From Flavobacteriia bacterium (GTDB taxonomy: Bacteria; Bacteroidota; Bacteroidia; Flavobacteriales_D; Crocinitomicaceae), in contig JACPDW010000015.1 of NCBI GenBank assembly GCA_016183815.1, forward strand, positions 1 to 64,000: a stretch of DNA of 64,000 bases. Reading direction: 5' to 3'. A program made the translations under genes and the position numbers. The notes under the pieces are model-generated. The model saw only the letters and a program-made list of their open reading frames with translations, ran no database searches and was not told where the DNA came from. Positions 1-64,000 of the stretch are shown in pieces (positions within the stretch are counted from its first letter, which is position 1; every line of letters begins with the position of its first letter).

Positions 1-73
1 CTAACCATTCTACAACAGCAAAACTCACAAAATAGGCTGCTTCTGGATTATGAAATTTATAATTTCTGCTCAT
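1..73 (-). CDS. REP-associated Y1-type transposase, N-terminal fragment cut by the window edge
   Basis: Reading the minus strand from an ATG at 73, 24 codons stay open to the window edge and give MSRNYKFHNPEAAYFVSFAV followed by VEWL. This opening (MSR-YKF-NPE-YFVSFA-V-W) is the one I know from Bacteroidota proteins annotated as transposases of the IS200-like/REP-associated tyrosine (Y1_Tnp) family, which nick single-stranded DNA near palindromic repeats. The HuH motif and catalytic Tyr would lie beyond the edge, so activity cannot be judged. A 127-bp imperfect palindrome sits 93 bases upstream of the start, which fits the usual association of these enzymes with hairpin repeats. The family assignment rests on the N-terminus only. 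Confidence 0.6.
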   Translation of the reverse strand, partial: MSRNYKFHNPEAAYFVSFAVVEWL

Positions 74-165
74 AGACTAAAGTTAAGAAAAAAAGTTTTA
101 ACATTTCTGTTTTTGAAAAAATATTTTTTAATGGATGAAAATCTTTTAAACTGAAGGTAAAATAT

Positions 166-292
166 AAGACCGTTGCAAAAGTCAATAATCTAGGCTTTTC
201 AAAAATTTGAATCCGCAGTCCCGATATTTGCTTCGGGATGAGGAATTTAAATTTTTGGATTAACTATGAGAATTGGGTTTTGCAACGGTCTT
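166..292. repeat. 127-bp imperfect palindrome (REP/MITE-like) next to the transposase fragment
   Basis: The ends are a perfect 15-bp inverted repeat, AAGACCGTTGCAAAA at 166-180 and its complement at 278-292. Inside, the two halves stay similar along their length (CAAAAATTTgAATcC against CCAAAAATTTaAATtCC), and the apex is TCCCGA (219-224) and TCGGGA (233-238) around an 8-nt loop. The whole can fold as one long hairpin. Given the neighbouring transposase, I read it as a hairpin end or non-autonomous copy of the same element family. Confidence 0.7.
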
Positions 293-368
293 TAAATTCT
301 TTGATTAGAAAAATTATAAAGTGTTTTGGGATTTTCTTTTAAAATCTATATAATTCTACTTTTTTTTC

Positions 369-376
369 TACCTTTG
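369..376 (+). promoter_or_regulatory. Probable -7 element (TACCTTTG) for the VCBS-repeat protein gene
   Basis: TACCTTTG matches the Bacteroidota -7 consensus TAnnTTTG and lies 16 bases before the ATG at 393. No TTTG is visible at the expected -33 distance, so this is a half-supported promoter. Confidence 0.4.
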
Positions 377-392
377 ATGAAAGCAATTTTAA

Positions 393-2621
393 ATGACAAA
401 ACTCATTCTTTTAATAGTGCTTATTTGTGGTTTAAAAACCCTTCAAGCACAATTTTTATTCGATTATTTACCTGAATTTGAGGTAAAGAAAGGAGGAATT
501 GAACTCGAATTTCCTTGGATGGGTGGATTAAATTTTGTTCAAGCTTCAGAAATTGATTTTGAATTTGATGGTGACATGGACTTGTTTTTATTTGATAGAA
601 GTTATAACAACATACGATTATTTGAAAATGTTGAAAATAACGGTGTCAGAAGTTATCAATTTGTTTATAATTCAGCTCGGTTTTTTCCTGAAGATTTAAG
701 TCATAGAGTTGCATTACTTGATTTTAATCAAGATGGAAAAAATGACATTTTTACCTACGGTTTAGGCGGTGTGAAAGTCTATAAAAATATTGGAAATGTT
801 CAAGAAGGTTTAAATTGGCAATTACACCGCTCCTTATTGTATTCCGATTATGGAAATAATATTTCTAATCTTTTTGTGAGTTCAAGCGACATCCCTGCCT
901 ATGTGGATATAGACTTTGATGGCGATATAGATATTCTTACCTTTGATTTGAATGGAGAAGCAATGGAATACCACAAAAATATGGGAATGGAATGGTATAA
1001 CACTTCTGATTCCTTGGTTTATCTCCTTAAAAATAAATGTTGGGGTCAGTTTAAAGAAGACCCAATTAGTTTCAGTATTTTGTTAAACAATACTACTTTT
1101 CCTTGTGGCGATGGAAATGTGGCTGACCCTGAATATCCTAAAAAAAAACCTCTTATTTTTATAGAAGAAAACAATAAAAAGAAAGACAGACACACGGGAT
1201 CAACCACTTTAGCTATTGACATCGACAACTCCGGAGTGTACGATCTACTGCTGGGTGACGTGTCGAGTAATAATATTAGTTTACTCATAAATGGAGGTGC
1301 AGCGCCTAACACCAACTCTCCAATGACAAATTATGAAGCTCTTTTTCCTTCAAATTCTGTTCCTATATCTTTTCCAATTTTTCCATCTGTTTTTTATTTA
1401 GACCTTAATTTTGATGGAAACAAAGATCTTTTCATCTCAGGAAATGCAAAAAACGCAGCTAAAAATTTTAATAATACTTTATGGTACAAAAACATTTCAA
1501 ACAACAATTCTCCTCTTTTCGTTCAACAGAATGATAATTTCATCTCCTCGAAAACAATTGACATTGGCACAGGGTCTATTCCTATTTTATTTGACCAAAA
1601 TGGAGACGGATTAAAAGATTTACTCATTTCTTGTTTGTATCGCTATAAAGATGATTTAGAAAAAGAATCTGCTGTTCAATTATACAGAAATACAGGAAGT
1701 GTTGACAATCCAAAATACCAATACATAGATGATAATTATTTAAACCTCAACCAATTAAATTTGGGTTTTAGAATAGTCCCAACTTTTGGAGATTTAGACA
1801 ATGATGGTGATGAAGACATGATTATTGGTAAAGAAGATGGTTCACTACTTTTTTGGGAAAACACTTCTTTAGCCAATCAAAGTGCTCAGTTTGTTGGACA
1901 AGCTGAAAGTTTAAAAGACAATCTACAAAATAATATTGATGTTGGAACATATTCTACTCCTCAAATATTTGATTTGAATAAAGACGGTTTATTAGACTTA
2001 ATCATAGGTAACAATGAGGGGAAAATTTTATTCTATAAAAATATAGGAAACACAAATCAATTTTTATTTCAGTTAGAAAACAGTTTATTGGGAAACATCG
2101 ACTTAGAGATAAACACATCAGAATACATATACCCTCATTTTTTTAGACATTTAGATACAACATATTTAATTTTAGGTAGTATAAATGGGAAATTAAATTT
2201 TTATAAGGATGTTGATGAGAATCTATCCAATAATCAATCTTTTGAGTTAGTAAGTGATTTTTTTAGACAAATCAACACAGAAGCATACAGTTCTTGTGTA
2301 GTTGAAGATCTCGATCAAGATGGAAAATTAAATCTGATTGTCGGAGGGGATTTAGGTGGATTATTTTTGTTTGAACACAATCCAAACAGTTCTTTAAGCG
2401 AAAAAACAAATACAAAAAATAAGTTTTCCGTTTATCCAAATCCTTTTAATGATAAAATTTTTATTGAATCAAATCAATCTGAATACATTGAAATTTTTAG
2501 CCCGACAGGAACTTTAATTTATAAAGGTCAAACTGTAAATAAAAGCATTGATACTAAAGATTTATCAAGTGGATTTTATCTTCTAAAGATAAGAAATAAG
2601 TGTATAAAAATGATAAAATAA
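393..2621 (+). CDS. Secreted FG-GAP/VCBS-repeat protein with T9SS C-terminal sorting domain
   Basis: 742 residues. It opens with a signal peptide (MTKLILLIVLICGLKTLQA, cut before QF). The body holds repeated Asp-rich calcium-binding-like loops such as DFEFDGDMDLFLF, DFNQDGKNDIFTY, DIDFDGDIDILTF, DLDNDGDEDMIIG and DLNKDGLLDLIIG, the hallmark of VCBS/FG-GAP beta-propeller repeats. The last 75 or so residues (from VYPNPFNDKIFIES through SSGFYLLKI to the end) are a type A T9SS sorting domain, which directs export across the outer membrane and attachment to the cell surface. The function is probably adhesive or structural; no catalytic domain is seen. It converges with the glycosyltransferase gene, with a 19-bp gap. 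Confidence 0.85.
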   Translation: MTKLILLIVLICGLKTLQAQFLFDYLPEFEVKKGGIELEFPWMGGLNFVQASEIDFEFDGDMDLFLFDRSYNNIRLFENVENNGVRSYQFVYNSARFFPEDLSHRVALLDFNQDGKNDIFTYGLGGVKVYKNIGNVQEGLNWQLHRSLLYSDYGNNISNLFVSSSDIPAYVDIDFDGDIDILTFDLNGEAMEYHKNMGMEWYNTSDSLVYLLKNKCWGQFKEDPISFSILLNNTTFPCGDGNVADPEYPKKKPLIFIEENNKKKDRHTGSTTLAIDIDNSGVYDLLLGDVSSNNISLLINGGAAPNTNSPMTNYEALFPSNSVPISFPIFPSVFYLDLNFDGNKDLFISGNAKNAAKNFNNTLWYKNISNNNSPLFVQQNDNFISSKTIDIGTGSIPILFDQNGDGLKDLLISCLYRYKDDLEKESAVQLYRNTGSVDNPKYQYIDDNYLNLNQLNLGFRIVPTFGDLDNDGDEDMIIGKEDGSLLFWENTSLANQSAQFVGQAESLKDNLQNNIDVGTYSTPQIFDLNKDGLLDLIIGNNEGKILFYKNIGNTNQFLFQLENSLLGNIDLEINTSEYIYPHFFRHLDTTYLILGSINGKLNFYKDVDENLSNNQSFELVSDFFRQINTEAYSSCVVEDLDQDGKLNLIVGGDLGGLFLFEHNPNSSLSEKTNTKNKFSVYPNPFNDKIFIESNQSEYIEIFSPTGTLIYKGQTVNKSIDTKDLSSGFYLLKIRNKCIKMIK

Positions 2622-2640
2622 ATGTAATAAAAAATTGCTT

Positions 2641-3762
2641 TTATTGTAAACCTTTTTCAATAACCTCCCAGGTTTTTTCAGCTGAAATATCCCACGAAAA
2701 CAAATGAGCTCTATTTGCACTTAGTTGAGAATACTTTTCTCTTAATCCCTTGTTTTCTGTCATCTGTGTCATTGCGTCTGAAATTTCGTCTATGTCAAAT
2801 GGGTTAACCAAAACAGCGGCATCATCAACAACTTCAGGTAAAGAAGTTAAATTACCTGAAATAATTGGCAAATGACATCGTAAGGCCTCTGCCAATGGAA
2901 TTCCAAATCCCTCAAAATAAGGAGTATAAACAAAAACCTCCGCTGCTGCAGTTACACGAACTAAAGACTCAATAGGTAAATGACCCAATAAGTGAATAGA
3001 ATTTTGAATTGACTTTGGAATGAACAATTCCTTTTCAAAAGACTTCCACAAAAAACTTCCAACAATAACTAAGTCAAAAGGAATAGAACAAGAATGATAA
3101 TACTTTTGGTAAGCTAAAAGCAAGTTTTTAATGTTTTTTCTAGGATGTAACGAACCAACAAATAAAAAGTAAGGTTTTTTTATTTCAAATTGGGATCGAA
3201 TTTCATGTTTTTCTGCTTCTGAAAAAGGTTTAAATAATGGAGAACTTCCATTCCAAATCACTGATATTTTTTCTTCTGGTATTTTATATCGTTGTATAAT
3301 GTCTTTTTTGGAAAATTCCGATACAGTAATTATGTGTTTTGCTTTATGGGCAAATTTTGGAAAAAAGTATCGTAAATATTTGCTTGCTAAAAAAGGTAAA
3401 TCTTTAGGATAATGTTCAAAATTTAAGTCGTGAATAGTAATGATTTGAGGAACTTTACTTTTTAACGATAAATAGCCGTCTGGTGAAAAAAACAAATCGA
3501 TTGCATATTTTTTTAATGCTTTTGCTATGGAAAATTCAAACCACCAATAAAACAAAAAAGGGTGGCGTGCTGGTGGTGAGCAGACAATTGGAGTTACATT
3601 GTTAGAAAAAACAAATTGTGTATCAAAAGGGCGGTCAAAAAAGAAAAAAAAATGATGTTCTGGGTGTTTTTCAACAATTCTTTTACAAATTTCAAAAGTG
3701 TACCAACCAAAGCCCTCCATTTTGTTGCTAAGTAAAAAACGCGTATTGATTCCGATATTCAC
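2641..3762 (-). CDS. Glycosyltransferase family 4 (group 1)
   Basis: 373 residues, GT-B fold. The N-terminus MNIGINTRFLLSNKMEGFGW is the common opening of a Bacteroidota GT4 group, so the GTG at 3762 is accepted as start. The C-terminal half has the nucleotide-sugar-binding features of the family: FVGSLHPRKNIKNLL near residues 201-215 and YFEGFGIPLAEAL near 280-292, containing the E-x7-E pair. It would transfer a sugar from an NDP donor with retention of configuration, on the cytoplasmic face; the acceptor (exopolysaccharide, O-antigen or another glycan) cannot be told from sequence. It stands alone, divergent from mraZ and convergent with the VCBS protein, with no other glycan gene near. Confidence 0.85.
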   Translation of the reverse strand: MNIGINTRFLLSNKMEGFGWYTFEICKRIVEKHPEHHFFFFFDRPFDTQFVFSNNVTPIVCSPPARHPFLFYWWFEFSIAKALKKYAIDLFFSPDGYLSLKSKVPQIITIHDLNFEHYPKDLPFLASKYLRYFFPKFAHKAKHIITVSEFSKKDIIQRYKIPEEKISVIWNGSSPLFKPFSEAEKHEIRSQFEIKKPYFLFVGSLHPRKNIKNLLLAYQKYYHSCSIPFDLVIVGSFLWKSFEKELFIPKSIQNSIHLLGHLPIESLVRVTAAAEVFVYTPYFEGFGIPLAEALRCHLPIISGNLTSLPEVVDDAAVLVNPFDIDEISDAMTQMTENKGLREKYSQLSANRAHLFSWDISAEKTWEVIEKGLQ

Positions 3763-3978
3763 TTTACGAAATTAATAAAGAAATTACATTTTGTTTAATT
3801 CTATTCTGATTAAGTTACTTATTAATTGGTTAAAAAAATGGATATGCCAAAAAAAATTAATCAAAAATTTTAGTTAGAATATTCTTTTTAGACCCCCTTT
3901 GCTGAACGATTATTTCGTTTAATAAACTGATATAAAACAAAACTACTCGATAAACTGTTTTCAAAAGCACACAATATT

Positions 3979-3993
3979 CCCACTTTTTTCCAC
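3979..3993 (-). promoter_or_regulatory. MraZ-like operator pair, distal (GTGG repeats, 10-bp period)
   Basis: On the minus strand this reads GTGGAAAAAAGTGGG: two GTGG boxes exactly 10 bp apart, one helical turn. Known MraZ operators are direct repeats of a short G-rich motif (TGGG in Escherichia coli, AAAGTG(T/G) in Mycoplasma) with the same period. It is the inverted partner of the pair at 4097-4111. Binding is inferred. Confidence 0.5.
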
Positions 3994-4096
3994 CTCTGTT
4001 CATAAATTAAAAAATCCTATAGTTGTTGAAATAAATTAATCGTTTGTAACTAATTTAAAATCTTTTCGTAAGAAGTTATTAACAAAATAAAAAAGA

Positions 4097-4111
4097 GTGG
4101 TAAAATGTGGG
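4097..4111 (+). promoter_or_regulatory. MraZ-like operator pair, proximal (GTGG repeats, 10-bp period)
   Basis: GTGGTAAAATGTGGG: two GTGG boxes exactly 10 bp apart, ending 34 bases before the mraZ ATG. The position would cover the core promoter of the division cluster and fits autoregulation by MraZ, known in E. coli and in mollicutes. Repression or activation cannot be decided from sequence. Confidence 0.55.
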
Positions 4112-4145
4112 ATTTTTTTCTTTAATTTTACCCATTATTTATGCT

Positions 4146-4607
4146 ATGGCGAGTTTGGTTGGAGAATATGAAGTAAAATTAGATGAAAAAGGAAGATTTT
4201 TATTCCCTTCTTCTCTAAGAAAACAATTGTCTCCAGACGCTCAAGAACAATTCATGTTGAACAAAGGATTTGAAGAATGTTTAACGCTTTATCCTCAAAA
4301 CGAATGGGATAAATTAAGCAAAAAACTTTCAAAAATGAATTTGTTTAAACCCAAAAACAGAATGTTTTATCGCTTATTTCATCAAGGAGCGAAAAATGTG
4401 AGTTTGGACAATGCTGGTAGAATATTAATTCCCACTGGCCACATGGATAGAGTTGGTCTTAAAAAAGAAGCAATGTTAATTGCCTACAATGATCGGATAG
4501 AAGTTTGGGATAAAAACAAATACTTCAATTTGATTGAGTCCAACATGACGAATTTCGCCGATTTAGCAGAAGAAGTAATGGGTGAAATGGAGAATAATGA
4601 CGAATAA
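4146..4607 (+). CDS. mraZ: Transcriptional regulator MraZ, first gene of the division and cell wall cluster
   Basis: 153 residues from the ATG at 4146 (MASLVGEYEVKLDEKGRFLF). An in-frame GTG at 4107 would add 13 hydrophobic residues and lies inside the putative operator, so I reject it. Two AbrB-like MraZ half-domains are visible: the first around EYEVKLDEKGRFLFPSSLRK, the second around VSLDNAGRILIPTGHMDRVG, each with the D-x-x-GR-(F/I)-L-(F/I)-P core. MraZ forms a ring-shaped DNA-binding oligomer that controls its own operon. It overlaps rsmH by 11 bp. The GTGG box pairs upstream are its likely targets. Confidence 0.93.
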   Translation: MASLVGEYEVKLDEKGRFLFPSSLRKQLSPDAQEQFMLNKGFEECLTLYPQNEWDKLSKKLSKMNLFKPKNRMFYRLFHQGAKNVSLDNAGRILIPTGHMDRVGLKKEAMLIAYNDRIEVWDKNKYFNLIESNMTNFADLAEEVMGEMENNDE

Positions 4608-5511
4608 TGTTTACCACATACCGGCTCTTTTAGAAGAATGTATTTCTGGTTTAGAAATAAATCCTCATGGTATTTATGTGGACGTAACTTTTGGTGGCGG
4701 TGGTCATTCAAAAGCCATTTACTCACTATTATCCCCAAAAGGAAAATTGTTTGCCTTTGACCAAGATGAAGAAGCCGTTCAAAATAGTTGGACAGCAGAG
4801 AATTTTGAGTTAATCCTCTCTAATTTTTCGTTTGTGAAAAACCATTTGCACTACAGACAAATTACACAAGTTGACGGAATAATTGCTGATTTAGGTGTTT
4901 CTTTTCATCAATTTGACACTCCAGAAAGGGGATTTTCAATTCGGAGCAACGACAAGTTGGACATGCGAATGAATCAAAAGTTAGAACTCTCTGCTTATGA
5001 ATTAATTAATGAATATGAGGAAGAAGACTTAAAAAAAATGTTTAAAACTTTGGGTGAAATTCCTCAAGGTGCTCGAATGGCAAACTGTATTGTCAAAAAA
5101 AGAGCCAGCAAAAAAATTACCTCAACAGGAGATTTAATGGACACTCTTTCTTCTTTTACTCCTGTTTTTAAAGCACATAAATTCTTTGCTAAAGTATTTC
5201 AAGCAATACGAATGGAGGTAAATAAAGAATTAGAACATTTATCTTCTTTCTTGACTCAAACAGAAGAATTAATAAAGCCGGGTGGTCGATTAGTTGTTAT
5301 TTCATACCACTCTTTAGAAGATAGGTTGGTGAAAAATTACCTTAAAAGTGGTAATGTGCAGGGCGAATTAAATAAAGATTTTTATGGGAATGTTGAAAAA
5401 CCATTTAATGAGTTGACAAGAAAACCATTGGTTCCAAATGAATTAGAAATTAATTGCAATCCAAGAGCAAGGAGTGCAAAATGTAGAATTGGTGTAAGAA
5501 ATGGAAAATGA
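4597..5511 (+). CDS. rsmH: 16S rRNA (cytosine(1402)-N(4))-methyltransferase RsmH (MraW)
   Basis: 304 residues from the ATG at 4597 (MTNNVYHIPALLEECISGL), preferred over an in-frame ATG 15 bases earlier because family members start at this N-YH-P-LL motif. The SAM-binding loop is DVTFGGGGHSKAI near residue 30, followed by ADLGVSFHQFD and the C-terminal signature VISYHSLEDRLVKNY. The enzyme methylates N4 of C1402 of 16S rRNA in the decoding centre. It overlaps mraZ and ftsL by 11 bp at each end, indicating translational coupling. Confidence 0.95.
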   Translation: MTNNVYHIPALLEECISGLEINPHGIYVDVTFGGGGHSKAIYSLLSPKGKLFAFDQDEEAVQNSWTAENFELILSNFSFVKNHLHYRQITQVDGIIADLGVSFHQFDTPERGFSIRSNDKLDMRMNQKLELSAYELINEYEEEDLKKMFKTLGEIPQGARMANCIVKKRASKKITSTGDLMDTLSSFTPVFKAHKFFAKVFQAIRMEVNKELEHLSSFLTQTEELIKPGGRLVVISYHSLEDRLVKNYLKSGNVQGELNKDFYGNVEKPFNELTRKPLVPNELEINCNPRARSAKCRIGVRNGK

Positions 5512-5926
5512 ATATGTAAAAGATTCGGCCTCCATTAAGGATGCCTATAATAAAAATAATAAAAATAAAAATACGGAGAAACAAACACACAAACGTGAAA
5601 AAAGCGGACAGTCACTTTTAATTCTTCAATTTATTAATGGAGATATTTTAAGAAAAGACATTGTCGTGAATAATTTACCGTTTATTTTTTTTCTTATTTT
5701 TTTGTGTGTTTTGTTGGTTTCAAAAGTATATTATGGCAAACAATTGACCCAAGAATTAGATGTATCACAAAAAAAATTAAATGCTATTTCAGCTGAATAT
5801 ATTGAATCTAAAGCTCGATTAGAAGAAAAAACCAAAAGATATGAATTGGTTAAAACATTAAACCCATTAGGTTTAAAAGAAACAACAAAACCAGTGAAGG
5901 TTATTAGAATTAAAAAAGAAAAATAA
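5501..5926 (+). CDS. ftsL: FtsL-like cell division protein
   Basis: 141 residues, bitopic membrane protein: a charged, Asn/Lys-rich cytoplasmic N-terminus of about 55 residues, one membrane span (LPFIFFLIFLCVLLVSKVYY, about 59-78), then a heptad-like coiled coil (QELDVSQKKLNAISAEYIES and on). Sequence conservation in this family is weak; the identification rests on topology, size and position between rsmH and ftsI, matching the Bacteroidota FtsL-like family. With FtsB-type partners it would activate FtsW/FtsI at the septum. It overlaps rsmH by 11 bp, and ftsI starts 5 bases downstream. Confidence 0.85.
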   Translation: MENEYVKDSASIKDAYNKNNKNKNTEKQTHKREKSGQSLLILQFINGDILRKDIVVNNLPFIFFLIFLCVLLVSKVYYGKQLTQELDVSQKKLNAISAEYIESKARLEEKTKRYELVKTLNPLGLKETTKPVKVIRIKKEK

Positions 5927-5931
5927 AACAA

Positions 5932-8040
5932 GTGCAAAAAGATAAAAAAGATATTGTTTGGAAAGTGTACCTAATTTATTTTGGATTTTTTTGCCTTATG
6001 CTAATGGTCATATTTAAAACTTTCGCCATTCAAAACGAAGGTGTGTCGAGTGTATTAGAGGGCGAACAATATACCGAAAAAATTCCGACCAAAACAATTC
6101 CAAGATATCCAAGAAAAGGAGAAATTTTAGATTGCAATCGAACCCCTCTATTAACTTCAGTTTCCTCCTTTGATATTTATATGGATCCAACGGTGATTGA
6201 TCAAAAAGTTTTTGACAAAGACTTAGAATCATTGTGTGATAAATTAAGTACACTTTTTCATGACAAATCTAGTCAAGATTATGCATTAATGATAAGAAAA
6301 GCAAGAATTAATAAAAGACGATTTGTAACTATTCAAAAAAGAATAAACAACGAACAACGTAATCTATTACGAACTTATCCTATTTTTAAATTAGGAAGAA
6401 ACAAAGGGGGGTTAATAGATACTGAAGAAATTATTGAACGAAAAAGACCTCATGGTGAATTGTTAAAACGAACTTTGGGATATTATCAAAAAAACAAAGA
6501 TGGTGAGTTGAAAGTAGGAATTGAAGGTGCTTTTCATTCCTATTTAGTTGGTGAGCCAGGTTTAGAAATAGCACAAAAAATTTCTACTGGTTGGAAAAAA
6601 ACAGGTCAGATTGTTAAAGATGCCATCGAAGGGGCAAATATCATTACTACTTTTGATAAAGAAATTCAAGAAGTAGCTCATTCAGAGCTTTATAGACAAT
6701 TGAAAATCAACGCAGCTATCAGTGGGTCGGTAGTAGTAATGGACGTTAAAACAGGATACGTCCGTGCTATGTCAAACCTTACAAGAGTAGAAAACGGTGA
6801 ATACTATGAACTGTACAATCACGCTGTTGGCACCAAAGAAGTGCCGGGTTCTACATTCAAATTAGCTTCATTAATGGCTGCTCTTGAAGACAATAAAATT
6901 GATATTAATTCGAAAGTAGAATCAGCAAGAAGTTACGATTATTTTGGAGAAACGATAAATGAAGCACACAACAATTATTATGGTACAATAAGCATTAAAG
7001 AAGCATTTGAATTGTCGTCAAATGTAATATCAAAAGTTATTTATCAAGCATATAAAAACGAACCAACAACCTTTATTGACCGTTTAAAATCATTCGGACT
7101 CTCTTCTCCACTTGGATTAGACATTGCAGGAGAGCCAGCTCCTACCTTGTATTCCCCGGGTTCACCTCAATGGTGGAGAGGTTCATTGGCTTGGGTTTCT
7201 GTTGGTTACGACGTTCAATTAACTCCAATACAAACATTAGCTTTTTACAACTCCATCGCCAATGATGGTAAATTGGTAAAACCGCAGTTTGTTCAAGAAA
7301 TCGTAAGGGGAACTGAAACAGTAAAATCGTTTCAACCTATAGTATTGAAAAATCAAATTTGCTCCAATTCTACTCTTCAAATACTAAAATCTTGTTTAGA
7401 AGGGGTAATGAAAAAAGGTACAGGTAAAAGACTTCACTCCTCTTACTTCGATATTGCAGGAAAAACAGGTACAGCAGAAATATTAAATGACAATCTTAAA
7501 TATGGAAACAAAGGTGAAAAAAGATATTTGGCTTCTTTTGTAGGGTATTTTCCAGTTAAAAATCCAATTTATTCTTGTATTGTAACCATTACTGCAAACG
7601 GAGACAATATTTATGGTGCAACAGTTTCAGGAACAGTGTTTTCAGCTATTGCAAATAAAGTGTACGCTGGTAGTCTGAAATACCATAAAGCAATAAACGA
7701 AAATGCAATAAAAACTTCTTCATTTCCTAAAACAAAAGACGGAAACAGAGAGGATTTGGCTCGAATATTAAAAAAACTCAGAATTCCTTTTAAAATGGCA
7801 AACGACAATGAGTGGTTGTTTTCAAAAAATGAAAACGAAATGCTTTCCTTTCACCAAAGATTTGTCGGAAAAAAAACTGTTCCAAATGTAAAAGGTTTGT
7901 CAGCAAAAGATGCCGTTTATTTAATTGAAAACACTGGTATGAGTACTAGTATAATTGGAATGGGAGCAGTAAAAAAACAAAGCGTTCCTCCTGGAACACC
8001 AATTTTTAGAGGGGGATTAATTGAATTAACTTTAGAATGA
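5932..8040 (+). CDS. ftsI: Septal peptidoglycan transpeptidase FtsI (PBP3) with C-terminal PASTA domain
   Basis: 702 residues with a GTG start. One N-terminal membrane span (about 9-30) is followed by the PBP dimerisation domain (IPRYPRKGEILDCN-R-PL near residue 57) and the transpeptidase domain. All three penicillin-binding motifs are present: S307-T-F-K (nucleophile Ser307), SSN at 362-364 and KTG at 511-513. The last 55 or so residues (KTVPNVKGLSAKDAVYLIEN and on) form a PASTA domain. The enzyme cross-links septal peptidoglycan in the periplasm together with FtsW. Its stop overlaps the murE start as ATGA. Confidence 0.95.
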   Translation: MQKDKKDIVWKVYLIYFGFFCLMLMVIFKTFAIQNEGVSSVLEGEQYTEKIPTKTIPRYPRKGEILDCNRTPLLTSVSSFDIYMDPTVIDQKVFDKDLESLCDKLSTLFHDKSSQDYALMIRKARINKRRFVTIQKRINNEQRNLLRTYPIFKLGRNKGGLIDTEEIIERKRPHGELLKRTLGYYQKNKDGELKVGIEGAFHSYLVGEPGLEIAQKISTGWKKTGQIVKDAIEGANIITTFDKEIQEVAHSELYRQLKINAAISGSVVVMDVKTGYVRAMSNLTRVENGEYYELYNHAVGTKEVPGSTFKLASLMAALEDNKIDINSKVESARSYDYFGETINEAHNNYYGTISIKEAFELSSNVISKVIYQAYKNEPTTFIDRLKSFGLSSPLGLDIAGEPAPTLYSPGSPQWWRGSLAWVSVGYDVQLTPIQTLAFYNSIANDGKLVKPQFVQEIVRGTETVKSFQPIVLKNQICSNSTLQILKSCLEGVMKKGTGKRLHSSYFDIAGKTGTAEILNDNLKYGNKGEKRYLASFVGYFPVKNPIYSCIVTITANGDNIYGATVSGTVFSAIANKVYAGSLKYHKAINENAIKTSSFPKTKDGNREDLARILKKLRIPFKMANDNEWLFSKNENEMLSFHQRFVGKKTVPNVKGLSAKDAVYLIENTGMSTSIIGMGAVKKQSVPPGTPIFRGGLIELTLE

Positions 8041-9524
8041 GTAAACTTTTAAAAGACATATTAAAAAACATTAATTATTCCCTTTATTATAAAGGTGAAG
8101 AGAGCATTGAAATTCCTGAAATAACAATTGATGAAATTATAATAGATTCTAGAAAAGCCAAACTGAATACTTTATTTGTCGCTTTAGTAGGCACTCAAAA
8201 AGATGGACATGACTTTATCCCTCAAGTACTCGAAATGGGCTGCTCGGTTTATATTTGTGAAAAAAAGATTGAAAACAATTCAGCCTATCAAATACTTGTA
8301 AAAGATTCAAATAAAGTATTAGGAGAATTAAGTGCAAACTTTTACGATCATCCTTCAAAAAAGTTAAAACTTATTGGAATAACAGGTACAAATGGAAAAA
8401 CCACAACTGCAACCTTAGCTTATCAATGTTTTAATGATTTAGGATATAAATCAGGTTTATTATCAACGATTGTGAATAAAATAGGCGAAAAAGAAATTGT
8501 TTCTACACATACAACGCCAAATCCAATTGAAATTAATCGTTTATTGTCATTAATGCTTAAAGAGGGTTGTACTCATTGTTTTATGGAGGTTAGTTCTCAC
8601 GCTATTGTGCAACGAAGAATTGATGGTTTACATTTTGATGTGGCTGTGTTCGCAAACATTACTCACGATCATTTAGATTATCATAAAACATTTGATGAAT
8701 ATATAAAAGCGAAAAAAACTTTTTTTGACACTCTTGATTCTAAGGCAATTGCATTAACAAATCTCGACGACAAAAATGGCTTGGTCATGTTGCAAAATAC
8801 CAAAGCAAAAAAAATGACTTATGCTTTAAAATCACCTGCTGATTACAAAGTGAAAATTATTGAAAATAATTTAAATGGATTAGAATTACAAATCAATAAT
8901 CGTTTTGTTTGCACACTTTTAACAGGTGTTTTTAATGCTTACAACATTACGGCAGTTTATGCAATTGGAGATATTTTAGGTTTAGATCAAATTGAATTAT
9001 TGACAACAATTAGTAAACAAAAAGCAATTAAAGGTCGTTTTCAATCTTTTCAATCCGAATCTGGTATTACCGCAATAGTTGATTATGCCCATACTCCTGA
9101 CGCTTTAGAGAATGTTTTGAAAACCATTCAACAAGTAAAACAGAATGCTTTAAAAAAATCCAAAATAATAAGTGTTGTTGGTTGTGGTGGCGACCGTGAC
9201 AAAGAAAAAAGACCCAAAATGGCTAAAATTGCTTGTCTGTATTCTAATCAAGTGATATTAACTTCCGACAATCCTCGTTCAGAAGACCCTTCAATAATTA
9301 TTAAAGAAATGAGTGCTGGAATAAGCGAACAAGACTATTCTAAAGTATTAGAAATCATTGACAGAGAACAAGCCATAAAAACAGCCTGTTCAATAGCAAA
9401 CAAAGAAGATATAATACTTATTGCTGGTAAAGGTCATGAAACTTATCAAGAAATTAATGGTGTCAAAAATGATTTTGATGACTATAAAATTGTTACAGAA
9501 AATTTAGAAAAAATTAAAAAATAA
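8037..9524 (+). CDS. murE: UDP-N-acetylmuramoyl-L-alanyl-D-glutamate--2,6-diaminopimelate ligase MurE
   Basis: 495 residues. The Mur ligase ATP loop is [12 protein letters not shown] (Lys121). The signature DNPR at residues 411-414 is the meso-diaminopimelate-binding motif (Lys-adding enzymes differ here), so the third stem residue is predicted to be meso-DAP. The carbamylated-lysine region ([17 protein letters not shown]) and C-terminal [10 protein letters not shown] motif are present. The cytoplasmic enzyme adds DAP to UDP-MurNAc-L-Ala-D-Glu. It overlaps ftsI by 4 bp (ATGA); mraY follows after 5 bp. Confidence 0.96.
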
Positions 9525-9529
9525 ATAAA

Positions 9530-10771
9530 ATGTTGTATTACTTATTTGATTACTTAAATCGTTTTGATGTGCCTGGAGCTGGTCTTTTTGATTTTATCTC
9601 ATTTAGAGCTTCATTGTCTTTAATTCTTTCTTTAGTTATTTCCATTCTATTTGGAAAAAGGTTGATTTTATTATTAAGGAAATTACAAGTTGGCGAAACA
9701 GTTAGAGATTTAGGATTAGATGGACAAATTGATAAAGCAGGCACCCCTACAATGGGAGGTATAATAATATTGGGTTCAATAATTATTCCTACACTTTTAT
9801 TAGCCAAACTCCATAATGTATATGTGATAACTATGTTATTGGCCACTGTTTGGCTCGGATTGATAGGTTTCATTGACGATTACATTAAAGTGTTTAAGAA
9901 AAATAAAAAAGGATTAGCGGGAAAATTTAAAATTATCGGTCAAGTTGGCGTAGGTCTTATAGTAGGTTGTATCTTGTATTTTAATGATGGGGTTCAGGTA
10001 CATAAAAAAGTTGATAAAACATATCACTTAATGCCAAATGAAAAAATTGTAAGTAGTTCACACATTGAAACCGATTCAACTAAAATGTGGATTCAAACAA
10101 GAGACATGACGACCACTATTCCATTCATTAAAGACAATGAGTTTAATTACAATTGGCTAATTGGTGATGTGGACAAATCGTATGGTTGGCTGTTGTTTAT
10201 TCCCTTAGTTATTTTAGTCGTAATTGCCGTTTCTAATGGTGCAAACTTAACCGATGGTTTAGATGGACTTGCTTCTGGAGTTTCTGCCATTATAGGATTA
10301 TCTTTAGCCGTTTTTGCTTATGTATCTTCAAATGTAAAGTTTGCCGATTATTTAAACGTAATGTATATTCCTCATGCAGAAGAATTGGTAATTTTTATAT
10401 CAGCATTTGTTGGGGCTTGCGTAGGGTTTATGTGGTACAATTCATATCCTGCTCAAGTGTTTATGGGTGATACTGGAAGTTTGGCTTTAGGAGGTATTGT
10501 GGCTGTTTTTGCAATTTCAGTAAGAAAAGAATTATTGATTCCAATTTTATGTGGTGTATTTCTTATGGAAAACATGTCTGTCGTCTTACAAGTAGGCTAT
10601 TTTAAACTAACAAAACGAAGGTATGGAGAGGGAAAAAGAATCTTTCTGATGGCTCCAATACACCACCATTATCAAAAAAAAGGAATACATGAAGCCAAGA
10701 TTGTTGCTCGTTTTTGGATAGTGGCAGTTCTGCTAGCTTTAGCGAGTATTGTAACATTAAAATTAAGATAA
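9530..10771 (+). CDS. mraY: Phospho-N-acetylmuramoyl-pentapeptide transferase MraY
   Basis: 413 residues, polytopic membrane enzyme that makes lipid I from UDP-MurNAc-pentapeptide and undecaprenyl phosphate. The catalytic acids are visible as IDDYIK (Asp116/Asp117) and NLTDGLDG (Asp242, Asp245), with the [11 protein letters not shown] histidine loop near the C-terminus. It is about 50 residues longer than the E. coli protein because of a polar insert near residues 154-216 ([20 protein letters not shown] and following), a feature I know from other Bacteroidota MraY proteins. Next gene murD begins 1 bp after the stop. Confidence 0.96.
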
Positions 10772-10772
10772 C

Positions 10773-12116
10773 TTGCAAAAAGAAAACAAACATATTGCAA
10801 TTTTAGGTTCTGGCGAAAGTGGCGTTGGAGCGGCTGTCCTTGCAATAAAAATGGGTTGGGATGTTTTTGTTTCTGACAATGGAAAGATTAAAGAAGAATA
10901 CATAAAAGAATTAAATGAAATAAATGTAGAATGGGAAGAAAATGGACACGATGAAGAACGTATTTTAAAAAGTGATATTATCATTAAATCTCCAGGTATT
11001 CCAAATACGATTCCTTTAATTACTAAAGCAATTCAAAAAAAGATTAAAATTATTTCTGAAATTGAATTTGCCTCTTTTTACTGTAAAGCTAAAAAAATTG
11101 CAATTACAGGTAGTAATGGAAAAACCACAACAACCTTGCTGTTGTATCATATTTTGAAAAAAGCGGGTCTAAATGTAGGATTAGCAGGAAATGTGGGTAA
11201 AAGTTACGCTAAACAAGTTGCTCAAGAAAATTTTGATTACTACGTAATTGAATTGAGTAGTTTTCAATTGGACGATATGTATGATTTTAAAAGTGATATT
11301 GCTATATTAACCAACATCACTCCAGACCACTTAGATAGGTATCAGTACCAAATGCAAAACTATGTCAATTCAAAATTTAGAATAACACAAAATCAAACTG
11401 ATAATGAGTATTTCATATACAATTTAGACGATAAAATAATTGTTGAAGAGTTAAAAAAAAGAACGATTCAAGCAAAATGTATTCCTTTTTCCCTAAATCA
11501 AAAAGTGAGTGAAGGAGGATATTTAGATGAAAATCAATTAGTAATAACCATAAAAGAACCATTAATTATGTCGATTCATGACTTAGCTTTAAAGGGCAAA
11601 CACAACGCCCAAAACTCTTTAGCCGCTGGGATTGCAGCTAAATTACTTGAAATCAGAAATGACTCACTTCGTGAGAGTTTCTCTGATTTTGTAAACGTGG
11701 AACATCGTCTAGAATTTGTAGCCAAAGTGAATGGCATAGAATTTATTAACGATTCTAAAGCAACAAACGTAAACTCCACTTGGTACGCATTAGAGTGTAT
11801 CACTAAACCTATTGTTTGGATAGTTGGTGGAATTGACAAAGGAAATGATTACTCTGAACTAGAGTCCTTGGTCAAAGACAAAGTCAAAGCAATCATCTGT
11901 CTTGGAAAAGACAATAAAAAAATTATTGATTACTTTTCTGGTATTAAAGATCAAATAGTTGAAGCTCATTCTGCCCTTGAAGCGGTAGCTTACGCGTATC
12001 GTTTTGCAAAAAAAGAAGAGTGTGTTTTACTCTCCCCTGCTTGTGCAAGCTTTGATTTATTTGAAAGTTATGAAGACAGAGGAAATCAGTTTAAAGCTGC
12101 TGTTAGAAGTTTATAA
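10773..12116 (+). CDS. murD: UDP-N-acetylmuramoyl-L-alanine--D-glutamate ligase MurD
   Basis: 447 residues from a TTG start; the N-terminal Rossmann-like motif IAILGSGESGVGAA begins at residue 8 and no ATG is available early enough, so TTG is accepted. The ATP loop is GSNGKTTTT (Lys117), followed by ELSSFQLD and TNITPDHLDRY. The C-terminal domain carries FINDSKATNVNST, WIVGGIDKGNDY and LLSPACASFDLFESYEDRGN, all typical. The enzyme adds D-Glu to UDP-MurNAc-L-Ala. Only 1 bp separates it from mraY; an unrecognised gene follows after 15 bp. Confidence 0.95.
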   Translation: MQKENKHIAILGSGESGVGAAVLAIKMGWDVFVSDNGKIKEEYIKELNEINVEWEENGHDEERILKSDIIIKSPGIPNTIPLITKAIQKKIKIISEIEFASFYCKAKKIAITGSNGKTTTTLLLYHILKKAGLNVGLAGNVGKSYAKQVAQENFDYYVIELSSFQLDDMYDFKSDIAILTNITPDHLDRYQYQMQNYVNSKFRITQNQTDNEYFIYNLDDKIIVEELKKRTIQAKCIPFSLNQKVSEGGYLDENQLVITIKEPLIMSIHDLALKGKHNAQNSLAAGIAAKLLEIRNDSLRESFSDFVNVEHRLEFVAKVNGIEFINDSKATNVNSTWYALECITKPIVWIVGGIDKGNDYSELESLVKDKVKAIICLGKDNKKIIDYFSGIKDQIVEAHSALEAVAYAYRFAKKEECVLLSPACASFDLFESYEDRGNQFKAAVRSL

Positions 12117-12131
12117 TTTAAGTTAGATATT

Positions 12132-12605
12132 ATGAAAAAGATAATTGAAACAAATCAAAATCTACTAATTGAAAAACGAAGAGAACAATTAAATAAAATA
12201 AACGAATCGGGTTTACGTGCCTATGGAAAAGTGATGGGAATGGATATGTTTTTATGGTTAAATCCAAGTCCTATTGAACTTCAAAATACTTTAAACAGCT
12301 TTCCTGATCCAATAATTTGGTTCGGAAACAATAGTGATATTATACAACAAACAAAAGACACTGCTCCGTGGAATAAAAAAACTTTTTTATTGTGTTCATA
12401 CGATGGTGCTGGATTCACAATGTCAAATTCATTATTAGATGAAATTAAAAATGTATTAGGAACTAAAAAAATCGAAGACGCTTTAGATCTAATCCCTTCT
12501 TTGTACAAAAAACAAGCTTGTTTTCTTTTTACTGTGTCTGGTGAAAACAATGAATTCTATTTTAAAAAAATTACTCAATTCATCGAAAAATTCAAAATAG
12601 CATAA
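12132..12605 (+). CDS. Unrecognised 157-residue protein inserted between murD and ftsW
   Basis: I do not recognise this protein. It is predicted soluble: no signal peptide or membrane span, a Lys/Glu/Asn-rich helical N-terminus (about 1-40), then mixed alpha/beta character with short hydrophobic strands (PIIWFG, TFLLCSYDGAGF, ACFLFTVSGEN). The order of WFG, FLLCSYDGAG and FLFTVSGEN loosely recalls the C-terminal domain of Mur ligases (compare WIVGGIDKG and VLLSPACAS in MurD), but that is speculation. It is an integral part of the operon: 15 bp after murD, and its TAA directly abuts the GTG of ftsW. Codon and base use look like its neighbours. Confidence 0.7.
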   Translation: MKKIIETNQNLLIEKRREQLNKINESGLRAYGKVMGMDMFLWLNPSPIELQNTLNSFPDPIIWFGNNSDIIQQTKDTAPWNKKTFLLCSYDGAGFTMSNSLLDEIKNVLGTKKIEDALDLIPSLYKKQACFLFTVSGENNEFYFKKITQFIEKFKIA

Positions 12606-13787
12606 GTGAAAAAAATATTTGAACAATATTTAAAAGGAGATGCTGTAATCTGGATTATCAGTTTATTGCTGTTAACTTTTTCTATTTTAAGTGTTTATAG
12701 TTTTATTCCGATTTTAGTAAAAGTAGAAGGTGGCTCTCCATTTAAATATCTTATTAAACATTTGGTTTATGTATTATTAGCTTTTTATGCTATGTTTTGG
12801 GTTCATAGAAAAAACCCGATTTTTATCGCTCGTTTTGCCCGAATAGCTTATATTATTGCAATCATTTTATTGATTTTTACATTTTTCTTTGGAACAAAAG
12901 TCAATGATGCTGGTCGATGGATAAAAATTCCTTTTGTCGGATTAACTTTTCAATCTTCTGATTTTGCTAAGTTGGCATTAATCCTTTATCTTTCAAAACT
13001 CTTAGTAAAAAAACAAGACAAATTAAACTCTTGGAAAGAAGGATTTATCCCCGTACTTACTCCAGTTGTAATAATTTGTGGTTTAATCATAAAAGACAAC
13101 TTTTCCACAGCGGTGATTTTATTTTCTATTGCTCTTATAGTAATGTTTGTTGGGAAAGTCCCCATCGGAAAACTATTTTTATTGTTTTTATCTCTTATTC
13201 TGTCATTTTTTTTATTGGTTCTTATTCAGAAAGGATTTCCCGATTTAAAACTTCTTCCCAGATTAGAAACTTGGGAAAATCGACTATTCAGACATCAACA
13301 AGAAGAAAATAATATTGAAAACGCTCAAGCTGTAAATGCCGAGTTAGCTATTTATAATGGTGGCTTTTGGGGACAAGGTGTTGGTGATGGTAAATTAAAA
13401 GAATTTATTCCTGAAGCTTATGCGGACTTTTATTATGCGAGTTTTGTTGAAGAATTTGGGGCTTTTTTTGCTGTAATATTGGTCTTTTTATATTTGATTT
13501 TACTTTTTCGCTTTATAAAAATTGCTTTAAAAACAGAATCTCTTTTTGAAACCTATTGGATTATTGGAATTGGCATTTTACTATTGTCTCAAGCAACGGT
13601 AAACATGATGGTTTGCACTAGAATTTTTCCTGTTACTGGTCAAAACATGCCCCTTCTTGCTATGGGAGGATCTGCTTTAATCATGACTTCTTTTTCTATT
13701 GGTTTGGTTCAATCGGTAGTGTATTCTCATGATAAAAAACAAGAAAAAACAAAAGATGAAAATATTTTAGCAGATGCAGTCGTTTAA
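12606..13787 (+). CDS. ftsW: Septal peptidoglycan polymerase FtsW (SEDS family)
   Basis: 393 residues, GTG start directly after the preceding stop codon. About ten membrane segments. SEDS-family landmarks are visible: GRWIKIPFVGLTFQSSDFAKLALILYLSK, the large periplasmic loop with NAELAIYNGGFWGQGVGDGK and IPEAYADFYYASFVEEFG (position of the catalytic Asp region), and the C-terminal FPVTGQNMPLLAMGGSALIM. It polymerises glycan strands from lipid II at the septum with FtsI. It overlaps murG by 14 bp. Confidence 0.95.
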   Translation: MKKIFEQYLKGDAVIWIISLLLLTFSILSVYSFIPILVKVEGGSPFKYLIKHLVYVLLAFYAMFWVHRKNPIFIARFARIAYIIAIILLIFTFFFGTKVNDAGRWIKIPFVGLTFQSSDFAKLALILYLSKLLVKKQDKLNSWKEGFIPVLTPVVIICGLIIKDNFSTAVILFSIALIVMFVGKVPIGKLFLLFLSLILSFFLLVLIQKGFPDLKLLPRLETWENRLFRHQQEENNIENAQAVNAELAIYNGGFWGQGVGDGKLKEFIPEAYADFYYASFVEEFGAFFAVILVFLYLILLFRFIKIALKTESLFETYWIIGIGILLLSQATVNMMVCTRIFPVTGQNMPLLAMGGSALIMTSFSIGLVQSVVYSHDKKQEKTKDENILADAVV

Positions 13788-14877
13788 TAAAATTATCATA
13801 TCTGGAGGGGGTACTGGGGGTCATATTTTTCCAGCAATTGCAATTGCCAATCAATTAAAAGTAAAATATCCTAATATAGAAATTCTTTTTATTGGAGCTT
13901 TAGGTAAAATGGAAATGGAAAAAGTACCTCAAGCTGGTTATCCAATTAAAGGTTTACCAATTGCTGGACTTCAAAGAAAATTAACTTTATCAAATTTTTT
14001 ATTGCCTTTTAAACTGCTTAAAAGTCTATGGATGGCATTTAGGATAATTAAAAATTTTAAACCTGATGCCGTTGTAGGTGTAGGTGGTTATGCAAGTGGT
14101 CCAACTTTAAGAATGGCAGTTTTTTTAGGCATTCCTACCTTGATTCAGGAACAAAACTCTTATGCTGGCAAAACAAACAAACTTTTATCAAAAAAAGTAG
14201 ATGTGATATGCACTGCTTACCCTTCTATGGAGAAATTTTTTCCTAAATCTAAAATAGTATTGACAGGCAATCCTGTAAGAACGGAAATGGTTAAAATTTC
14301 AGAGAAAAGACAAGAAGCATTTAATTTTTTTGGATTAGACCCCAATAAAAAAGTGATTTTTGTAATGGGTGGTAGTTTAGGAGCCAGAACTTTAAATGAA
14401 AGTGTATTATATTCAATTTCAAGAATAGAAGAAAAAAACATTCAAATACTTTGGCAATCAGGAAAATACTATTACAAATCACTCTTAGAAAACAAAGAAA
14501 TTCAGCAAAGTAAACATATTTTTTTAAACGAATTTATTCAAAAAATGGATTATGCTTATGCCGTCGCCGATATTATTATTTCGCGTGCGGGTGCTTTGTC
14601 GGTTTCAGAACTTTGTTTAGTGGGCAAACCTTGTATTTTAGTTCCATCGCCAAATGTTGCTGAAGATCATCAAACAAAAAATGCCTTATCTTTGGTAAAT
14701 AATCAAGCAGCAATTTTAATTAAAGACTCGGAAGCAAAAGAAAAACTATTTACCTCTGCTTTTGAACTTATGGAATCCCATTCAATGCAAAAGAATATGA
14801 GTGAAAATTTATTAAAAATGAGTTTTCCTCATGCTACTGAAAACATTGTTCGACAACTGGAAAAAATTATCAAATAA
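13774..14877 (+). CDS. murG: UDP-N-acetylglucosamine--N-acetylmuramyl-(pentapeptide) pyrophosphoryl-undecaprenol N-acetylglucosamine transferase MurG
   Basis: 367 residues, GT28/GT-B fold. The glycine-rich N-terminal loop IISGGGTGGHIFPAIAIA (residues 8-25) and second loop VGVGGYASGP bind lipid I diphosphate; the donor site includes VMGGSLGARTLNE and ISRAGALSVSELCLVGKPCILVPSPNVAEDHQTKNA. It converts lipid I to lipid II on the inner face of the membrane. The start overlaps the ftsW end by 14 bp, and murC starts 2 bp after the stop. Confidence 0.96.
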   Translation: MQSFNKIIISGGGTGGHIFPAIAIANQLKVKYPNIEILFIGALGKMEMEKVPQAGYPIKGLPIAGLQRKLTLSNFLLPFKLLKSLWMAFRIIKNFKPDAVVGVGGYASGPTLRMAVFLGIPTLIQEQNSYAGKTNKLLSKKVDVICTAYPSMEKFFPKSKIVLTGNPVRTEMVKISEKRQEAFNFFGLDPNKKVIFVMGGSLGARTLNESVLYSISRIEEKNIQILWQSGKYYYKSLLENKEIQQSKHIFLNEFIQKMDYAYAVADIIISRAGALSVSELCLVGKPCILVPSPNVAEDHQTKNALSLVNNQAAILIKDSEAKEKLFTSAFELMESHSMQKNMSENLLKMSFPHATENIVRQLEKIIK

Positions 14878-14879
14878 TC

Positions 14880-16265
14880 ATGAAAGAACTTTCCACATTT
14901 ACTCATATTTATTTTATTGGAATTGGAGGTATTGGCATGTCTGCTTTGGCAAGATATTTTAATGAAAAATCTTTTCAAGTATTAGGTTACGACAAAACGC
15001 CTTCTTCAATTACAGATGATTTAATAAAGGAAGGAATTAAAATTCATTTTGAAGATTTAAAGGAAAAAGTAGTTAATTTTTTTCCAAATAAAGAAAGTAC
15101 CTTAGTTATTTATACCCCCGCCATTCCAAAAGATTTTGGAGAGTTGCTCTGTTTTCAAAAAGAACAGTTCCACATCCTCAAAAGAGCACAGGTTTTAGGA
15201 TTAATTACACTTCAATCAAAAGGAATTGCCGTTGCTGGTACTCATGGAAAAACTACAACAAGCACTATGCTATCACACATTCTACACTTATCTCATTTGA
15301 AATGTTCAGCTTTTTTAGGAGGTATTTCTTCAAATTACAATAGCAATTATATTTCCTCATTTCAATCAGAATATACAGTAATTGAAGCAGATGAATTTGA
15401 TAAGTCCTTTTTGCAATTAAGACCATTTGCAGCAATAATTACTTCAACCGACCCAGATCATTTAGATATTTACGGTAATTCTAATAATTTTTTGGAAGGG
15501 TTTCAACAGTTTGCTAACTTGATTGACAAAAAGGGTTTAATAATGCTTAAAAAAGGTTTGAACATTAAATCTGAAGTCAAAACATATACATATTCGGTCA
15601 GTGAAAAAGCAGATTACATGGTCAATAAAGTTTTTATCGAAAATGGAAAGTTTTATATTGATATAATCGGTCCTGATTTTAAGTGGGAAAAAGTTGAGTT
15701 AGGTTTGCCTGGGATTCATAATGCGGAAAATGCTTTGGCTACTGTTGGAGTGTGTTTGTTTTTAGGTTTAGGAGAAAAACAAATTAGAAATGGGCTTAAC
15801 ACATTTAAAGGGGTAAAAAGACGTTTTGAATACCAATTAAAAGAAAAAGAAGTGATTTATATTGATGATTATGCTCATCATCCTACTGAAATCAATGCAT
15901 TATTTGAATCTGTTAAACTTCTTTATCCAAATCAGAAAATCACAGCAATTTTTCAACCTCATTTATTTTCACGAACTAGAGATTTTTTAGATGCTTTTGC
16001 AAAAGTTTTATCCTTATTTGATAATTTATTGCTCCTTCCTATCTATCCAGCACGTGAACTTCCCATCGAAGGAGTGAATAGTGACGAGTTGTTAAAAAAA
16101 TGCACTAATAGAAATAAATTTTTAACCAAAAACGTAAAAGAAATTGAAACAGCTTTAGAGAAAATACCTAATGGAGTGTTTTTAACAATAGGTGCAGGGG
16201 ATATTGATCGTTTGATCACTAACATAAAAACTTTTTTATTAAACAAAATTGATTATGTGGATTAA
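14880..16265 (+). CDS. murC: UDP-N-acetylmuramate--L-alanine ligase MurC
   Basis: 461 residues. N-terminal YFIGIGGIGMSALARYF binds UDP; the ATP loop is GTHGKTTTS (Lys124), followed by EADEFDKSFLQL and TSTDPDHLDIYG. The C-terminal domain shows YIDDYAHHPTEINA, typical of MurC. The enzyme adds the first amino acid, L-Ala, to UDP-MurNAc in the cytoplasm. Its stop overlaps the ftsQ start by 11 bp. The usual companions murB and ddl are not in the window. Confidence 0.96.
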   Translation: MKELSTFTHIYFIGIGGIGMSALARYFNEKSFQVLGYDKTPSSITDDLIKEGIKIHFEDLKEKVVNFFPNKESTLVIYTPAIPKDFGELLCFQKEQFHILKRAQVLGLITLQSKGIAVAGTHGKTTTSTMLSHILHLSHLKCSAFLGGISSNYNSNYISSFQSEYTVIEADEFDKSFLQLRPFAAIITSTDPDHLDIYGNSNNFLEGFQQFANLIDKKGLIMLKKGLNIKSEVKTYTYSVSEKADYMVNKVFIENGKFYIDIIGPDFKWEKVELGLPGIHNAENALATVGVCLFLGLGEKQIRNGLNTFKGVKRRFEYQLKEKEVIYIDDYAHHPTEINALFESVKLLYPNQKITAIFQPHLFSRTRDFLDAFAKVLSLFDNLLLLPIYPARELPIEGVNSDELLKKCTNRNKFLTKNVKEIETALEKIPNGVFLTIGAGDIDRLITNIKTFLLNKIDYVD

Positions 16266-17058
16266 AATTATCAAATCAACATTTTGGGGCTTGTTTATTA
16301 CGGGAGTTTTACTTATTTTAAGTCTTACCAATAGAAAACACAACGAACAAATTAGTGCTTTACCAAACATTTTTATTAAAATTAATGGTGAAAACGCTTT
16401 TTTAACACAAAAAGAATTGTTGAATAGGTTAAAGAGACAGGGTTATGTTTTTGATAATCAAACAATGAAAAATGTTAAAATAAATACCATCGAACAGTCG
16501 ATTGAAAAAATGTCTGAAGTGAAGGAAGTCTCTGTTTATAAAAGCATTAACAACAGTTGGAACATAGATATTTTATTAAGAAAACCGATTGCTAGAATAT
16601 TTAATAGGTATGGAGAAAGTTTTTATGTTGATGAAGAAGGATATTCCATGTCAACCTCCCCTCTTTATACTGCAAGGGTATTGGTTTTTACAGGGGATAT
16701 TAAGGACAGAAAAAGTGAAATAAATGTTGAAAAAATTATTAACAATAGAACCTTGAAAACTAAATTTTTTTTAGATGATATTTATCGAATTTCCTATTAT
16801 GTTTGTAGCAGTCCATTTTGGAGTTCATTGTTAGGTCAAGTTCACATTGAAAAAAACGGCGATATGATAATGATACCGCAGGTTGGGGACTTTAAAATAA
16901 TATTTGGAAAAGCAAATAATACAAAAGAAGTGAAAGAAAAAATGGATAAATTATGGTTGTTTTATTCTAACGCACTTCCATATGAAGGATGGAATAAGTA
17001 CCAAGAGATTAATTTAAAATTTAAAAAACAAATAGTTTGTAAGAAAAAATTAGAATAA
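16255..17058 (+). CDS. ftsQ: Cell division protein FtsQ
   Basis: 267 residues from the ATG at 16255 (MWIKIIKSTFWGLFITGVLL); a TTG two codons upstream is less likely. One N-terminal membrane span (about 8-26) precedes a periplasmic part with a POTRA-like segment (ALPNIFIKINGENAFLTQKE, INTIEQSIEKMSEVKEVSVY, DILLRKPIARIFNRYGESFYVDEEG). It links early and late divisome proteins. Conservation in Bacteroidota FtsQ is low; the YVDEEG motif and position between murC and ftsA make the call secure. It overlaps murC by 11 bp; ftsA follows after 3 bp. Confidence 0.92.
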   Translation: MWIKIIKSTFWGLFITGVLLILSLTNRKHNEQISALPNIFIKINGENAFLTQKELLNRLKRQGYVFDNQTMKNVKINTIEQSIEKMSEVKEVSVYKSINNSWNIDILLRKPIARIFNRYGESFYVDEEGYSMSTSPLYTARVLVFTGDIKDRKSEINVEKIINNRTLKTKFFLDDIYRISYYVCSSPFWSSLLGQVHIEKNGDMIMIPQVGDFKIIFGKANNTKEVKEKMDKLWLFYSNALPYEGWNKYQEINLKFKKQIVCKKKLE

Positions 17059-17061
17059 GAA

Positions 17062-18354
17062 ATGACAAAAATAATTGTAGGATTAGATATAGGAACAACA
17101 AAAATTGCCTGTTTTGTCGGTAGAAAAAATGAAAATGGTAAAATTGAAATTTTATCCATGGGAAGAAGTGAATCTCTAGGGGTGCTGAGAGGTACTGTAT
17201 CGAATATTTCAAACACTATTGAATCTATTAGAAAGGCAGTTGAAGACACTAAAGATAATTTAAATGGCGACTTAATTATCAACAGTGTGATTGTTGGTAT
17301 TGCTGGACATCATATTAAAAGCATTCAAAACAGAGGGATTTTAACAAGAAAAGAAACTGAATTAGAAATCTCTCAAAAAGACATCGATGAGTTAATTGAA
17401 GACATGTACAAAATTAACTTAAATCATGGCGAAGAAATTTTACACGTTTTACCTCAAGAATATATCGTGGACAATGATCAAGGTATAAAAGACCCTATCG
17501 GAATGTCTGGCGTGAGATTAGAAGCTAATTTTCATATTATTACAGGTGAAGTTAATGCAGCAAGAAATATTAATAAATGTGTTGAAAGAGCAGGATTAAA
17601 AGTTTCACAAATGATACTTGAACCTATCGCCTCTGCTGAAGCTGTTTTGTCAGAAGATGAAAAAGTTGCTGGTGTGGTTTTAGTTGATATAGGTGGTGGT
17701 ACAACTGATATTGCTATTTTTCATGAAGGAATAATTAGACATACGGCTGTAATTCCTTTTGGTGGAAATGTTATTACCGAAGATATTAAAGAAGGTTTCA
17801 CCATTATGAAAGAACAAGCTGAAAAGTTGAAAGTTCGTTTTGGTTCAGCATTAGCTAGTGAAAGTCAAGAAAACGAAATCGTTTGTATCCCAAGCATGAG
17901 AGGGTTGAGAGCAAAAGAAATCAAAGTGAAAACATTGGCTAAAGTGATAGAAGCTCGAATGTCAGAAATTATTGACGCAGTGCATCTTGAAATTAAAAAT
18001 TCTGGCTTAGAAAGAAAATTGATTTGTGGAATCGTTGTAACTGGCGGTGGCTCACAGTTAAAACACTTAAATCAATTGTTTGAATACATTACTGGAATGG
18101 ACACAAGAATTGGTTATCCAACAGAACATTTAGCCATCACAAAAAATTCAGATTTATTAGCAAGTCCGATGTATTCTACAGGAATTGGGCTTGTAATCAA
18201 AGGTTTTGATGATGTAAGAAGAAAAAATGAAGTAAATAAATCAAAAGGAGGTGTTCGAGAAGGATCTGACCCCGAAAGAAAAGGTGGATTTTTTACCTCT
18301 ATAATAAATAAAGGAAAAGAAATAAGTAAAAACTTATTATCAGACGAAGAGTAA
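17062..18354 (+). CDS. ftsA: Cell division protein FtsA (actin-like membrane tether for FtsZ)
   Basis: 430 residues. Actin-fold nucleotide motifs are GLDIGTTKIACFVG (residues 7-20) and VLVDIGGGTTDIAIFHEG; the FtsA-specific 1C subdomain lies between them (HHIKSIQNRGILTRKE, VLPQEYIVDNDQGIKDPIGMSG), followed by VVTGGGSQLKHLNQLFEYITG. The C-terminus ends in a Lys-rich segment with an amphipathic stretch (FFTSIINKGKEISKNLLS), the expected membrane-targeting helix. It anchors FtsZ filaments at mid-cell. ftsZ starts 19 bp downstream. Confidence 0.96.
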   Translation: MTKIIVGLDIGTTKIACFVGRKNENGKIEILSMGRSESLGVLRGTVSNISNTIESIRKAVEDTKDNLNGDLIINSVIVGIAGHHIKSIQNRGILTRKETELEISQKDIDELIEDMYKINLNHGEEILHVLPQEYIVDNDQGIKDPIGMSGVRLEANFHIITGEVNAARNINKCVERAGLKVSQMILEPIASAEAVLSEDEKVAGVVLVDIGGGTTDIAIFHEGIIRHTAVIPFGGNVITEDIKEGFTIMKEQAEKLKVRFGSALASESQENEIVCIPSMRGLRAKEIKVKTLAKVIEARMSEIIDAVHLEIKNSGLERKLICGIVVTGGGSQLKHLNQLFEYITGMDTRIGYPTEHLAITKNSDLLASPMYSTGIGLVIKGFDDVRRKNEVNKSKGGVREGSDPERKGGFFTSIINKGKEISKNLLSDEE

Positions 18355-18373
18355 ATTATAAAAATTAAAGATT

Positions 18374-19969
18374 ATGGAATTTGATATGCCAAAAGAAATT
18401 TCTTCAATCATCAAAGTTTTTGGTGTTGGAGGTGGTGGTGGAAACGCAGTTGGACACATGTACCGTCAAGGTGTGAAAGGAGTTGATTTTGTAATATGTA
18501 ATACTGACAAACAACACTTAGATAAATCACCAGTGTCTTTTAAAATTCAGTTGGGACCAAGTTTAACTGAAGGTCTAGGTGCTGGATCTTTTCCAGAAAC
18601 AGGTAAAAATGCTGCAGTAGAATCCATAGAAGAAATTCGTTCTTACCTTGAAAAAGGCACAAAAATGGTGTTTATTACCGCAGGAATGGGTGGAGGAACA
18701 GGAACTGGTGCTGCTCCTGTGATTGCTCAACTTGCTAAAGAAATGGGAATTCTAACCGTTGGGATTGTAACTTCCCCTTTTCTTTTTGAAGGTAAAACAA
18801 AACTTAAAAATGCAGAAGCTGGGATAGAAGAATTACGTAAACACGTCGATTCATTGCTTGTTATCAATAACGAACGTTTGTTTGAACTTGAAAACAAAAT
18901 CACAATGAATAATGCTTATGCTCAAGCAGATAATGTACTTTGTATTGCTGCAAGAGGTATAGCTGATGTGATTTCAGAAACGGGTATTGTTAACGTCGAT
19001 TTTAATGATGTTAAAACTGTAATGAAAAATTCTGGCGTTGCATTGATGGGAACGGCAAGTGCTGATGGTGAAAACAGAGCTATGGAATGTGTTCAAGCGG
19101 CTTTAACCTCTCCTTTGCTAAACGACAACATTGTTTACGGTGCAAAACACATTATCTTAAACATTTCATACGGAGAAGAAGAAATTACTCTTCAAGAAAT
19201 GAATGAAATCACTAATTATATTCGTCAAGAAGCTGGTGAAGATGCTGATCTATTTTTTGGTCATGTTCATAATCCAGAATTAGGAAATAAAATTAGTATT
19301 ACTTTTATTGCAACAGGATTTAATAAAAACAATGGTTCTTTAGAGAAAAAAGATGAAAATCTTTTAATAAATCATTTAGATGATGAAAGTAAAAGTGAAG
19401 TAAAAGCTCCTTTACAAAGTCCGTTTGATACTTATTCAAATTCGCACAAAGAATCTGAAGTAGAACAGACAATAGACGAACCGTTTTTAAAACAAAACGA
19501 AGAAGTTTTTAATGAAATCCCACATTTGATGGAGGAGGATTTTATTTTAGAAAACGAAGAAAATAGTGTTGAATTTGAATTAAAACCATCAAATGAACCT
19601 GTTACTTTGTTTGAAGAACATATTTTAGAGGAAAAAGAAGAAAAAGTTGTGTTGTATGATTTAGATCAAAACATTGTTTCTCAAAAAGATTCTTCTGAAA
19701 AAAACTCATCATCTGTTAGTGCGGAAGAACAGCAAAAATTAAATCAAAAAAGAATGAATGTTTTTTCAAATCTAGCAAGTCAATTAAAAAAACCTGATGT
19801 TTTAAAAGAAATGGAATCTACTCCAGCTTGGAAAAGACAAAACATTGATTTAGATTTAAGTACACCAAGTAAAGAGCCCTCCGCTTCAAAATATCAAATT
19901 TCTGTTGACGAAAATGGAAAATCAGGTATTAAAGGAAACAACTCTTTTTTACACGGAAATGTTGATTAA
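18374..19969 (+). CDS. ftsZ: Cell division GTPase FtsZ with long C-terminal linker
   Basis: 531 residues, longer than E. coli FtsZ (383). The tubulin signature GGGTGTG is at residues 106-112; N-terminal IKVFGVGGGGGNAV and T7 loop NVDFNDVKTVM are also present. The globular domain ends near residue 318 (ISITFIATGFN). Then comes an acidic, low-complexity linker of about 150 residues and a conserved tail with TPAWKRQNIDLDL and the terminal NSFLHGNVD, resembling tails I know from other flavobacterial FtsZ proteins. It polymerises into the Z-ring and is bound by FtsA. Confidence 0.97.
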   Translation: MEFDMPKEISSIIKVFGVGGGGGNAVGHMYRQGVKGVDFVICNTDKQHLDKSPVSFKIQLGPSLTEGLGAGSFPETGKNAAVESIEEIRSYLEKGTKMVFITAGMGGGTGTGAAPVIAQLAKEMGILTVGIVTSPFLFEGKTKLKNAEAGIEELRKHVDSLLVINNERLFELENKITMNNAYAQADNVLCIAARGIADVISETGIVNVDFNDVKTVMKNSGVALMGTASADGENRAMECVQAALTSPLLNDNIVYGAKHIILNISYGEEEITLQEMNEITNYIRQEAGEDADLFFGHVHNPELGNKISITFIATGFNKNNGSLEKKDENLLINHLDDESKSEVKAPLQSPFDTYSNSHKESEVEQTIDEPFLKQNEEVFNEIPHLMEEDFILENEENSVEFELKPSNEPVTLFEEHILEEKEEKVVLYDLDQNIVSQKDSSEKNSSSVSAEEQQKLNQKRMNVFSNLASQLKKPDVLKEMESTPAWKRQNIDLDLSTPSKEPSASKYQISVDENGKSGIKGNNSFLHGNVD

Positions 19970-19980
19970 AATTAAATTCA

Positions 19981-20427
19981 ATGAGCTTTACAGACAAAAT
20001 TAACGAAGACATAAAAAAAGCAATGTTAGCCAAGGAAAAAGAAAAATTGGCTGCCTTGAGAGATATTAAATCAAAACTACTTTTAGAAGCAACCTCTGGT
20101 GCTGGTGAAGTAAGTGAAGAAGCTGCGATGAAAATTGTTATGAAACTTCATAAACAAAGAATCGAAACATATGATATTTATATCCAACAAAACAGAGAAG
20201 ATTTAGCTAACGAAGAATTATTTCAAGCTAAAATAATTGAGGCATATCTTCCTAAAATGTTATCTGAAGAAGAACTATTACAAGAAGTTAAAAATACTAT
20301 TAATGAATTATCCGCTTCTTCTATGCAAGACTTAGGAAAAGTAATGGGCGTTTTGTCAAAAAAACTTGCTGGGAAAGCAGATGGTAAACTTATTGCTGAC
20401 TTGGTAAAACAAGAATTGAATAAATAA
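19981..20427 (+). CDS. GatB/YqeY domain-containing protein
   Basis: 148 residues, all-helical. The family pattern is clear: IKKAMLAKEKEKLAALRDIKSKLL near the start, KQRIETYDIYIQQNREDLANEE in the middle and IEAYLPKMLSEEEL, DLGKVMGVLSKKLAGKADGKLIADLVKQEL at the end. It is a stand-alone version of the tRNA-binding tail domain of GatB/GatE amidotransferase subunits; the physiological role is not established. It follows ftsZ by 11 bp, an arrangement common in Flavobacteriales, and is probably the last gene of the cluster because a terminator follows. Confidence 0.9.
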   Translation: MSFTDKINEDIKKAMLAKEKEKLAALRDIKSKLLLEATSGAGEVSEEAAMKIVMKLHKQRIETYDIYIQQNREDLANEELFQAKIIEAYLPKMLSEEELLQEVKNTINELSASSMQDLGKVMGVLSKKLAGKADGKLIADLVKQELNK

Positions 20428-20456
20428 AACCAATACACAAATCTTAAATTACAAAT

Positions 20457-20492
20457 AAAAAATCATTCATTTTGAATGGTTTTTTGTTTTTT
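20457..20492 (+). terminator. Intrinsic terminator of the division cluster
   Basis: Stem AAATCATTCA (20460-20469), 3-nt loop TTT, and complementary TGAATGGTTT (20473-20482) with one T-G pair, followed by a T-rich tract to 20492. It lies 30 bases after the YqeY stop and closes the long mraZ-to-yqeY run. Confidence 0.75.
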
Positions 20493-20531
20493 ATACTATT
20501 ATTTATTAATTTCACTTTTTAATACCTTACT

Positions 20532-20783
20532 ATGAGATATATGATTCTATTTTTCCTATCATTAATTTTTTTTTCTTGTTCTACAAAAGACGAAGCTTTT
20601 TGTAAATGTCTAGAATACAGCAAAAAACTTGATTCATTGTCGATTGATGTTCAAAAAAATAAAAACAAAAAAATCATTAAGGAATTTCAATTAGTAAAAA
20701 ATAAAAAACTTAAACATTGTTTCCCTTTTAAAACTCTTTCAGGTAAAGAATTGTTGGAGAAAAAAGAATCCTGCTTAAAATAA
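20532..20783 (+). CDS. Small Cys-containing lipoprotein of unknown function
   Basis: 83 residues. A lipoprotein signal peptide ends in the lipobox SLIFFSC (lipidated Cys about residue 16). The mature part is Lys-rich and has three more cysteines (FCKCLEY, KHCFPF) plus one near the end (ESCLK), so disulfides are likely. I do not recognise a family. It lies 3 bp before the sensor kinase gene and may be co-transcribed with it, which could make it an envelope accessory to that sensor. A second small Cys lipoprotein at 33863-34093 has a similar CLC/CKC plus terminal Cys layout. Confidence 0.65.
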   Translation: MRYMILFFLSLIFFSCSTKDEAFCKCLEYSKKLDSLSIDVQKNKNKKIIKEFQLVKNKKLKHCFPFKTLSGKELLEKKESCLK

Positions 20784-20786
20784 ATT

Positions 20787-23741
20787 ATGAATAAGGTTTA
20801 TTCTAATAAATTTTTTTGTGGAATTTTTATTTTACTTATTTCATTACTATTTAATGAAAGTCATGCTCACGAATATGTTTATGGTAATAAAATCCAAAAT
20901 CCTCAATCTGATTTTACCATTTCAAAATTTACAATTAAACAAGGTTTACCACAGAATCAAATTCAATTTATAAAAGAATTTAAAGACGGAAGAATAATAT
21001 TGTCAACAATAAATGGTATTTGCACTTTTGATGGCAAAACATTTTCAATGATTAAAACCAATAATCAATACAGAAAGTTTGTTTTTAATGAATTGTTTTT
21101 TTTGAAGAACAATAGAATTTCTGGAACTGTCTATAATGGTGGTTTTGCTCATATATATCCTAAGTTTAAAAAAATTAATAATAACCATTTTATAATTCAA
21201 GAGGGAGATTTTTTGTATGGATTGGCTTTAAATGGTGAAGTCAATTGGAATAACGGGAAAGATGATTATTTTAAAAAAATATTTGACTCTAAAATCACTA
21301 ATCCTATTTCTTTTCTAAAAATTAATCAAGGATTTATCATATCAAACAAAGATAAAATTAATATTTTTAATATTAAAGGGGAAATTATTAAAGCAATACA
21401 AATTAAACTGGTTTCTAAAATAATAAAAACTAAAAAAGGGGACTTTTTATTTGCAAATGCACAATCAATATTTAAAATGGACAAACAGTTTTCAATAAAA
21501 AAAATAACTGATTTTAATGAATTTACTTATGTTGCTGATATTCTTCAATTAAAATCTGATTTATATTATATAGCTAGTAATCGCGGACTAATAAAATTAG
21601 AAAAAAACCAACTTAAAATTTACAATTTAGAAAACGGTTTTCCTACCAATAATATTAGTACAATATTTTATCATAAAAAAAGTGACATACTGATGGTTGG
21701 TACTCGCGACAATGGTTTGTTATTCCTTCATTTTAACAAATTTAAACCATTATCAACTCCAAAAGAAGCTCTAAATACTTCATTCTTGTCCATTGTTCGT
21801 TATAAAAATACAATTTTATCTGCAACAAATGTGAATAATATTTATTCTGTTAATTCAAAAAATAAAACTGCTGAAGAGTTTATCACCGACCCATATTACT
21901 TTTCCTCACTTGCTGTTGTAAACGACACGATTTTGGCTGGCACTTGGGGTGATGGAATAATTCTATTTAAAGAAAAACAAAAAGTAGGAAATGTAAATTT
22001 AAGTACTGAATTGCCCGATTTAAATGTACATGGAGTTTTTCAAGATTCAAAAAAAAGAATATGGGTTGCAACAAGTAATGGCTTATCTATTGGAAAAAAT
22101 TTAAAAAATATTAAGGTGTTTTTTAGAAAAAATGAAAAATTTATCTCATTTTATGAGTTGAAAAACAAAAACATTTGCGTTGGTAGCTCTGAAGGTATTT
22201 ATATTTTTGATTCAAATGCACGATTAATTAAAACATTAGGAAAAAAAGATGGTTATTATGGTACTGAAGTCCGTTCTTTTTATGAAGATTACGAAGGAAA
22301 GTTGTGGTTTGGATCATATAATGGAGGTTTGTATTGTTACCATAAAAATTCATTAGTCTCTTTAAACAAAAAAAAGAATTGTCAGTTACCACAAGACGTC
22401 TTTACATTAATTAAAAAAGGAAATCATCTTTTTATGAGTGGTAATTTAGGTGTTTTTTCTATAAAGGAAAAGGATTTAAACAATTTTTATTACAATAGAA
22501 TAAACTATTTAATCCCTTATCACTATGCAGAGTATTCAGGAATGATTAATTCCGAATTAAATGGTGGATTTTTTAATAATCATTTAATAGAAGAAAATAC
22601 TATTATTTTCCCTTCTATTGAAGGATTGTTGTTTTTTGATAATTACACTAATAATTTAGAAAAAACTGTGCTTATTCTTAAAAAATTATTTGTTAATGAT
22701 ACTTTATATTTAGAGAAAAGTCGAGAGTTTTCACCTCAAACAGTACAAGTAAATTTTATGTTTTCAAGTAATCAATTTGACCCAGGTAATCTAATTTACT
22801 ATCAATATAAAATAAACAAGAAAGGTAAAAATTCAGATTGGAGTAGTTTGCAATTAAATTCCAATATTTCTTTAAAATTATTACCTCCAGGTGAATATGA
22901 ATTAAGTGTAAGAGCAATTGATTCAAACAATGATCCTAATCCTTTGGTTCTAAAAGAATATTTTTACATCAAACCACATTATTATCAATCTATTCCCTTT
23001 TTGATTATTGTTTCCTTTTTATTGTTATTTTTAATTATTTCTATTGTCGTATTTCAGTTACGTTCTATCGAAAAGAAAAAAATTGAAGAAGAAAAATGGA
23101 AAACGCAAATAGGAAAATTACAAATTGACGCAATACACGCTAGAATGGATCCACATTTTATGTTTAATGCATTAAATACAATCAAATATCTTTTAGTTTC
23201 TAAAAAAAATATAGAAGCTGAAAATTTATTAAATAGATTTTCTTTATTATTAAGGAAATATTTAAATTATTCCGATACGAATTACGTTCTTGTCTCAGAA
23301 GAAATTGAATTGTTGTCGCTCTATGTAGAAATTGAAAAACAGCGATTTTCACCTTCTTTTGAATTTGATGTTTTATGTGATCAAAATTTAAATGGAATTA
23401 AAATACCGAGTATGCTGATTCAACCATTTTTAGAAAACGCAATAATACACGGTATCAGTCAAATAAAGTACTCAGGAAAAATATCTCTTTCTTTTAAACA
23501 TAACGAAAATGATTTAATAATAATTTTAACTGATAATGGAATAGGCATTAATATTACCCAAAAAAATGTATCAAAAATTTCTGCACACATCTCAAGAGGA
23601 ATTTCATTAATTAAAGATAAAATCAATTATTTGAAACACAACGACGGTTTAAATATTGAATGGGCAATGAAACCCTTTTCACCTAATGGCACTGTTGTTG
23701 AACTTGTTTTTAGAAATTATTTAGACCCCGACTTAATATGA
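20787..23741 (+). CDS. Propeller-type sensor histidine kinase (Reg_prop/Y_Y_Y - LytS-like kinase)
   Basis: 984 residues. Signal peptide (about 1-27), then a long periplasmic part of two-component-regulator propeller repeats (LPQNQIQFIKEFKDGRIILS, GLPTNNISTIF, VFQDSKKRIWVATSNGL, FYEDYEGKLWFGSYNGGL) ending in a Y_Y_Y domain (LIYYQYKINKKG...LPPGEYELSVRAID). One membrane span (about 733-757) and a coiled linker lead to a His_kinase domain of the LytS/YehU type with MDPHFMFNALNTIK (phospho-acceptor His790) and an ATPase domain (QPFLENAIIHG, DNGIGI). It would sense an envelope signal and phosphorylate the LytTR regulator, whose start overlaps its stop as ATGA. The ligand is unknown; no polysaccharide locus is adjacent. 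Confidence 0.92.
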   Translation: MNKVYSNKFFCGIFILLISLLFNESHAHEYVYGNKIQNPQSDFTISKFTIKQGLPQNQIQFIKEFKDGRIILSTINGICTFDGKTFSMIKTNNQYRKFVFNELFFLKNNRISGTVYNGGFAHIYPKFKKINNNHFIIQEGDFLYGLALNGEVNWNNGKDDYFKKIFDSKITNPISFLKINQGFIISNKDKINIFNIKGEIIKAIQIKLVSKIIKTKKGDFLFANAQSIFKMDKQFSIKKITDFNEFTYVADILQLKSDLYYIASNRGLIKLEKNQLKIYNLENGFPTNNISTIFYHKKSDILMVGTRDNGLLFLHFNKFKPLSTPKEALNTSFLSIVRYKNTILSATNVNNIYSVNSKNKTAEEFITDPYYFSSLAVVNDTILAGTWGDGIILFKEKQKVGNVNLSTELPDLNVHGVFQDSKKRIWVATSNGLSIGKNLKNIKVFFRKNEKFISFYELKNKNICVGSSEGIYIFDSNARLIKTLGKKDGYYGTEVRSFYEDYEGKLWFGSYNGGLYCYHKNSLVSLNKKKNCQLPQDVFTLIKKGNHLFMSGNLGVFSIKEKDLNNFYYNRINYLIPYHYAEYSGMINSELNGGFFNNHLIEENTIIFPSIEGLLFFDNYTNNLEKTVLILKKLFVNDTLYLEKSREFSPQTVQVNFMFSSNQFDPGNLIYYQYKINKKGKNSDWSSLQLNSNISLKLLPPGEYELSVRAIDSNNDPNPLVLKEYFYIKPHYYQSIPFLIIVSFLLLFLIISIVVFQLRSIEKKKIEEEKWKTQIGKLQIDAIHARMDPHFMFNALNTIKYLLVSKKNIEAENLLNRFSLLLRKYLNYSDTNYVLVSEEIELLSLYVEIEKQRFSPSFEFDVLCDQNLNGIKIPSMLIQPFLENAIIHGISQIKYSGKISLSFKHNENDLIIILTDNGIGINITQKNVSKISAHISRGISLIKDKINYLKHNDGLNIEWAMKPFSPNGTVVELVFRNYLDPDLI

Positions 23742-24436
23742 AATGTTGTATAATTGAAGATGAATTTGCTTCTCGTCAACTGATAAAGATGAAGCTAAAT
23801 CAATATTTTCCGAATATTACCGTTATTAATGAAATTGACAATATTGAAGATGGAAAATTGTTTTTGTCTGAAAACGAAGTTGATTTTATTTTTCTAGACA
23901 TAGAAATTAAAGGCGGACAAAGTTTTATTATTTTGGATTTTTTAAAAAGTTTTTCTTTTGAAATTATATTTATAACAGCGTATGATCAATATGCTTTAAA
24001 AGCTTTTACGTATCATGCACTACATTATATTTTAAAGCCGTTTCAAGACGATGAATTTATAATAGCAATACAAAGAACTACTGAAAACTTCAAGAAAAAG
24101 AAAAAATCTTTAAATAGAATCTTTGTGCCTTCAAAAAACGACATTTTAATGCTTCCAATCGATGAAATTTATTATATAAAATCTGATGGTCAATATACTA
24201 CTATTCACACAGAAAATAGAATTTATACTTCTACCAAAAGTTTAGGAGAATACTATGATAAATTAGATAAATCATTTTTTTTTAGGGTTCATCACTCTTT
24301 TATCGTAAATGTGAGTAAAATGCTTAGATATGAAAAAAAAAGAAATGGCTTAATTACTTTACTAAATGAAGTAAAAATTCCAATTTCTCAAAGAAAATTA
24401 ATTGATTTTGAACGATTTATTTCAAAAGTTCTTTAA
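23738..24436 (+). CDS. LytTR-family response regulator
   Basis: 232 residues. Receiver domain (about 1-120) with acidic pair IEDE, phosphorylation site Asp54 (FIFLDIEIKGG), Thr/Ser switch ITAYDQYALKAF and Lys in ILKPF. C-terminal LytTR DNA-binding domain (about 130-232) with DEIYYIKSDGQYTTIHTENR and FFRVHHSFIVNVSKM. It is the cognate partner of the preceding kinase (4-bp overlap). Targets are unknown. It converges with dtd, leaving 16 bp. Confidence 0.93.
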   Translation: MKCCIIEDEFASRQLIKMKLNQYFPNITVINEIDNIEDGKLFLSENEVDFIFLDIEIKGGQSFIILDFLKSFSFEIIFITAYDQYALKAFTYHALHYILKPFQDDEFIIAIQRTTENFKKKKKSLNRIFVPSKNDILMLPIDEIYYIKSDGQYTTIHTENRIYTSTKSLGEYYDKLDKSFFFRVHHSFIVNVSKMLRYEKKRNGLITLLNEVKIPISQRKLIDFERFISKVL

Positions 24437-24452
24437 TAATATTTAAACTATA

Positions 24453-24905
24453 TTATATTTTTTCTTTGCTATCCATATAAAAAGTTACTGGTCCATCGTT
24501 TATTGAATGGATTTTCATGTCTGCTCCAAAAACTCCAGTTTTGACACTTAGAATGTTTTTTTTGCATTCTTGTATAAAACTCTCATAAAGTAGTTTTGCT
24601 TTTTCTGGAAGTGCCGCTGATGCAAAACTAGGTCTGTTTCCTTTTTTACAAGAGCCAAAAAGTGTAAACTGACTGATGACAAGTAACTCAAGATTTGATT
24701 GTGAAAGTATTGACTTGTCCATTTTTCCATCTTCATTTGGGAAAATACGCAGATTAATAATTTTTTTAACCATATAATGAAGGTCTTCTTCTGTATCATC
24801 GTGGGATATACCTAGATATATTAGTAAACCTGCATTAATATCGGAGATTTGTACTCCATCAACAAAAACTTTAGATTCCTTTACCCTTTGAATAATTACC
24901 CTCAT
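24453..24905 (-). CDS. dtd: D-aminoacyl-tRNA deacylase
   Basis: 150 residues, the full family length. MRVIIQRVKESKVFVDG at the N-terminus, the catalytic-region motif LLVISQFTLFGSCKKGNRPSF and the C-terminal INDGPVTFYMDS containing the cross-subunit Gly-Pro are all present. The homodimeric cytoplasmic enzyme hydrolyses D-amino acids (and Gly) wrongly attached to tRNA. Its ATG overlaps the rsgA stop by 4 bp (ATGA), so the two are translationally coupled. Confidence 0.95.
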   Translation of the reverse strand: MRVIIQRVKESKVFVDGVQISDINAGLLIYLGISHDDTEEDLHYMVKKIINLRIFPNEDGKMDKSILSQSNLELLVISQFTLFGSCKKGNRPSFASAALPEKAKLLYESFIQECKKNILSVKTGVFGADMKIHSINDGPVTFYMDSKEKI

Positions 24906-25846
24906 GAAAATTTATTTTTTCGATGTGTATCTTCTTCTTCTTCATTCATCATTTGAAGGTAGTTTTGATATCTTGATGAATTAATTATATCTAAATCAAC
25001 AGCTTTTTTGACAGCACATTCAGGTTCGTTTATATGTAAACAATTGTAGTATTTGCATTTTCCTAATACATTTCTCATTTCAGGAAAATAATGTGCAAAA
25101 TTTTCTTTATCCAATTCAACCAAACCAAAAGCTCTTATCCCTGGTGTATCAATAACATAAGAATCAATCGACAAATGATACATTTCAGCAAAGGTTGTGG
25201 TATGTTTGCCTTGTTTGTTAGCGACGGAAATGTTTCCTTTTTTTAAATTGATTGCTGTATCCAAAGAGGAAATAAAGGTGCTTTTACCTACTCCACTGTT
25301 TCCTGCAAGCACCACCTGTTTGTTTTTCATTAAACTTATTATTTCATTTTTATTGTCTTGATGAAACATTGAATATTGATAACAATGATATCCAATATTT
25401 TGATAAACAGCACTTAATATTTCAATTTCTTTTTTTTCAACTTCATTGTAAATGTCCATTTTATTAAACAGAATAATCGTTGGTATTCTAAAAGATTCTA
25501 AACTAACCAAAAACCTATCGATAAATAATTGATGTGTAAAAGGTTCTTTTAAGGTGTAAACCAAAATAGCTAAATCAACATTAGCGGCAATAATTTGTTT
25601 TTGTTTACTTAGATTGGTTGACTTTCTAATAATATAATTTTTTCTTTTTAGAATATTAAGAATCGTATGAATACCTTCTTCGTCTTTATCTTTGCTTAAC
25701 TCTACATTGTCACCAACGGCAATTGGATTGGTTGTTTTTAATTCTTCTAGACGTATTTTCCCTCTTAACCTAGCTGTAATGATGGTTTTATTTCCTAACT
25801 CAACCAAATAACGATTACTGGTAGATTTTAAAACTTTTCCTAACAT
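24902..25846 (-). CDS. rsgA: Small ribosomal subunit biogenesis GTPase RsgA
   Basis: 314 residues. An OB-fold N-terminus (about 1-70) is followed by a circularly permuted GTPase domain in the order G4 (LFNKMD), G1 (LAGNSGVGKSTFISSL), G3 (VIDTPGIRAFGL). The C-terminal zinc knuckle is CKYYNCLHINEPECAVKKA (Cys, Cys, His, Cys). RsgA assists late maturation of the 30S subunit. It is upstream of, and overlaps, dtd; the DUF420 gene ends 71 bp before its start. Confidence 0.95.
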   Translation of the reverse strand: MLGKVLKSTSNRYLVELGNKTIITARLRGKIRLEELKTTNPIAVGDNVELSKDKDEEGIHTILNILKRKNYIIRKSTNLSKQKQIIAANVDLAILVYTLKEPFTHQLFIDRFLVSLESFRIPTIILFNKMDIYNEVEKKEIEILSAVYQNIGYHCYQYSMFHQDNKNEIISLMKNKQVVLAGNSGVGKSTFISSLDTAINLKKGNISVANKQGKHTTTFAEMYHLSIDSYVIDTPGIRAFGLVELDKENFAHYFPEMRNVLGKCKYYNCLHINEPECAVKKAVDLDIINSSRYQNYLQMMNEEEEDTHRKNKFS

Positions 25847-25917
25847 TTATTTTGGTAAAATCGATTCACTAATACAGAAAACAATAAATTATAAACTACA
25901 ATATTAATGTAAATTTT

Positions 25918-26457
25918 CTATTTTATATAATAAGGTGAAATCATAAGATAAACTACAACACCAGACGTTGTAACATAAAACCAAAGTGGCCATGCATATC
26001 TTGCCCATTTTTTATGTCGAACAAAATCTCCTTTCCAAGCATAAAAATAGGTAAATAATACAAATGGAATCACCACTATACTTAACAAAATATGGCTTAT
26101 CAAAATTAGGTAGTAAACGGGAACACTCCATCCAATTCCTCCATATTTTGTAGATTCGTTTGTTATATGATAAGTAACATACATCAATAAAAATAAGATT
26201 GATAAAATAAAGCAAATTCGAATAAAATATTGATGAAGCTTAATATTTTTCATTTTAATAGCAATTAAAGCAGAAAGTAATAATATAGAAGTAATTCCAT
26301 TTAAAGTAGCATAAATTGGTGGCAAAAAGTCAAGCCCTTCCATTCTAAATTTTATAGAAAACAAAGAAAAAGTTAAAATTGGAATTACAATTGACAATAA
26401 AATGATGATTTTTTTTCTGTTTGCAATTTGAGATGGAGTTTTTACAGTTTCATTCAT
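25918..26457 (-). CDS. DUF420 family membrane protein, oxidase-linked
   Basis: 179 residues with five predicted membrane spans. The DUF420 pattern is visible: LPPIYATLNGITSILLLSALIAIK, LHQYFIRICFILSILFL, YHITNESTKYGG, YYLILISHILLSIVVIPFVLF and a C-terminal RHKKWARYAWPLWFYVTTSGVVVYLM. DUF420 proteins (CtaM in Staphylococcus) are linked to heme-copper oxidase assembly. The gene overlaps the SCO gene by 8 bp and is the last member of the cytochrome oxidase operon. Confidence 0.88.
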   Translation of the reverse strand: MNETVKTPSQIANRKKIIILLSIVIPILTFSLFSIKFRMEGLDFLPPIYATLNGITSILLLSALIAIKMKNIKLHQYFIRICFILSILFLLMYVTYHITNESTKYGGIGWSVPVYYLILISHILLSIVVIPFVLFTYFYAWKGDFVRHKKWARYAWPLWFYVTTSGVVVYLMISPYYIK

Positions 26458-27088
26458 TGTTTAATAAAATTTGAATATCTTTATTAAGTTTATCTACTTC
26501 ATTTGAATCTGTTCCAACATAAACGCCCCTAACGTATTTGTTTTTATCAATCAAAACAAAAGCGGGTGAATGTGCATATCCTCCTTCCGATTCAATATCT
26601 TTATGGGCAAAAATTAAAAAATGTTCAATACCTAATTGGTGTGTTTCTTCTTCATCTCCAGTTAAAAAATCCCAATTTTTAGCATTTATGGTGTATTTGT
26701 TTCGGTAATTCTTTAAAACTGATGGTTTGTCAAAATCTGGGTTTATAGTAAAAGAAACGAATTGTATTTTATTCTCAAAATGTTTTGTGAGTTTTTGCAG
26801 GCGTTTCATTTGTTTTGTCATTTTAGGACAAATTGTGGGGCAAGATGTAAAAAAGAAATCTGCAACTATAATTTTATTTTGATATTTAGTTTTTGAATAA
26901 ATCCAAACGGAATCGTGGTTTAAAAAAGAAAAATCAGGAATTTTTGGATAAACACTGTCTTCTTTTTGAGTTTTTTCATTAAACACAACATCAACTTGTC
27001 CTAAATAAGGTAGTTTTTTCTGTTCTTTTTTATTTGAGCAAGAAAAAAGAAAAATAAGAATTAAAGTAAATGAGACAGATTTTAACAT
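26450..27088 (-). CDS. SCO1/SenC family copper chaperone lipoprotein
   Basis: 212 residues. A lipoprotein signal peptide ends at FLFSC. Thioredoxin-like SCO domain with the copper-binding motif FTSCPTICPKM (CxxxC) and the third ligand His in GGYAHSPAFVLIDK. It would deliver copper to the CuA site of cytochrome oxidase subunit II on the periplasmic face. It is followed, with an 8-bp overlap, by the DUF420 gene and preceded by a second SCO-like gene 8 bp away. Confidence 0.92.
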   Translation of the reverse strand: MLKSVSFTLILIFLFSCSNKKEQKKLPYLGQVDVVFNEKTQKEDSVYPKIPDFSFLNHDSVWIYSKTKYQNKIIVADFFFTSCPTICPKMTKQMKRLQKLTKHFENKIQFVSFTINPDFDKPSVLKNYRNKYTINAKNWDFLTGDEEETHQLGIEHFLIFAHKDIESEGGYAHSPAFVLIDKNKYVRGVYVGTDSNEVDKLNKDIQILLNNE

Positions 27089-27096
27089 TAACTACT

Positions 27097-27774
27097 TCAT
27101 TTTTTTAATTTTTCTTTGTCGTATTGTTTGTCAAGCAAAGCGATATAGTCTTTCATTTTTCTAATCATTCCTTCCGTTTTTCCATTTAAAACCATTCTTA
27201 AATGACCATTTTTATCCATCAAAAGCAATAATTCTTGAAATGCTTCTCCACCATAATACTTTTCTCCTTTTTGAAGAAGAGACTGTTTGTTGTGGGTTAT
27301 ATTGTAAAGTGCTTTAGCGTCGCCACGAACTAGCATCCATTGTTTTGGATTGTATTGTTCTACTTGGTCATTTATTGTTTGAAAAATGGTTTGAAATTTG
27401 TCCACTCCATTTCCTTTTCCATCGGTGATGATGCTAATTAGTTTAACATGAGCTAATTTTTTTGGATTTTTTCTAATATGTTGATAAATCATTTGATTTA
27501 AATGCCAAAAAGAAATCGAACACGAATCAGGGCAACTTTCTTGCAAAACGGAGAATAAAACTACATTATCTTTAAAATCCTTTTTGGTAATTGAATTTCC
27601 ATTAATATCAATAAATCTAAAATCGGGAACTTTTCCGTAATCGGATAATGTTTCAAATTTATGTTCACAACCTTGTTTAGAAACAAATACTAAAATGGAA
27701 GCAGGACCAATTAAAAGAAATAGAAGAATCCAAAAATTTCTTTTCTTTTTCCTTTCTGATTTATTTAAACTCAT
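27097..27774 (-). CDS. SCO-like thioredoxin-fold membrane-anchored protein lacking the copper-ligand His
   Basis: 225 residues. One N-terminal membrane span (FWILLFLLIGPASILVFVS, about 14-32) follows a Lys/Arg-rich start, so it is anchored rather than lipidated. The domain has the SCO layout: VPDFRFIDINGNSITKKDFKDNVVLFSVLQESCPDSCSI with a CxxxC pair. At the place where SCO proteins carry the third copper ligand (AHSPAFVLID in the neighbour) this protein reads GGEAFQELLLLMD, with no His. I infer a thiol-disulfide role in CuA-site assembly rather than copper transfer. It lies between subunit IV (1-bp gap) and the canonical SCO gene. Confidence 0.8.
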   Translation of the reverse strand: MSLNKSERKKKRNFWILLFLLIGPASILVFVSKQGCEHKFETLSDYGKVPDFRFIDINGNSITKKDFKDNVVLFSVLQESCPDSCSISFWHLNQMIYQHIRKNPKKLAHVKLISIITDGKGNGVDKFQTIFQTINDQVEQYNPKQWMLVRGDAKALYNITHNKQSLLQKGEKYYGGEAFQELLLLMDKNGHLRMVLNGKTEGMIRKMKDYIALLDKQYDKEKLKK

Positions 27775-27775
27775 T

Positions 27776-28147
27776 TTATAATCCCATATAAAGCTTTAAC
27801 AGAGCGTCCAACTCAACAGCTTCATACAAAAGTATAAATATTATGTAAATAATAAACACTAAATAAGGTAATAAAATAATGTAACGTAAACTTTTTTTCT
27901 CATCACCTAAGTGCATAAACACTAAAACAATGTACGCTGCTTTAACCAAAGTCATTACGATAAAAGACCATTTTACTATAGGCCAAATTCCAGTACCTTG
28001 TTTGATGAAAGCCCCCATTGCTACTTCAACAATTGTTATAAGGGTTAAAATTACAGTTACTTTTAAAATTTTAGATCGAACTTTTTTTCCTTCTTCTTCA
28101 GAATGGTGTGTATCTAAAGAATATTCATAAATGTCATCTCTTTCCAT
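27776..28147 (-). CDS. Cytochrome c oxidase subunit IV (caa3 type)
   Basis: 123 residues with three membrane spans (VTVILTLITIVEVAMGAFI, WSFIVMTLVKAAYIVLVFMHLG, YIILLPYLVFIIYIIFILLYEAV). The span-2 pattern K-AAYIVLVFMHL is typical of the prokaryotic COX4/CyoD-like family, small subunits that stabilise heme-copper oxidases. The N-terminus is hydrophilic and acidic. It sits 19 bp after subunit III and 1 bp before the SCO-like gene. Confidence 0.9.
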   Translation of the reverse strand: MERDDIYEYSLDTHHSEEEGKKVRSKILKVTVILTLITIVEVAMGAFIKQGTGIWPIVKWSFIVMTLVKAAYIVLVFMHLGDEKKSLRYIILLPYLVFIIYIIFILLYEAVELDALLKLYMGL

Positions 28148-28166
28148 ATCTCAGTTTTAAAAAAAT

Positions 28167-29192
28167 TTATATTAAATAGAAGAAGGTAAACACAAATACC
28201 CAAACTAAATCCACGAAATGCCAGTACAAACCTGTTTTTTCAACCATTTCGTAATGCCCTCTTTTATGATATACACCCATTACAACACCTATACAAATAA
28301 TTATATTTATAATTACTCCAGAAAAAACGTGAAATCCATGAAATCCAGTTATAAAAAAGAAATATTGAGCATATTGTTGTGGACCGTATTCGTTTGCTTT
28401 CATGTTTGCACCGTAGGTTACTCTATTTGGAATTCCGCTATTCATTGCTTCCCAGTAAAGTTTTTTTGCTTCCATTCCTTCAATCGTTTTTCCAGTTGAG
28501 AAATTTGCACCATCTTCTTTTATAATCAATTTTACATGTTCATCTTCGGCTTTGTTGATTTTAGCTTTAGAGCCATCGTGAAGTGTGATGGTCCCGTCTT
28601 TAATTTTACCATCAAGAGCAGCATGTTGATATGTATGTAATAAATCCTTTGTGATTACTGCACCTTTAGAGTGATGTTTGCCCGATTCAATTACTGTAAA
28701 ATTTTTAATTTCACCAAAATGACCTTTTACAATTGCTCGTGAACCATCATTCAATTCAATTTTTCCAAACTCAGAACCATGAATAAAATGATACCATTCC
28801 CATGCTTGAGACCCAACAAAGAAAAAACCTCCTATAATGGTAGCAATCATCCATTTAATAACTCCTTTTTTATCCATTCTATGCCCCGCTTCAACAGCTA
28901 ACACCATCGTAACAGAAGATACAATAAGTATAAACGTCATTAATGCAACATACAAAAGAGGATAACCATGACCCAAAAAAGGAAGAGAATTAAAAGTTTC
29001 CTCACCAATCGGCCAAGCACTCTGTGCACTATGCCTCGTAAATCCATAAGAGACTAAAAGTCCTCCAAAAGTAAGGGCATCTGAAATCAGAAAAAACCAC
29101 ATCATTAATTTACCATAACTGGTAGAAAAGGGGGATATTTTTCCACCCCAAAGCGTAGCAGTATCAACTGTACTTGTTTCTGTTCTTGTCAT
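28167..29192 (-). CDS. Cytochrome c oxidase subunit III with a soluble insert
   Basis: 341 residues. Subunit III features are clear: KLMMWFFLISDALTFGGLL, HRMDKKGVIKWMIATIIGGFFFVGSQAWEWYHFI and the C-terminal FFFITGFHGFHVFSGVI plus GLYWHFVDLVWVFVFTFFYLI. A polar insert of about 120 residues (roughly 137-255) separates the AWEWYHF helix from the FFFITGFHG helix; it contains two short similar segments, LNDGSRAIVKG and LHDGSKAKINK. The subunit supports proton uptake and stability of the oxidase. Subunits I and II are not in this window. Confidence 0.92.
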   Translation of the reverse strand: MTRTETSTVDTATLWGGKISPFSTSYGKLMMWFFLISDALTFGGLLVSYGFTRHSAQSAWPIGEETFNSLPFLGHGYPLLYVALMTFILIVSSVTMVLAVEAGHRMDKKGVIKWMIATIIGGFFFVGSQAWEWYHFIHGSEFGKIELNDGSRAIVKGHFGEIKNFTVIESGKHHSKGAVITKDLLHTYQHAALDGKIKDGTITLHDGSKAKINKAEDEHVKLIIKEDGANFSTGKTIEGMEAKKLYWEAMNSGIPNRVTYGANMKANEYGPQQYAQYFFFITGFHGFHVFSGVIINIIICIGVVMGVYHKRGHYEMVEKTGLYWHFVDLVWVFVFTFFYLI

Positions 29193-29214
29193 AGGATAAA
29201 ACTATTTTGCGAAA

Positions 29215-30270
29215 TTAGTGAATAAAAATTAAAAATAACAACAAATAGAGCCATAAAATCCCTAAAAAGTGCCAAAAAATTGCACCCATTTTTATACTTA
29301 TTTGATTATCAACGGTTAAAGATGACCTAAAAGTTATGCTTACCATTTTAATTAGATAAAATAAGGTGAAAAAAACATGAATTAAATGTAAAAAAGTGAT
29401 GATATAAAAGTAGGAACTGGCGGTATCATTCGATTGTTTTATTTTAAGTTGAAGAAAAGGAGATAATATTCTATTATTGTAATACAAATTTCTTTCTTTA
29501 TACTCCAATTGTTTTCCTTTATAAAAAATATTAAAATCCTTGCCCAACTCACCTAAAAAGAAAAAATCACCTCTGCCATCTCTTATGTTCCAAGCGAGGT
29601 ATTGAAGTTTTTTCAAATCGATGTATTTTAACATTGCACCATCAATTGTTTGAATAGTGTTGTTTTGAAAAACTAAAGGTTTTCCTTTATGATACAATTG
29701 AAATCTACTATCATTTTCAAGTTTTACAATTTGATTTTTATTCGCAATTAGATTAAATTTACTCATAAACTCTTTTAATTCATTTAATTGTTTTTGATTT
29801 AAAACTTTATTGTTTAAAAGATATTTATTTCCATCCACTTCAATAAACTGATTTAAATAACTTATTTCAAAATCATCACCATAAAGACCTTCTGAAACCA
29901 TTATGGGATTTTTTGCATTTGCACCTAAACGATCTAATTCTTTATATCCTTTCATTTGAAAAAAGACAAATAAAACGCCTAAGAATAATGTAATAACCAT
30001 GTTAAATCTTAGTAAGGCAATTTTATTTTTTTTCATGAAGTAAATAGCCAAAATATAAAATACACTACTTAAAACAATGGATAAAGTACTTAGCCAAAAA
30101 TGAACTGGAAGGGTATATTTTAACCAAAAACTATCTCCCATGGAAACTAAATATGCTGAAGTAAACCCAGCAAAAATCATTACTATACTAAAAATAGAAA
30201 CGTAAACTAAGTTTTTCTTCATTTTCAGTTTGACATCTAAAGCAAGTTCGTCTTGAAATTCTTTTTTCAT
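29215..30270 (-). CDS. Second cytochrome c oxidase subunit III-like protein with a large insert
   Basis: 351 residues. Three N-terminal spans (LVYVSIFSIVMIFAGFTSAYLVSMG, HFWLSTLSIVLSSVFYILAIYFM, FNMVITLFLGVLFVFFQMKGY) and two C-terminal spans (SSYFYIITFLHLIHVFFTLFYLI, GAIFWHFLGILWLYLLLFLIFIH) match subunit III. The middle, about residues 110-285, is a polar insert with repeated hydrophobic-basic strands (DGNKYLLNNKVLNQKQ, YHKGKPLVFQNNTIQ, YKGKQLEYKERNLYYN). Such a paralog beside the canonical subunit III is usual in Bacteroidota. It lies 22 bp upstream of canonical subunit III and 9 bp downstream of cyoE. Confidence 0.85.
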   Translation of the reverse strand: MKKEFQDELALDVKLKMKKNLVYVSIFSIVMIFAGFTSAYLVSMGDSFWLKYTLPVHFWLSTLSIVLSSVFYILAIYFMKKNKIALLRFNMVITLFLGVLFVFFQMKGYKELDRLGANAKNPIMVSEGLYGDDFEISYLNQFIEVDGNKYLLNNKVLNQKQLNELKEFMSKFNLIANKNQIVKLENDSRFQLYHKGKPLVFQNNTIQTIDGAMLKYIDLKKLQYLAWNIRDGRGDFFFLGELGKDFNIFYKGKQLEYKERNLYYNNRILSPFLQLKIKQSNDTASSYFYIITFLHLIHVFFTLFYLIKMVSITFRSSLTVDNQISIKMGAIFWHFLGILWLYLLLFLIFIH

Positions 30271-30279
30271 ATTTTGAGA

Positions 30280-31152
30280 TTAAACTTTATCGAACACATA
30301 AATAAATTGAACGATGGGTAAATATATAAATGAGGCAAACATTAATATTTTAGCCTCTTTATCCGAAGTAGTATAATACAAACGATAAGAAAGCCAAAAG
30401 AAAACCATGCTTAAAGAACAAACTGAAATAAAAGATATTAAACCCGTCCAGCCAAAAAACCAAGGTAATAAACTAAATGGGATTAAAAAAAAAGAATAGA
30501 GCATTACAATATAAGCATTGGCTTTAGATTTCCCACTTTTTAATGGCAATAAAGAAAAACCACCATTTTTATAATCATCAAAACAAACCCATGCAATAGC
30601 CCAAAAATGTGGAAATTGCCAAATAAACTGAATAAAAAATAAAATTCCTGCCTCAAAACCAAAGTCATTTGAAAATGCAATATGACCAATCATTGGTGGA
30701 AAAGCACCTGGAAAAGCACCGATTAAAACAGCCCAAGAACTTTTTCTTTTTAAAGGTGTATAAAGAAAAACATACAAAATATAGGAAAACAAACCTAAAA
30801 AAGCACTAGAAATGTTTAGTAAGTTTAAGAAAAACAAACCGATTACAAGCATCATAATGATTAAAATCTTTGCTTCTAAGTTCGACATTTCCTTTTTCGG
30901 TAAAGGTCTGTTTTGTGTCCTTTTCATTAACACATCTAACTCTTGTTCAATAAGTTGATTAGATCCGTTTGATGCGGCTGTAACTAAAAATCCCCCTAAA
31001 ATTAAGTAAAGAGTATCGAGGTGTATAAAATGTCCACCTGCAAACAAATATCCACTTAAAGCAGAAACGACGACCAAAAAAGAAAGTCTAGATTTAATAA
31101 AAAGACTGTATTGCTTGAACTTACTGTTCTTTAAATGAGCTGTTTCTTGCAT
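30280..31152 (-). CDS. cyoE: Protoheme IX farnesyltransferase (heme O synthase)
   Basis: 290 residues, UbiA superfamily, eight to nine membrane spans. The prenyl-diphosphate/Mg2+ site is the segment SNQLIEQELDVLMKRTQNRP, with the RT-NRPLP motif characteristic of CyoE/CtaB; the second acidic motif is VCFDDYKNGGFSLLPLKSG. It adds a farnesyl group to heme B to make heme O for the oxidase encoded downstream. It is the first gene of the minus-strand cox operon. Confidence 0.95.
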   Translation of the reverse strand: MQETAHLKNSKFKQYSLFIKSRLSFLVVVSALSGYLFAGGHFIHLDTLYLILGGFLVTAASNGSNQLIEQELDVLMKRTQNRPLPKKEMSNLEAKILIIMMLVIGLFFLNLLNISSAFLGLFSYILYVFLYTPLKRKSSWAVLIGAFPGAFPPMIGHIAFSNDFGFEAGILFFIQFIWQFPHFWAIAWVCFDDYKNGGFSLLPLKSGKSKANAYIVMLYSFFLIPFSLLPWFFGWTGLISFISVCSLSMVFFWLSYRLYYTTSDKEAKILMFASFIYLPIVQFIYVFDKV

Positions 31153-31208
31153 CGTTCATCTGTGAAAAATCAAAAGAGATTTTTACTAAAAAGTTTAAAA
31201 AATAAATG

Positions 31209-31216
31209 CAAACCTA
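31209..31216 (-). promoter_or_regulatory. Probable -7 element (TAGGTTTG) of the cox operon
   Basis: On the minus strand TAGGTTTG matches TAnnTTTG and lies 56 bases upstream of the cyoE start. No clear TTTG is seen at -33, so support is partial. Confidence 0.4.
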
Positions 31217-31329
31217 CAATTTTTTTTTATTTGTAAATTGTTTATTGAAAAATTTCAAATAGTTCTCAATAAAAAAAATGAAAAATTTTGAGTACAGATT
31301 ATTGAAAAGCAAAAATGAATGAAATAGTT

Positions 31330-31689
31330 TTAACTTTCATCCTCCTCTTCTTCATCTAAATCATCATCAGGCATGTCGTATTCGTCCTCTTCTTCGTCAT
31401 TAACTTCTAAATCACCCTCATCAGCTTCGATGTCTTCAATTTTATCCAAGTCGTCATCAGTATCTTCGTCTTCATCGTCAACGCTTTTTGCTTTTACTTG
31501 AGGTTTGTTAAGTTTTACAAGATAAATTATTTCCTCTGTTTCCCACAATAAAGCGTCTAAAGTTTCGCCTGTTGGTGTTTTAATTTGTGTCATGCCAGAA
31601 GAAAAACCATCTGGAAATGCTTTTAGAAGTTCTTTTTTTTGTTCGATATCTAATTTATCGTAACTAATTATAGATCTTTTTTTGGTCAT
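31330..31689 (-). CDS. Small conserved protein with a highly acidic tail
   Basis: 119 residues. The first 65 form a compact domain (YDKLDIEQKKELLKAFPDGF, ETLDALLWETEEIIYLVKL); the last 50 are almost pure Asp/Glu (about 35 of 50), probably disordered. I know similar short proteins from Flavobacteriales, annotated hypothetical. No function can be named; an acidic tail could bind basic proteins or metal ions. It lies 11 bp after the next gene on the minus strand and is probably co-transcribed with it. Confidence 0.75.
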   Translation of the reverse strand: MTKKRSIISYDKLDIEQKKELLKAFPDGFSSGMTQIKTPTGETLDALLWETEEIIYLVKLNKPQVKAKSVDDEDEDTDDDLDKIEDIEADEGDLEVNDEEEDEYDMPDDDLDEEEEDES

Positions 31690-31700
31690 CTTTGAGATAA

Positions 31701-31988
31701 TTATAATTCGAGTTTAAAAATTCTTTTTTTAGGTATTATACTATTTTGTTTGAGGACAATTGAGTGGTCAGTAACAGCCCAAATCGTTGTGTTTATCATT
31801 TTTTTTCCGCTTTTATCAGAAAAATATATTTTTACTTTATGATGTTCAAGATTACCTAATGAAATAGCCCTTTGAATAGCTTCTTCTCTTTCTTTAATCT
31901 CTTTTTCATTTAAGAGTACATCGATGTCAGGAAAATGCAAATTTTTAACATTTTCTTTTTCAATTAAAAGAAATTCACCATCTATCAT
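31701..31988 (-). CDS. Conserved small protein of unknown function
   Basis: 95 residues, soluble. The C-terminal half (KIYFSDKSGKKMINTTIWAVTDHSIVLKQNSIIPKKRIFKLEL) looks like a small beta-barrel and resembles hypothetical proteins I recall from other Bacteroidota. The N-terminal half is a charged helix (NEKEIKEREEAIQRAISLG). No function is assigned. It starts an apparent two-gene unit with the acidic-tail protein, with a recognisable promoter upstream, divergent from kbl. Confidence 0.75.
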   Translation of the reverse strand: MIDGEFLLIEKENVKNLHFPDIDVLLNEKEIKEREEAIQRAISLGNLEHHKVKIYFSDKSGKKMINTTIWAVTDHSIVLKQNSIIPKKRIFKLEL

Positions 31989-32003
31989 ATAGAAAATTTA
32001 TGG

Positions 32004-32033
32004 CAAAAATATACCAAAACATGAATTTACAAA
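32004..32033 (-). promoter_or_regulatory. Bacteroidota-type promoter for the 31701-31988 gene
   Basis: On the minus strand TTTG (32033-32030), 18 bases, then TATTTTTG (32011-32004), matching TTTG-N(18-21)-TAnnTTTG. The -7 element ends 15 bases before the ATG. Confidence 0.55.
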
Positions 32034-32103
32034 ACAAAATGAAATTTTTTTTTAAAAATAAATTTAAATTCTAAAAAATTAGACTTTAAAATCATTAAAT
32101 CAA

Positions 32104-32133
32104 TTTGCTTTTTAAATAAAATTAATAGCTTTG
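32104..32133 (+). promoter_or_regulatory. Bacteroidota-type promoter for kbl
   Basis: TTTG (32104-32107), 18 bases, then TAGCTTTG (32126-32133). Both elements fit the consensus; the ATG follows 12 bases later, giving a very short leader. Confidence 0.65.
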
Positions 32134-32145
32134 TAAATAAAAAAT

Positions 32146-33289
32146 ATGTACGGAAAATTTAAACAATTTTTACAAGAAGAACTTAAACAAATTGAAGCAA
32201 ACGGAATCTTTAAAAAAGAGAGAATTATAGTAAGTCCACAAGGGGCTAAAGTTAAAGTTTCTAATGGAGATGAGGTCGTAATTATGTGTGCAAATAATTA
32301 TTTGGGACTCTCTTCCCATCCCGAAGTGGTTAAAGCCGCAAAAGAAGCTCTAGATACTCATGGATATGGAATGTCTTCTGTTCGTTTTATTTGTGGCACA
32401 CAAGACATTCATAAAACGTTAGAAAAAAAGATTGCTGAATTTTATGGCACAGAAGATACCATTTTATATGCAGCGGCTTTTGATGCGAATGGTGGTGTTT
32501 TTGAACCTTTGTTTTTAGAACAAGATGCGATAATTTCTGATGAATTGAATCATGCTTCAATTATTGATGGGGTTAGATTAAGTAAGGCTCATAGGTATCG
32601 ATACAAACATAGTGACATGAATGATTTGGAAGTTCAATTAAAACTAGCACAAAACCAAAGACATAGAATTATTGTAACAGACGGGGTTTTTTCTATGGAT
32701 GGTGATATTGCTAAAATGGATGAAATTTGTGCTCTTGCAGAAAAATACGATGCGTTGGTTATGACTGATGAATGTCATTCAGCGGGTTTTATTGGGAAAA
32801 CAGGTCGAGGTGTTCCTGAATACCATCAGGTTATGGATAAAGTTGATATAATAACAGGTACATTGGGTAAAGCACTTGGAGGTGCAATGGGAGGTTATAC
32901 TACTGGAAAAAAAGAAATTATTGAATTACTTCGACAAAGATCAAGACCCTATTTATTTTCAAATTCTTTATCTCCAGCTATAGTTGGAGCTTCTATTAAA
33001 GTTTTTGATTTACTAAGATCAACAACTCACTTAAGAGATAAATTGGAAGAGAATACTAAATATTTTAAAGAAAAAATTACCTATAATGTTGTATGATGCC
33101 GCTTTATCTCAACAATTTGCAGATTTATTATTGAAAGAAGGTGTTTATGCTATCGGTTTTTTCTATCCAGTTGTTGCCAAAGGTCAAGCGAGAATTCGAA
33201 CTCAAATTTCAGCAGCTCATACTTTTGAAGATTTAGACAAAGCTATCAATGCTTTTATTAAAGTTGGAAAACAACTAAAAGTAATCTAA
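32146..33289 (+). pseudogene. kbl: kbl, 2-amino-3-ketobutyrate CoA ligase (glycine C-acetyltransferase), broken by a small deletion with frameshift
   Basis: Two frames together cover the protein. 32146-33096 gives residues 1-316 ([20 protein letters not shown]... with [12 protein letters not shown], the PLP Lys242 in [14 protein letters not shown], and [13 protein letters not shown]). 33086-33289 continues with [19 protein letters not shown] and GQARIRTQISAAHTFEDLDK to the normal C-terminus. Family members have about 15 more residues at the joint (E-GF-IKPG-HPIVP); here EKIT runs straight into PIMLYDAA in another frame, so roughly 40-45 bases are missing. All catalytic residues are upstream, but the C-terminal domain is lost. 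It acts on 2-amino-3-ketobutyrate made from threonine; no tdh is adjacent. An assembly error is possible but would have to delete dozens of bases. Confidence 0.85.
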
Positions 33290-33314
33290 GAAGTAACCAT
33301 AGTCAATTGTTATC

Positions 33315-33866
33315 ATGAAAATTTATACAAAAAAAGGTGATAAAGGAAGTACACAAATTATAGGCGGGACAAGAGTTGCCAAACATCATGTTAAAATTGA
33401 AGCTTATGGTACAGTTGATGAATTAAATGCTTATGTGGGTTTAATTAGAGATTTGATTTCAAATGAGAAATATATTGAAGAAATTGTTGAGATACAAGAT
33501 CGATTATTTACTATTGGTTCCTTATTAGCGGAAGATAAAAAACATTCCAACATGAAATTACCTCCACTAAATGAAAGCGATATAGAATATCTCGAAAAAT
33601 CAATTGATTGTATGGAGCTTGAACTTGAGCCAATGAAAAGTTTTGTGCTTCCTGGAGGAAATTCTATTGTATCTACAATTCACATTGGTCGAACTGTATG
33701 TCGAAGAGCGGAGAGAAAAGTTAGTCTTTTGAATGAAGTTGAAACAGTTGATAAAAGAATATTGGCTTATTTGAATCGTTTAAGTGATTATTTGTTTGTT
33801 CTTTCTCGAAAAATCACAAAAGAGTTAAAGGTTAAAGAAACCCCTTGGCAACCTAAATTCGATTAA
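33315..33866 (+). CDS. ATP:cob(I)alamin adenosyltransferase, PduO type
   Basis: 183 residues. The N-terminal TKKGDKGSTQIIGGTRVAKHHVKIEAYGTVDELNAYVGLIRD is the ATP-binding signature of the family, and the C-terminal GRTVCRRAERKVSLL and ILAYLNRLSDYLFVLSRKI helices complete the trimeric five-helix bundle. The enzyme makes adenosylcobalamin. No cobalamin-dependent enzyme or transporter is in the window, so its partner is unknown. It ends convergently with the small lipoprotein gene, the two TAA stops overlapping at a shared TTAA. Confidence 0.93.
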   Translation: MKIYTKKGDKGSTQIIGGTRVAKHHVKIEAYGTVDELNAYVGLIRDLISNEKYIEEIVEIQDRLFTIGSLLAEDKKHSNMKLPPLNESDIEYLEKSIDCMELELEPMKSFVLPGGNSIVSTIHIGRTVCRRAERKVSLLNEVETVDKRILAYLNRLSDYLFVLSRKITKELKVKETPWQPKFD

Positions 33867-34093
33867 TTTTTTGAACAATTTTTAGCTTTTTCTTTAATTA
33901 TATCTACCGCTTCTGGATCAAATTCGTATTTTGTAGAAATATCGAACATTATTTGTTTGCAAGAGTCTTCTAAATTGGGATTATCAATTGCTTTTTCTTT
34001 ACATAAACACCAAGCATTCATGTCTTTTATTGCATCATCACCTTTGCACGAATAGAGCAAAACAAAAGTTAAAAAAAGTAAAATATGTCGCAT
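33863..34093 (-). CDS. Small Cys-containing lipoprotein of unknown function
   Basis: 76 residues from the ATG at 34093 (MRHILLFLTFVLLYSCKGDD); a TTG further upstream is not favoured because it would split the signal peptide. Lipobox LLYSC. The mature part has WCLCKEKA, DSCKQIM and a Cys near the end (KAKNCSKN). Family not recognised. It is divergent from sufA. The pattern of a lipidated Cys, a C-x-C pair and a terminal Cys resembles the lipoprotein at 20532. Confidence 0.65.
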   Translation of the reverse strand: MRHILLFLTFVLLYSCKGDDAIKDMNAWCLCKEKAIDNPNLEDSCKQIMFDISTKYEFDPEAVDIIKEKAKNCSKN

Positions 34094-34107
34094 ACAAAAA
34101 AAAATTA

Positions 34108-34139
34108 TTTGCAACAATACCTAAAAAAGTGTAATTTTG
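34108..34139 (+). promoter_or_regulatory. Bacteroidota-type promoter for the suf operon
   Basis: TTTG (34108-34111), 20 bases, then TAATTTTG (34132-34139); both elements match well. The sufA ATG is 67 bases downstream, leaving a leader of about 60 nt in which I see no obvious operator. Confidence 0.65.
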
Positions 34140-34206
34140 CAATAAGAATTATTCTATTTAGAATTAATCCAAATAAAAATAAATAATTTTAATGTAATTT
34201 AAGGTT

Positions 34207-34530
34207 ATGATAACAGTTACAGATTTAGCAAAAAACCAAGCTCTTAGATTGTTAGATGAAGAGGGTAAAAAAGATCATTTTATAAGAGTTGGTGTTCAAG
34301 GTGGGGGTTGTTCAGGTCTTATGTATCAACTTACATTTGACAACGAAGAAAAAGATGGAGATAAAACATTTGAGAACAATGGAATAAAAGTGGTTGTAGA
34401 TAAAAAAAGTTTTTTATATTTATTAGGTACAACTTTAGATTATTCAGGTGGTTTAAATGGAAAAGGATTTGTATTTATTAATCCAAATGCAAATAGAACT
34501 TGTGGATGTGGCGAAAGTTTTTCTTTGTAA
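34207..34530 (+). CDS. sufA: Iron-sulfur cluster assembly A-type carrier (SufA/IscA family)
   Basis: 107 residues. The three cluster-binding cysteines are in QGGGCSGLMY and the C-terminal NRTCGCGESF; the intermediate GGLNGKGFVFINPNA is also typical. It is a Fe-S carrier passing clusters from the SufBCD scaffold to target proteins. First gene of the suf operon, with its own good promoter; sufB begins 99 bp downstream after an inverted repeat. SufA is chosen over IscA on context. Confidence 0.9.
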   Translation: MITVTDLAKNQALRLLDEEGKKDHFIRVGVQGGGCSGLMYQLTFDNEEKDGDKTFENNGIKVVVDKKSFLYLLGTTLDYSGGLNGKGFVFINPNANRTCGCGESFSL

Positions 34531-34559
34531 AATGGATTACTAGACTTTTTAGATTTATA

Positions 34560-34599
34560 GATTATTAGACCTAATTCCTTATTTAATAGTCTAATAATC
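34560..34599. repeat. Inverted repeat in the sufA-sufB spacer
   Basis: Perfect 11-bp arms GATTATTAGAC (34560-34570) and GTCTAATAATC (34589-34599) around an 18-nt loop. Weaker similarity extends outward on both sides (TTTTAGATTT against the complement of AAATCTAAAA), so the structure may span about 34536-34622. It is not followed by a T-run; a processing or repeat element seems more likely than a terminator. Confidence 0.6.
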
Positions 34600-34629
34600 G
34601 AAAAATCAAAAATCTAAAATTTAAAAAAT

Positions 34630-36084
34630 ATGGCAAATTATACAGAGGACGACTTAGCAAAAGAACTTGAAAATCAGGAGTATAAATTTGGTTTTGTCAC
34701 AAATATTGAAAGTGATAAAGCACCTATCGGATTAAATAAGGAATTAATACAAATGATTTCTAAGAAAAAAAATGAACCTGAGTGGTTGTTAGAATATCGT
34801 TTAAAAGCTTTTGAAATTTGGAAGACAATGACTGAACCATCTTGGGCTCATGTTCAATATCCAAAACCAGATTTTCAATCTATTTCCTATTATTCAGCAC
34901 CGAAACAAAAAAAGAAATATGAATCTTGGGACGATGTAGAACCTGAGTTGAAAGAAACAATGAAAAAATTGGGTATTTCAATGGACGAACAACAGCGTTT
35001 GACAGGCACATCAGTTGCGGTTGATTTCGTAATGGACTCTGTTTCAGTAGCCACTTCTTTTAAAGAAAAATTAGCCGAATTGGGAATTATTTTTTGTTCT
35101 TTTTCTGAAGCTGTACAAGACCATTCCGAATTAGTTAAAAAATACATGGGCTCGGTAGTGCCTACAAAAGATAATTTTTATGCAGCTTTAAATTCTGCTG
35201 TTTTTACAGATGGTTCTTTTTGTTATATTCCAAAAGGTGTTAGATGCCCTATGGAATTGTCCACATATTTTAGAATCAATGAAGGAGGGACGGGTCAATT
35301 TGAACGCACATTAGTTGTGGCCGATGAAGGCTCTTATGTTTCATATTTAGAGGGCTGTACCGCCCCACAACGCGATGAAAATCAGTTACACGCAGCTGTT
35401 GTAGAATTAATTGCATTAAATGACGCAGAAATTAAATATTCAACAGTTCAAAATTGGTATCCAGGGGACAAAGATGGAGTTGGTGGTGTGTTTAATTTTG
35501 TTACAAAAAGAGGTCTATGTGAGAAAAACGCTAAAATATCATGGACACAAGTAGAAACTGGATCTGCTGTTACTTGGAAATATCCATCTTGTATTTTAAA
35601 AGGAGAAAATTCTGTTGGTGAATTTTATTCAGTTGCTGTAACAAATAATTATCAGCAGGCAGATACTGGAACAAAAATGATTCATTTGGGGAAAAACACA
35701 AAAAGCACCATAATTTCAAAAGGAATTTCTTCAGGAAAGTCGAATAATTCTTATAGGGGATTGGTTCAAATACATAAAAACGCTGAAAATGCTAGAAATT
35801 TTTCACAATGTGACTCGTTGTTAATGACCGATGAGTGTGGAGCACATACTTTTCCATATATTGAGTGCAAAAATAGTTCAGCAAAAATTGAACATGAAGC
35901 AACAACTTCTAAAATTGGAGAAGATCAAATATTTTATTGTAATCAAAGAGGAATAAGTACTGAAAAAGCAATAAGTTTAATTGTAAATGGATATTGTAAA
36001 GAAGTTTTAAATCAATTACCGATGGAGTTTGCCGTAGAAGCTCAAAAATTGTTGGCTATTAGCTTAGAAGGGTCTGTTGGATAA
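34630..36084 (+). CDS. sufB: Fe-S cluster assembly scaffold protein SufB
   Basis: 484 residues, normal length. Typical segments: [19 protein letters not shown] at the N-terminus, [63 protein letters not shown] and the C-terminal [24 protein letters not shown], containing the conserved Cys/His/Glu residues of the beta-helix core. It forms the SufBC2D scaffold on which clusters are built. The next suf gene is displaced by an inserted small gene flanked by repeats. Confidence 0.96.
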
Positions 36085-36086
36085 TG

Positions 36087-36121
36087 GATTGGCAGATTGA
36101 AGATTGGCAGATTGGCAGATT
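36087..36121. repeat. GATTG-type short repeat block upstream of the S23-like gene
   Basis: Successive GATTGGCA, GATTGAA, GATTGGCA, GATTGGCA and GATTA units, beginning 3 bases after the sufB stop. A related block in the opposite orientation lies on the other side of the S23-like gene (36522-36580). Confidence 0.6.
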
Positions 36122-36135
36122 AATAAATTATAATA

Positions 36136-36510
36136 ATGGCAACAATAGAGAAATTTGAAGAATTAGAAGTATGGAAAATTAGTATGGAATTGTGCACTGA
36201 AATATACAAATTAACTAATACAGAATTATTTTCTAAAGATTTTGGCTTAAAAGATCAAATTCGCCGATCAGCAATATCTGTTCCATCAAATATATCTGAA
36301 GGTTATGAACGTGATGCAAAAAACCAATTTTTATATTTTTTAGTCATAGCAAAAGGTTCTTGTGGTGAACTAAGAACACAACTTAAAATCGCATTTGATT
36401 TAGAATATTTAGATGAAACCCAATATTTATATTTAAAAGGAAAATGTATATCTACAAGTAAACAATTAGCTGGATTTATAACATATTTAAAAAATTTTAA
36501 AGGAAAATAA
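36136..36510 (+). CDS. S23/four-helix-bundle protein inserted in the suf operon
   Basis: 124 residues, all-helical. The family hallmarks are visible: FEELEVWKISMELCTEIYKL, the central QIRRSAISVPSNISEGYERD, and FLVIAKGSCGELRTQLKIA. These proteins (23S rRNA intervening-sequence, TIGR02436-like) are small pentameric nucleic-acid-binding bundles widely scattered in Bacteroidota genomes; the role is not established. It sits between sufB and sufC, where other suf operons have nothing, flanked by imperfect inverted GATTG-type repeats, which suggests arrival as a small mobile cassette. Base composition resembles its surroundings. Confidence 0.88.
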   Translation: MATIEKFEELEVWKISMELCTEIYKLTNTELFSKDFGLKDQIRRSAISVPSNISEGYERDAKNQFLYFLVIAKGSCGELRTQLKIAFDLEYLDETQYLYLKGKCISTSKQLAGFITYLKNFKGK

Positions 36511-36521
36511 CAAAAAATTAC

Positions 36522-36580
36522 TGAATCTAAATTGAAAGATTACAATACAATCTGTCAATTTGCAATCTATAATCTTCAAT
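36522..36580. repeat. CAATC/AATCT-type repeat block downstream of the S23-like gene
   Basis: On the minus strand this reads ATTGAAGATTATAGATTGC then AAATTGACAGATTG, close to the GATTGAAGATTGGCAGATTG block at 36087-36121. The pair forms an imperfect inverted repeat around the S23-like gene. Confidence 0.5.
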
Positions 36581-36587
36581 AATAAAA

Positions 36588-37349
36588 ATGATGTTAAAAA
36601 TAAAAAACTTACATGTGTCAATTGACGGAAAAGAAATTCTAAAAGGATTAAATTTAGAAATAAATCCCGGCGAAGTTCATGCAATTATGGGTCCAAATGG
36701 AGCTGGAAAAAGCACTTTGGCATCTGTGTTAGCAGGAAGAGAAGAATATGAAATTTCTGATGGGACAGTTGATTTTGATGGCAAAGATTTGCTGGAATTA
36801 TCCACTGAAGATCGTGCTAGAGAAGGATTGTTTTTGGCTTTTCAATACCCTATTGAAATACCAGGTGTCTCAAACATTCAGTTTTTACGTACTGCTTTAA
36901 ACGAAATAAGGGAATATAGAGGACAAGAACAAATTTCAGCAAAAGATTTCATGGCTTTGGTTCGTGAAAAATCTAAAATAGTGGAATTGGACTCTAAATT
37001 AGCATCTCGCTCTGTGAATGAAGGTTTTTCTGGTGGCGAAAAAAAACGAAATGAGATTTTCCAAATGGCTATGATTGATCCTAAATTAGCTATTTTAGAT
37101 GAAACCGACTCAGGTTTAGACATCGATGCATTAAGAATTGTTGCTAACGGGGTAAACAAACTAAAATCAAAAGAAAACGCTACAATTGTAATTACTCATT
37201 ATCAGCGTTTGTTAGATTATATTATTCCTGATTTTGTTCATGTACTATACAATGGAAAAATAGTGAAAACAGGACCGAAAGAATTGGCTTTGGAATTAGA
37301 AGAAAGAGGTTACGATTGGATTAAGGAGGAATTGGGAATGGAGAATTAG
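36588..37349 (+). CDS. sufC: Fe-S cluster assembly ATPase SufC
   Basis: 253 residues, ABC-type ATPase (start 36588, or the next ATG at 36591). Walker A GPNGAGKST (about residues 35-43), signature SGGEKKRNEIFQMA, Walker B LAILDETDSGLD and the switch His in VITHYQRLLDYI. It drives conformational change of the SufBC2D scaffold. The last residues (EELGMEN) and the TAG stop are encoded by the first units of a 14-bp tandem repeat array, so the native C-terminus may have been altered by repeat growth. Confidence 0.96.
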   Translation: MMLKIKNLHVSIDGKEILKGLNLEINPGEVHAIMGPNGAGKSTLASVLAGREEYEISDGTVDFDGKDLLELSTEDRAREGLFLAFQYPIEIPGVSNIQFLRTALNEIREYRGQEQISAKDFMALVREKSKIVELDSKLASRSVNEGFSGGEKKRNEIFQMAMIDPKLAILDETDSGLDIDALRIVANGVNKLKSKENATIVITHYQRLLDYIIPDFVHVLYNGKIVKTGPKELALELEERGYDWIKEELGMEN

Positions 37350-37504
37350 GAATGCAGAATTAGGAATGCAGAATTAGGAATGGTGAATTAGGAATGGAGA
37401 ATTAGGAATGCAGAATTAGGAATGGTGAATGGAGAATGGAGAATTAGGAATGCAGAATTGGGAATGCAGAATTGGGAATGGAGAATTAGGAATGGAGAAT
37501 TAGG
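37329..37504. repeat. 14-bp tandem repeat array between sufC and sufD (about 12.6 copies)
   Basis: Unit GAATTAGGAATGCA with variants at two or three positions (A/G at position 6, CA/GA/GT at 13-14), running from 37329 to 37504. Each unit is two related heptads (GAATTAG and GAATGCA), and one unit has both halves as GAATGGA. The array starts inside the sufC coding region and supplies its stop codon. Spacers are absent, so it is not a CRISPR array. Confidence 0.95.
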
Positions 37505-37527
37505 TCTTTTAAAATTAATATAGAGAT

Positions 37528-38823
37528 ATGAGCAAATTAAATGTGGGAGAAACTTACGAAATTGATATAAATAATTCAAATCAAGCTTTTATTCTTTCAG
37601 CGGAATTACGTTCTAAAGCAGCACAAATTATTGCTTCAACTGATTTCCCAACAACGAAGACAGAAGCGTGGAAATACACAAGAGTTACAAAGATTAAAAA
37701 CACGAAATTTAAGATTTTAGCTGATTTCCCCCTTTGGAGGGGGATTAAGGGGGAGGAAAGTTCAAATCAAATTGACAAATTCTTAATCCCAAATCTAAGT
37801 GGTTCAGTTATTGTTTTTGTAAATGGATTATTTTCGTCAGAATTATCGACGATTGAGGCAGAAAACGGATTAGAAATACTTCCATTAAATCAAGACAATA
37901 CTTTCAAAAAAGATTTAGGAAAATTAATCCCCTTAGAAAACGAAATCTTTTACTCTTTAAACACTTTTTATGCCCAAGATGGTATTGCGATTCGTATTGC
38001 AAAAAATACACAACTAAAACAAACAATTCAACTTATATTTATTTCAAGTGGAGAAAACACGTATATAGGAAATCGTAACGTAATACGTTGTGAAGATTTT
38101 TCAAAAGCTCATATTACAATGAATTATGTCTCACTTGATAATGAATTGGCATTTAACAATACCATTACTGAAATTTCTGTTGGATCTAATGCTCATTTGT
38201 CTGTCGATAAAATACAACAAGAATCGGAAAGTATGAATAGTATTATTTCCGAATTTGTTCAACAAGAAAAAGATTCAACCTTTTCAATTAATACTTTTAC
38301 TTTAGGTGGTGATTTAGTAAGAAATAATTTGAATATTGACGTAAATGGACAAAATTGTGAAACTTACCTATCAGGTGCTTATATTTTAAAAAGCAAACAA
38401 CATGTTGACAATCACACAATAGTTGACCACAAAGTAGCTTATTGTGAATCTAATGAACTTTATAAAGGAGTAATTGATGACCAAGCAACAGCCGTGTTTA
38501 ATGGAAAAGTTTTTGTTAGAAAAGATGCACAAAAAATAAATGCATTTCAATCAAATGGTAATATTTTATTGAGTAACACAGCAACTATTAACTCAAAACC
38601 TGAATTGGAAATCTATGCCGATGATGTTAAATGTTCTCACGGATCAACCACTGGACAGTTAGATGAAGAAGCCATTTTTTATTTAAAATCGAGGGGAATT
38701 TCTTACAAAACAGCAAAAAAAATGATTGTTGGTGCTTTTTTAGAGGATGTTATAAAAAGGGTATCAAACGAACATGTTCAATTATATGTCAATAGTTTGA
38801 CAAACAATAGTTTAAAAGTTTAA
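37528..38823 (+). CDS. sufD: Fe-S cluster assembly protein SufD
   Basis: 431 residues. SufD landmarks: TEAWKYTRVTKI near residue 45, FKIPN-like FLIPNLSGSVIVFVNGLFSSELS, and the C-terminal ADDVKCSHGSTTGQLDEEAIFYLKSRGIS with the conserved Cys-x-His. It partners SufB and SufC. Residues about 66-79 (ADFPLWRGIKGEES) are encoded by an inserted palindromic repeat that keeps the frame (see 37725-37756). sufS and sufE, often next, are not in the window. It converges with the TraB-like gene after 5 bp. Confidence 0.95.
   Translation: MSKLNVGETYEIDINNSNQAFILSAELRSKAAQIIASTDFPTTKTEAWKYTRVTKIKNTKFKILADFPLWRGIKGEESSNQIDKFLIPNLSGSVIVFVNGLFSSELSTIEAENGLEILPLNQDNTFKKDLGKLIPLENEIFYSLNTFYAQDGIAIRIAKNTQLKQTIQLIFISSGENTYIGNRNVIRCEDFSKAHITMNYVSLDNELAFNNTITEISVGSNAHLSVDKIQQESESMNSIISEFVQQEKDSTFSINTFTLGGDLVRNNLNIDVNGQNCETYLSGAYILKSKQHVDNHTIVDHKVAYCESNELYKGVIDDQATAVFNGKVFVRKDAQKINAFQSNGNILLSNTATINSKPELEIYADDVKCSHGSTTGQLDEEAIFYLKSRGISYKTAKKMIVGAFLEDVIKRVSNEHVQLYVNSLTNNSLKV
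37725..37756. repeat. Palindromic C5/G5 repeat inserted in frame within sufD
   Basis: TTTCCCCCTTTGGAGGGGGA followed by TTAAGGGGGAGG. It contains TCCCCCT-TTGG-AGGGGGA, a 7-bp stem with a 4-nt loop, and is far more G+C-rich than the gene around it. The shape is that of short interspersed repeats I know from Bacteroidota intergenic regions; here it is translated as FPLWRGIKGE. Confidence 0.7.
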
Positions 38824-38828
38824 TTTTT

Positions 38829-40070
38829 TTATTCAAATATTACAGAATCAAAAAAAAGTTTTGGTCTGTTTGAACACATAAATTTATTTCCTCCATAACA
38901 TATCAATTTGATTAATCTATTGTTATGTAAAAATATTCTTTTCCAGCAAAGGTCATTATAATTTTCATAACCAATACCTTCATATGCTACAATACTGTCC
39001 TGATGAACAATTTTATTAATTTTACTATCTTCTGGATTTCTCATAATTTCGGAGATATATTTTGATAAATCAAAAGACTTAATATTTTCAATTTCTATAA
39101 TAAAGGCATTTCCCTGCCCTAGTTCACAATAAATAGTTCGATAAATATGACTATTTGTATCTATTATTGGTTTACTTCCAAAAATTGCTGAAAACCCATG
39201 TTTTTGATCTATATAATTCCATTTATGATACTTATTTAAAGATTCTTTTTTTTGCTCTTCTGTTAAATAAGTACTAACTTGAACAGGTCTAACAATATAT
39301 CCCTTTTTTTTTAATAACTGAATAATTCCTTTATTTCCTGAAAGATGAGCAGCTCCAATAATTGACAAAGTGGACTTTTTTTTAAAAAGACTATCAAGTT
39401 TATCTGCCATTTTAATATTTCTTTGATTTATTATCCTTTCATAAGCAAATTCCGAATTTTTTAAATCCTCTTCTACTAAACTTCTTAGTTCATCAATATT
39501 ACCTTTGATATATGCTGAAATAAATTTATTTTCAACTAAGGTAAAGTCTTCGAATTTTTGTTTCTTCTGACTTTTTTCATATATAGTTTCAAAAGCTTCT
39601 TGTTGTTCATCGATAGTCTCAAGAAAATAAGTTGTTTTGCCCATATTTTGAGCCAAAGTTTGAAGATATAAATCTAAAAATTGAGGTTTTCCATTTTCGT
39701 AGCCATATTTAGTTTTTATTGGCTTTGTTTCAGTGGTATATGGAGCTCCAAAATTATCAAATTTGATATTTACTTTTGATTTTCTAACATCTTCATATAA
39801 AAATAAAGGATAGACATCTGCTTCAAGAGCAATAACATCACTTTGGAAAAGAGCAAAATACAGACTATCTGAAAAGTTAAAAACTCTTGCATCGTTTGTA
39901 TGGAAACTGCCGAAAAGATAACAATTTTTTTTTAGTCCGTTTCCGCTGATTTTCCACAACAATTGATTCTGTGCGTTACTAATAAATGAATTTAGAAGCA
40001 ACGTAAAACAAAGAAACGTAAGTAGAAATTTACTTACGTTTCTTTGTTTGATAAATAAAGGTAAAAACAA
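38829..40070 (-). CDS. TraB/GumN family secreted protein
   Basis: 413 residues from a TTG at 40070; no ATG is available before the mature sequence, and the start is uncertain. Signal peptide: basic KQRNVSK, hydrophobic FLLTFLCFTLLLNSFISNA, cleavage before Q. The family motifs are LLWKISGNGLKKNCYLFGSFHTND near the mature start, ALEADVYP, and GAAHLSGNKGIIQLLKKKGYIVRPV near residue 265. TraB/GumN proteins have a metalloprotease-like (Tiki) fold with a GxxH and a GxxH...L-G pair; activity here is not shown. The C-terminal 110 residues are not recognised. A perfect 19-bp inverted repeat lies within the signal peptide coding region. Confidence 0.8.
   Translation of the reverse strand: MFLPLFIKQRNVSKFLLTFLCFTLLLNSFISNAQNQLLWKISGNGLKKNCYLFGSFHTNDARVFNFSDSLYFALFQSDVIALEADVYPLFLYEDVRKSKVNIKFDNFGAPYTTETKPIKTKYGYENGKPQFLDLYLQTLAQNMGKTTYFLETIDEQQEAFETIYEKSQKKQKFEDFTLVENKFISAYIKGNIDELRSLVEEDLKNSEFAYERIINQRNIKMADKLDSLFKKKSTLSIIGAAHLSGNKGIIQLLKKKGYIVRPVQVSTYLTEEQKKESLNKYHKWNYIDQKHGFSAIFGSKPIIDTNSHIYRTIYCELGQGNAFIIEIENIKSFDLSKYISEIMRNPEDSKINKIVHQDSIVAYEGIGYENYNDLCWKRIFLHNNRLIKLICYGGNKFMCSNRPKLFFDSVIFE
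40006..40049. repeat. Perfect 19-bp inverted repeat, 6-nt loop, at the TraB-like gene start
   Basis: AAACAAAGAAACGTAAGTA (40006-40024), loop GAAATT, and the exact complement at 40031-40049. It lies inside the putative signal peptide codons of the minus-strand gene. There is no T-run, so it does not look like an intrinsic terminator. Confidence 0.85.
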
Positions 40071-40102
40071 AAAAATTTTGGTTTTTAATTAATTTATTAC
40101 AC

Positions 40103-43100
40103 TTATCTTTTTTCTAGTTTAAATATTTTTTTCTCTTTTCCTAAATCAACTTGTACAATGTACATTCCATTTTGTAAAGTAGAAGTATTCCAGCTACTTA
40201 AACCAGATAAAACTTCACCTGTTTTAATATTTTTTCCAGTTAAATCATAAATACTTACAAGTATTGATTTTTCTGATTGAATATCAAATACTATTTCATT
40301 TTCAAATGGATTTGGATAAATTTTTACAGTTTGAATACCTGAGATTACTTCTAAACCCGCATTAGTTGGGTAATCGCCTGCCCCTTCACCAGGATTAAAA
40401 ATACCCCTGTTTTTATTAGAACGAGAACGTTCAAAACTTTCAGCTTTAAAAGTGGCAGAACAAGGCGTTTGTAAATCAAATGTTACCAAATAATCAACAC
40501 TTGTAGCCCCAACAGGTGCTGTGTCTGTTATCATTGTTGTTTCACCAAAAGGCACGTTATTAGGTAAAGTTTCCCAACCATTTTGATCTGTGAATCGATG
40601 AACAATATAAGTTCCATCACTAATTCCTTCATAGTCATCCCAATACACGTTATAAGTCCCTGGATTAACCTGCTCAATAGTGTTTAAATGAAGTGTTTTA
40701 TGAACTGGCGACAACGAACTTTCAACCAAACATGAATTAACTCCAGAAATTCTATATCTCCATGAACGCTGTAAAGGTGATGCTATAACATCATTAAACA
40801 CAGAAATACTATTGAAGTTTACTGTATCAACAAACTGAAACGTACCTGCCAAGGTGTTTTCTCTATATATTTTATAAAATTGAATGTCATTATATAAATC
40901 TTTTTCCCAAACTACAAGATTTGTAGTTGTTTCTTCGTGAACGGTAACTACACAAATGTCTGTTCGTCTTGGAGGTTTATAACCGATTTCATAAGCTTGA
41001 GAATGAGTACAATTGTTTCCATAATTGATAAATACAGTATAAACACCTGGAGATAATCCGTAGATGTCTTGTGAGCTTGCACCATTACTCCACAAATAGC
41101 TATTTACTGGGCCACTGAAAACACTTTCTTCCACTTCAATATTAATTCCACCATTAGTCATGTTACAATCAGCGAAAAATACAGAATCAAGTACTTCAAC
41201 AGAATTTAAATTATTCAAATACAAACTGTCTGAATAAACACAAGCATTATTATCTGTAACCGTCAACTTGTAAAATCCGCTACTTAAATTTGAAATTGAG
41301 GGAGTAGATTCGCCTGAATTCCATGATGTTGACTGATATGGACTTGTACCACCTGTTAAGGCAGTTGTGATTGATCCATTTGAAAGTAAACAAGTAGGAC
41401 TAGTAGTTGTAAAATCAAAATTGACTGGTTCAGGTGGCACCAAAGCATATGTTTTTTTAATTTGACAACCACTTTCATCGTAAAGAGTACATTCATAATT
41501 TCCTGAAGATACATTTGATAAAGTATTTCCGAAAGCACCGTTTGACCAAACAATTTGATAATTAGTGGTTCCTGTGACATTCACATCAACTGAACCATTA
41601 TTTGAATAGGAACATGTTGGATGAGTAATATTACCTGTAAGTCCGATGTCAGAAGCGGTTATTGATGCTAAACCTGTTGCTTTACAATTATTATCGTCAA
41701 CCACATTAAAATAGTAAGGTCCAGGGCTTAAATTTGATATCGTTAATGTTGTTTCACCAGTACTCCAATATTGTGAAAAATTACTTGATGAACCAGGAGT
41801 AACAACGGCAACTGCTTGACCTGTATTTTCTGTACAAGTTGTAGGATTTGCAGTAATACTAACACTAGGAGCATCAACAAACAGATAGGTTGTTTGAGCA
41901 GAAACAATACATCCATTTACATTCTGTATATATCTTAGAGTTCCAGAAGATATAATATTGTTTAAATATGAACTATTGATTTCTGTACCATTAATATTTT
42001 GACCGTTCAATCTAAATATACCTTGATCAAAATAGTTAACAAATTGAACTAAATCTATATTTTGTTCATTATTACAAAACTTAACAGGGTTAGAAGTAAA
42101 TTGAACATTAAGTGGAGGTGTTGTTGCAGTATAGGAACCTAATGTATTTCCAATAACAGCGTATCCATCACTTAATGTTAAATTGATTGCATCTGTTGAA
42201 GAAGAAGGCATACCTATGATTTTAAATTTACTAATACCATTGTAGAACCCTAAAGGTATTACAGTTATATTAGAAGTCCCTCCGCCAGTAGAGACAGCCC
42301 CAAGAATTGAAACTTGATCATAATCAGCATCTGAAATTTCTATTATACTATAAAGTTCATTTATTTGATCTGGACATAAACCAGTATTTGCAACATCGGT
42401 GCCAGAAACAACAACAGGGACAGAGTTTAATACTTTTAAGTTTGGTGTAGATGAACCAGAAAGAGTATATCCAGCTACCAAATGTTTTAGATTATTATCA
42501 ACAGACATTTTCAACGAATGAGAATCGTAAAAAGTACCTAAATTATCAATTAAATTAGACCCCACACTTTCCCACGGATTAGATGATTGAGTTACATCTT
42601 TTTTAATTATTTTTAGTTTTTCATTTGGATTTCCTAAACCGTCGTCACTAAAATTTGAAAACACATAAACAAAATCCCCAGCTGCGTCTTTAGTTGCATT
42701 GTATATATCCAAATTAAATGTAGTTGATGGATCGCTTGTATTAATATCGATTGTTGTCCCTTCATTTATCTCAACTTCAAAACTTTTATTTACTGCATCT
42801 TCAGTTGCATAAACAGATTTGTAATTATTTTTATTTCCCAACAATAGAAATCCAAGATTGTCCCAACTATTTCCATCTGATAATAAAAAACCAGTTGCTC
42901 CGCCATCATAAGCGGTCATACTTGTTCCAATTTCTCCTTTATCAAAAAAAGTCATTCTTAAATTATTGCCTGCATAACCAAAAAACACTCTATTCAAAGT
43001 ACTTGTAATTTGAAATTGAGCAAGAGATAAATCTTGTGTTGAGTTTTCTGAGTAATGAACCCATAAATTTGAGCTAGAAATGTATTCTAAACCATGAACA

Positions 43101-43570
43101 ACTGAGGGTCCTGTTCCTGTAGAATATAATAAATACAATTCATTTGGATTTGTACTTGCATGAAATTCCCAATTATTATTTACACTTATCTCATTATAAT
43201 CTGGAGAATGAGCAACTATGTTTGAAAGAACATCATCAAATGAAAAAAACTTAAACGCTGCTCCATTATACCCTACTATATACATTACATTGTTTATTCT
43301 TTCAGTTGAAACTTTAGAAAGTAATGGGGTGTCATAAGTATCTAATGTACTCCATTGCATAGTAACAGGATTAAACATATCAACAACTAATTGATCTGTT
43401 CCAGTATTGTTTTGTGAATAAACTTGAATTATTTTCCCGTCGTACATTTCTAAATCATACACATTTGTGTTTATGTTAGGATTTGAAATAAAACTCATCC
43501 ATTCAGCTTGTGAAAATAAAGTGCTGCAAGCTAATAGCAAACAAGCACTTAATAATGTTATTCTTTTCAT
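40103..43570 (-). CDS. Large T9SS-secreted surface protein with SprB-like repeats
   Basis: 1155 residues. Signal peptide MKRITLLSACLLLACSTLFS. Residues about 25-560 are beta-rich without a recognised domain. About 567-860 hold four to five SprB-type repeats, each with a pattern like CSYSNNGSVDV...WSNGAF-NTLSNVSSGNYECTLYD-ESGC. About 865-1060 look like fibronectin type III modules (TTTNLVVWEKDLYNDIQFYKIYREN). After the basic linker ESFERSRSNKNRGIFNPG comes a type A T9SS sorting domain (KIYPNPFENEIVFDI to the end). Cell-surface adhesion or gliding-type function is inferred from the repeat family. It follows its paralog by 5 bp and is surely co-transcribed with it. Confidence 0.85.
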   Translation of the reverse strand: MKRITLLSACLLLACSTLFSQAEWMSFISNPNINTNVYDLEMYDGKIIQVYSQNNTGTDQLVVDMFNPVTMQWSTLDTYDTPLLSKVSTERINNVMYIVGYNGAAFKFFSFDDVLSNIVAHSPDYNEISVNNNWEFHASTNPNELYLLYSTGTGPSVVHGLEYISSSNLWVHYSENSTQDLSLAQFQITSTLNRVFFGYAGNNLRMTFFDKGEIGTSMTAYDGGATGFLLSDGNSWDNLGFLLLGNKNNYKSVYATEDAVNKSFEVEINEGTTIDINTSDPSTTFNLDIYNATKDAAGDFVYVFSNFSDDGLGNPNEKLKIIKKDVTQSSNPWESVGSNLIDNLGTFYDSHSLKMSVDNNLKHLVAGYTLSGSSTPNLKVLNSVPVVVSGTDVANTGLCPDQINELYSIIEISDADYDQVSILGAVSTGGGTSNITVIPLGFYNGISKFKIIGMPSSSTDAINLTLSDGYAVIGNTLGSYTATTPPLNVQFTSNPVKFCNNEQNIDLVQFVNYFDQGIFRLNGQNINGTEINSSYLNNIISSGTLRYIQNVNGCIVSAQTTYLFVDAPSVSITANPTTCTENTGQAVAVVTPGSSSNFSQYWSTGETTLTISNLSPGPYYFNVVDDNNCKATGLASITASDIGLTGNITHPTCSYSNNGSVDVNVTGTTNYQIVWSNGAFGNTLSNVSSGNYECTLYDESGCQIKKTYALVPPEPVNFDFTTTSPTCLLSNGSITTALTGGTSPYQSTSWNSGESTPSISNLSSGFYKLTVTDNNACVYSDSLYLNNLNSVEVLDSVFFADCNMTNGGINIEVEESVFSGPVNSYLWSNGASSQDIYGLSPGVYTVFINYGNNCTHSQAYEIGYKPPRRTDICVVTVHEETTTNLVVWEKDLYNDIQFYKIYRENTLAGTFQFVDTVNFNSISVFNDVIASPLQRSWRYRISGVNSCLVESSLSPVHKTLHLNTIEQVNPGTYNVYWDDYEGISDGTYIVHRFTDQNGWETLPNNVPFGETTMITDTAPVGATSVDYLVTFDLQTPCSATFKAESFERSRSNKNRGIFNPGEGAGDYPTNAGLEVISGIQTVKIYPNPFENEIVFDIQSEKSILVSIYDLTGKNIKTGEVLSGLSSWNTSTLQNGMYIVQVDLGKEKKIFKLEKR

Positions 43571-43575
43571 ATTGA

Positions 43576-46500
43576 TTATTGTTTAATTATTTTTATATTT
43601 TTAAATCCTGATTTATCAGGAAAAGACACAAAATAAATGCCATTTTCTAATTTAGACAAATTATAAGAGTTTAATCCAGAAGTGCATCCAAAAGATTCAC
43701 ATTCTTTACCACTTATATCTAAAATTTGTATAAACGAATTATAGTTACCTTCAACAAAAATAGTTAAATTACTTTCAAAAGGATTTGGATAAATTTTAAT
43801 ATTATTCGTAGTTGAATTTAATTCTATAACTTCATTGTTTGGATGTCCTGTACCAAACCCAGGATTAAATAGACCTCTATTTTTGTTAGATCGAGAACGT
43901 TCAAAACTTTCAGCTCTCCAAACTTGAGCAGTACATAACACATCTAATTCTACTTCTAACATGTAATCTAAACCTATTGTAGAATAAGGAATGTTATCAG
44001 TATAGTTTGTTACATTTGTTGCTAAATTAGCTATATTTTCCCAACCAAACTCCTCGGTATATCTCCATAAATTATAGCTAGAAAAAGCTAAATTTCCTTC
44101 GTAAAAATCCCAAGTAATTTTAGTACCACTTACGCCTAAATTTGTAGTAGTTAAATGGATTGTTTTATGGTGAGAAGATAAGTTGCTTTCCGTTCCGCAA
44201 TCATCAATAGCAGATAATTTATATCTCCAAGATTTAATTTTTGGAGAGGCAACAACATCATTAAATACTGAAATTAAGTCAAAATCAACCGTTCCAACGT
44301 GTAAATATTCATTTGCTTGATCTGTTTCACGATAGATTTTGTAATGTGAGATTCCAGACGTTTGAACTTTTTCCCAAACTACTAAATTTGTTGTTGTTAA
44401 GCTATCAACAGAAACTAAACAGATTTCTTGTGTTTGAGGTTTAACTGGCATTACTGTCCATCCATTTGCATATACACAATTGTTTTGAGTAGTAATTATG
44501 CTCGTATAATAACCTGGTAATAAGTCTGAAATGTCTTCTGTTGTAGCTCCATTTGACCAAGAAATATTGTCAATTAAATCTCCATTGTAAGGAATAATGT
44601 CTAACTGAATTGCCCCATTGTTTTGATTACAGTCAACTGGTGTAATATTACCAAAAACCGTCGGTGCGTCGCTATCAGTTAAATAAAAGTCAATTGTTTT
44701 GGAACAAGAGTTTTGATCTGTCGCTGTTAAAGAATAAATTCCTGAACCGATGTTTGTTATGTCTTGGCTAGTTTGACCGCTATTCCATACATAATTAAAA
44801 GAACCGTTTCCACCTGCAACTTCAACATCAATCGCACCATTGCTGTTTCCACAAGTAGAAGGTGTGATGCTTGAACTTAAAACTATTTCGTTTGCTTGAG
44901 TTATTTCAAAACTTGCACTTGCTTCACAACCAGCATCACCATAAATTGTTACGTTGTAAGCTCCAGCAGGAATATTTTGTAAAGTAGAAGAATTATCGCC
45001 TGTATTCCATAAGTAACTCACATTACTGCCAAAACCTTGAACATCCAAAGAAATTGATCCACTTTGCTCACCAAAACAATTCACGTTGGTTAAAGTTGGG
45101 GTAATTTCTACACCTGAAGGATTTACTGAAACAGAAGAAATTGTACTACATGCATTGGCATCTTCAACAAAAATATAATATACTCCAGCACCTAAATCAG
45201 TTAATGTAAGCACATCAATTTGACCTGTACTCCAATAGACATCATAAGGAGAAGACCCACCTGAAATTTGAGCACTTGCACTTCCGTTGTTTTCACCACA
45301 TAATGTATTCGTTCCGGTTAATTCAACAATAGGCAACTCGTTGACATTTACTACTATTGGTTCTCTTGAAGAAAAACATCCATTTTCAAAAGCTTCTGCA
45401 TAAAAAGTTGAAGTTGAAAATAAATTGGGGGTTAAATAAGTATTTCCTGTTTCAATTGGTGAGCCACCTACTGCAAATTGATACCAATAGATTTGACCAG
45501 TAGAATTGGCATTTAATGTTTTTTGTTCACCTGAACAAACCTCTGTTGTTGGATCTACTGTTATTGTTGGAGAAGAATTTACTGTAACATTAATAGTATC
45601 AGAGTTTTGACAATTATTAGCATCATAACCAGTTACTACATAAGTATTTGATGAAAGTGGTTGAAAAGGCAATTGATCTACAACACCATTATCCCAATAA
45701 TAGACATCACCTCCTGAACCAGAAAGCGTTATAAAAGCACCAGAACAAATGTTTATGTCACTGCCTGCATTTATATTTGGCAATGGACTTACTAATACAT
45801 CAATAAGGTCAGTACTTTCACAGTTACCAATATATCCAGTCAATGCAAAAGTGTTTAAACCTAAATTTGGAGTAAAAGGAACACCATCAACTATCCCATT
45901 CGACCAAACGTAAGTATCAGCACCAGAGCCAAAAAGTGTAATTTCTTCTCCAAAACATTTTGTGAAATCAGCACCAGCATCTACTACTGGGACAGCATCA
46001 ACAGTTAAATATATGTAATCTTGACCTTCGCAACCATTAGCATCTGTACCTGTCAACAAATACATATCACTAATTAATGGTGTAAAAGGGATACCGTCAA
46101 TAACTCCACCTGACCATGTAAGATTGGCAGCTCCACTTCCATTTAAAGTTGTACTTTGCCCTTCACATACTGAAAAATCGGCACCAGCATCAACTACTGG
46201 TAAGGTGTTCACTACTACATCAATTGGGTTAGAAATAGCTGAACATCCAAATTGATTATATACTGTTACAGTATAACTGCCACTTTGGGTAACAATAATA
46301 GTTTGACCTACTTCATCTGTACTCCAAGAATAATAATCAGCAATGTCAGCGGTTAATTCAACACTATTTCCTTCACAAAAAATAAGGTTTCCGTTTTGTG
46401 TAATGTTTGCAATAGGTAGAGGGTTGACTACAACAATCATCGTGTCATTATTCTGACAACCATTTATGTCAGTAGCAGTTAAAACATATTCTGAAGTAAC

Positions 46501-49197
46501 AGTTGGGTTAAAAGGAATCCCATCTAAAATTCCATTATTCCATGAATATGAGTAAATACCATTTGATGTTAAAGTAACGGCATCTCCTTCACAAACAGTT
46601 AAATCTGGTCCAGCAGAAAATATAGGTAAACCATTTACACCGATATAGATATTGTCAGAATTTGAACAACCATTTACATCAGTTCCAATTACATTATACC
46701 ATTGACCAAAATTTATTGTAAAAGGAACTCCGTTTAATATGCCATTATCCCAAACATAAGTATCAGCACCCTGACCAAACAAAGAAGTTTCGCTTCCTTC
46801 ACACACATTGTAATCACTACCTGCATCAACATTAGGTAAAGGATTGACTGTAACAGTTATTGGTGCAGAAGTAGCAGAACAACCATTAATATCTGTAACT
46901 GTTACAGTGTGGCTGCTACTTCCATAAACAAAGATGGAAGAATTAAAATCACCATTACTCCACAAATAAGAAACAGCAGGATCTGAAACTAATTCTACGA
47001 AATTCCCATCACAAAAGGATAAATTTCCGTTATGAGTTATATTTGGAGTTGGCAGTGCATAAACACCCACTGTAACATAAGCAGTATCCACACAACCATT
47101 GAAATCAGTACCAATTACATTATATTCCGTATTAATATTTGGTGAAACAGTAATTGAAGTGGTAGTTTCTGTTGTTGACCACAAGTAACTATCACCACCA
47201 GAAGCATTTAAAGTAATGCCGTCTCCATCACATATATAAAGCACAGGACCACCAGCGTCTATAATTGGCAAGTTATTCATGTTGATATATATTGCATCCG
47301 TATTGGAACAACCATTTAAATCTGTTCCAACAACTGAAAACCACGAAGAAGAAACTGGTGCAAATGAAACACCATCTATAACTCCATTATCCCATGCATA
47401 AGTTACATTGGCATCCCCAGACCCAGATAAAGTTACAGATTCACTTTGGCAAATAGTAATATCAGCACCGGCATCAACAATAGGTAAAGGGTGAGCAATA
47501 GCAGTAATTAAAAAATCATTTGTTAAGCAATTATTATCATTTGCTTGTACATAAAATGGGATTGATGTAGAAATAAAAATATCAAGAGTATCACCATAAC
47601 CAACAATATTCCCGCCACTTCCTGGAGGATTGTCATACCAAGTATAATAACCTGATCCATTTGTAGTTGTAGTAGTTAGTTGTACTGTTCCGAAGTCACA
47701 CACTTCAGTACTATTCCCTGTAGAAATTGTATAGGATGAAAAAGTTACTGGACCAGAGACGGGTATTGTGTCATACCCATCAGATATAAAAAAAGTTAAA
47801 GTACTGGTACCACTCGAAGTGTTATTAACTTGAACATCAAAAAATGTTCTCCCATCTAAAAAACTAATAGGATAATAACTAATATCAACATCATCAATTA
47901 CTAATTCATCACTAGAAATTACACCAACTATCTGTAATGGATCTTTGTTTACATCCCATAATGAAAACTCACTAAACAAACTAATTGGAGTTGAAGTTGT
48001 ACAAAGTGTGTTTTGAAATACACCATTAATTGAGTCTAAGTGTGGAGTAGTATTTAAAATTTTTAAAACATAATTTGCAGTCATAGAATTATAATAACTT
48101 GCTACATATTTTTTTGTTATTTCATTATATGATACATCAAAAAATGAAGTATTATTCTCATTTATTGCGAAAATTTCTGAACCAACGGGACCTACTATAT
48201 CCCAAGTGTCTGTACCAAAATTTTTTTCAATCACTTTAATATGGTTATTAGTGCTTGAAATATCTTGTGAAAAATTACTAAATAAAATGTGTTTATTTGT
48301 TCCAGATGATTGACCTATAGAATTATAAGGCGGAAAATAATCACCTGATAAAGAAGTAAAATTCAAATTTCCATTGGTTAAAGTAATATCAACTTTATTT
48401 CCCATATTATCTTCAGAAATCACAGACATTTTATTAGTTCTATTACTGTTCGAAATGGTTGTTTCCATTAAAACAACATTTGGTCCATTATAAACAATAC
48501 CATTTGGAGAATTATCAAAAGTTATAAAACTAATATTATCTTTATGTGTTTTAATTAATTGTAGTTCACTTGTTGAACCATCTCCAGAAATAAACCAAAG
48601 TGTGTCACCTTGAACCTCCATTTGAAAAGTGTACAATGATTTGCCTAAAAACTGTGGGATTGAGTAATTATCAAAATCATCTGTAAATGAATTATATTTG
48701 CTCAAATGATAATCAATTCCATTCGCATCAGGGATAAAATAATAATGTTGTCCAATTGATGTAGTTTTAAAATCATAAGAAGAGTAGTTCATGAATGAAG
48801 TGTTGGTAGTCCTATAATCAACAAAAACAGATCCAGATTCAATTCTGTATAAATTAAAAAGAGTATAAATACCTGATTCACTTAAAACTGATGCATAGAT
48901 TACATCATCTACATAATCCAATTTAATTTCACCTGGAAAAGACATGAATGAATCAGAATAAACATAATCCCAGCTTTGTGAAGAATGGTTATAACTGTCA
49001 ACTTGAAATATATCGTTTGTTCCGTTAAAATAAATATAAATACAATAAATCTTACCATCATTAGTACTTTGATACTTAAAAGAATTCGCACCAAAAGTTA
49101 TTAAGTTCTGTGGTGGATTAATATTTCTCCAATCGCTTTGTGCAAAAAACACAAACTGGACAGATAAAAACAAAGAAATTAATAGAAAATTTTTCAT
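43576..49197 (-). CDS. Giant T9SS-secreted surface protein with Ig-like and SprB-like repeats
   Basis: 1873 residues. Signal peptide MKNFLLISLFLSVQFVFFA. Residues about 569-1286 contain ten Ig-like repeats of about 70 residues with the pattern P-VDAGAD-(S/T)-C-G---TL-GSGA--Y-W-NGV-DG-PF-P---Y-V-GTD-NGC-N-D-I-V-VN-L. About 1286-1590 are four SprB-like repeats, then a fibronectin-like region (TTTNLVVWEKVQTSGISHYK), the linker ESFERSRSNKNRGLFNPG and a T9SS sorting domain (about 1795-1873). The 350 C-terminal residues are paralogous to those of the next gene. Probably a filamentous surface adhesin; no enzyme domain seen. Confidence 0.87.
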   Translation of the reverse strand: MKNFLLISLFLSVQFVFFAQSDWRNINPPQNLITFGANSFKYQSTNDGKIYCIYIYFNGTNDIFQVDSYNHSSQSWDYVYSDSFMSFPGEIKLDYVDDVIYASVLSESGIYTLFNLYRIESGSVFVDYRTTNTSFMNYSSYDFKTTSIGQHYYFIPDANGIDYHLSKYNSFTDDFDNYSIPQFLGKSLYTFQMEVQGDTLWFISGDGSTSELQLIKTHKDNISFITFDNSPNGIVYNGPNVVLMETTISNSNRTNKMSVISEDNMGNKVDITLTNGNLNFTSLSGDYFPPYNSIGQSSGTNKHILFSNFSQDISSTNNHIKVIEKNFGTDTWDIVGPVGSEIFAINENNTSFFDVSYNEITKKYVASYYNSMTANYVLKILNTTPHLDSINGVFQNTLCTTSTPISLFSEFSLWDVNKDPLQIVGVISSDELVIDDVDISYYPISFLDGRTFFDVQVNNTSSGTSTLTFFISDGYDTIPVSGPVTFSSYTISTGNSTEVCDFGTVQLTTTTTNGSGYYTWYDNPPGSGGNIVGYGDTLDIFISTSIPFYVQANDNNCLTNDFLITAIAHPLPIVDAGADITICQSESVTLSGSGDANVTYAWDNGVIDGVSFAPVSSSWFSVVGTDLNGCSNTDAIYINMNNLPIIDAGGPVLYICDGDGITLNASGGDSYLWSTTETTTSITVSPNINTEYNVIGTDFNGCVDTAYVTVGVYALPTPNITHNGNLSFCDGNFVELVSDPAVSYLWSNGDFNSSIFVYGSSSHTVTVTDINGCSATSAPITVTVNPLPNVDAGSDYNVCEGSETSLFGQGADTYVWDNGILNGVPFTINFGQWYNVIGTDVNGCSNSDNIYIGVNGLPIFSAGPDLTVCEGDAVTLTSNGIYSYSWNNGILDGIPFNPTVTSEYVLTATDINGCQNNDTMIVVVNPLPIANITQNGNLIFCEGNSVELTADIADYYSWSTDEVGQTIIVTQSGSYTVTVYNQFGCSAISNPIDVVVNTLPVVDAGADFSVCEGQSTTLNGSGAANLTWSGGVIDGIPFTPLISDMYLLTGTDANGCEGQDYIYLTVDAVPVVDAGADFTKCFGEEITLFGSGADTYVWSNGIVDGVPFTPNLGLNTFALTGYIGNCESTDLIDVLVSPLPNINAGSDINICSGAFITLSGSGGDVYYWDNGVVDQLPFQPLSSNTYVVTGYDANNCQNSDTINVTVNSSPTITVDPTTEVCSGEQKTLNANSTGQIYWYQFAVGGSPIETGNTYLTPNLFSTSTFYAEAFENGCFSSREPIVVNVNELPIVELTGTNTLCGENNGSASAQISGGSSPYDVYWSTGQIDVLTLTDLGAGVYYIFVEDANACSTISSVSVNPSGVEITPTLTNVNCFGEQSGSISLDVQGFGSNVSYLWNTGDNSSTLQNIPAGAYNVTIYGDAGCEASASFEITQANEIVLSSSITPSTCGNSNGAIDVEVAGGNGSFNYVWNSGQTSQDITNIGSGIYSLTATDQNSCSKTIDFYLTDSDAPTVFGNITPVDCNQNNGAIQLDIIPYNGDLIDNISWSNGATTEDISDLLPGYYTSIITTQNNCVYANGWTVMPVKPQTQEICLVSVDSLTTTNLVVWEKVQTSGISHYKIYRETDQANEYLHVGTVDFDLISVFNDVVASPKIKSWRYKLSAIDDCGTESNLSSHHKTIHLTTTNLGVSGTKITWDFYEGNLAFSSYNLWRYTEEFGWENIANLATNVTNYTDNIPYSTIGLDYMLEVELDVLCTAQVWRAESFERSRSNKNRGLFNPGFGTGHPNNEVIELNSTTNNIKIYPNPFESNLTIFVEGNYNSFIQILDISGKECESFGCTSGLNSYNLSKLENGIYFVSFPDKSGFKNIKIIKQ

Positions 49198-49236
49198 ACG
49201 CTCAATAAATAAGACTCAAAAAAAGTAATTTACCCC

Positions 49237-49269
49237 CAAAAGTAAGAAAAATATTTATTAGTTGGCAAA
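49237..49269 (-). promoter_or_regulatory. Bacteroidota-type promoter for the two T9SS surface protein genes
   Basis: On the minus strand TTTG (49269-49266), 21 bases, then TACTTTTG (49244-49237), followed by a 39-nt stretch to the ATG at 49197. Confidence 0.55.
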
Positions 49270-49323
49270 AAAATGTTTATAATATGTAAAATTTTTCATT
49301 TTGTCGATGATAAAATTAATTCT

Positions 49324-50688
49324 TTAGTTTGAAAAAATAATTTTAACTACTTCCTGAATTTGTTGGCAAGGAACGATTTCAATTGAATATTTTTTCTTAT
49401 CTAGATTTTTTGTATAACTAGAAATAAAAATTGAGGTAAATCCTAATTTTTCAGCTTCAGATATTCTTTGTTCTATTCTATTTACTGGACGAATTTCACC
49501 TGAAAGTCCCACCTCAGCAGCAAAACAATAATTCGTTTTTATTGCTAAATCTGCATTTGAAGACATTATAGCACAAACCATTGCTAAATCTATTGCTGGA
49601 TCTTCAACTTTTATTCCTCCTGCAATATTTACAAAAACATCTTTTGATGCTAATCTAAAACCACATTTTTTTTCTAGAACAGCTAGAAGCATATTTAATC
49701 TTCTTTGGTCAAAACCTGTTGAAATTCTTTGTGGCGTACCATAAACTGCAGTGCTTACAAGAGCTTGTACCTCAATCATTAAAGGTCTAATCCCCTCCAA
49801 AGTCGATGCAATAGCCACTCCACTCAATTCTTTGTTTCTGTTTGAAATTAAAATTTCGGAAGGATTATCAACGGGCAACAAGCCATTACCTTGCATTTCA
49901 TAGATTCCAAGTTCATTAGTACTCCCAAATCTATTTTTAACCGTTCTTAATAAACGATAAACGTAATTTCTATCCCCATCAAAATGAACAACAACATCTA
50001 CCATGTGTTCGAGAACTTTTGGACCCGCCAAAGTTCCTTCTTTAGTAATATGACCAATTAGCCAAACAGAAATATGATTTTGTTTTGCATATCTGAGTAA
50101 TTGACCAGTACATTCTTTAATTTGTGAAATACTTCCAGGAGATGAATCAATGTCTTGACTGAATAATGTTTGAATAGAGTCAATTATTAACAAATCGGGC
50201 AATAATTCTTCAGATTGATTTAAAATATAATGTAAATTTGTTTCAGTGAGTATAAAACAACTTTCATTTTTTATACCAATTCTATCTGCCCTCATTTTAA
50301 TTTGTTGTTCACTTTCCTCTCCTGAAATGTAAAGTGTTTTAAGGTTTTTTTCTTGAATTGCCGTTTGAAGTAATAAAGTAGATTTACCGATTCCTGGTTC
50401 ACCGCCAAACAAAACGACTGAGCCGGGCACCATTCCCAATCCTAAAACACGATTGAGTTCTTTATCGGATAAAATTTTTCTTTCAAAGGATTTTTTCTCA
50501 ATTTTTAAAATATTTTCAGCTTTAGCACTTTTATTATTGTTTTTGTTAAACAATGAGGTTGTTGAACTTTTTTCTATAACTTCTTCAACAAAAGTGTTCC
50601 ATTGAGTGCATGAAGGACATTTGCCTAACCATTTAGAAGTTTGATGACCACAATTTTGACAAAAGTAGGCAGATTTAATTTTTGACAT
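49324..50688 (-). CDS. radA: DNA repair protein RadA
   Basis: 454 residues, normal length. N-terminal zinc finger FCQNCGHQTSKWLGKCPSCTQW; RecA-like ATPase with Walker A GGEPGIGKSTLLLQ; the RadA-specific KNRFG motif (TVKNRFGSTNELG); and a C-terminal Lon-like domain (VNIAGGIKVEDPAIDLAMVCAIMSS, AEVGLSGEIRPV). It is a DNA-branch-migration helicase for recombination intermediates. Its start overlaps the preceding gene's end by 14 bp. Confidence 0.96.
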   Translation of the reverse strand: MSKIKSAYFCQNCGHQTSKWLGKCPSCTQWNTFVEEVIEKSSTTSLFNKNNNKSAKAENILKIEKKSFERKILSDKELNRVLGLGMVPGSVVLFGGEPGIGKSTLLLQTAIQEKNLKTLYISGEESEQQIKMRADRIGIKNESCFILTETNLHYILNQSEELLPDLLIIDSIQTLFSQDIDSSPGSISQIKECTGQLLRYAKQNHISVWLIGHITKEGTLAGPKVLEHMVDVVVHFDGDRNYVYRLLRTVKNRFGSTNELGIYEMQGNGLLPVDNPSEILISNRNKELSGVAIASTLEGIRPLMIEVQALVSTAVYGTPQRISTGFDQRRLNMLLAVLEKKCGFRLASKDVFVNIAGGIKVEDPAIDLAMVCAIMSSNADLAIKTNYCFAAEVGLSGEIRPVNRIEQRISEAEKLGFTSIFISSYTKNLDKKKYSIEIVPCQQIQEVVKIIFSN

Positions 50689-51040
50689 TTGACGAGTTTA
50701 AATTTTCTTTCACTTTTTTAGGTAAAGAATTAAAAATTAATTGATAAGAATGATTAATTAATTCAATAAGAAATACATCCTTTACATCTCCATAGAGTAA
50801 AATAGTATTCCAATGCTTTTTATTCATGTGATATCCAGGCTGAATAGAATGATAACAAGACCTTAATTCAAGAGCATATTCTGGTTCACATTTTAAGTTA
50901 ACACTTTCAAAAAGAGTGATATTAGTAAGTGCAAAAATTTTCCCTCCACATTTAAAAACCAATGTTTCGTTATCAAAAGGAAAGCACTCATCAACAAAAC
51001 CCAATGAAAGGCAATAATTTCTAAAGGATTCAAGGGTCAT
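50675..51040 (-). CDS. MmcQ/YjbR family protein
   Basis: 121 residues, the usual family length. Family pattern: LESFRNYCLSLGFVDECFPFDNETLVFKCGGKIFALTNI, then KCEPEYALELRSCYHSIQPGYHMNKKHWNTILL. These CyaY-like-fold proteins are proposed DNA-binding proteins, without settled function. It is translationally coupled to radA (14-bp overlap) and divergent from the response regulator. Confidence 0.9.
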   Translation of the reverse strand: MTLESFRNYCLSLGFVDECFPFDNETLVFKCGGKIFALTNITLFESVNLKCEPEYALELRSCYHSIQPGYHMNKKHWNTILLYGDVKDVFLIELINHSYQLIFNSLPKKVKENLNSSNVKN

Positions 51041-51095
51041 AAAACTTTTTTAAACAAAATTAAAATTTTATATTTAACTTCGTACAATAAACACA

Positions 51096-51767
51096 ATGAA
51101 TAAAATTTTAATCATTGACGACGAGGAAGATATCTTGACCTTGTTAAAATATAATTTAGAAAAAGAAGGATTTTTAGTTGAAACAGCTGAAAACGGAATT
51201 CTTGGTTTAGAAAAAGCCAAAAAAAAAGTCCCTGATTTAATACTTTTAGACGTAATGATGCCCCAGATGGATGGAGTTGAGGTCTGCGAGATGTTACGTT
51301 CTGATACTGATTTTAACAGTACCATTATTTGTTTTTTAACGGCTAGAAATGAAGATTATTCTCAAATTGCTGGTTTAGAAGCAGGTGCTGATGACTATAT
51401 ATCTAAACCTGTTAAACCAAGATTATTGATAACCAGAATTAACGCTTTACTTAGAAGGAAAAACAATTTAAATAATTCTTTAAATTCATCAGAATCTTTC
51501 ATAATTAATCGAGAAAAATACATTGTCATAAAAAATGACGTAGAATTAAGTTTACCAAAAAAGGAATTTGAATTAATAGCTTTATTAGCAAGCAAACCTA
51601 ATTCTGTTTTTGAGAGAAATTACATTTTAGAAAAAGTTTGGGGAAATGATATTGTTGTTGGAGATAGAACGATTGATGTTCACATAAGAAAACTTAGAGA
51701 AAAAATAGGTAATGAATACATCAAAACCATTAAAGGAGTTGGGTATAAGTTCGAATATCTCGCTTAG
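51096..51767 (+). CDS. OmpR/PhoB-family response regulator, no adjacent kinase
   Basis: 223 residues. Receiver domain with IDDEED, phosphorylation site Asp52 (LILLDVMMPQMDG), FLTARNED and the Lys in ISKPVKPRLL. C-terminal winged helix (about 128-223) with KKEFELIALLASKPNSVFER and DRTIDVHIRKLREKIGNEYIKTIKGVGYKFE. It would control transcription as a phosphorylated dimer. No histidine kinase is encoded beside it, so its partner lies elsewhere; resemblance to PhoB is general only. Confidence 0.93.
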   Translation: MNKILIIDDEEDILTLLKYNLEKEGFLVETAENGILGLEKAKKKVPDLILLDVMMPQMDGVEVCEMLRSDTDFNSTIICFLTARNEDYSQIAGLEAGADDYISKPVKPRLLITRINALLRRKNNLNNSLNSSESFIINREKYIVIKNDVELSLPKKEFELIALLASKPNSVFERNYILEKVWGNDIVVGDRTIDVHIRKLREKIGNEYIKTIKGVGYKFEYLA

Positions 51768-51793
51768 TATTTTTTATTAAAATTACTAATTTT

Positions 51794-54700
51794 CTATATT
51801 TTACTCAATTTATTAACGTATTTTGTGTTGTTCATTTCCACTACAACATAATACAATCCTATTGTATCTATTTGAAACTCATAATTAGCTGTTCCTTTTA
51901 AAAGTGAATTTTTTTCGAAAACTTTAACAATTTTACCAAGTGCGTCAGTAATATATACACTAATTTTTTCTTCACTATTTAAATTTAATTGGATATTACT
52001 TGTCTTTTCAAAAGGATTGGGATAACACAAAAATGTAAATGATGAATTATTTTCATTCAAATTTAAACCTCCAATTTGTAAAGTAAAAGGTATATCTTTT
52101 GAACATGAATTAATCATATAATGTAAATTACAATTATAAACCCCTGGAGCAGAAAAAAAATGCGTAGGGTCTGATTCTAGCGAGCCTGTTCCATCTCCAA
52201 ATGTCCATTCATAATTGGCATCTATTTGACCATTTGAATGAAAATTAATAATTGAATCTGTTAAAAATATACCTGAAATGTTTACATTAATGTTTAAATC
52301 TTCGACATCTACATCAATAGTATAATATATTTCATCTGTTCCAAAAGGATTGCTAACATTTAAAACTACATAATACGTTCCACTTGTAGTATAGATGTGT
52401 GTAGGATTTTCTTCATAAGAAACGTTCCCATCTCCAAAGTCCCAACTATACATACTTGAATATGATGATGAATTTTCAAACTGAACTACACCATCACATA
52501 GTGTTGAATTTGAATAAGTAAAATTTGCAATAGGATAATTAATCTCACTTAACACAGTTACTTTGTAGTCTTCTGTTTCACCAAAAACGTTTCCAGTTAA
52601 ACATGCTTCAGTTATTATTGTTGGTGAAACTATAACTCTTAAACGCAAATCTGTATTTAAAACTATATTTTCTGACAAAGTAAAGTTTCCGTATGCACTA
52701 TAGTAGTCAATACCACTATCAAGTAATTCATCTGTAGTAAATATACCATCATTGTTTTTGTCTAAATATATAGAAAAATAATTAGGTTCAGATGTATTAT
52801 TAAAATAAATAGAGTAACTATAATTTTCGCCTTGATACAAATCAGTTTCAAGTGAACAACTTAAATCACTATAAGAATATTGTTGTTGTGCATAATTATA
52901 TATGTCAGCAAAATCAAAACTTTGTATTCCTTGATTTTGATTATAAATATTGTTCGGAATACACGCATTGGTTAATGTAGAAATTTGATCAACTAAAACC
53001 TCATCACTTGAAACATTACATCCAAAAGAATTACAAGTGGTTAGAGTAACTGTATAATTTCCAAAATCTGAAAAGACATGATAAGGATTTAATTCAATGG
53101 AAGTTGTTCCATCACCAAAATCCCAAAGATAAGTTGATGGTGAATTATAGCTTTCATTTGTAAAACTTAAAACATTAGAGCAACCATTACTCATATAAGT
53201 AAATTCAGAACATGCTTCACTACTAACATTCATTGTAATGATTATATTTTGAGTGGGCATTAAAGGATCATTCGTATTTATTATTAAAGTATCAATATGG
53301 GCACCTCCTTCTAAACCTAATGAATTGAAGGATAAAACAACTTCTTGGTTCATACCTTGTTCAACATTACCTTCAGACTGTGAAACACTAACCCATTCAT
53401 TATTTGAGTTTAAAGAATAGTTGATAGCATTGAACAAAATCTTTTGATTATTTGTATCTTGAACTAGATAATCATATCCTAAATAAATAACTTTTCCGTT
53501 TCCAAAAGGTTTGTGGCCAACAACTGGATAATTATCATTGTAGTAAGTTATTACATTGACAAAGTCAGGGTCGTAAGTTTCAAGAAAGCTAGTGTTTGTT
53601 GAGGAAAAGAAGATATTTGGTAAGCCCTCAGCTAAAGGATCATTTGGAAATTGATTATTTAAATAATCGTAATAAATACTGTAACTATAGGCGTAATCAA
53701 ATAAACCTAATTGCATTTCTCTGTTAGAATAAGAGGTGCATAAAATAATGTTTCCTCCATTGTTCAAATAATTTTGAATTACATTAGCATAAGATGAATA
53801 ATTTATATAATTCTGATTGTATGGAAAAACAACAACATCTTTATTTTGTAATAAATTTTCTAACTCTGTGGGTGAGGTTGTAGTTGTTAATGTTATATTT
53901 GGATTTTCAAAATTATCTTCAATAATTTCCGTCATATTACTAATTATATTTGAACTTACTCCATTATTATAAAATAAAATATCAGATTGATCAGAAATTA
54001 AATTCCATTCCAAATTGGCTACTCCTGAATTGCTAATAATTACACTTTGATTTGTAGTTGACCCACAAGCATTTAATTCAATATTGATTGCAGTAGGCGA
54101 AATGTTAGCAATTGGTGGCTCGATAGATAAACCTGTTAAACAAATATTCAAAGTTTCATCATTATTAAATAGAGTAAGATTTCCATTTTGATTTCCTAAT
54201 GAATTTGGATGAAAATTGACTATTAAACTATTTTGAGACCACGGAATAATAGAATCAAAAGCAGATACAAGTTCAAATGAAGAATTGTCAATCAAAATAC
54301 TATCAATAATTAGAGTTTTACATCCATTATTAAATACAATTAAAGTATCTTGAGCGTTCCCATTTAAAAAAGTATCTGGAAAATTCAAACAGTTTTCATT
54401 AACAGCAATTTCAGCATCACCATTAATAGTGATATTTGCTTGAATAGAAACAATTAGTTGATTTGGGTCATTAGTATTAATAACAATATTTTCACTATAT
54501 GTTCCAGCATAATATCCTTGTGAAGAAAGCGTTACATAAACTGTACTAGATTCACCCGAATGTAAAGTATCAGATTGATATGAAGAATTGTTTAATAAAT
54601 TTTGAATAACACTTTCGTGAAGAAGAACATTTTGAGTAAGTTTAATATTATTTGAGTCTAAATTTTGCAAAGTAAATCCTATAAAATAAATTTTACCTGA

Positions 54701-57700
54701 ATCTTGCTCTTTGTAAGAAAAACAAGAATAGTCACTATACTCTTCTAAAGTAATTAAATTATTTGAATTATTCACATCATAAATCGCGTTAAAAGTAGTT
54801 TGATTACTTGAATTAAAAGTATTTGGTAACCCGTTAACTAATTCATGACTTGGTTCAGATAATACAACAGGGTATGGATAATCAATTGTTGAACCAGAAT
54901 AACCATTAAATAATTGCAAATCAAATATATTTGACATTGTATAATAATCTTCTGACCCGAAAGCTATTACTTTTTTGCCATTAGATATAAAATTTTCAAC
55001 ACTATTAGTAAGAACTGAATAGTCAAAATAAGTTAAGTGATTTGATGAGGGAAATAATAATATTTCCTTATCTGAAAGTTCGTTAGAAAATTCTGTAGTA
55101 TTTCCATTAAAAGTATATTCTTCAATTGTGATATGTGGATTATTTTGAAGAATTGATAGTAAATTTTGATATTTTATACTGTTGTTTTCAATACCATTTT
55201 TTAAAATTAAAAGGTCGATTTGTTCATATTGATTGCTTTCATTTAAGGTATAAATTAAATCGCCACTTCCAGTATTTGAAATAATTATAGGTACAATTAC
55301 TGAATCACCACAAACTATTGTTTCTTCTATTAAGTTTGAAGAAATATCAACAATAGGTGGATCTTGAACTATAATCTGTTGATAAACAGTATCTGTAGTA
55401 GTGCAATTACTAGTTATAAGTTGAATTGTATATTCACCACTTTGGTTAAAAATATGACTAGAATTAAAATCATTGGATAAAGTACCATCACCAAAATCCC
55501 AAATAGATGAAAAGGCATCTGGGTTGGATGTATTGGTAAATGTTACTTCAGTATTTAAAGGTGGATTTAAATTTGAAACAGAAAAGCTAGCTTGAATTGG
55601 TTCACTAGAATATAATTCTGAACTCCAAGTTGCTGTCCAACCAGAATAGGATTGATAATAATTTGAAGTCCAATGCAGATAAATTTTTCCTGTGTTGCTA
55701 GTTACTGATAAATTATCATAATAATCGGAGCTCCATAATAAATTTGAATTGCCTTCAGAACCATCGTAGATGTATAAATAGTCCTCATAATTCATTAAAT
55801 CTAATTCACTAAAAGTTAATGTTACTGAGGAGGCACAGTCTGGAGCAATGAGTAGTGAGCAATTTTCATTTAATTGATAATTTCCGTCAATTCCACCTGA
55901 ATCGTACAATAAACCAGAAGGATTTGAGGTTTCATTTATACCATTACACATGTTAATAAAATCACTTACTGTAATATAATCAATTTTTGTTATGCTGTCT
56001 TCTCCAAAAGAGTTAAATACTTTTAATTGAACAGTATATGTTCCCAAAGAACTATAGCTTACAATTGGATTTTGATCAGTACTATTTGTAATATTAGCTC
56101 CTTCAAATGTCCAAAGCCATGAAGTAGGAACATGTTGAGAAATATCGAACATTTGAACTGGAGTATTGATATTCACTGTTGGATATGGTGTGTAAAAATT
56201 GGCAATTGGTGGTTCGGTATTTTCAATAAAAAACAAAGTATAATCTTCTGCTTGACCATAAAACAAATTATCACAGGCAGAGGATATTGTATTATAATAA
56301 TCTATCATAAAACGAACACGAAGAGGGGTGTTTAAAGGTATATTTGGAGAGGTGGTAATTGTTCCAGAAATAGTATTAGAATTAGTTTGATCTTCAAAGA
56401 CTAATTCATTTTGTTCAAACAATCCATTATTATTTAAATCTATCCAACAGTTTACATTTACATTTTCGCTGTAATTATTAAAAAGCTGTAATTGGAAAGG
56501 AACGATGTCGCCAGCTACCAAAGTTGTCGATTGAGAGCATGTTAAATCCAAATAACCTTCTGTAGAATTTAAAGTAGAATTATTTATATTACCAATTTGT
56601 ACATTACTAATTCCATAATCAGAGTAAGGATATTCAGTTAGAGGGATACAACTTGTGTTCACTGGACCACCAAAATTTGTTATAGTGATAAAATTTTCTA
56701 CAAATAAAGTGTCACTTCCACTTGTGCCACATAATCCTGATGAAATAGAAATCAATTTCACGTCATATTCTCCTGGATTAAGATACGTATGACTAGGATT
56801 TTCATCAGTACTTATACTTCCATCTCCAAAATCCCAGATAAAAGACCCTGCATTTAAACTTAAATTGTTAAATTGAATGTCAGCTGGAATATAACAAGTA
56901 AATGTATTGTCTGCGGTAAAGTCAGCATAAACCGATGGATCAAATACCCCACCTACTCCAACAGCATACCAAGCATTAGTAACTTGAATCACTTCATTAG
57001 AACAAGCACCAAATAAATCTTCAGCAGCTTGAATAGAGAAATTTCTTGCATCAAAATGATTGCTGTTTGGAGTGAGATAATAAGCTAAATTTCTGTATGC
57101 AATTTTTGCTGCATTTTCAACACCAATTCCATCTACCGTATAGACATCACCTAAATCATTTGTTCCACTACCACCCATTGACAATAAATAAAACCAAAAA
57201 TTTTGAACACCACTATTGTTATGAACTTCATTGGGTTCGTTATAATACAAACCATTATAACAATCTGGATTCATAAATTCGTTTGGATTACTCATGTTTC
57301 TGAATGGGATTCCATTGATATTAAATTGTTCTCCCATTAAAAAATTTGCTGATGATGGGTTTTCAATATAATCAATCACTATTCCAAAAATATCACTAAA
57401 GGATTCATTTAATGCTCCTGATTCATCATAATATTCTAAACCAGCACTATATTCAGTAACCCCATGTGTAATCTCATGACCCACTACATCAATCGAAGTT
57501 AAAGGACCATATTCAACTCCATCACCATCACCATAAGTCATTCTTTCTCCGTCCCAAAAAGCATTTACAAAAGAATAATCATAATGAACATAAGATTTTA
57601 ATGGTGAACCACTATCGTCATAGGAATTTCTATCAAAATTGTTTTTATAGTAATTATAAGTTGCTTGAGTTCCATATTGAGCATCAAGAGCATACTGATC

Positions 57701-58567
57701 GAGACCTGTTAAACTCCAATTAGATGAATTACTAGTAAAATTTGTTGCACTTTCATATTCATACCCATTATTTAAATTGTAGGTGGCAATGAGTGTATTA
57801 TCTAAAGTGGCATCTAAAGTATATTGTGAGGTATTAACTTGGTTACTAACAAAATTCTTCATACCACTATACCCTGTATTGGCTGTTGAAGGAACATCTG
57901 TATGAAGAATTCGTTTTTTTTCATGAATAATTTCTCCAGTTTGAGCATCTACAAACACATAAGCTCTTTTTAGTGGTTTAGCACTATAAATATCAATTTT
58001 ATAACATAGAGAAGTTATCTTTTTCTTTGAAAGAAAACACAAATTCATCTTTTCTTTTGATTCATTCTTAGCTTTTTCTCCACCTTGATAAATCTCAATT
58101 TTATATTTATTTGTTGCTATATCAAAACATTTTTCTTTGCTTAAATAAGGTTGAGAAGAAATACTTGTTATAGGATAATATTCAGCATTTAAAGTGAGCA
58201 AAATATTTCCTTTTTTATGAAGTTGGACTACTCCATTTTCAACTTGAATATTTTTATAGAATTGTTGAAATTTTAAATGCGTAAACCCCTCTTTGTCAGT
58301 GCTTTTTTTAATTAATTTAAAAGAAATGTCCGCTTGATTTATAAAAATATTGTTTAATAACCAAGTATTAAAATCATGTTCAATTACGTTATAATTATTT
58401 TTAAATTTAACGAATTCTACACTTTTTCTTTCTTTGTTAATTCTAACGTAAGCAGAATTATTGACTTGTTTATTGGCTTCTTTTCCTAAGTATTCTTGAG
58501 ATTGATATACTGAACAAAACAACAAAGAAAAAAATAAAAATACCGAGTTAATTGTGGTCATAAGCAT
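51794..58567 (-). CDS. Giant multidomain T9SS-secreted M4 (thermolysin-like) metalloprotease
   Basis: 2257 residues from the ATG at 58567 (58561 also possible); a TTG at 58579 overlaps the -7 element and is rejected. Order: signal peptide; FTP propeptide domain; M4 peptidase (about 240-540) with zinc site H364-E-I-T-H and the downstream Glu in GALNESFSDIFG; PKD; GEVED; PKD; CUB (about 876-990, IYDGSEGNSNLLW); PKD; then two copies of a CARDB-like plus amidotransferase-like module (about 1100-1326 and 1520-1722) separated by a choice-of-anchor-type beta domain; PKD; second GEVED; two PKD; T9SS sorting domain (about 2180-2257). It is a secreted, surface-bound or released endopeptidase. The zinc ligands are intact, so activity is likely. 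Confidence 0.92.
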   Translation of the reverse strand: MLMTTINSVFLFFSLLFCSVYQSQEYLGKEANKQVNNSAYVRINKERKSVEFVKFKNNYNVIEHDFNTWLLNNIFINQADISFKLIKKSTDKEGFTHLKFQQFYKNIQVENGVVQLHKKGNILLTLNAEYYPITSISSQPYLSKEKCFDIATNKYKIEIYQGGEKAKNESKEKMNLCFLSKKKITSLCYKIDIYSAKPLKRAYVFVDAQTGEIIHEKKRILHTDVPSTANTGYSGMKNFVSNQVNTSQYTLDATLDNTLIATYNLNNGYEYESATNFTSNSSNWSLTGLDQYALDAQYGTQATYNYYKNNFDRNSYDDSGSPLKSYVHYDYSFVNAFWDGERMTYGDGDGVEYGPLTSIDVVGHEITHGVTEYSAGLEYYDESGALNESFSDIFGIVIDYIENPSSANFLMGEQFNINGIPFRNMSNPNEFMNPDCYNGLYYNEPNEVHNNSGVQNFWFYLLSMGGSGTNDLGDVYTVDGIGVENAAKIAYRNLAYYLTPNSNHFDARNFSIQAAEDLFGACSNEVIQVTNAWYAVGVGGVFDPSVYADFTADNTFTCYIPADIQFNNLSLNAGSFIWDFGDGSISTDENPSHTYLNPGEYDVKLISISSGLCGTSGSDTLFVENFITITNFGGPVNTSCIPLTEYPYSDYGISNVQIGNINNSTLNSTEGYLDLTCSQSTTLVAGDIVPFQLQLFNNYSENVNVNCWIDLNNNGLFEQNELVFEDQTNSNTISGTITTSPNIPLNTPLRVRFMIDYYNTISSACDNLFYGQAEDYTLFFIENTEPPIANFYTPYPTVNINTPVQMFDISQHVPTSWLWTFEGANITNSTDQNPIVSYSSLGTYTVQLKVFNSFGEDSITKIDYITVSDFINMCNGINETSNPSGLLYDSGGIDGNYQLNENCSLLIAPDCASSVTLTFSELDLMNYEDYLYIYDGSEGNSNLLWSSDYYDNLSVTSNTGKIYLHWTSNYYQSYSGWTATWSSELYSSEPIQASFSVSNLNPPLNTEVTFTNTSNPDAFSSIWDFGDGTLSNDFNSSHIFNQSGEYTIQLITSNCTTTDTVYQQIIVQDPPIVDISSNLIEETIVCGDSVIVPIIISNTGSGDLIYTLNESNQYEQIDLLILKNGIENNSIKYQNLLSILQNNPHITIEEYTFNGNTTEFSNELSDKEILLFPSSNHLTYFDYSVLTNSVENFISNGKKVIAFGSEDYYTMSNIFDLQLFNGYSGSTIDYPYPVVLSEPSHELVNGLPNTFNSSNQTTFNAIYDVNNSNNLITLEEYSDYSCFSYKEQDSGKIYFIGFTLQNLDSNNIKLTQNVLLHESVIQNLLNNSSYQSDTLHSGESSTVYVTLSSQGYYAGTYSENIVINTNDPNQLIVSIQANITINGDAEIAVNENCLNFPDTFLNGNAQDTLIVFNNGCKTLIIDSILIDNSSFELVSAFDSIIPWSQNSLIVNFHPNSLGNQNGNLTLFNNDETLNICLTGLSIEPPIANISPTAINIELNACGSTTNQSVIISNSGVANLEWNLISDQSDILFYNNGVSSNIISNMTEIIEDNFENPNITLTTTTSPTELENLLQNKDVVVFPYNQNYINYSSYANVIQNYLNNGGNIILCTSYSNREMQLGLFDYAYSYSIYYDYLNNQFPNDPLAEGLPNIFFSSTNTSFLETYDPDFVNVITYYNDNYPVVGHKPFGNGKVIYLGYDYLVQDTNNQKILFNAINYSLNSNNEWVSVSQSEGNVEQGMNQEVVLSFNSLGLEGGAHIDTLIINTNDPLMPTQNIIITMNVSSEACSEFTYMSNGCSNVLSFTNESYNSPSTYLWDFGDGTTSIELNPYHVFSDFGNYTVTLTTCNSFGCNVSSDEVLVDQISTLTNACIPNNIYNQNQGIQSFDFADIYNYAQQQYSYSDLSCSLETDLYQGENYSYSIYFNNTSEPNYFSIYLDKNNDGIFTTDELLDSGIDYYSAYGNFTLSENIVLNTDLRLRVIVSPTIITEACLTGNVFGETEDYKVTVLSEINYPIANFTYSNSTLCDGVVQFENSSSYSSMYSWDFGDGNVSYEENPTHIYTTSGTYYVVLNVSNPFGTDEIYYTIDVDVEDLNINVNISGIFLTDSIINFHSNGQIDANYEWTFGDGTGSLESDPTHFFSAPGVYNCNLHYMINSCSKDIPFTLQIGGLNLNENNSSFTFLCYPNPFEKTSNIQLNLNSEEKISVYITDALGKIVKVFEKNSLLKGTANYEFQIDTIGLYYVVVEMNNTKYVNKLSKI

Positions 58568-58576
58568 ATTTTTTAT

Positions 58577-58584
58577 CAAACTTA
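58577..58584 (-). promoter_or_regulatory. Probable -7 element (TAAGTTTG) of the M4 protease gene
   Basis: TAAGTTTG on the minus strand, 9 bases before the ATG at 58567 and 15 before that at 58561, which argues for the shorter reading or a nearly leaderless mRNA. No clear -33 TTTG is seen. Confidence 0.4.
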
Positions 58585-58676
58585 AAAAAATAAAACGAAT
58601 AAAAAAAATATTTATTATTTAATTTTATACCTGTCTAAATCAAATTGTAATTATTTATATAAAAAAAGTTAAATAA

Positions 58677-58730
58677 TTTGTATTTTTTCAAAATAAAATT
58701 ACTTTTGCGAATTATTAAGAGGAGAAAGAT
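58677..58730 (+). promoter_or_regulatory. Promoter and strong ribosome binding site of the metal-efflux operon
   Basis: TTTG (58677-58680), 19 bases, TACTTTTG (58700-58707): a full consensus promoter. AGAGGAG at 58718-58724, six bases before the ATG, is a strong Shine-Dalgarno sequence, which is unusual in this window and suggests high translation of the DUF2795 gene. Confidence 0.65.
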
Positions 58731-58952
58731 ATGTATTGGACATTGGAATTGGCGTCTTATTTAGAAGATGCACCTTGGCCTGCCACTAAAGATGAGTTAA
58801 TTGACTTTGCTATTAGAACAGGAGCCCCATTAGAAGTTGTTGAAAATCTTCAAGATTTAGAAGATGAAGGGGATATTTATGAAAATATTGAAGAAATTTG
58901 GGCTGATTATCCCTCAAAAGATGATTTCCTTTTTAACGAAGACGAATATTAA
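58731..58952 (+). CDS. DUF2795 domain protein
   Basis: 73 residues, acidic and soluble. The pattern ASYLEDAPWPATKDELIDFAIRTGAPLEVVENLQDLEDEGDIYENIEEIW matches DUF2795, a small helical domain in which a KxELI segment is followed by a hydrophobic helix and an acidic tail. In Bacteroidota such proteins are abundant and highly expressed but of unknown role. It has the best promoter and ribosome binding site seen here. The next gene starts 2 bp after its stop, but the efflux genes may be only partly co-expressed with it. Confidence 0.85.
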   Translation: MYWTLELASYLEDAPWPATKDELIDFAIRTGAPLEVVENLQDLEDEGDIYENIEEIWADYPSKDDFLFNEDEY

Positions 58953-58954
58953 AA

Positions 58955-59278
58955 GTGTTTAAAACACTCACATATATATTATTATTTATTTTTACACTTT
59001 CTTCTTTTTCACCTAATTTTCAAGGTGTACAATTGTTGAAAATGCCTAATTTTTTGTCCCATTTCAATAAACATCAAATAGAAAATAATGAAGAAAATTT
59101 TTCTATTTGGGAATTTATAAAGGAGCATTATCTTAAAAAAGATAATAATTCGCAGGAAGAACATCATAAATTGCCTTTTAAGAACAAATTCAACCCAAAT
59201 TATTTTCTGTATCTCCTAACTTTTTTAAGTCAATTTGCTTATTTTCTATTTGGAATCCCCCACGTATTTGAATTGTAA
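58955..59278 (+). CDS. Small exported protein upstream of the CzcA-CzcC fusion
   Basis: 107 residues, GTG start. Signal-peptide-like N-terminus (MFKTLTYILLFIFTLSSFSP), then a polar segment with HFNKHQIE and EEHHKLPFK, and a hydrophobic C-terminus (YFLYLLTFLSQFAYFLFGIPHVFEL). I do not recognise a named family, but short His-containing exported proteins directly upstream of heavy-metal RND pump genes are common in Bacteroidota; the HH-KLPFK motif is a plausible metal-binding site. The role is inferred from context. It is 2 bp after the DUF2795 gene and 67 bp before the pump gene. Confidence 0.65.
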   Translation: MFKTLTYILLFIFTLSSFSPNFQGVQLLKMPNFLSHFNKHQIENNEENFSIWEFIKEHYLKKDNNSQEEHHKLPFKNKFNPNYFLYLLTFLSQFAYFLFGIPHVFEL

Positions 59279-59288
59279 ATATATTTGG

Positions 59289-59307
59289 TGATTACTAAAA
59301 GTAGTCA
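59289..59307. other. Hairpin before the efflux pump gene
   Basis: TGATTACT-AAA-AGTAGTCA: an 8-bp inverted repeat with one mismatch (a T-G pair in RNA), followed after seven bases by a run of seven T. It could be a partial terminator that lowers pump expression relative to the two upstream genes, or a binding site for a regulator. It lies 38 bases before the pump ATG. Confidence 0.45.
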
Positions 59308-59345
59308 TTCATAATTTTTTTGTTTTAATTCAAATATTTTCATAC

Positions 59346-62300
59346 ATGTTTAATAAAATCATTGCATGGTCAGTTACGAATAAACTATTTGTTATTCTTC
59401 TGACACTTGCTCTCATAGTTTGGGGTATATTTTCTTTAAATAAACTACCTATTGATGCGGTTCCTGACATTACCAACAATCAGGTTCAAATAATCACTTC
59501 TTCGCCCTCTACTGGTGCTGAGGATATTGAGCAGTTTGTGACTTTTCCAATTGAGCAAACGATGGCTACCATTCCTGAAATCGAGGAAATTCGTTCGTTT
59601 AGTCGCTTTGGTTTAAGTGTAGTTACAATTGTTTTCAAGGAAGAAACAGACATTTACTGGGCAAGACAACAAGTTAACGAACGTTTAGTTGAAGCTAAAA
59701 GTTCGATTCCTGGAAATTTAGGAGAACCTTTTTTGGCTCCTTTAAGTTCAGGTCTTGGTGAAATATACCAATACATTGTTCATCCCAAGGAGGGCTACGA
59801 ACAAAAATATAATGCTACTGAACTTCGAACTATTCAAGATTGGATTATTCGCAGACAATTACTAGGCATTAAAGGAGTAGCTGATGTAAGTGGTTTTGGA
59901 GGTCATTTGAAACAATATGAAATTCAAGTAATTCCAGATCAACTCAAACAAATGGGGGTTTCAATAAGTGAAATATTTAAAAGTTTAGAGGAAAACAATC
60001 AAAATGAAGGAGGTGGATATATTGAACGTGAAAACAACACAACTTACATTCGAACACAAGGTTTGTTAAAGTCTAAAAAAGATATCGAATCCATTAAAAT
60101 AAAAGAAAATAAACAAGGTTTTCCTATTTTAATTCGCGATATAGCAAAAGTAGAAATTGGTTCAGCTTTACGTTATGGTGCTTTAACCAATGAAAATAAA
60201 GGTGAAGCCGTTGGAGGTATAGTAATGATGTTGAAAGGAGCAAATTCATCTGAAGTGATAGGTTTAGTAAAGGAGCGCATCGAAGAAATCGAAAAGAATT
60301 TACCACAAGGAATCGAAATTGAGGTGTATTTAGATCGCACTAAATTAGTAAATAACGCCATTTCAACAGTGGTAAAAAACCTAACTGAAGGAGCATTAAT
60401 CGTGATTTTTGTGTTGGTATTATTATTAGGAAACTTAAGAGCTGGGCTAATTGTTGCCTCAGTTATTCCAATTGCCATGTTGTTTGCTATTTCATTGATG
60501 AATTTGTTTGGAGTTTCTGGTAATTTAATGAGTTTAGGAGCGATTGATTTTGGTCTGATAGTCGATGGTTCGGTGATTATTGTGGAAGCGACTTTACATT
60601 TGATTCACGCTAAATCAAAAGGGAAGCTTACTCAAAAAGCAATGAATGAAACGGTGATTTTTTCAGCTTCTAAATTTAGTAATAGTGCCGTTTTTGGACA
60701 GGTAATTATCTTGGTGGTTTATTTACCATTACTTGCTTTGGTAGGAATTGAAGGTAAAATGTTTAAACCGATGGCGCAAACCGTATTATTTGCCATTTTG
60801 GGTGCTTTTATTTTATCCTTGACCTACATTCCAATGATGTCGGCTCTTTTTTTAAGTAAGAAAGTGACACATAAAGAAAATTTTAGCGACAAAATTGTCA
60901 AGTTTTTTGCTGATAAATATAAACCTGCTTTACAATACGTAATCAGAAATCAGAAAAAGGTATTGGTAATATTAGTTAGCATTTTTGTGTTTAGCTTTAT
61001 TTTGTTTTCGAAAATGGGATCTGAATTTATTCCCAATTTGGATGAAGGTGATTTTGCTGTTGAAATGAGGATGTTGCCAGGTACGAGTCTAAGTAAAACA
61101 ATCAAGACTACTCAGAGAGCTTCAGTCATTTTGAAAAAAAACTTTCCAGAAGTTAAAAAAGTAGTGGGTAAAATTGGTACGGCAGAAATCCCAACCGATC
61201 CCATGCCAATGGAAGCGTGTGATTTGATGGTTATCCTAAAAGATAAAGATGAATGGGTTTCAGCTTCTACGAAGGAAGAGTTAGCCGAAAAAATGCAAGC
61301 AAAATTAGAATCATATATCCCTGGCGTTGAATTTGGTTTTCAACAACCAATCCAAATGCGTTTCAATGAGTTGATGACTGGTGCTAAACAAGATGTGGTG
61401 GTAAAAGTGTATGGAGAGGATTTAGATCAATTGGCGTCTTATGCTAAGAAAATCGGACACATTTCATCTAAAATCGACGGCGTTCAAGACTTATATGTGG
61501 AAGAAGTAACAGGTTTAACGGAGTTAATAGTAAGTTTTAATCACGAACAGTTAGCATTTTACAATGTCAGTGTTCAAGATGTTAACGATGTGATTCATAC
61601 TTCTTTTGCTGGAAAAACAGCTGGTTTGATTTTTGAAGGTGAAAAACGCTTTGACTTAGTCGTTAAAAACGATTCTGAGAAACGACAATCTATTGAAGAT
61701 TTGAAAGCATTGATTATAAATACTGACGATGGCAAACAAATTCCTCTTGAATTATTAGCCGATGTGGTCTATAAAATTGGACCAAATCAAATTCAACGAG
61801 ACGATGCTAAACGTAGAGTAATAGTTGGATTTAATATTCGAGGAAGAGATGTAGCTAGTATAATAGATGAATTAAAGCAAAAAATCGAAAATCAAGTCGT
61901 ATTTGAGCCAGGTTATCATACCACTTATGGTGGAACCTTCAAAAACTTAGAAAATGCACGTGCCCGTTTAATGATTGCCGTTCCTGTTTCATTATTACTG
62001 ATTTTTATTTTATTGTACGTTACCTTTAATTCAATTAAACAGGCATTGCTGATTTATACGGCAATACCTTTGGCTTCTATCGGTGGGATTTTAGCACTTT
62101 GGTTACGTGATATGCCTTTTTCCATTTCTGCTGGAGTTGGTTTTATCGCACTTTTTGGTGTAGCAGTTTTAAATGGTATTGTATTAATTGCCGAATTTAA
62201 TTCCATTCTTAAAGAAGGAGAAAAAAACATCTTAAAAGTGATCATGAAAGGAACCAGAGCCCGATTAAGACCAGTTCTTTTAACAGCAATGGTGGCTTCT

Positions 62301-63704
62301 TTAGGATTTTTACCAATGGCGTTATCACACGGAAGTGGTGCTGAAGTTCAAAAACCATTAGCTACTGTTGTAATTGGAGGTCTAGTTAGTGCAACTATTT
62401 TAACTTTATTTATTTTACCTATTTTATATCTTATTTCAAATCGAAAAATAATGATAAATCGAAAAAAAGGTCTGCTGACTTTACTTATTTTACTTTCATT
62501 TTCTTCTTTTAAAGCTCAAGATCCATTGTTTGCTGCAAAACAAATGAATGTAGAAGAATGTGTAAAAATGGCATTGGAAAATAACAAACTGTTAGGGAAA
62601 ACAGCATTGGAAGAACAAAGACAACTTTTTTTAGCAAAAGGTCAATTGGAAGTGCCAAAAACCAATCTGAATTTTATGATGGGACAATTTAATTCTATTA
62701 ATAAAGAGGACAATAATATCTCCATCAATCAGTCTATTCCTTTTCCGACGGTTTATATTCATCAAAAACGATTAGGAAGTATTTTGGCTTCAGATGCAAA
62801 CTTACAACATGAATTGGCTAAAGCATCATTAGCATTAGAAGTTCGTTTGGCATTTCAAGAGTTGATTTGTGCTTCAAAAAGATTAAAAATTTTACAGAAA
62901 GAGGATTCACTTTTTCAATTGATTGGTCAAAAAATGAAACTAAAAATGGAAGTTTCAGAAATCAATACAATAGAATTTTTACTATTTCAAAATCAAAAAA
63001 ACCTGTTGACTCAACGCTTGTCAAAACTAGAAAACGACTATGTAAAAGCACAATACGGCATGCAACTATTAATTGGAATGGAAGTCCTAGTGGAACCCAT
63101 CTTAGGTGATAATGTACTTGTTTTAGTTGACGAAAAGCTACAGTTTTCAAATCATCAATTGTTAAAAACGTATGAAAACAAACTAAACGAATTGAATTTA
63201 CAACAAAAATCGAATAGAAGTGCTTCTCTTCCCGACATTAGTTTTGGATATTTTAATCAAACACTTATTGGGACACAACAAATCAACGGAACGGATGTTT
63301 ATTTTGATGGTTCTAAACGTTTTCAAGGTTTTCAAGCAGGTGTAAGTGTACCTATTATTAATATAGCGACAAAACGAAAAAATCAAGCGATAAATGTGGA
63401 GAAGAGTCAAATTTCTATTGAAAAAGAAGGAGTACAATTGCGTTTAGAAAATGAATATTTACATCGTTATAAAAGTTTTATTTCCTTACAAAATCGTACA
63501 AAAAGCTATCAAGATGAAATCCTTCAAAATAATAAACAGTTGAAATCTAAATCTAATTTGTCTTATCAAAATGGGGAAATCTCCCAAATTGAATGGTTAT
63601 ATACTCAACAATTACTATTGGATTCAGAGCTTGAATTTGTTGAGCTTGAGAATGAAAAAACAAAAGAATACATTTATTTAATCTGGCTTAAAAATCAAAA
63701 TTAG
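59346..63704 (+). CDS. CzcA-CzcC fusion: heavy-metal RND efflux pump joined to its outer membrane channel
   Basis: 1452 residues. Residues 1 to about 1030 are a full HME-type RND pump (LPIDAVPDITNNQVQI, two periplasmic halves, 12 membrane spans). Span 4 carries Asp401, Asp407 and Glu414 (DFGLIVDGSVIIVE), the D/D/E set of CzcA-type divalent-cation pumps rather than the CusA pattern, so Zn/Co/Cd/Ni export is predicted. Residues 1036-1058 (MINRKKGLLTLLILLSFSSF, KAQ) are a typical signal peptide with its own Met; from about 1060 to the end is a TolC/CzcC-like outer membrane factor (MNVEECVKMALENNKLLGKTA, coiled coils). Fusions of this length are known in Bacteroidota. The periplasmic adaptor gene follows after 26 bp. 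Confidence 0.93.
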   Translation: MFNKIIAWSVTNKLFVILLTLALIVWGIFSLNKLPIDAVPDITNNQVQIITSSPSTGAEDIEQFVTFPIEQTMATIPEIEEIRSFSRFGLSVVTIVFKEETDIYWARQQVNERLVEAKSSIPGNLGEPFLAPLSSGLGEIYQYIVHPKEGYEQKYNATELRTIQDWIIRRQLLGIKGVADVSGFGGHLKQYEIQVIPDQLKQMGVSISEIFKSLEENNQNEGGGYIERENNTTYIRTQGLLKSKKDIESIKIKENKQGFPILIRDIAKVEIGSALRYGALTNENKGEAVGGIVMMLKGANSSEVIGLVKERIEEIEKNLPQGIEIEVYLDRTKLVNNAISTVVKNLTEGALIVIFVLVLLLGNLRAGLIVASVIPIAMLFAISLMNLFGVSGNLMSLGAIDFGLIVDGSVIIVEATLHLIHAKSKGKLTQKAMNETVIFSASKFSNSAVFGQVIILVVYLPLLALVGIEGKMFKPMAQTVLFAILGAFILSLTYIPMMSALFLSKKVTHKENFSDKIVKFFADKYKPALQYVIRNQKKVLVILVSIFVFSFILFSKMGSEFIPNLDEGDFAVEMRMLPGTSLSKTIKTTQRASVILKKNFPEVKKVVGKIGTAEIPTDPMPMEACDLMVILKDKDEWVSASTKEELAEKMQAKLESYIPGVEFGFQQPIQMRFNELMTGAKQDVVVKVYGEDLDQLASYAKKIGHISSKIDGVQDLYVEEVTGLTELIVSFNHEQLAFYNVSVQDVNDVIHTSFAGKTAGLIFEGEKRFDLVVKNDSEKRQSIEDLKALIINTDDGKQIPLELLADVVYKIGPNQIQRDDAKRRVIVGFNIRGRDVASIIDELKQKIENQVVFEPGYHTTYGGTFKNLENARARLMIAVPVSLLLIFILLYVTFNSIKQALLIYTAIPLASIGGILALWLRDMPFSISAGVGFIALFGVAVLNGIVLIAEFNSILKEGEKNILKVIMKGTRARLRPVLLTAMVASLGFLPMALSHGSGAEVQKPLATVVIGGLVSATILTLFILPILYLISNRKIMINRKKGLLTLLILLSFSSFKAQDPLFAAKQMNVEECVKMALENNKLLGKTALEEQRQLFLAKGQLEVPKTNLNFMMGQFNSINKEDNNISINQSIPFPTVYIHQKRLGSILASDANLQHELAKASLALEVRLAFQELICASKRLKILQKEDSLFQLIGQKMKLKMEVSEINTIEFLLFQNQKNLLTQRLSKLENDYVKAQYGMQLLIGMEVLVEPILGDNVLVLVDEKLQFSNHQLLKTYENKLNELNLQQKSNRSASLPDISFGYFNQTLIGTQQINGTDVYFDGSKRFQGFQAGVSVPIINIATKRKNQAINVEKSQISIEKEGVQLRLENEYLHRYKSFISLQNRTKSYQDEILQNNKQLKSKSNLSYQNGEISQIEWLYTQQLLLDSELEFVELENEKTKEYIYLIWLKNQN

Positions 63705-63730
63705 ATTTTGTAAGCTCAAAATTTTTAAAA

Positions 63731-64000
63731 ATGAAAACAGTACAAAAAACAGCAAGCATCCTATTAAGTTTATTTTTTTTAGTTGCTTGTGGAAAATCTT
63801 CAATAAAAGAAGAAAACAAAGCCGTTGAAACTAAATTAAGTTTAAGCGACCAGCAAATGAAATTCAATGGAATAACTTTAAGTACATTGGAAGAAAAAGA
63901 ATTTGCACCACTCGTTTATGCTTATGGAAAAGTTGAAGTTCCACCGCAGAATAAGACTTTAATTACAGCCAAGTTTGGAGGATTTGTAAAAAAAATTCAC
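63731..64000 (+). CDS. CzcB/CusB-type periplasmic adaptor lipoprotein, start only
   Basis: 90 codons, open to the window edge. Lipoprotein signal peptide with lipobox LFFLVAC (Cys20), then GKSSIKEENKAVETKLSLSDQQMKFNGI and the start of the adaptor barrel (LVYAYGKVEVPPQNKTLITA, KFGGFVKKIH). The G-V-PP-----I-AKFGGFV-KI pattern is typical of RND membrane-fusion proteins. It would link the inner membrane pump to the channel and is the next gene of the efflux operon. Confidence 0.88.
   Translation, partial: MKTVQKTASILLSLFFLVACGKSSIKEENKAVETKLSLSDQQMKFNGITLSTLEEKEFAPLVYAYGKVEVPPQNKTLITAKFGGFVKKIH

Follow-up and report, generated by a model that had tools for sequence, protein, structure and literature searches.

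A fused CusA/CzcA-type pump and outer-membrane channel gene in Bacteroidota carries a conserved internal signal sequence and a predicted signal peptidase I site

Introduction

Can one reading frame supply both the pump and the outer-membrane channel of an RND exporter, and how would the two parts come apart? In Escherichia coli, CusC and CusA are separate proteins, and polyproteins are, to our knowledge, unusual in bacteria. The question is raised by a locus in the genome of a Flavobacteriia bacterium (GCA_016183815.1), where a pump and a channel share one frame. The window, meaning the whole stretch of DNA analysed, comprises the first 64,000 nucleotides of contig JACPDW010000015.1. A sequence-only reading of this locus had proposed three fates for the channel: release by signal peptidase, separate synthesis from an internal start, or permanent tethering to the pump across the periplasm.

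Results

The fused gene and its surroundings

We observed that the gene is a single open frame with zero internal stops (Table 1). The pump part matched TIGR00914 (CusA/CzcA) over residues 1-1035, above the cut-off (1164.6 bits, cut-off 701.45), and Pfam ACR_tran spanned residues 6-1030. Its closest solved relatives by sequence were ZneA (4k0e), which ranked first, and CusA. The channel part matched OEP (PF02321) in two stretches, the top one at residues 1070-1244 (56 bits, cut-off 22). An AlphaFold model of the channel part had a mean pLDDT of 91.9, with lower values of about 60-80 in the signal region. The model contained the two-repeat channel fold, beginning at about residue 1066, and aligned with CusC (3pik; Z 27.0, 376 aligned residues, rmsd 4.9) and with TolC chains (Z about 24-27). 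When a profile of 74 relatives was compared with solved proteins, SilC, OprJ-like and CusC chains ranked first. The fused gene encodes a CusA/CzcA-type RND pump and a CusC/TolC-type channel, with an internal signal sequence linking the two. The czcA-czcC fusion described in the sequence-only reading is therefore real, as one frame carries both the TIGR00914 and the OEP match and relatives are likewise fused. From the sequence we infer metal export, and a metal substrate, for this pump-channel system.

At the junction, the in-frame ATG of Met1036 is followed by INRKKG, LLTLLILLSFSSF, KA, the predicted cut and QDPLF. The pump-channel junction reads MINRKKGLLTLLILLSFSSFKA up to the cut and QDPLF after it, with the Ala1057-Gln1058 boundary at 62516/62517. 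A signal peptide had been placed earlier at residues 1036-1058. The peptide is present together with its ATG, but its limits are 1036-1057, residue 1058 being the first past the expected cut.

The adaptor (PAP) gene adjoins the pump gene, as in tripartite exporters. It matched TIGR01730 (RND_mfp, 139.5 bits, cut-off 94.9) and HlyD_D23, and its leader, judged by eye, is of the lipoprotein type. The small ORF upstream had no match in Pfam or NCBIfam in its window copy, and one relative of its product had no match in Pfam. The window copy of this ORF looks frame-shifted near its end.

Table 1. Features of the fused locus in the window
Feature	Position	Strand	Basis
Fused czcA-czcC gene, predicted 1452-aa polyprotein	59346..63704	+	ORF and domain matches
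RND pump part, CusA/CzcA family, residues 1-1035	59346..62450	+	TIGR00914
Internal signal sequence, residues 1036-1057	62451..62516	+	Basic n-region, hydrophobic core, Lys-Ala c-region; contains possible second-start ATG at 62451
Predicted signal peptidase I cut, Ala1057 (62514-62516) / Gln1058 (62517-62519)	62514..62519	+	Conserved small residue and Gln; Q-rule (PMC5837995)
Outer-membrane channel part (OMF/CzcC), residues 1058-1452	62517..63701	+	OEP, AlphaFold model, structural matches
Start of adaptor gene (CzcB-like)	63731..64000, on to contig position 64867 beyond the window	+	TIGR01730, HlyD_D23
Small secreted-protein ORF	58955..59278	+	Directly upstream of the fusion; conserved neighbour

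Distribution of the fusion

The fusion is widespread across Bacteroidota and not peculiar to the host genome. Of 150 genomes in the window's family, 135 had a hit at E ≤ 1e-60, a level at which other RND pumps also pass. Among the matches listed, the highest-scoring were mostly single frames of 1440-1480 aa. Across the phylum, 294 of 392 genomes matched at E ≤ 1e-150, with both fused and split forms among the matches listed. A search of genome contigs, from which 80 loci were kept, yielded a full fused frame at 75, a contig-cut frame at 2 and none at 3. The fusion is not universal in the genus: among four other genomes, one held the whole fusion (G061), one a contig-cut copy (G049) and two distant matches only (G014 and G034).

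Among 3546 plasmid records with a match, 38 covered at least 80% of the query, and all 38 carry genus names that we take to be Bacteroidota (two were checked). Among the plasmid matches listed, six rows with proteobacterial names ended at residues 1034-1042 and three Hymenobacter rows at residues 1004-1034. Databases annotate the whole fused frame as one "CusA/CzcA family heavy metal efflux RND transporter".

A sequencing or assembly error could in principle mask a stop or frameshift that separates two ordinary genes, and the apparent frameshift in the adjoining small ORF of the window assembly is in keeping with this. Against such an error, fused frames of similar length occur on many contigs of relatives (1436-1479 aa; one contig-cut row, 1421 aa), in a complete chromosome (CP012155.1, L041) and on named plasmids, and a fused gene from the same genus is 70% identical (L007). 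The chance of an artefact is negligible. A hidden frameshift, which had been named as a possible refutation of the fusion, was checked for and is ruled out by these fused relatives.

Conservation of the predicted cut site

We collected 136 distinct fused sequences, including the window's, and reduced them to 115 by shared 5-mer deduplication. Fusion was first defined by tail length and then checked against the channel profile of a 74-row deduplicated alignment headed by the window's sequence (A1); all 136 tails matched it at E ≤ 1e-5, 74 of them having built the profile. An earlier set had been reduced from 104 to 92 rows at 90% identity.

We observed a small residue (A/G/S/T/C) followed by Gln at the predicted site in all 115 junctions, the site being sought 9-21 residues past the first residue of the ten-residue stretch of highest hydrophobicity. 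Applied to the pump bodies of these proteins, this rule was satisfied at only 27 of 1322 hydrophobic peaks. Seven columns are invariant across the 74 rows of A1, and Gln1058 is among them. Release by signal peptidase, the first of the proposed fates, is thus strongly supported by sequence conservation. In the 92-row set, the site lay 13-17 residues past the first residue of that hydrophobic stretch in 76 rows. The hydrophobic core, compared by eye, varies widely among fused relatives, unlike Gln1058. A mere membrane anchor would let its end drift, whereas a peptidase cut would preserve the cut residues; these residues are kept, which favours cleavage.

At least two K/R precede the hydrophobic core in 114/115 junctions, and the uncharged run has a median of 15 aa, against 19 at the pump peaks. 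Position -1, restricted to A/S/G/T/C by the search rule, is A in 79/115, and position -3 is A/G/S/T/C/V/I/L in 102/115. The window copy has a basic n-region, a hydrophobic core, a small residue at -1 and Gln at +1. It carries Phe1055 at -3, a residue that is non-ideal there under the -3/-1 preferences of signal peptidase and that was found in 5/115 junctions.

Shuffling within a narrow window (13 residues, 500 shuffles) retained the small residue and Gln in a mean of 62/115 rows (maximum 76), which means that the general abundance of Gln and small residues there accounts for part of the signal. The null from a wide shuffle window (53/92 by chance) was too permissive and gave way to the narrow window together with the pump-peak control. 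Judged by eye, a small residue and Gln were also present in 16 of 17 free channels encoded next to split pumps (the exception, L155, lacks the Gln) and in 3/3 stand-alone channels of the host genome. The conserved site agrees with the Q-rule published for Bacteroidetes (PMC5837995): averaged over species, 71% of signal peptidase I substrates carry Gln directly after the cut. That study also reports pyroglutamate at exposed Gln in reanalysed data sets, inner-membrane proteins being outside that test.

These data suggest that the gene encodes a single polyprotein of pump, internal signal and channel, from which a signal peptidase I cut after Ala1057 would free the channel. We place the probability of this reading at about 0.88.

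Internal initiation at Met1036

To account for a free channel without a cut, ribosomes would have to start at Met1036 and produce a separate channel precursor, beside or instead of the fusion. The ATG is in place with an A-rich stretch upstream, and the channels of split relatives do start near the junction. In the window's clade, Met falls in the right window in 12 of 19 deduplicated rows, several of which resemble a typical signal-peptide start, but 7 of the 19 have no Met there. Across the deduplicated fused set, 61/115 junctions contain an ATG at 12-34 residues before the cut. Composition alone predicts Met in 46%; it was present in 1094/2300 random pump windows (48%) and in 814/1315 windows that precede hydrophobic peaks of the pump (62%), these control windows being slightly longer (23 residues) than the junction windows (mean 19.6). 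ATG, GTG or TTG was found in 90/115 junctions, which leaves 25/115 with none of the three.

A start codon under selection would be kept, and Met occurs at about the chance level, which argues that the internal start is not conserved. With cleavage of the fusion, a second start would also be unnecessary. Internal initiation, the second of the proposed fates, is therefore unsupported as a conserved mechanism, and we consider initiation at Met1036 improbable, although it could happen in the window gene alone.

Fused and split forms

Among 23 possibly split loci, 4 proved fused (L165, L168, L169, L171), 17 had a channel gene, and two (L152, L156) had no channel gene in the stretch examined. In the 19 non-fused loci the pump is 51-65% identical, and a channel gene follows in 17/19; these loci were chosen from the matches listed, not at random, and do not yield a fused:split ratio. 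In split forms the pump ends just past its last helix and the channel restarts with its own leader, mostly no more than about 160 bases on. In some, the candidate channel start overlaps the pump stop by 4 nt. At two loci (L105, from Epilithonimonas mollis, and L166), pump and channel share a reading frame that is interrupted by stops between them. A further locus from Cyclobacteriaceae (L109) joins the same pump, through an Ala-Gln site of its own, to an unrelated exported domain with no match in Pfam.

We built a FastTree phylogeny of 165 non-randomly chosen pumps: 136 fused (counting the contig-cut L037 and L077), 28 split (10 of them outgroup rows at 35-38% identity) and 1 with another domain. 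Two distant pumps were left out. The tree implied 11 changes between fused and other forms, outgroup with its long branches included, of which 10 were forced by starred branches; shuffled states gave a mean of 27. We tentatively read most changes as losses of an old fusion, with re-fusion not always separable from fission. The recurrence of split forms indicates that separate chains evidently work.

A stable tether

The junction could instead be an uncleaved 13th transmembrane helix that keeps the channel tied to the pump across the periplasm. It does hold a hydrophobic segment of the right orientation, and the fusion is common in the phylum. The linker, on the other hand, is short. Model residue 49 (protein residue 1067) aligns to residue 1 of mature TolC, and model residue 48 (protein residue 1066) to residue 43 of CusC, leaving 10-11 residues between the end of the core (Phe1055) and the first aligned residue. 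The linker-to-helix pattern could be traced in 106/115 rows. A linker of 10-11 residues spans about 40 Å when extended, whereas by our own sum roughly 120 Å or more would be needed. Passages of PMC8277102 give periplasmic heights of 40 and 30 Å for the porter and funnel parts of AcrB, and place helix H1 of the OMF in the equatorial belt, midway along the 100 Å barrel. A stable tether does not reach across this distance. It also gives the invariant Gln no obvious role, and the recurrent split forms show channels evidently functioning as separate chains. A permanent tether is very unlikely, and linker length and split forms contradict the earlier suggestion of tethering, which would be a new architecture for a tripartite pump.

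Discussion

Our preferred reading is that of a polyprotein cut by signal peptidase I. One chain would be translated that comprises a 12-helix RND pump, an internal cleavable signal sequence and an outer-membrane channel. RND pumps have a cytoplasmic C-terminus, and after the last pump helix the chain would lie on the cytoplasmic side. Acting as a 13th, outward-going segment, the internal signal would then direct export of the channel part through Sec. Cleavage between Ala1057 and Gln1058 by signal peptidase I would expose Gln1058, which should then be converted to pyroglutamate. The freed channel would insert into the outer membrane and join the pump and the separately encoded adaptor, probably forming an ordinary CusCBA-type metal exporter.

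Tripartite exporters have a stoichiometry of 3:6:3, with pump and channel at 3:3. A shared frame would yield one channel for each pump, in line with the 3:3 ratio, and the adaptor, needed in excess, stays separate. Equal stoichiometry as the selective reason for the fusion is weakened by the recurrence of split forms. The repeated natural pairs of fused and split loci offer a way to ask what is gained by joining pump and channel.

We lean slightly toward a broader view, in which Bacteroidota may use internal Q-rule signals as a general polyprotein device that makes a membrane protein and its exported partner as one chain. The pump-channel fusion would be the widespread case and the Cyclobacteriaceae fusion (L109) a second. 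If so, ordinary signal peptidase would separate the partners while their ratio and place of synthesis were fixed by the shared frame. On our preferred reading, the pump-channel fusion is a polyprotein spread over a whole phylum, with a signal-peptidase site kept inside a frame of ~1450 residues. A puzzling 1450-aa "CusA/CzcA transporter" annotation thereby gains a maturation pathway that can be tested. The predicted new N-terminus is exactly defined, and proteomics restricted to annotated N-termini would miss it.

Our searches of open-licence papers gave no description of the fusion, or of its processing or maturation. The locus resembles CusCBA/CzcCBA systems in its pump family (TIGR00914), its CusC-like channel fold and its adjoining adaptor gene, and differs from them in that pump and channel form one frame with an internal signal sequence. 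In Bacteroides thetaiotaomicron, CusA/CzcA and TolC family genes are listed separately in the relevant part of PMC10434189. The junction shares a small residue at -1 and Gln at +1 after a signal peptide with the Q-rule signal peptidase I substrates described in parts of PMC5837995 and PMC10653852. Unlike in those substrates, the site sits inside a 1452-aa frame behind a polytopic membrane protein. A word search of both papers for CzcA, TolC and efflux gave no match, and the sole passage with "polyprotein" concerned gingipains. Split orthologs (for example L105, L153 and L157) pair the same pump with a downstream channel gene that usually encodes a signal peptide of its own, but carry a stop and a new start at the junction. 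The nearest precedent known to us for this polyprotein is fbcH of Bradyrhizobium, a respiratory cytochrome b/c1 polyprotein whose internal signal sequence is cut by signal peptidase. There too, the internal signal links a polytopic membrane protein to an exported one; the fbcH products, by contrast, are respiratory proteins that both remain in the inner membrane.

Predicted signal peptidase site in fused and split relatives

The small residue followed by Gln at the predicted signal peptidase I cut was retained, as judged by eye, in four fused relatives (L165, L168, L169 and L171), and the junctions were Pro- or Ser-rich and longer in some of them. Among the 17 split relatives with an adjoining channel gene, only L155 (genome G352) had a free channel without Gln after its apparent signal peptide.

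We also observed that the pump of the Cyclobacteriaceae locus L109 is joined, through an internal signal sequence of its own that ends in AQAQ, to an unrelated extra domain of ~170 aa, which had no match in a Pfam search. The channel gene at this locus is separate and lies 3' of the pump fusion.

Neighboring genes

Features of the window, its contig (C21) and a relative's locus
Feature	Location	Strand	Basis or position
Thermolysin-type (M4) protease, 2261 aa	window 51794-58579	-	domain matches
Small secreted-protein ORF	window 58955-59278	+	directly 5' of fused pump-channel gene
Membrane pyrophosphatase	C21 65028-67622 (3029-5623 of L182, a stretch reaching past the window end)		NF001955, 1232.6 bits
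Pump + extra-domain fusion, Cyclobacteriaceae	L109 4938-8696		internal signal sequence between parts

In addition to PKD, GEVED and CUB domains, the protease has a type IX secretion tail. Just beyond the window end, the pyrophosphatase gene adjoins the metal-export genes; its profile match spans residues 2-736 of 864, and the long, Cys-rich C-terminal tail lies outside the family profile.

The small secreted protein belongs to a family of ~130 aa with conserved His and the motifs HFxEHK, HY, LPFK and IWxPP. Matches were found in 78 fetched loci, including that of the window (E <= 1e-3), and ended <=400 nt before the pump frame in 73 of these. A Pfam search of the window copy and one relative gave no match. 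The usual family ending is found in another frame in the window copy, which therefore looks frame-shifted. By analogy, the small protein may be a CzcI-like accessory.
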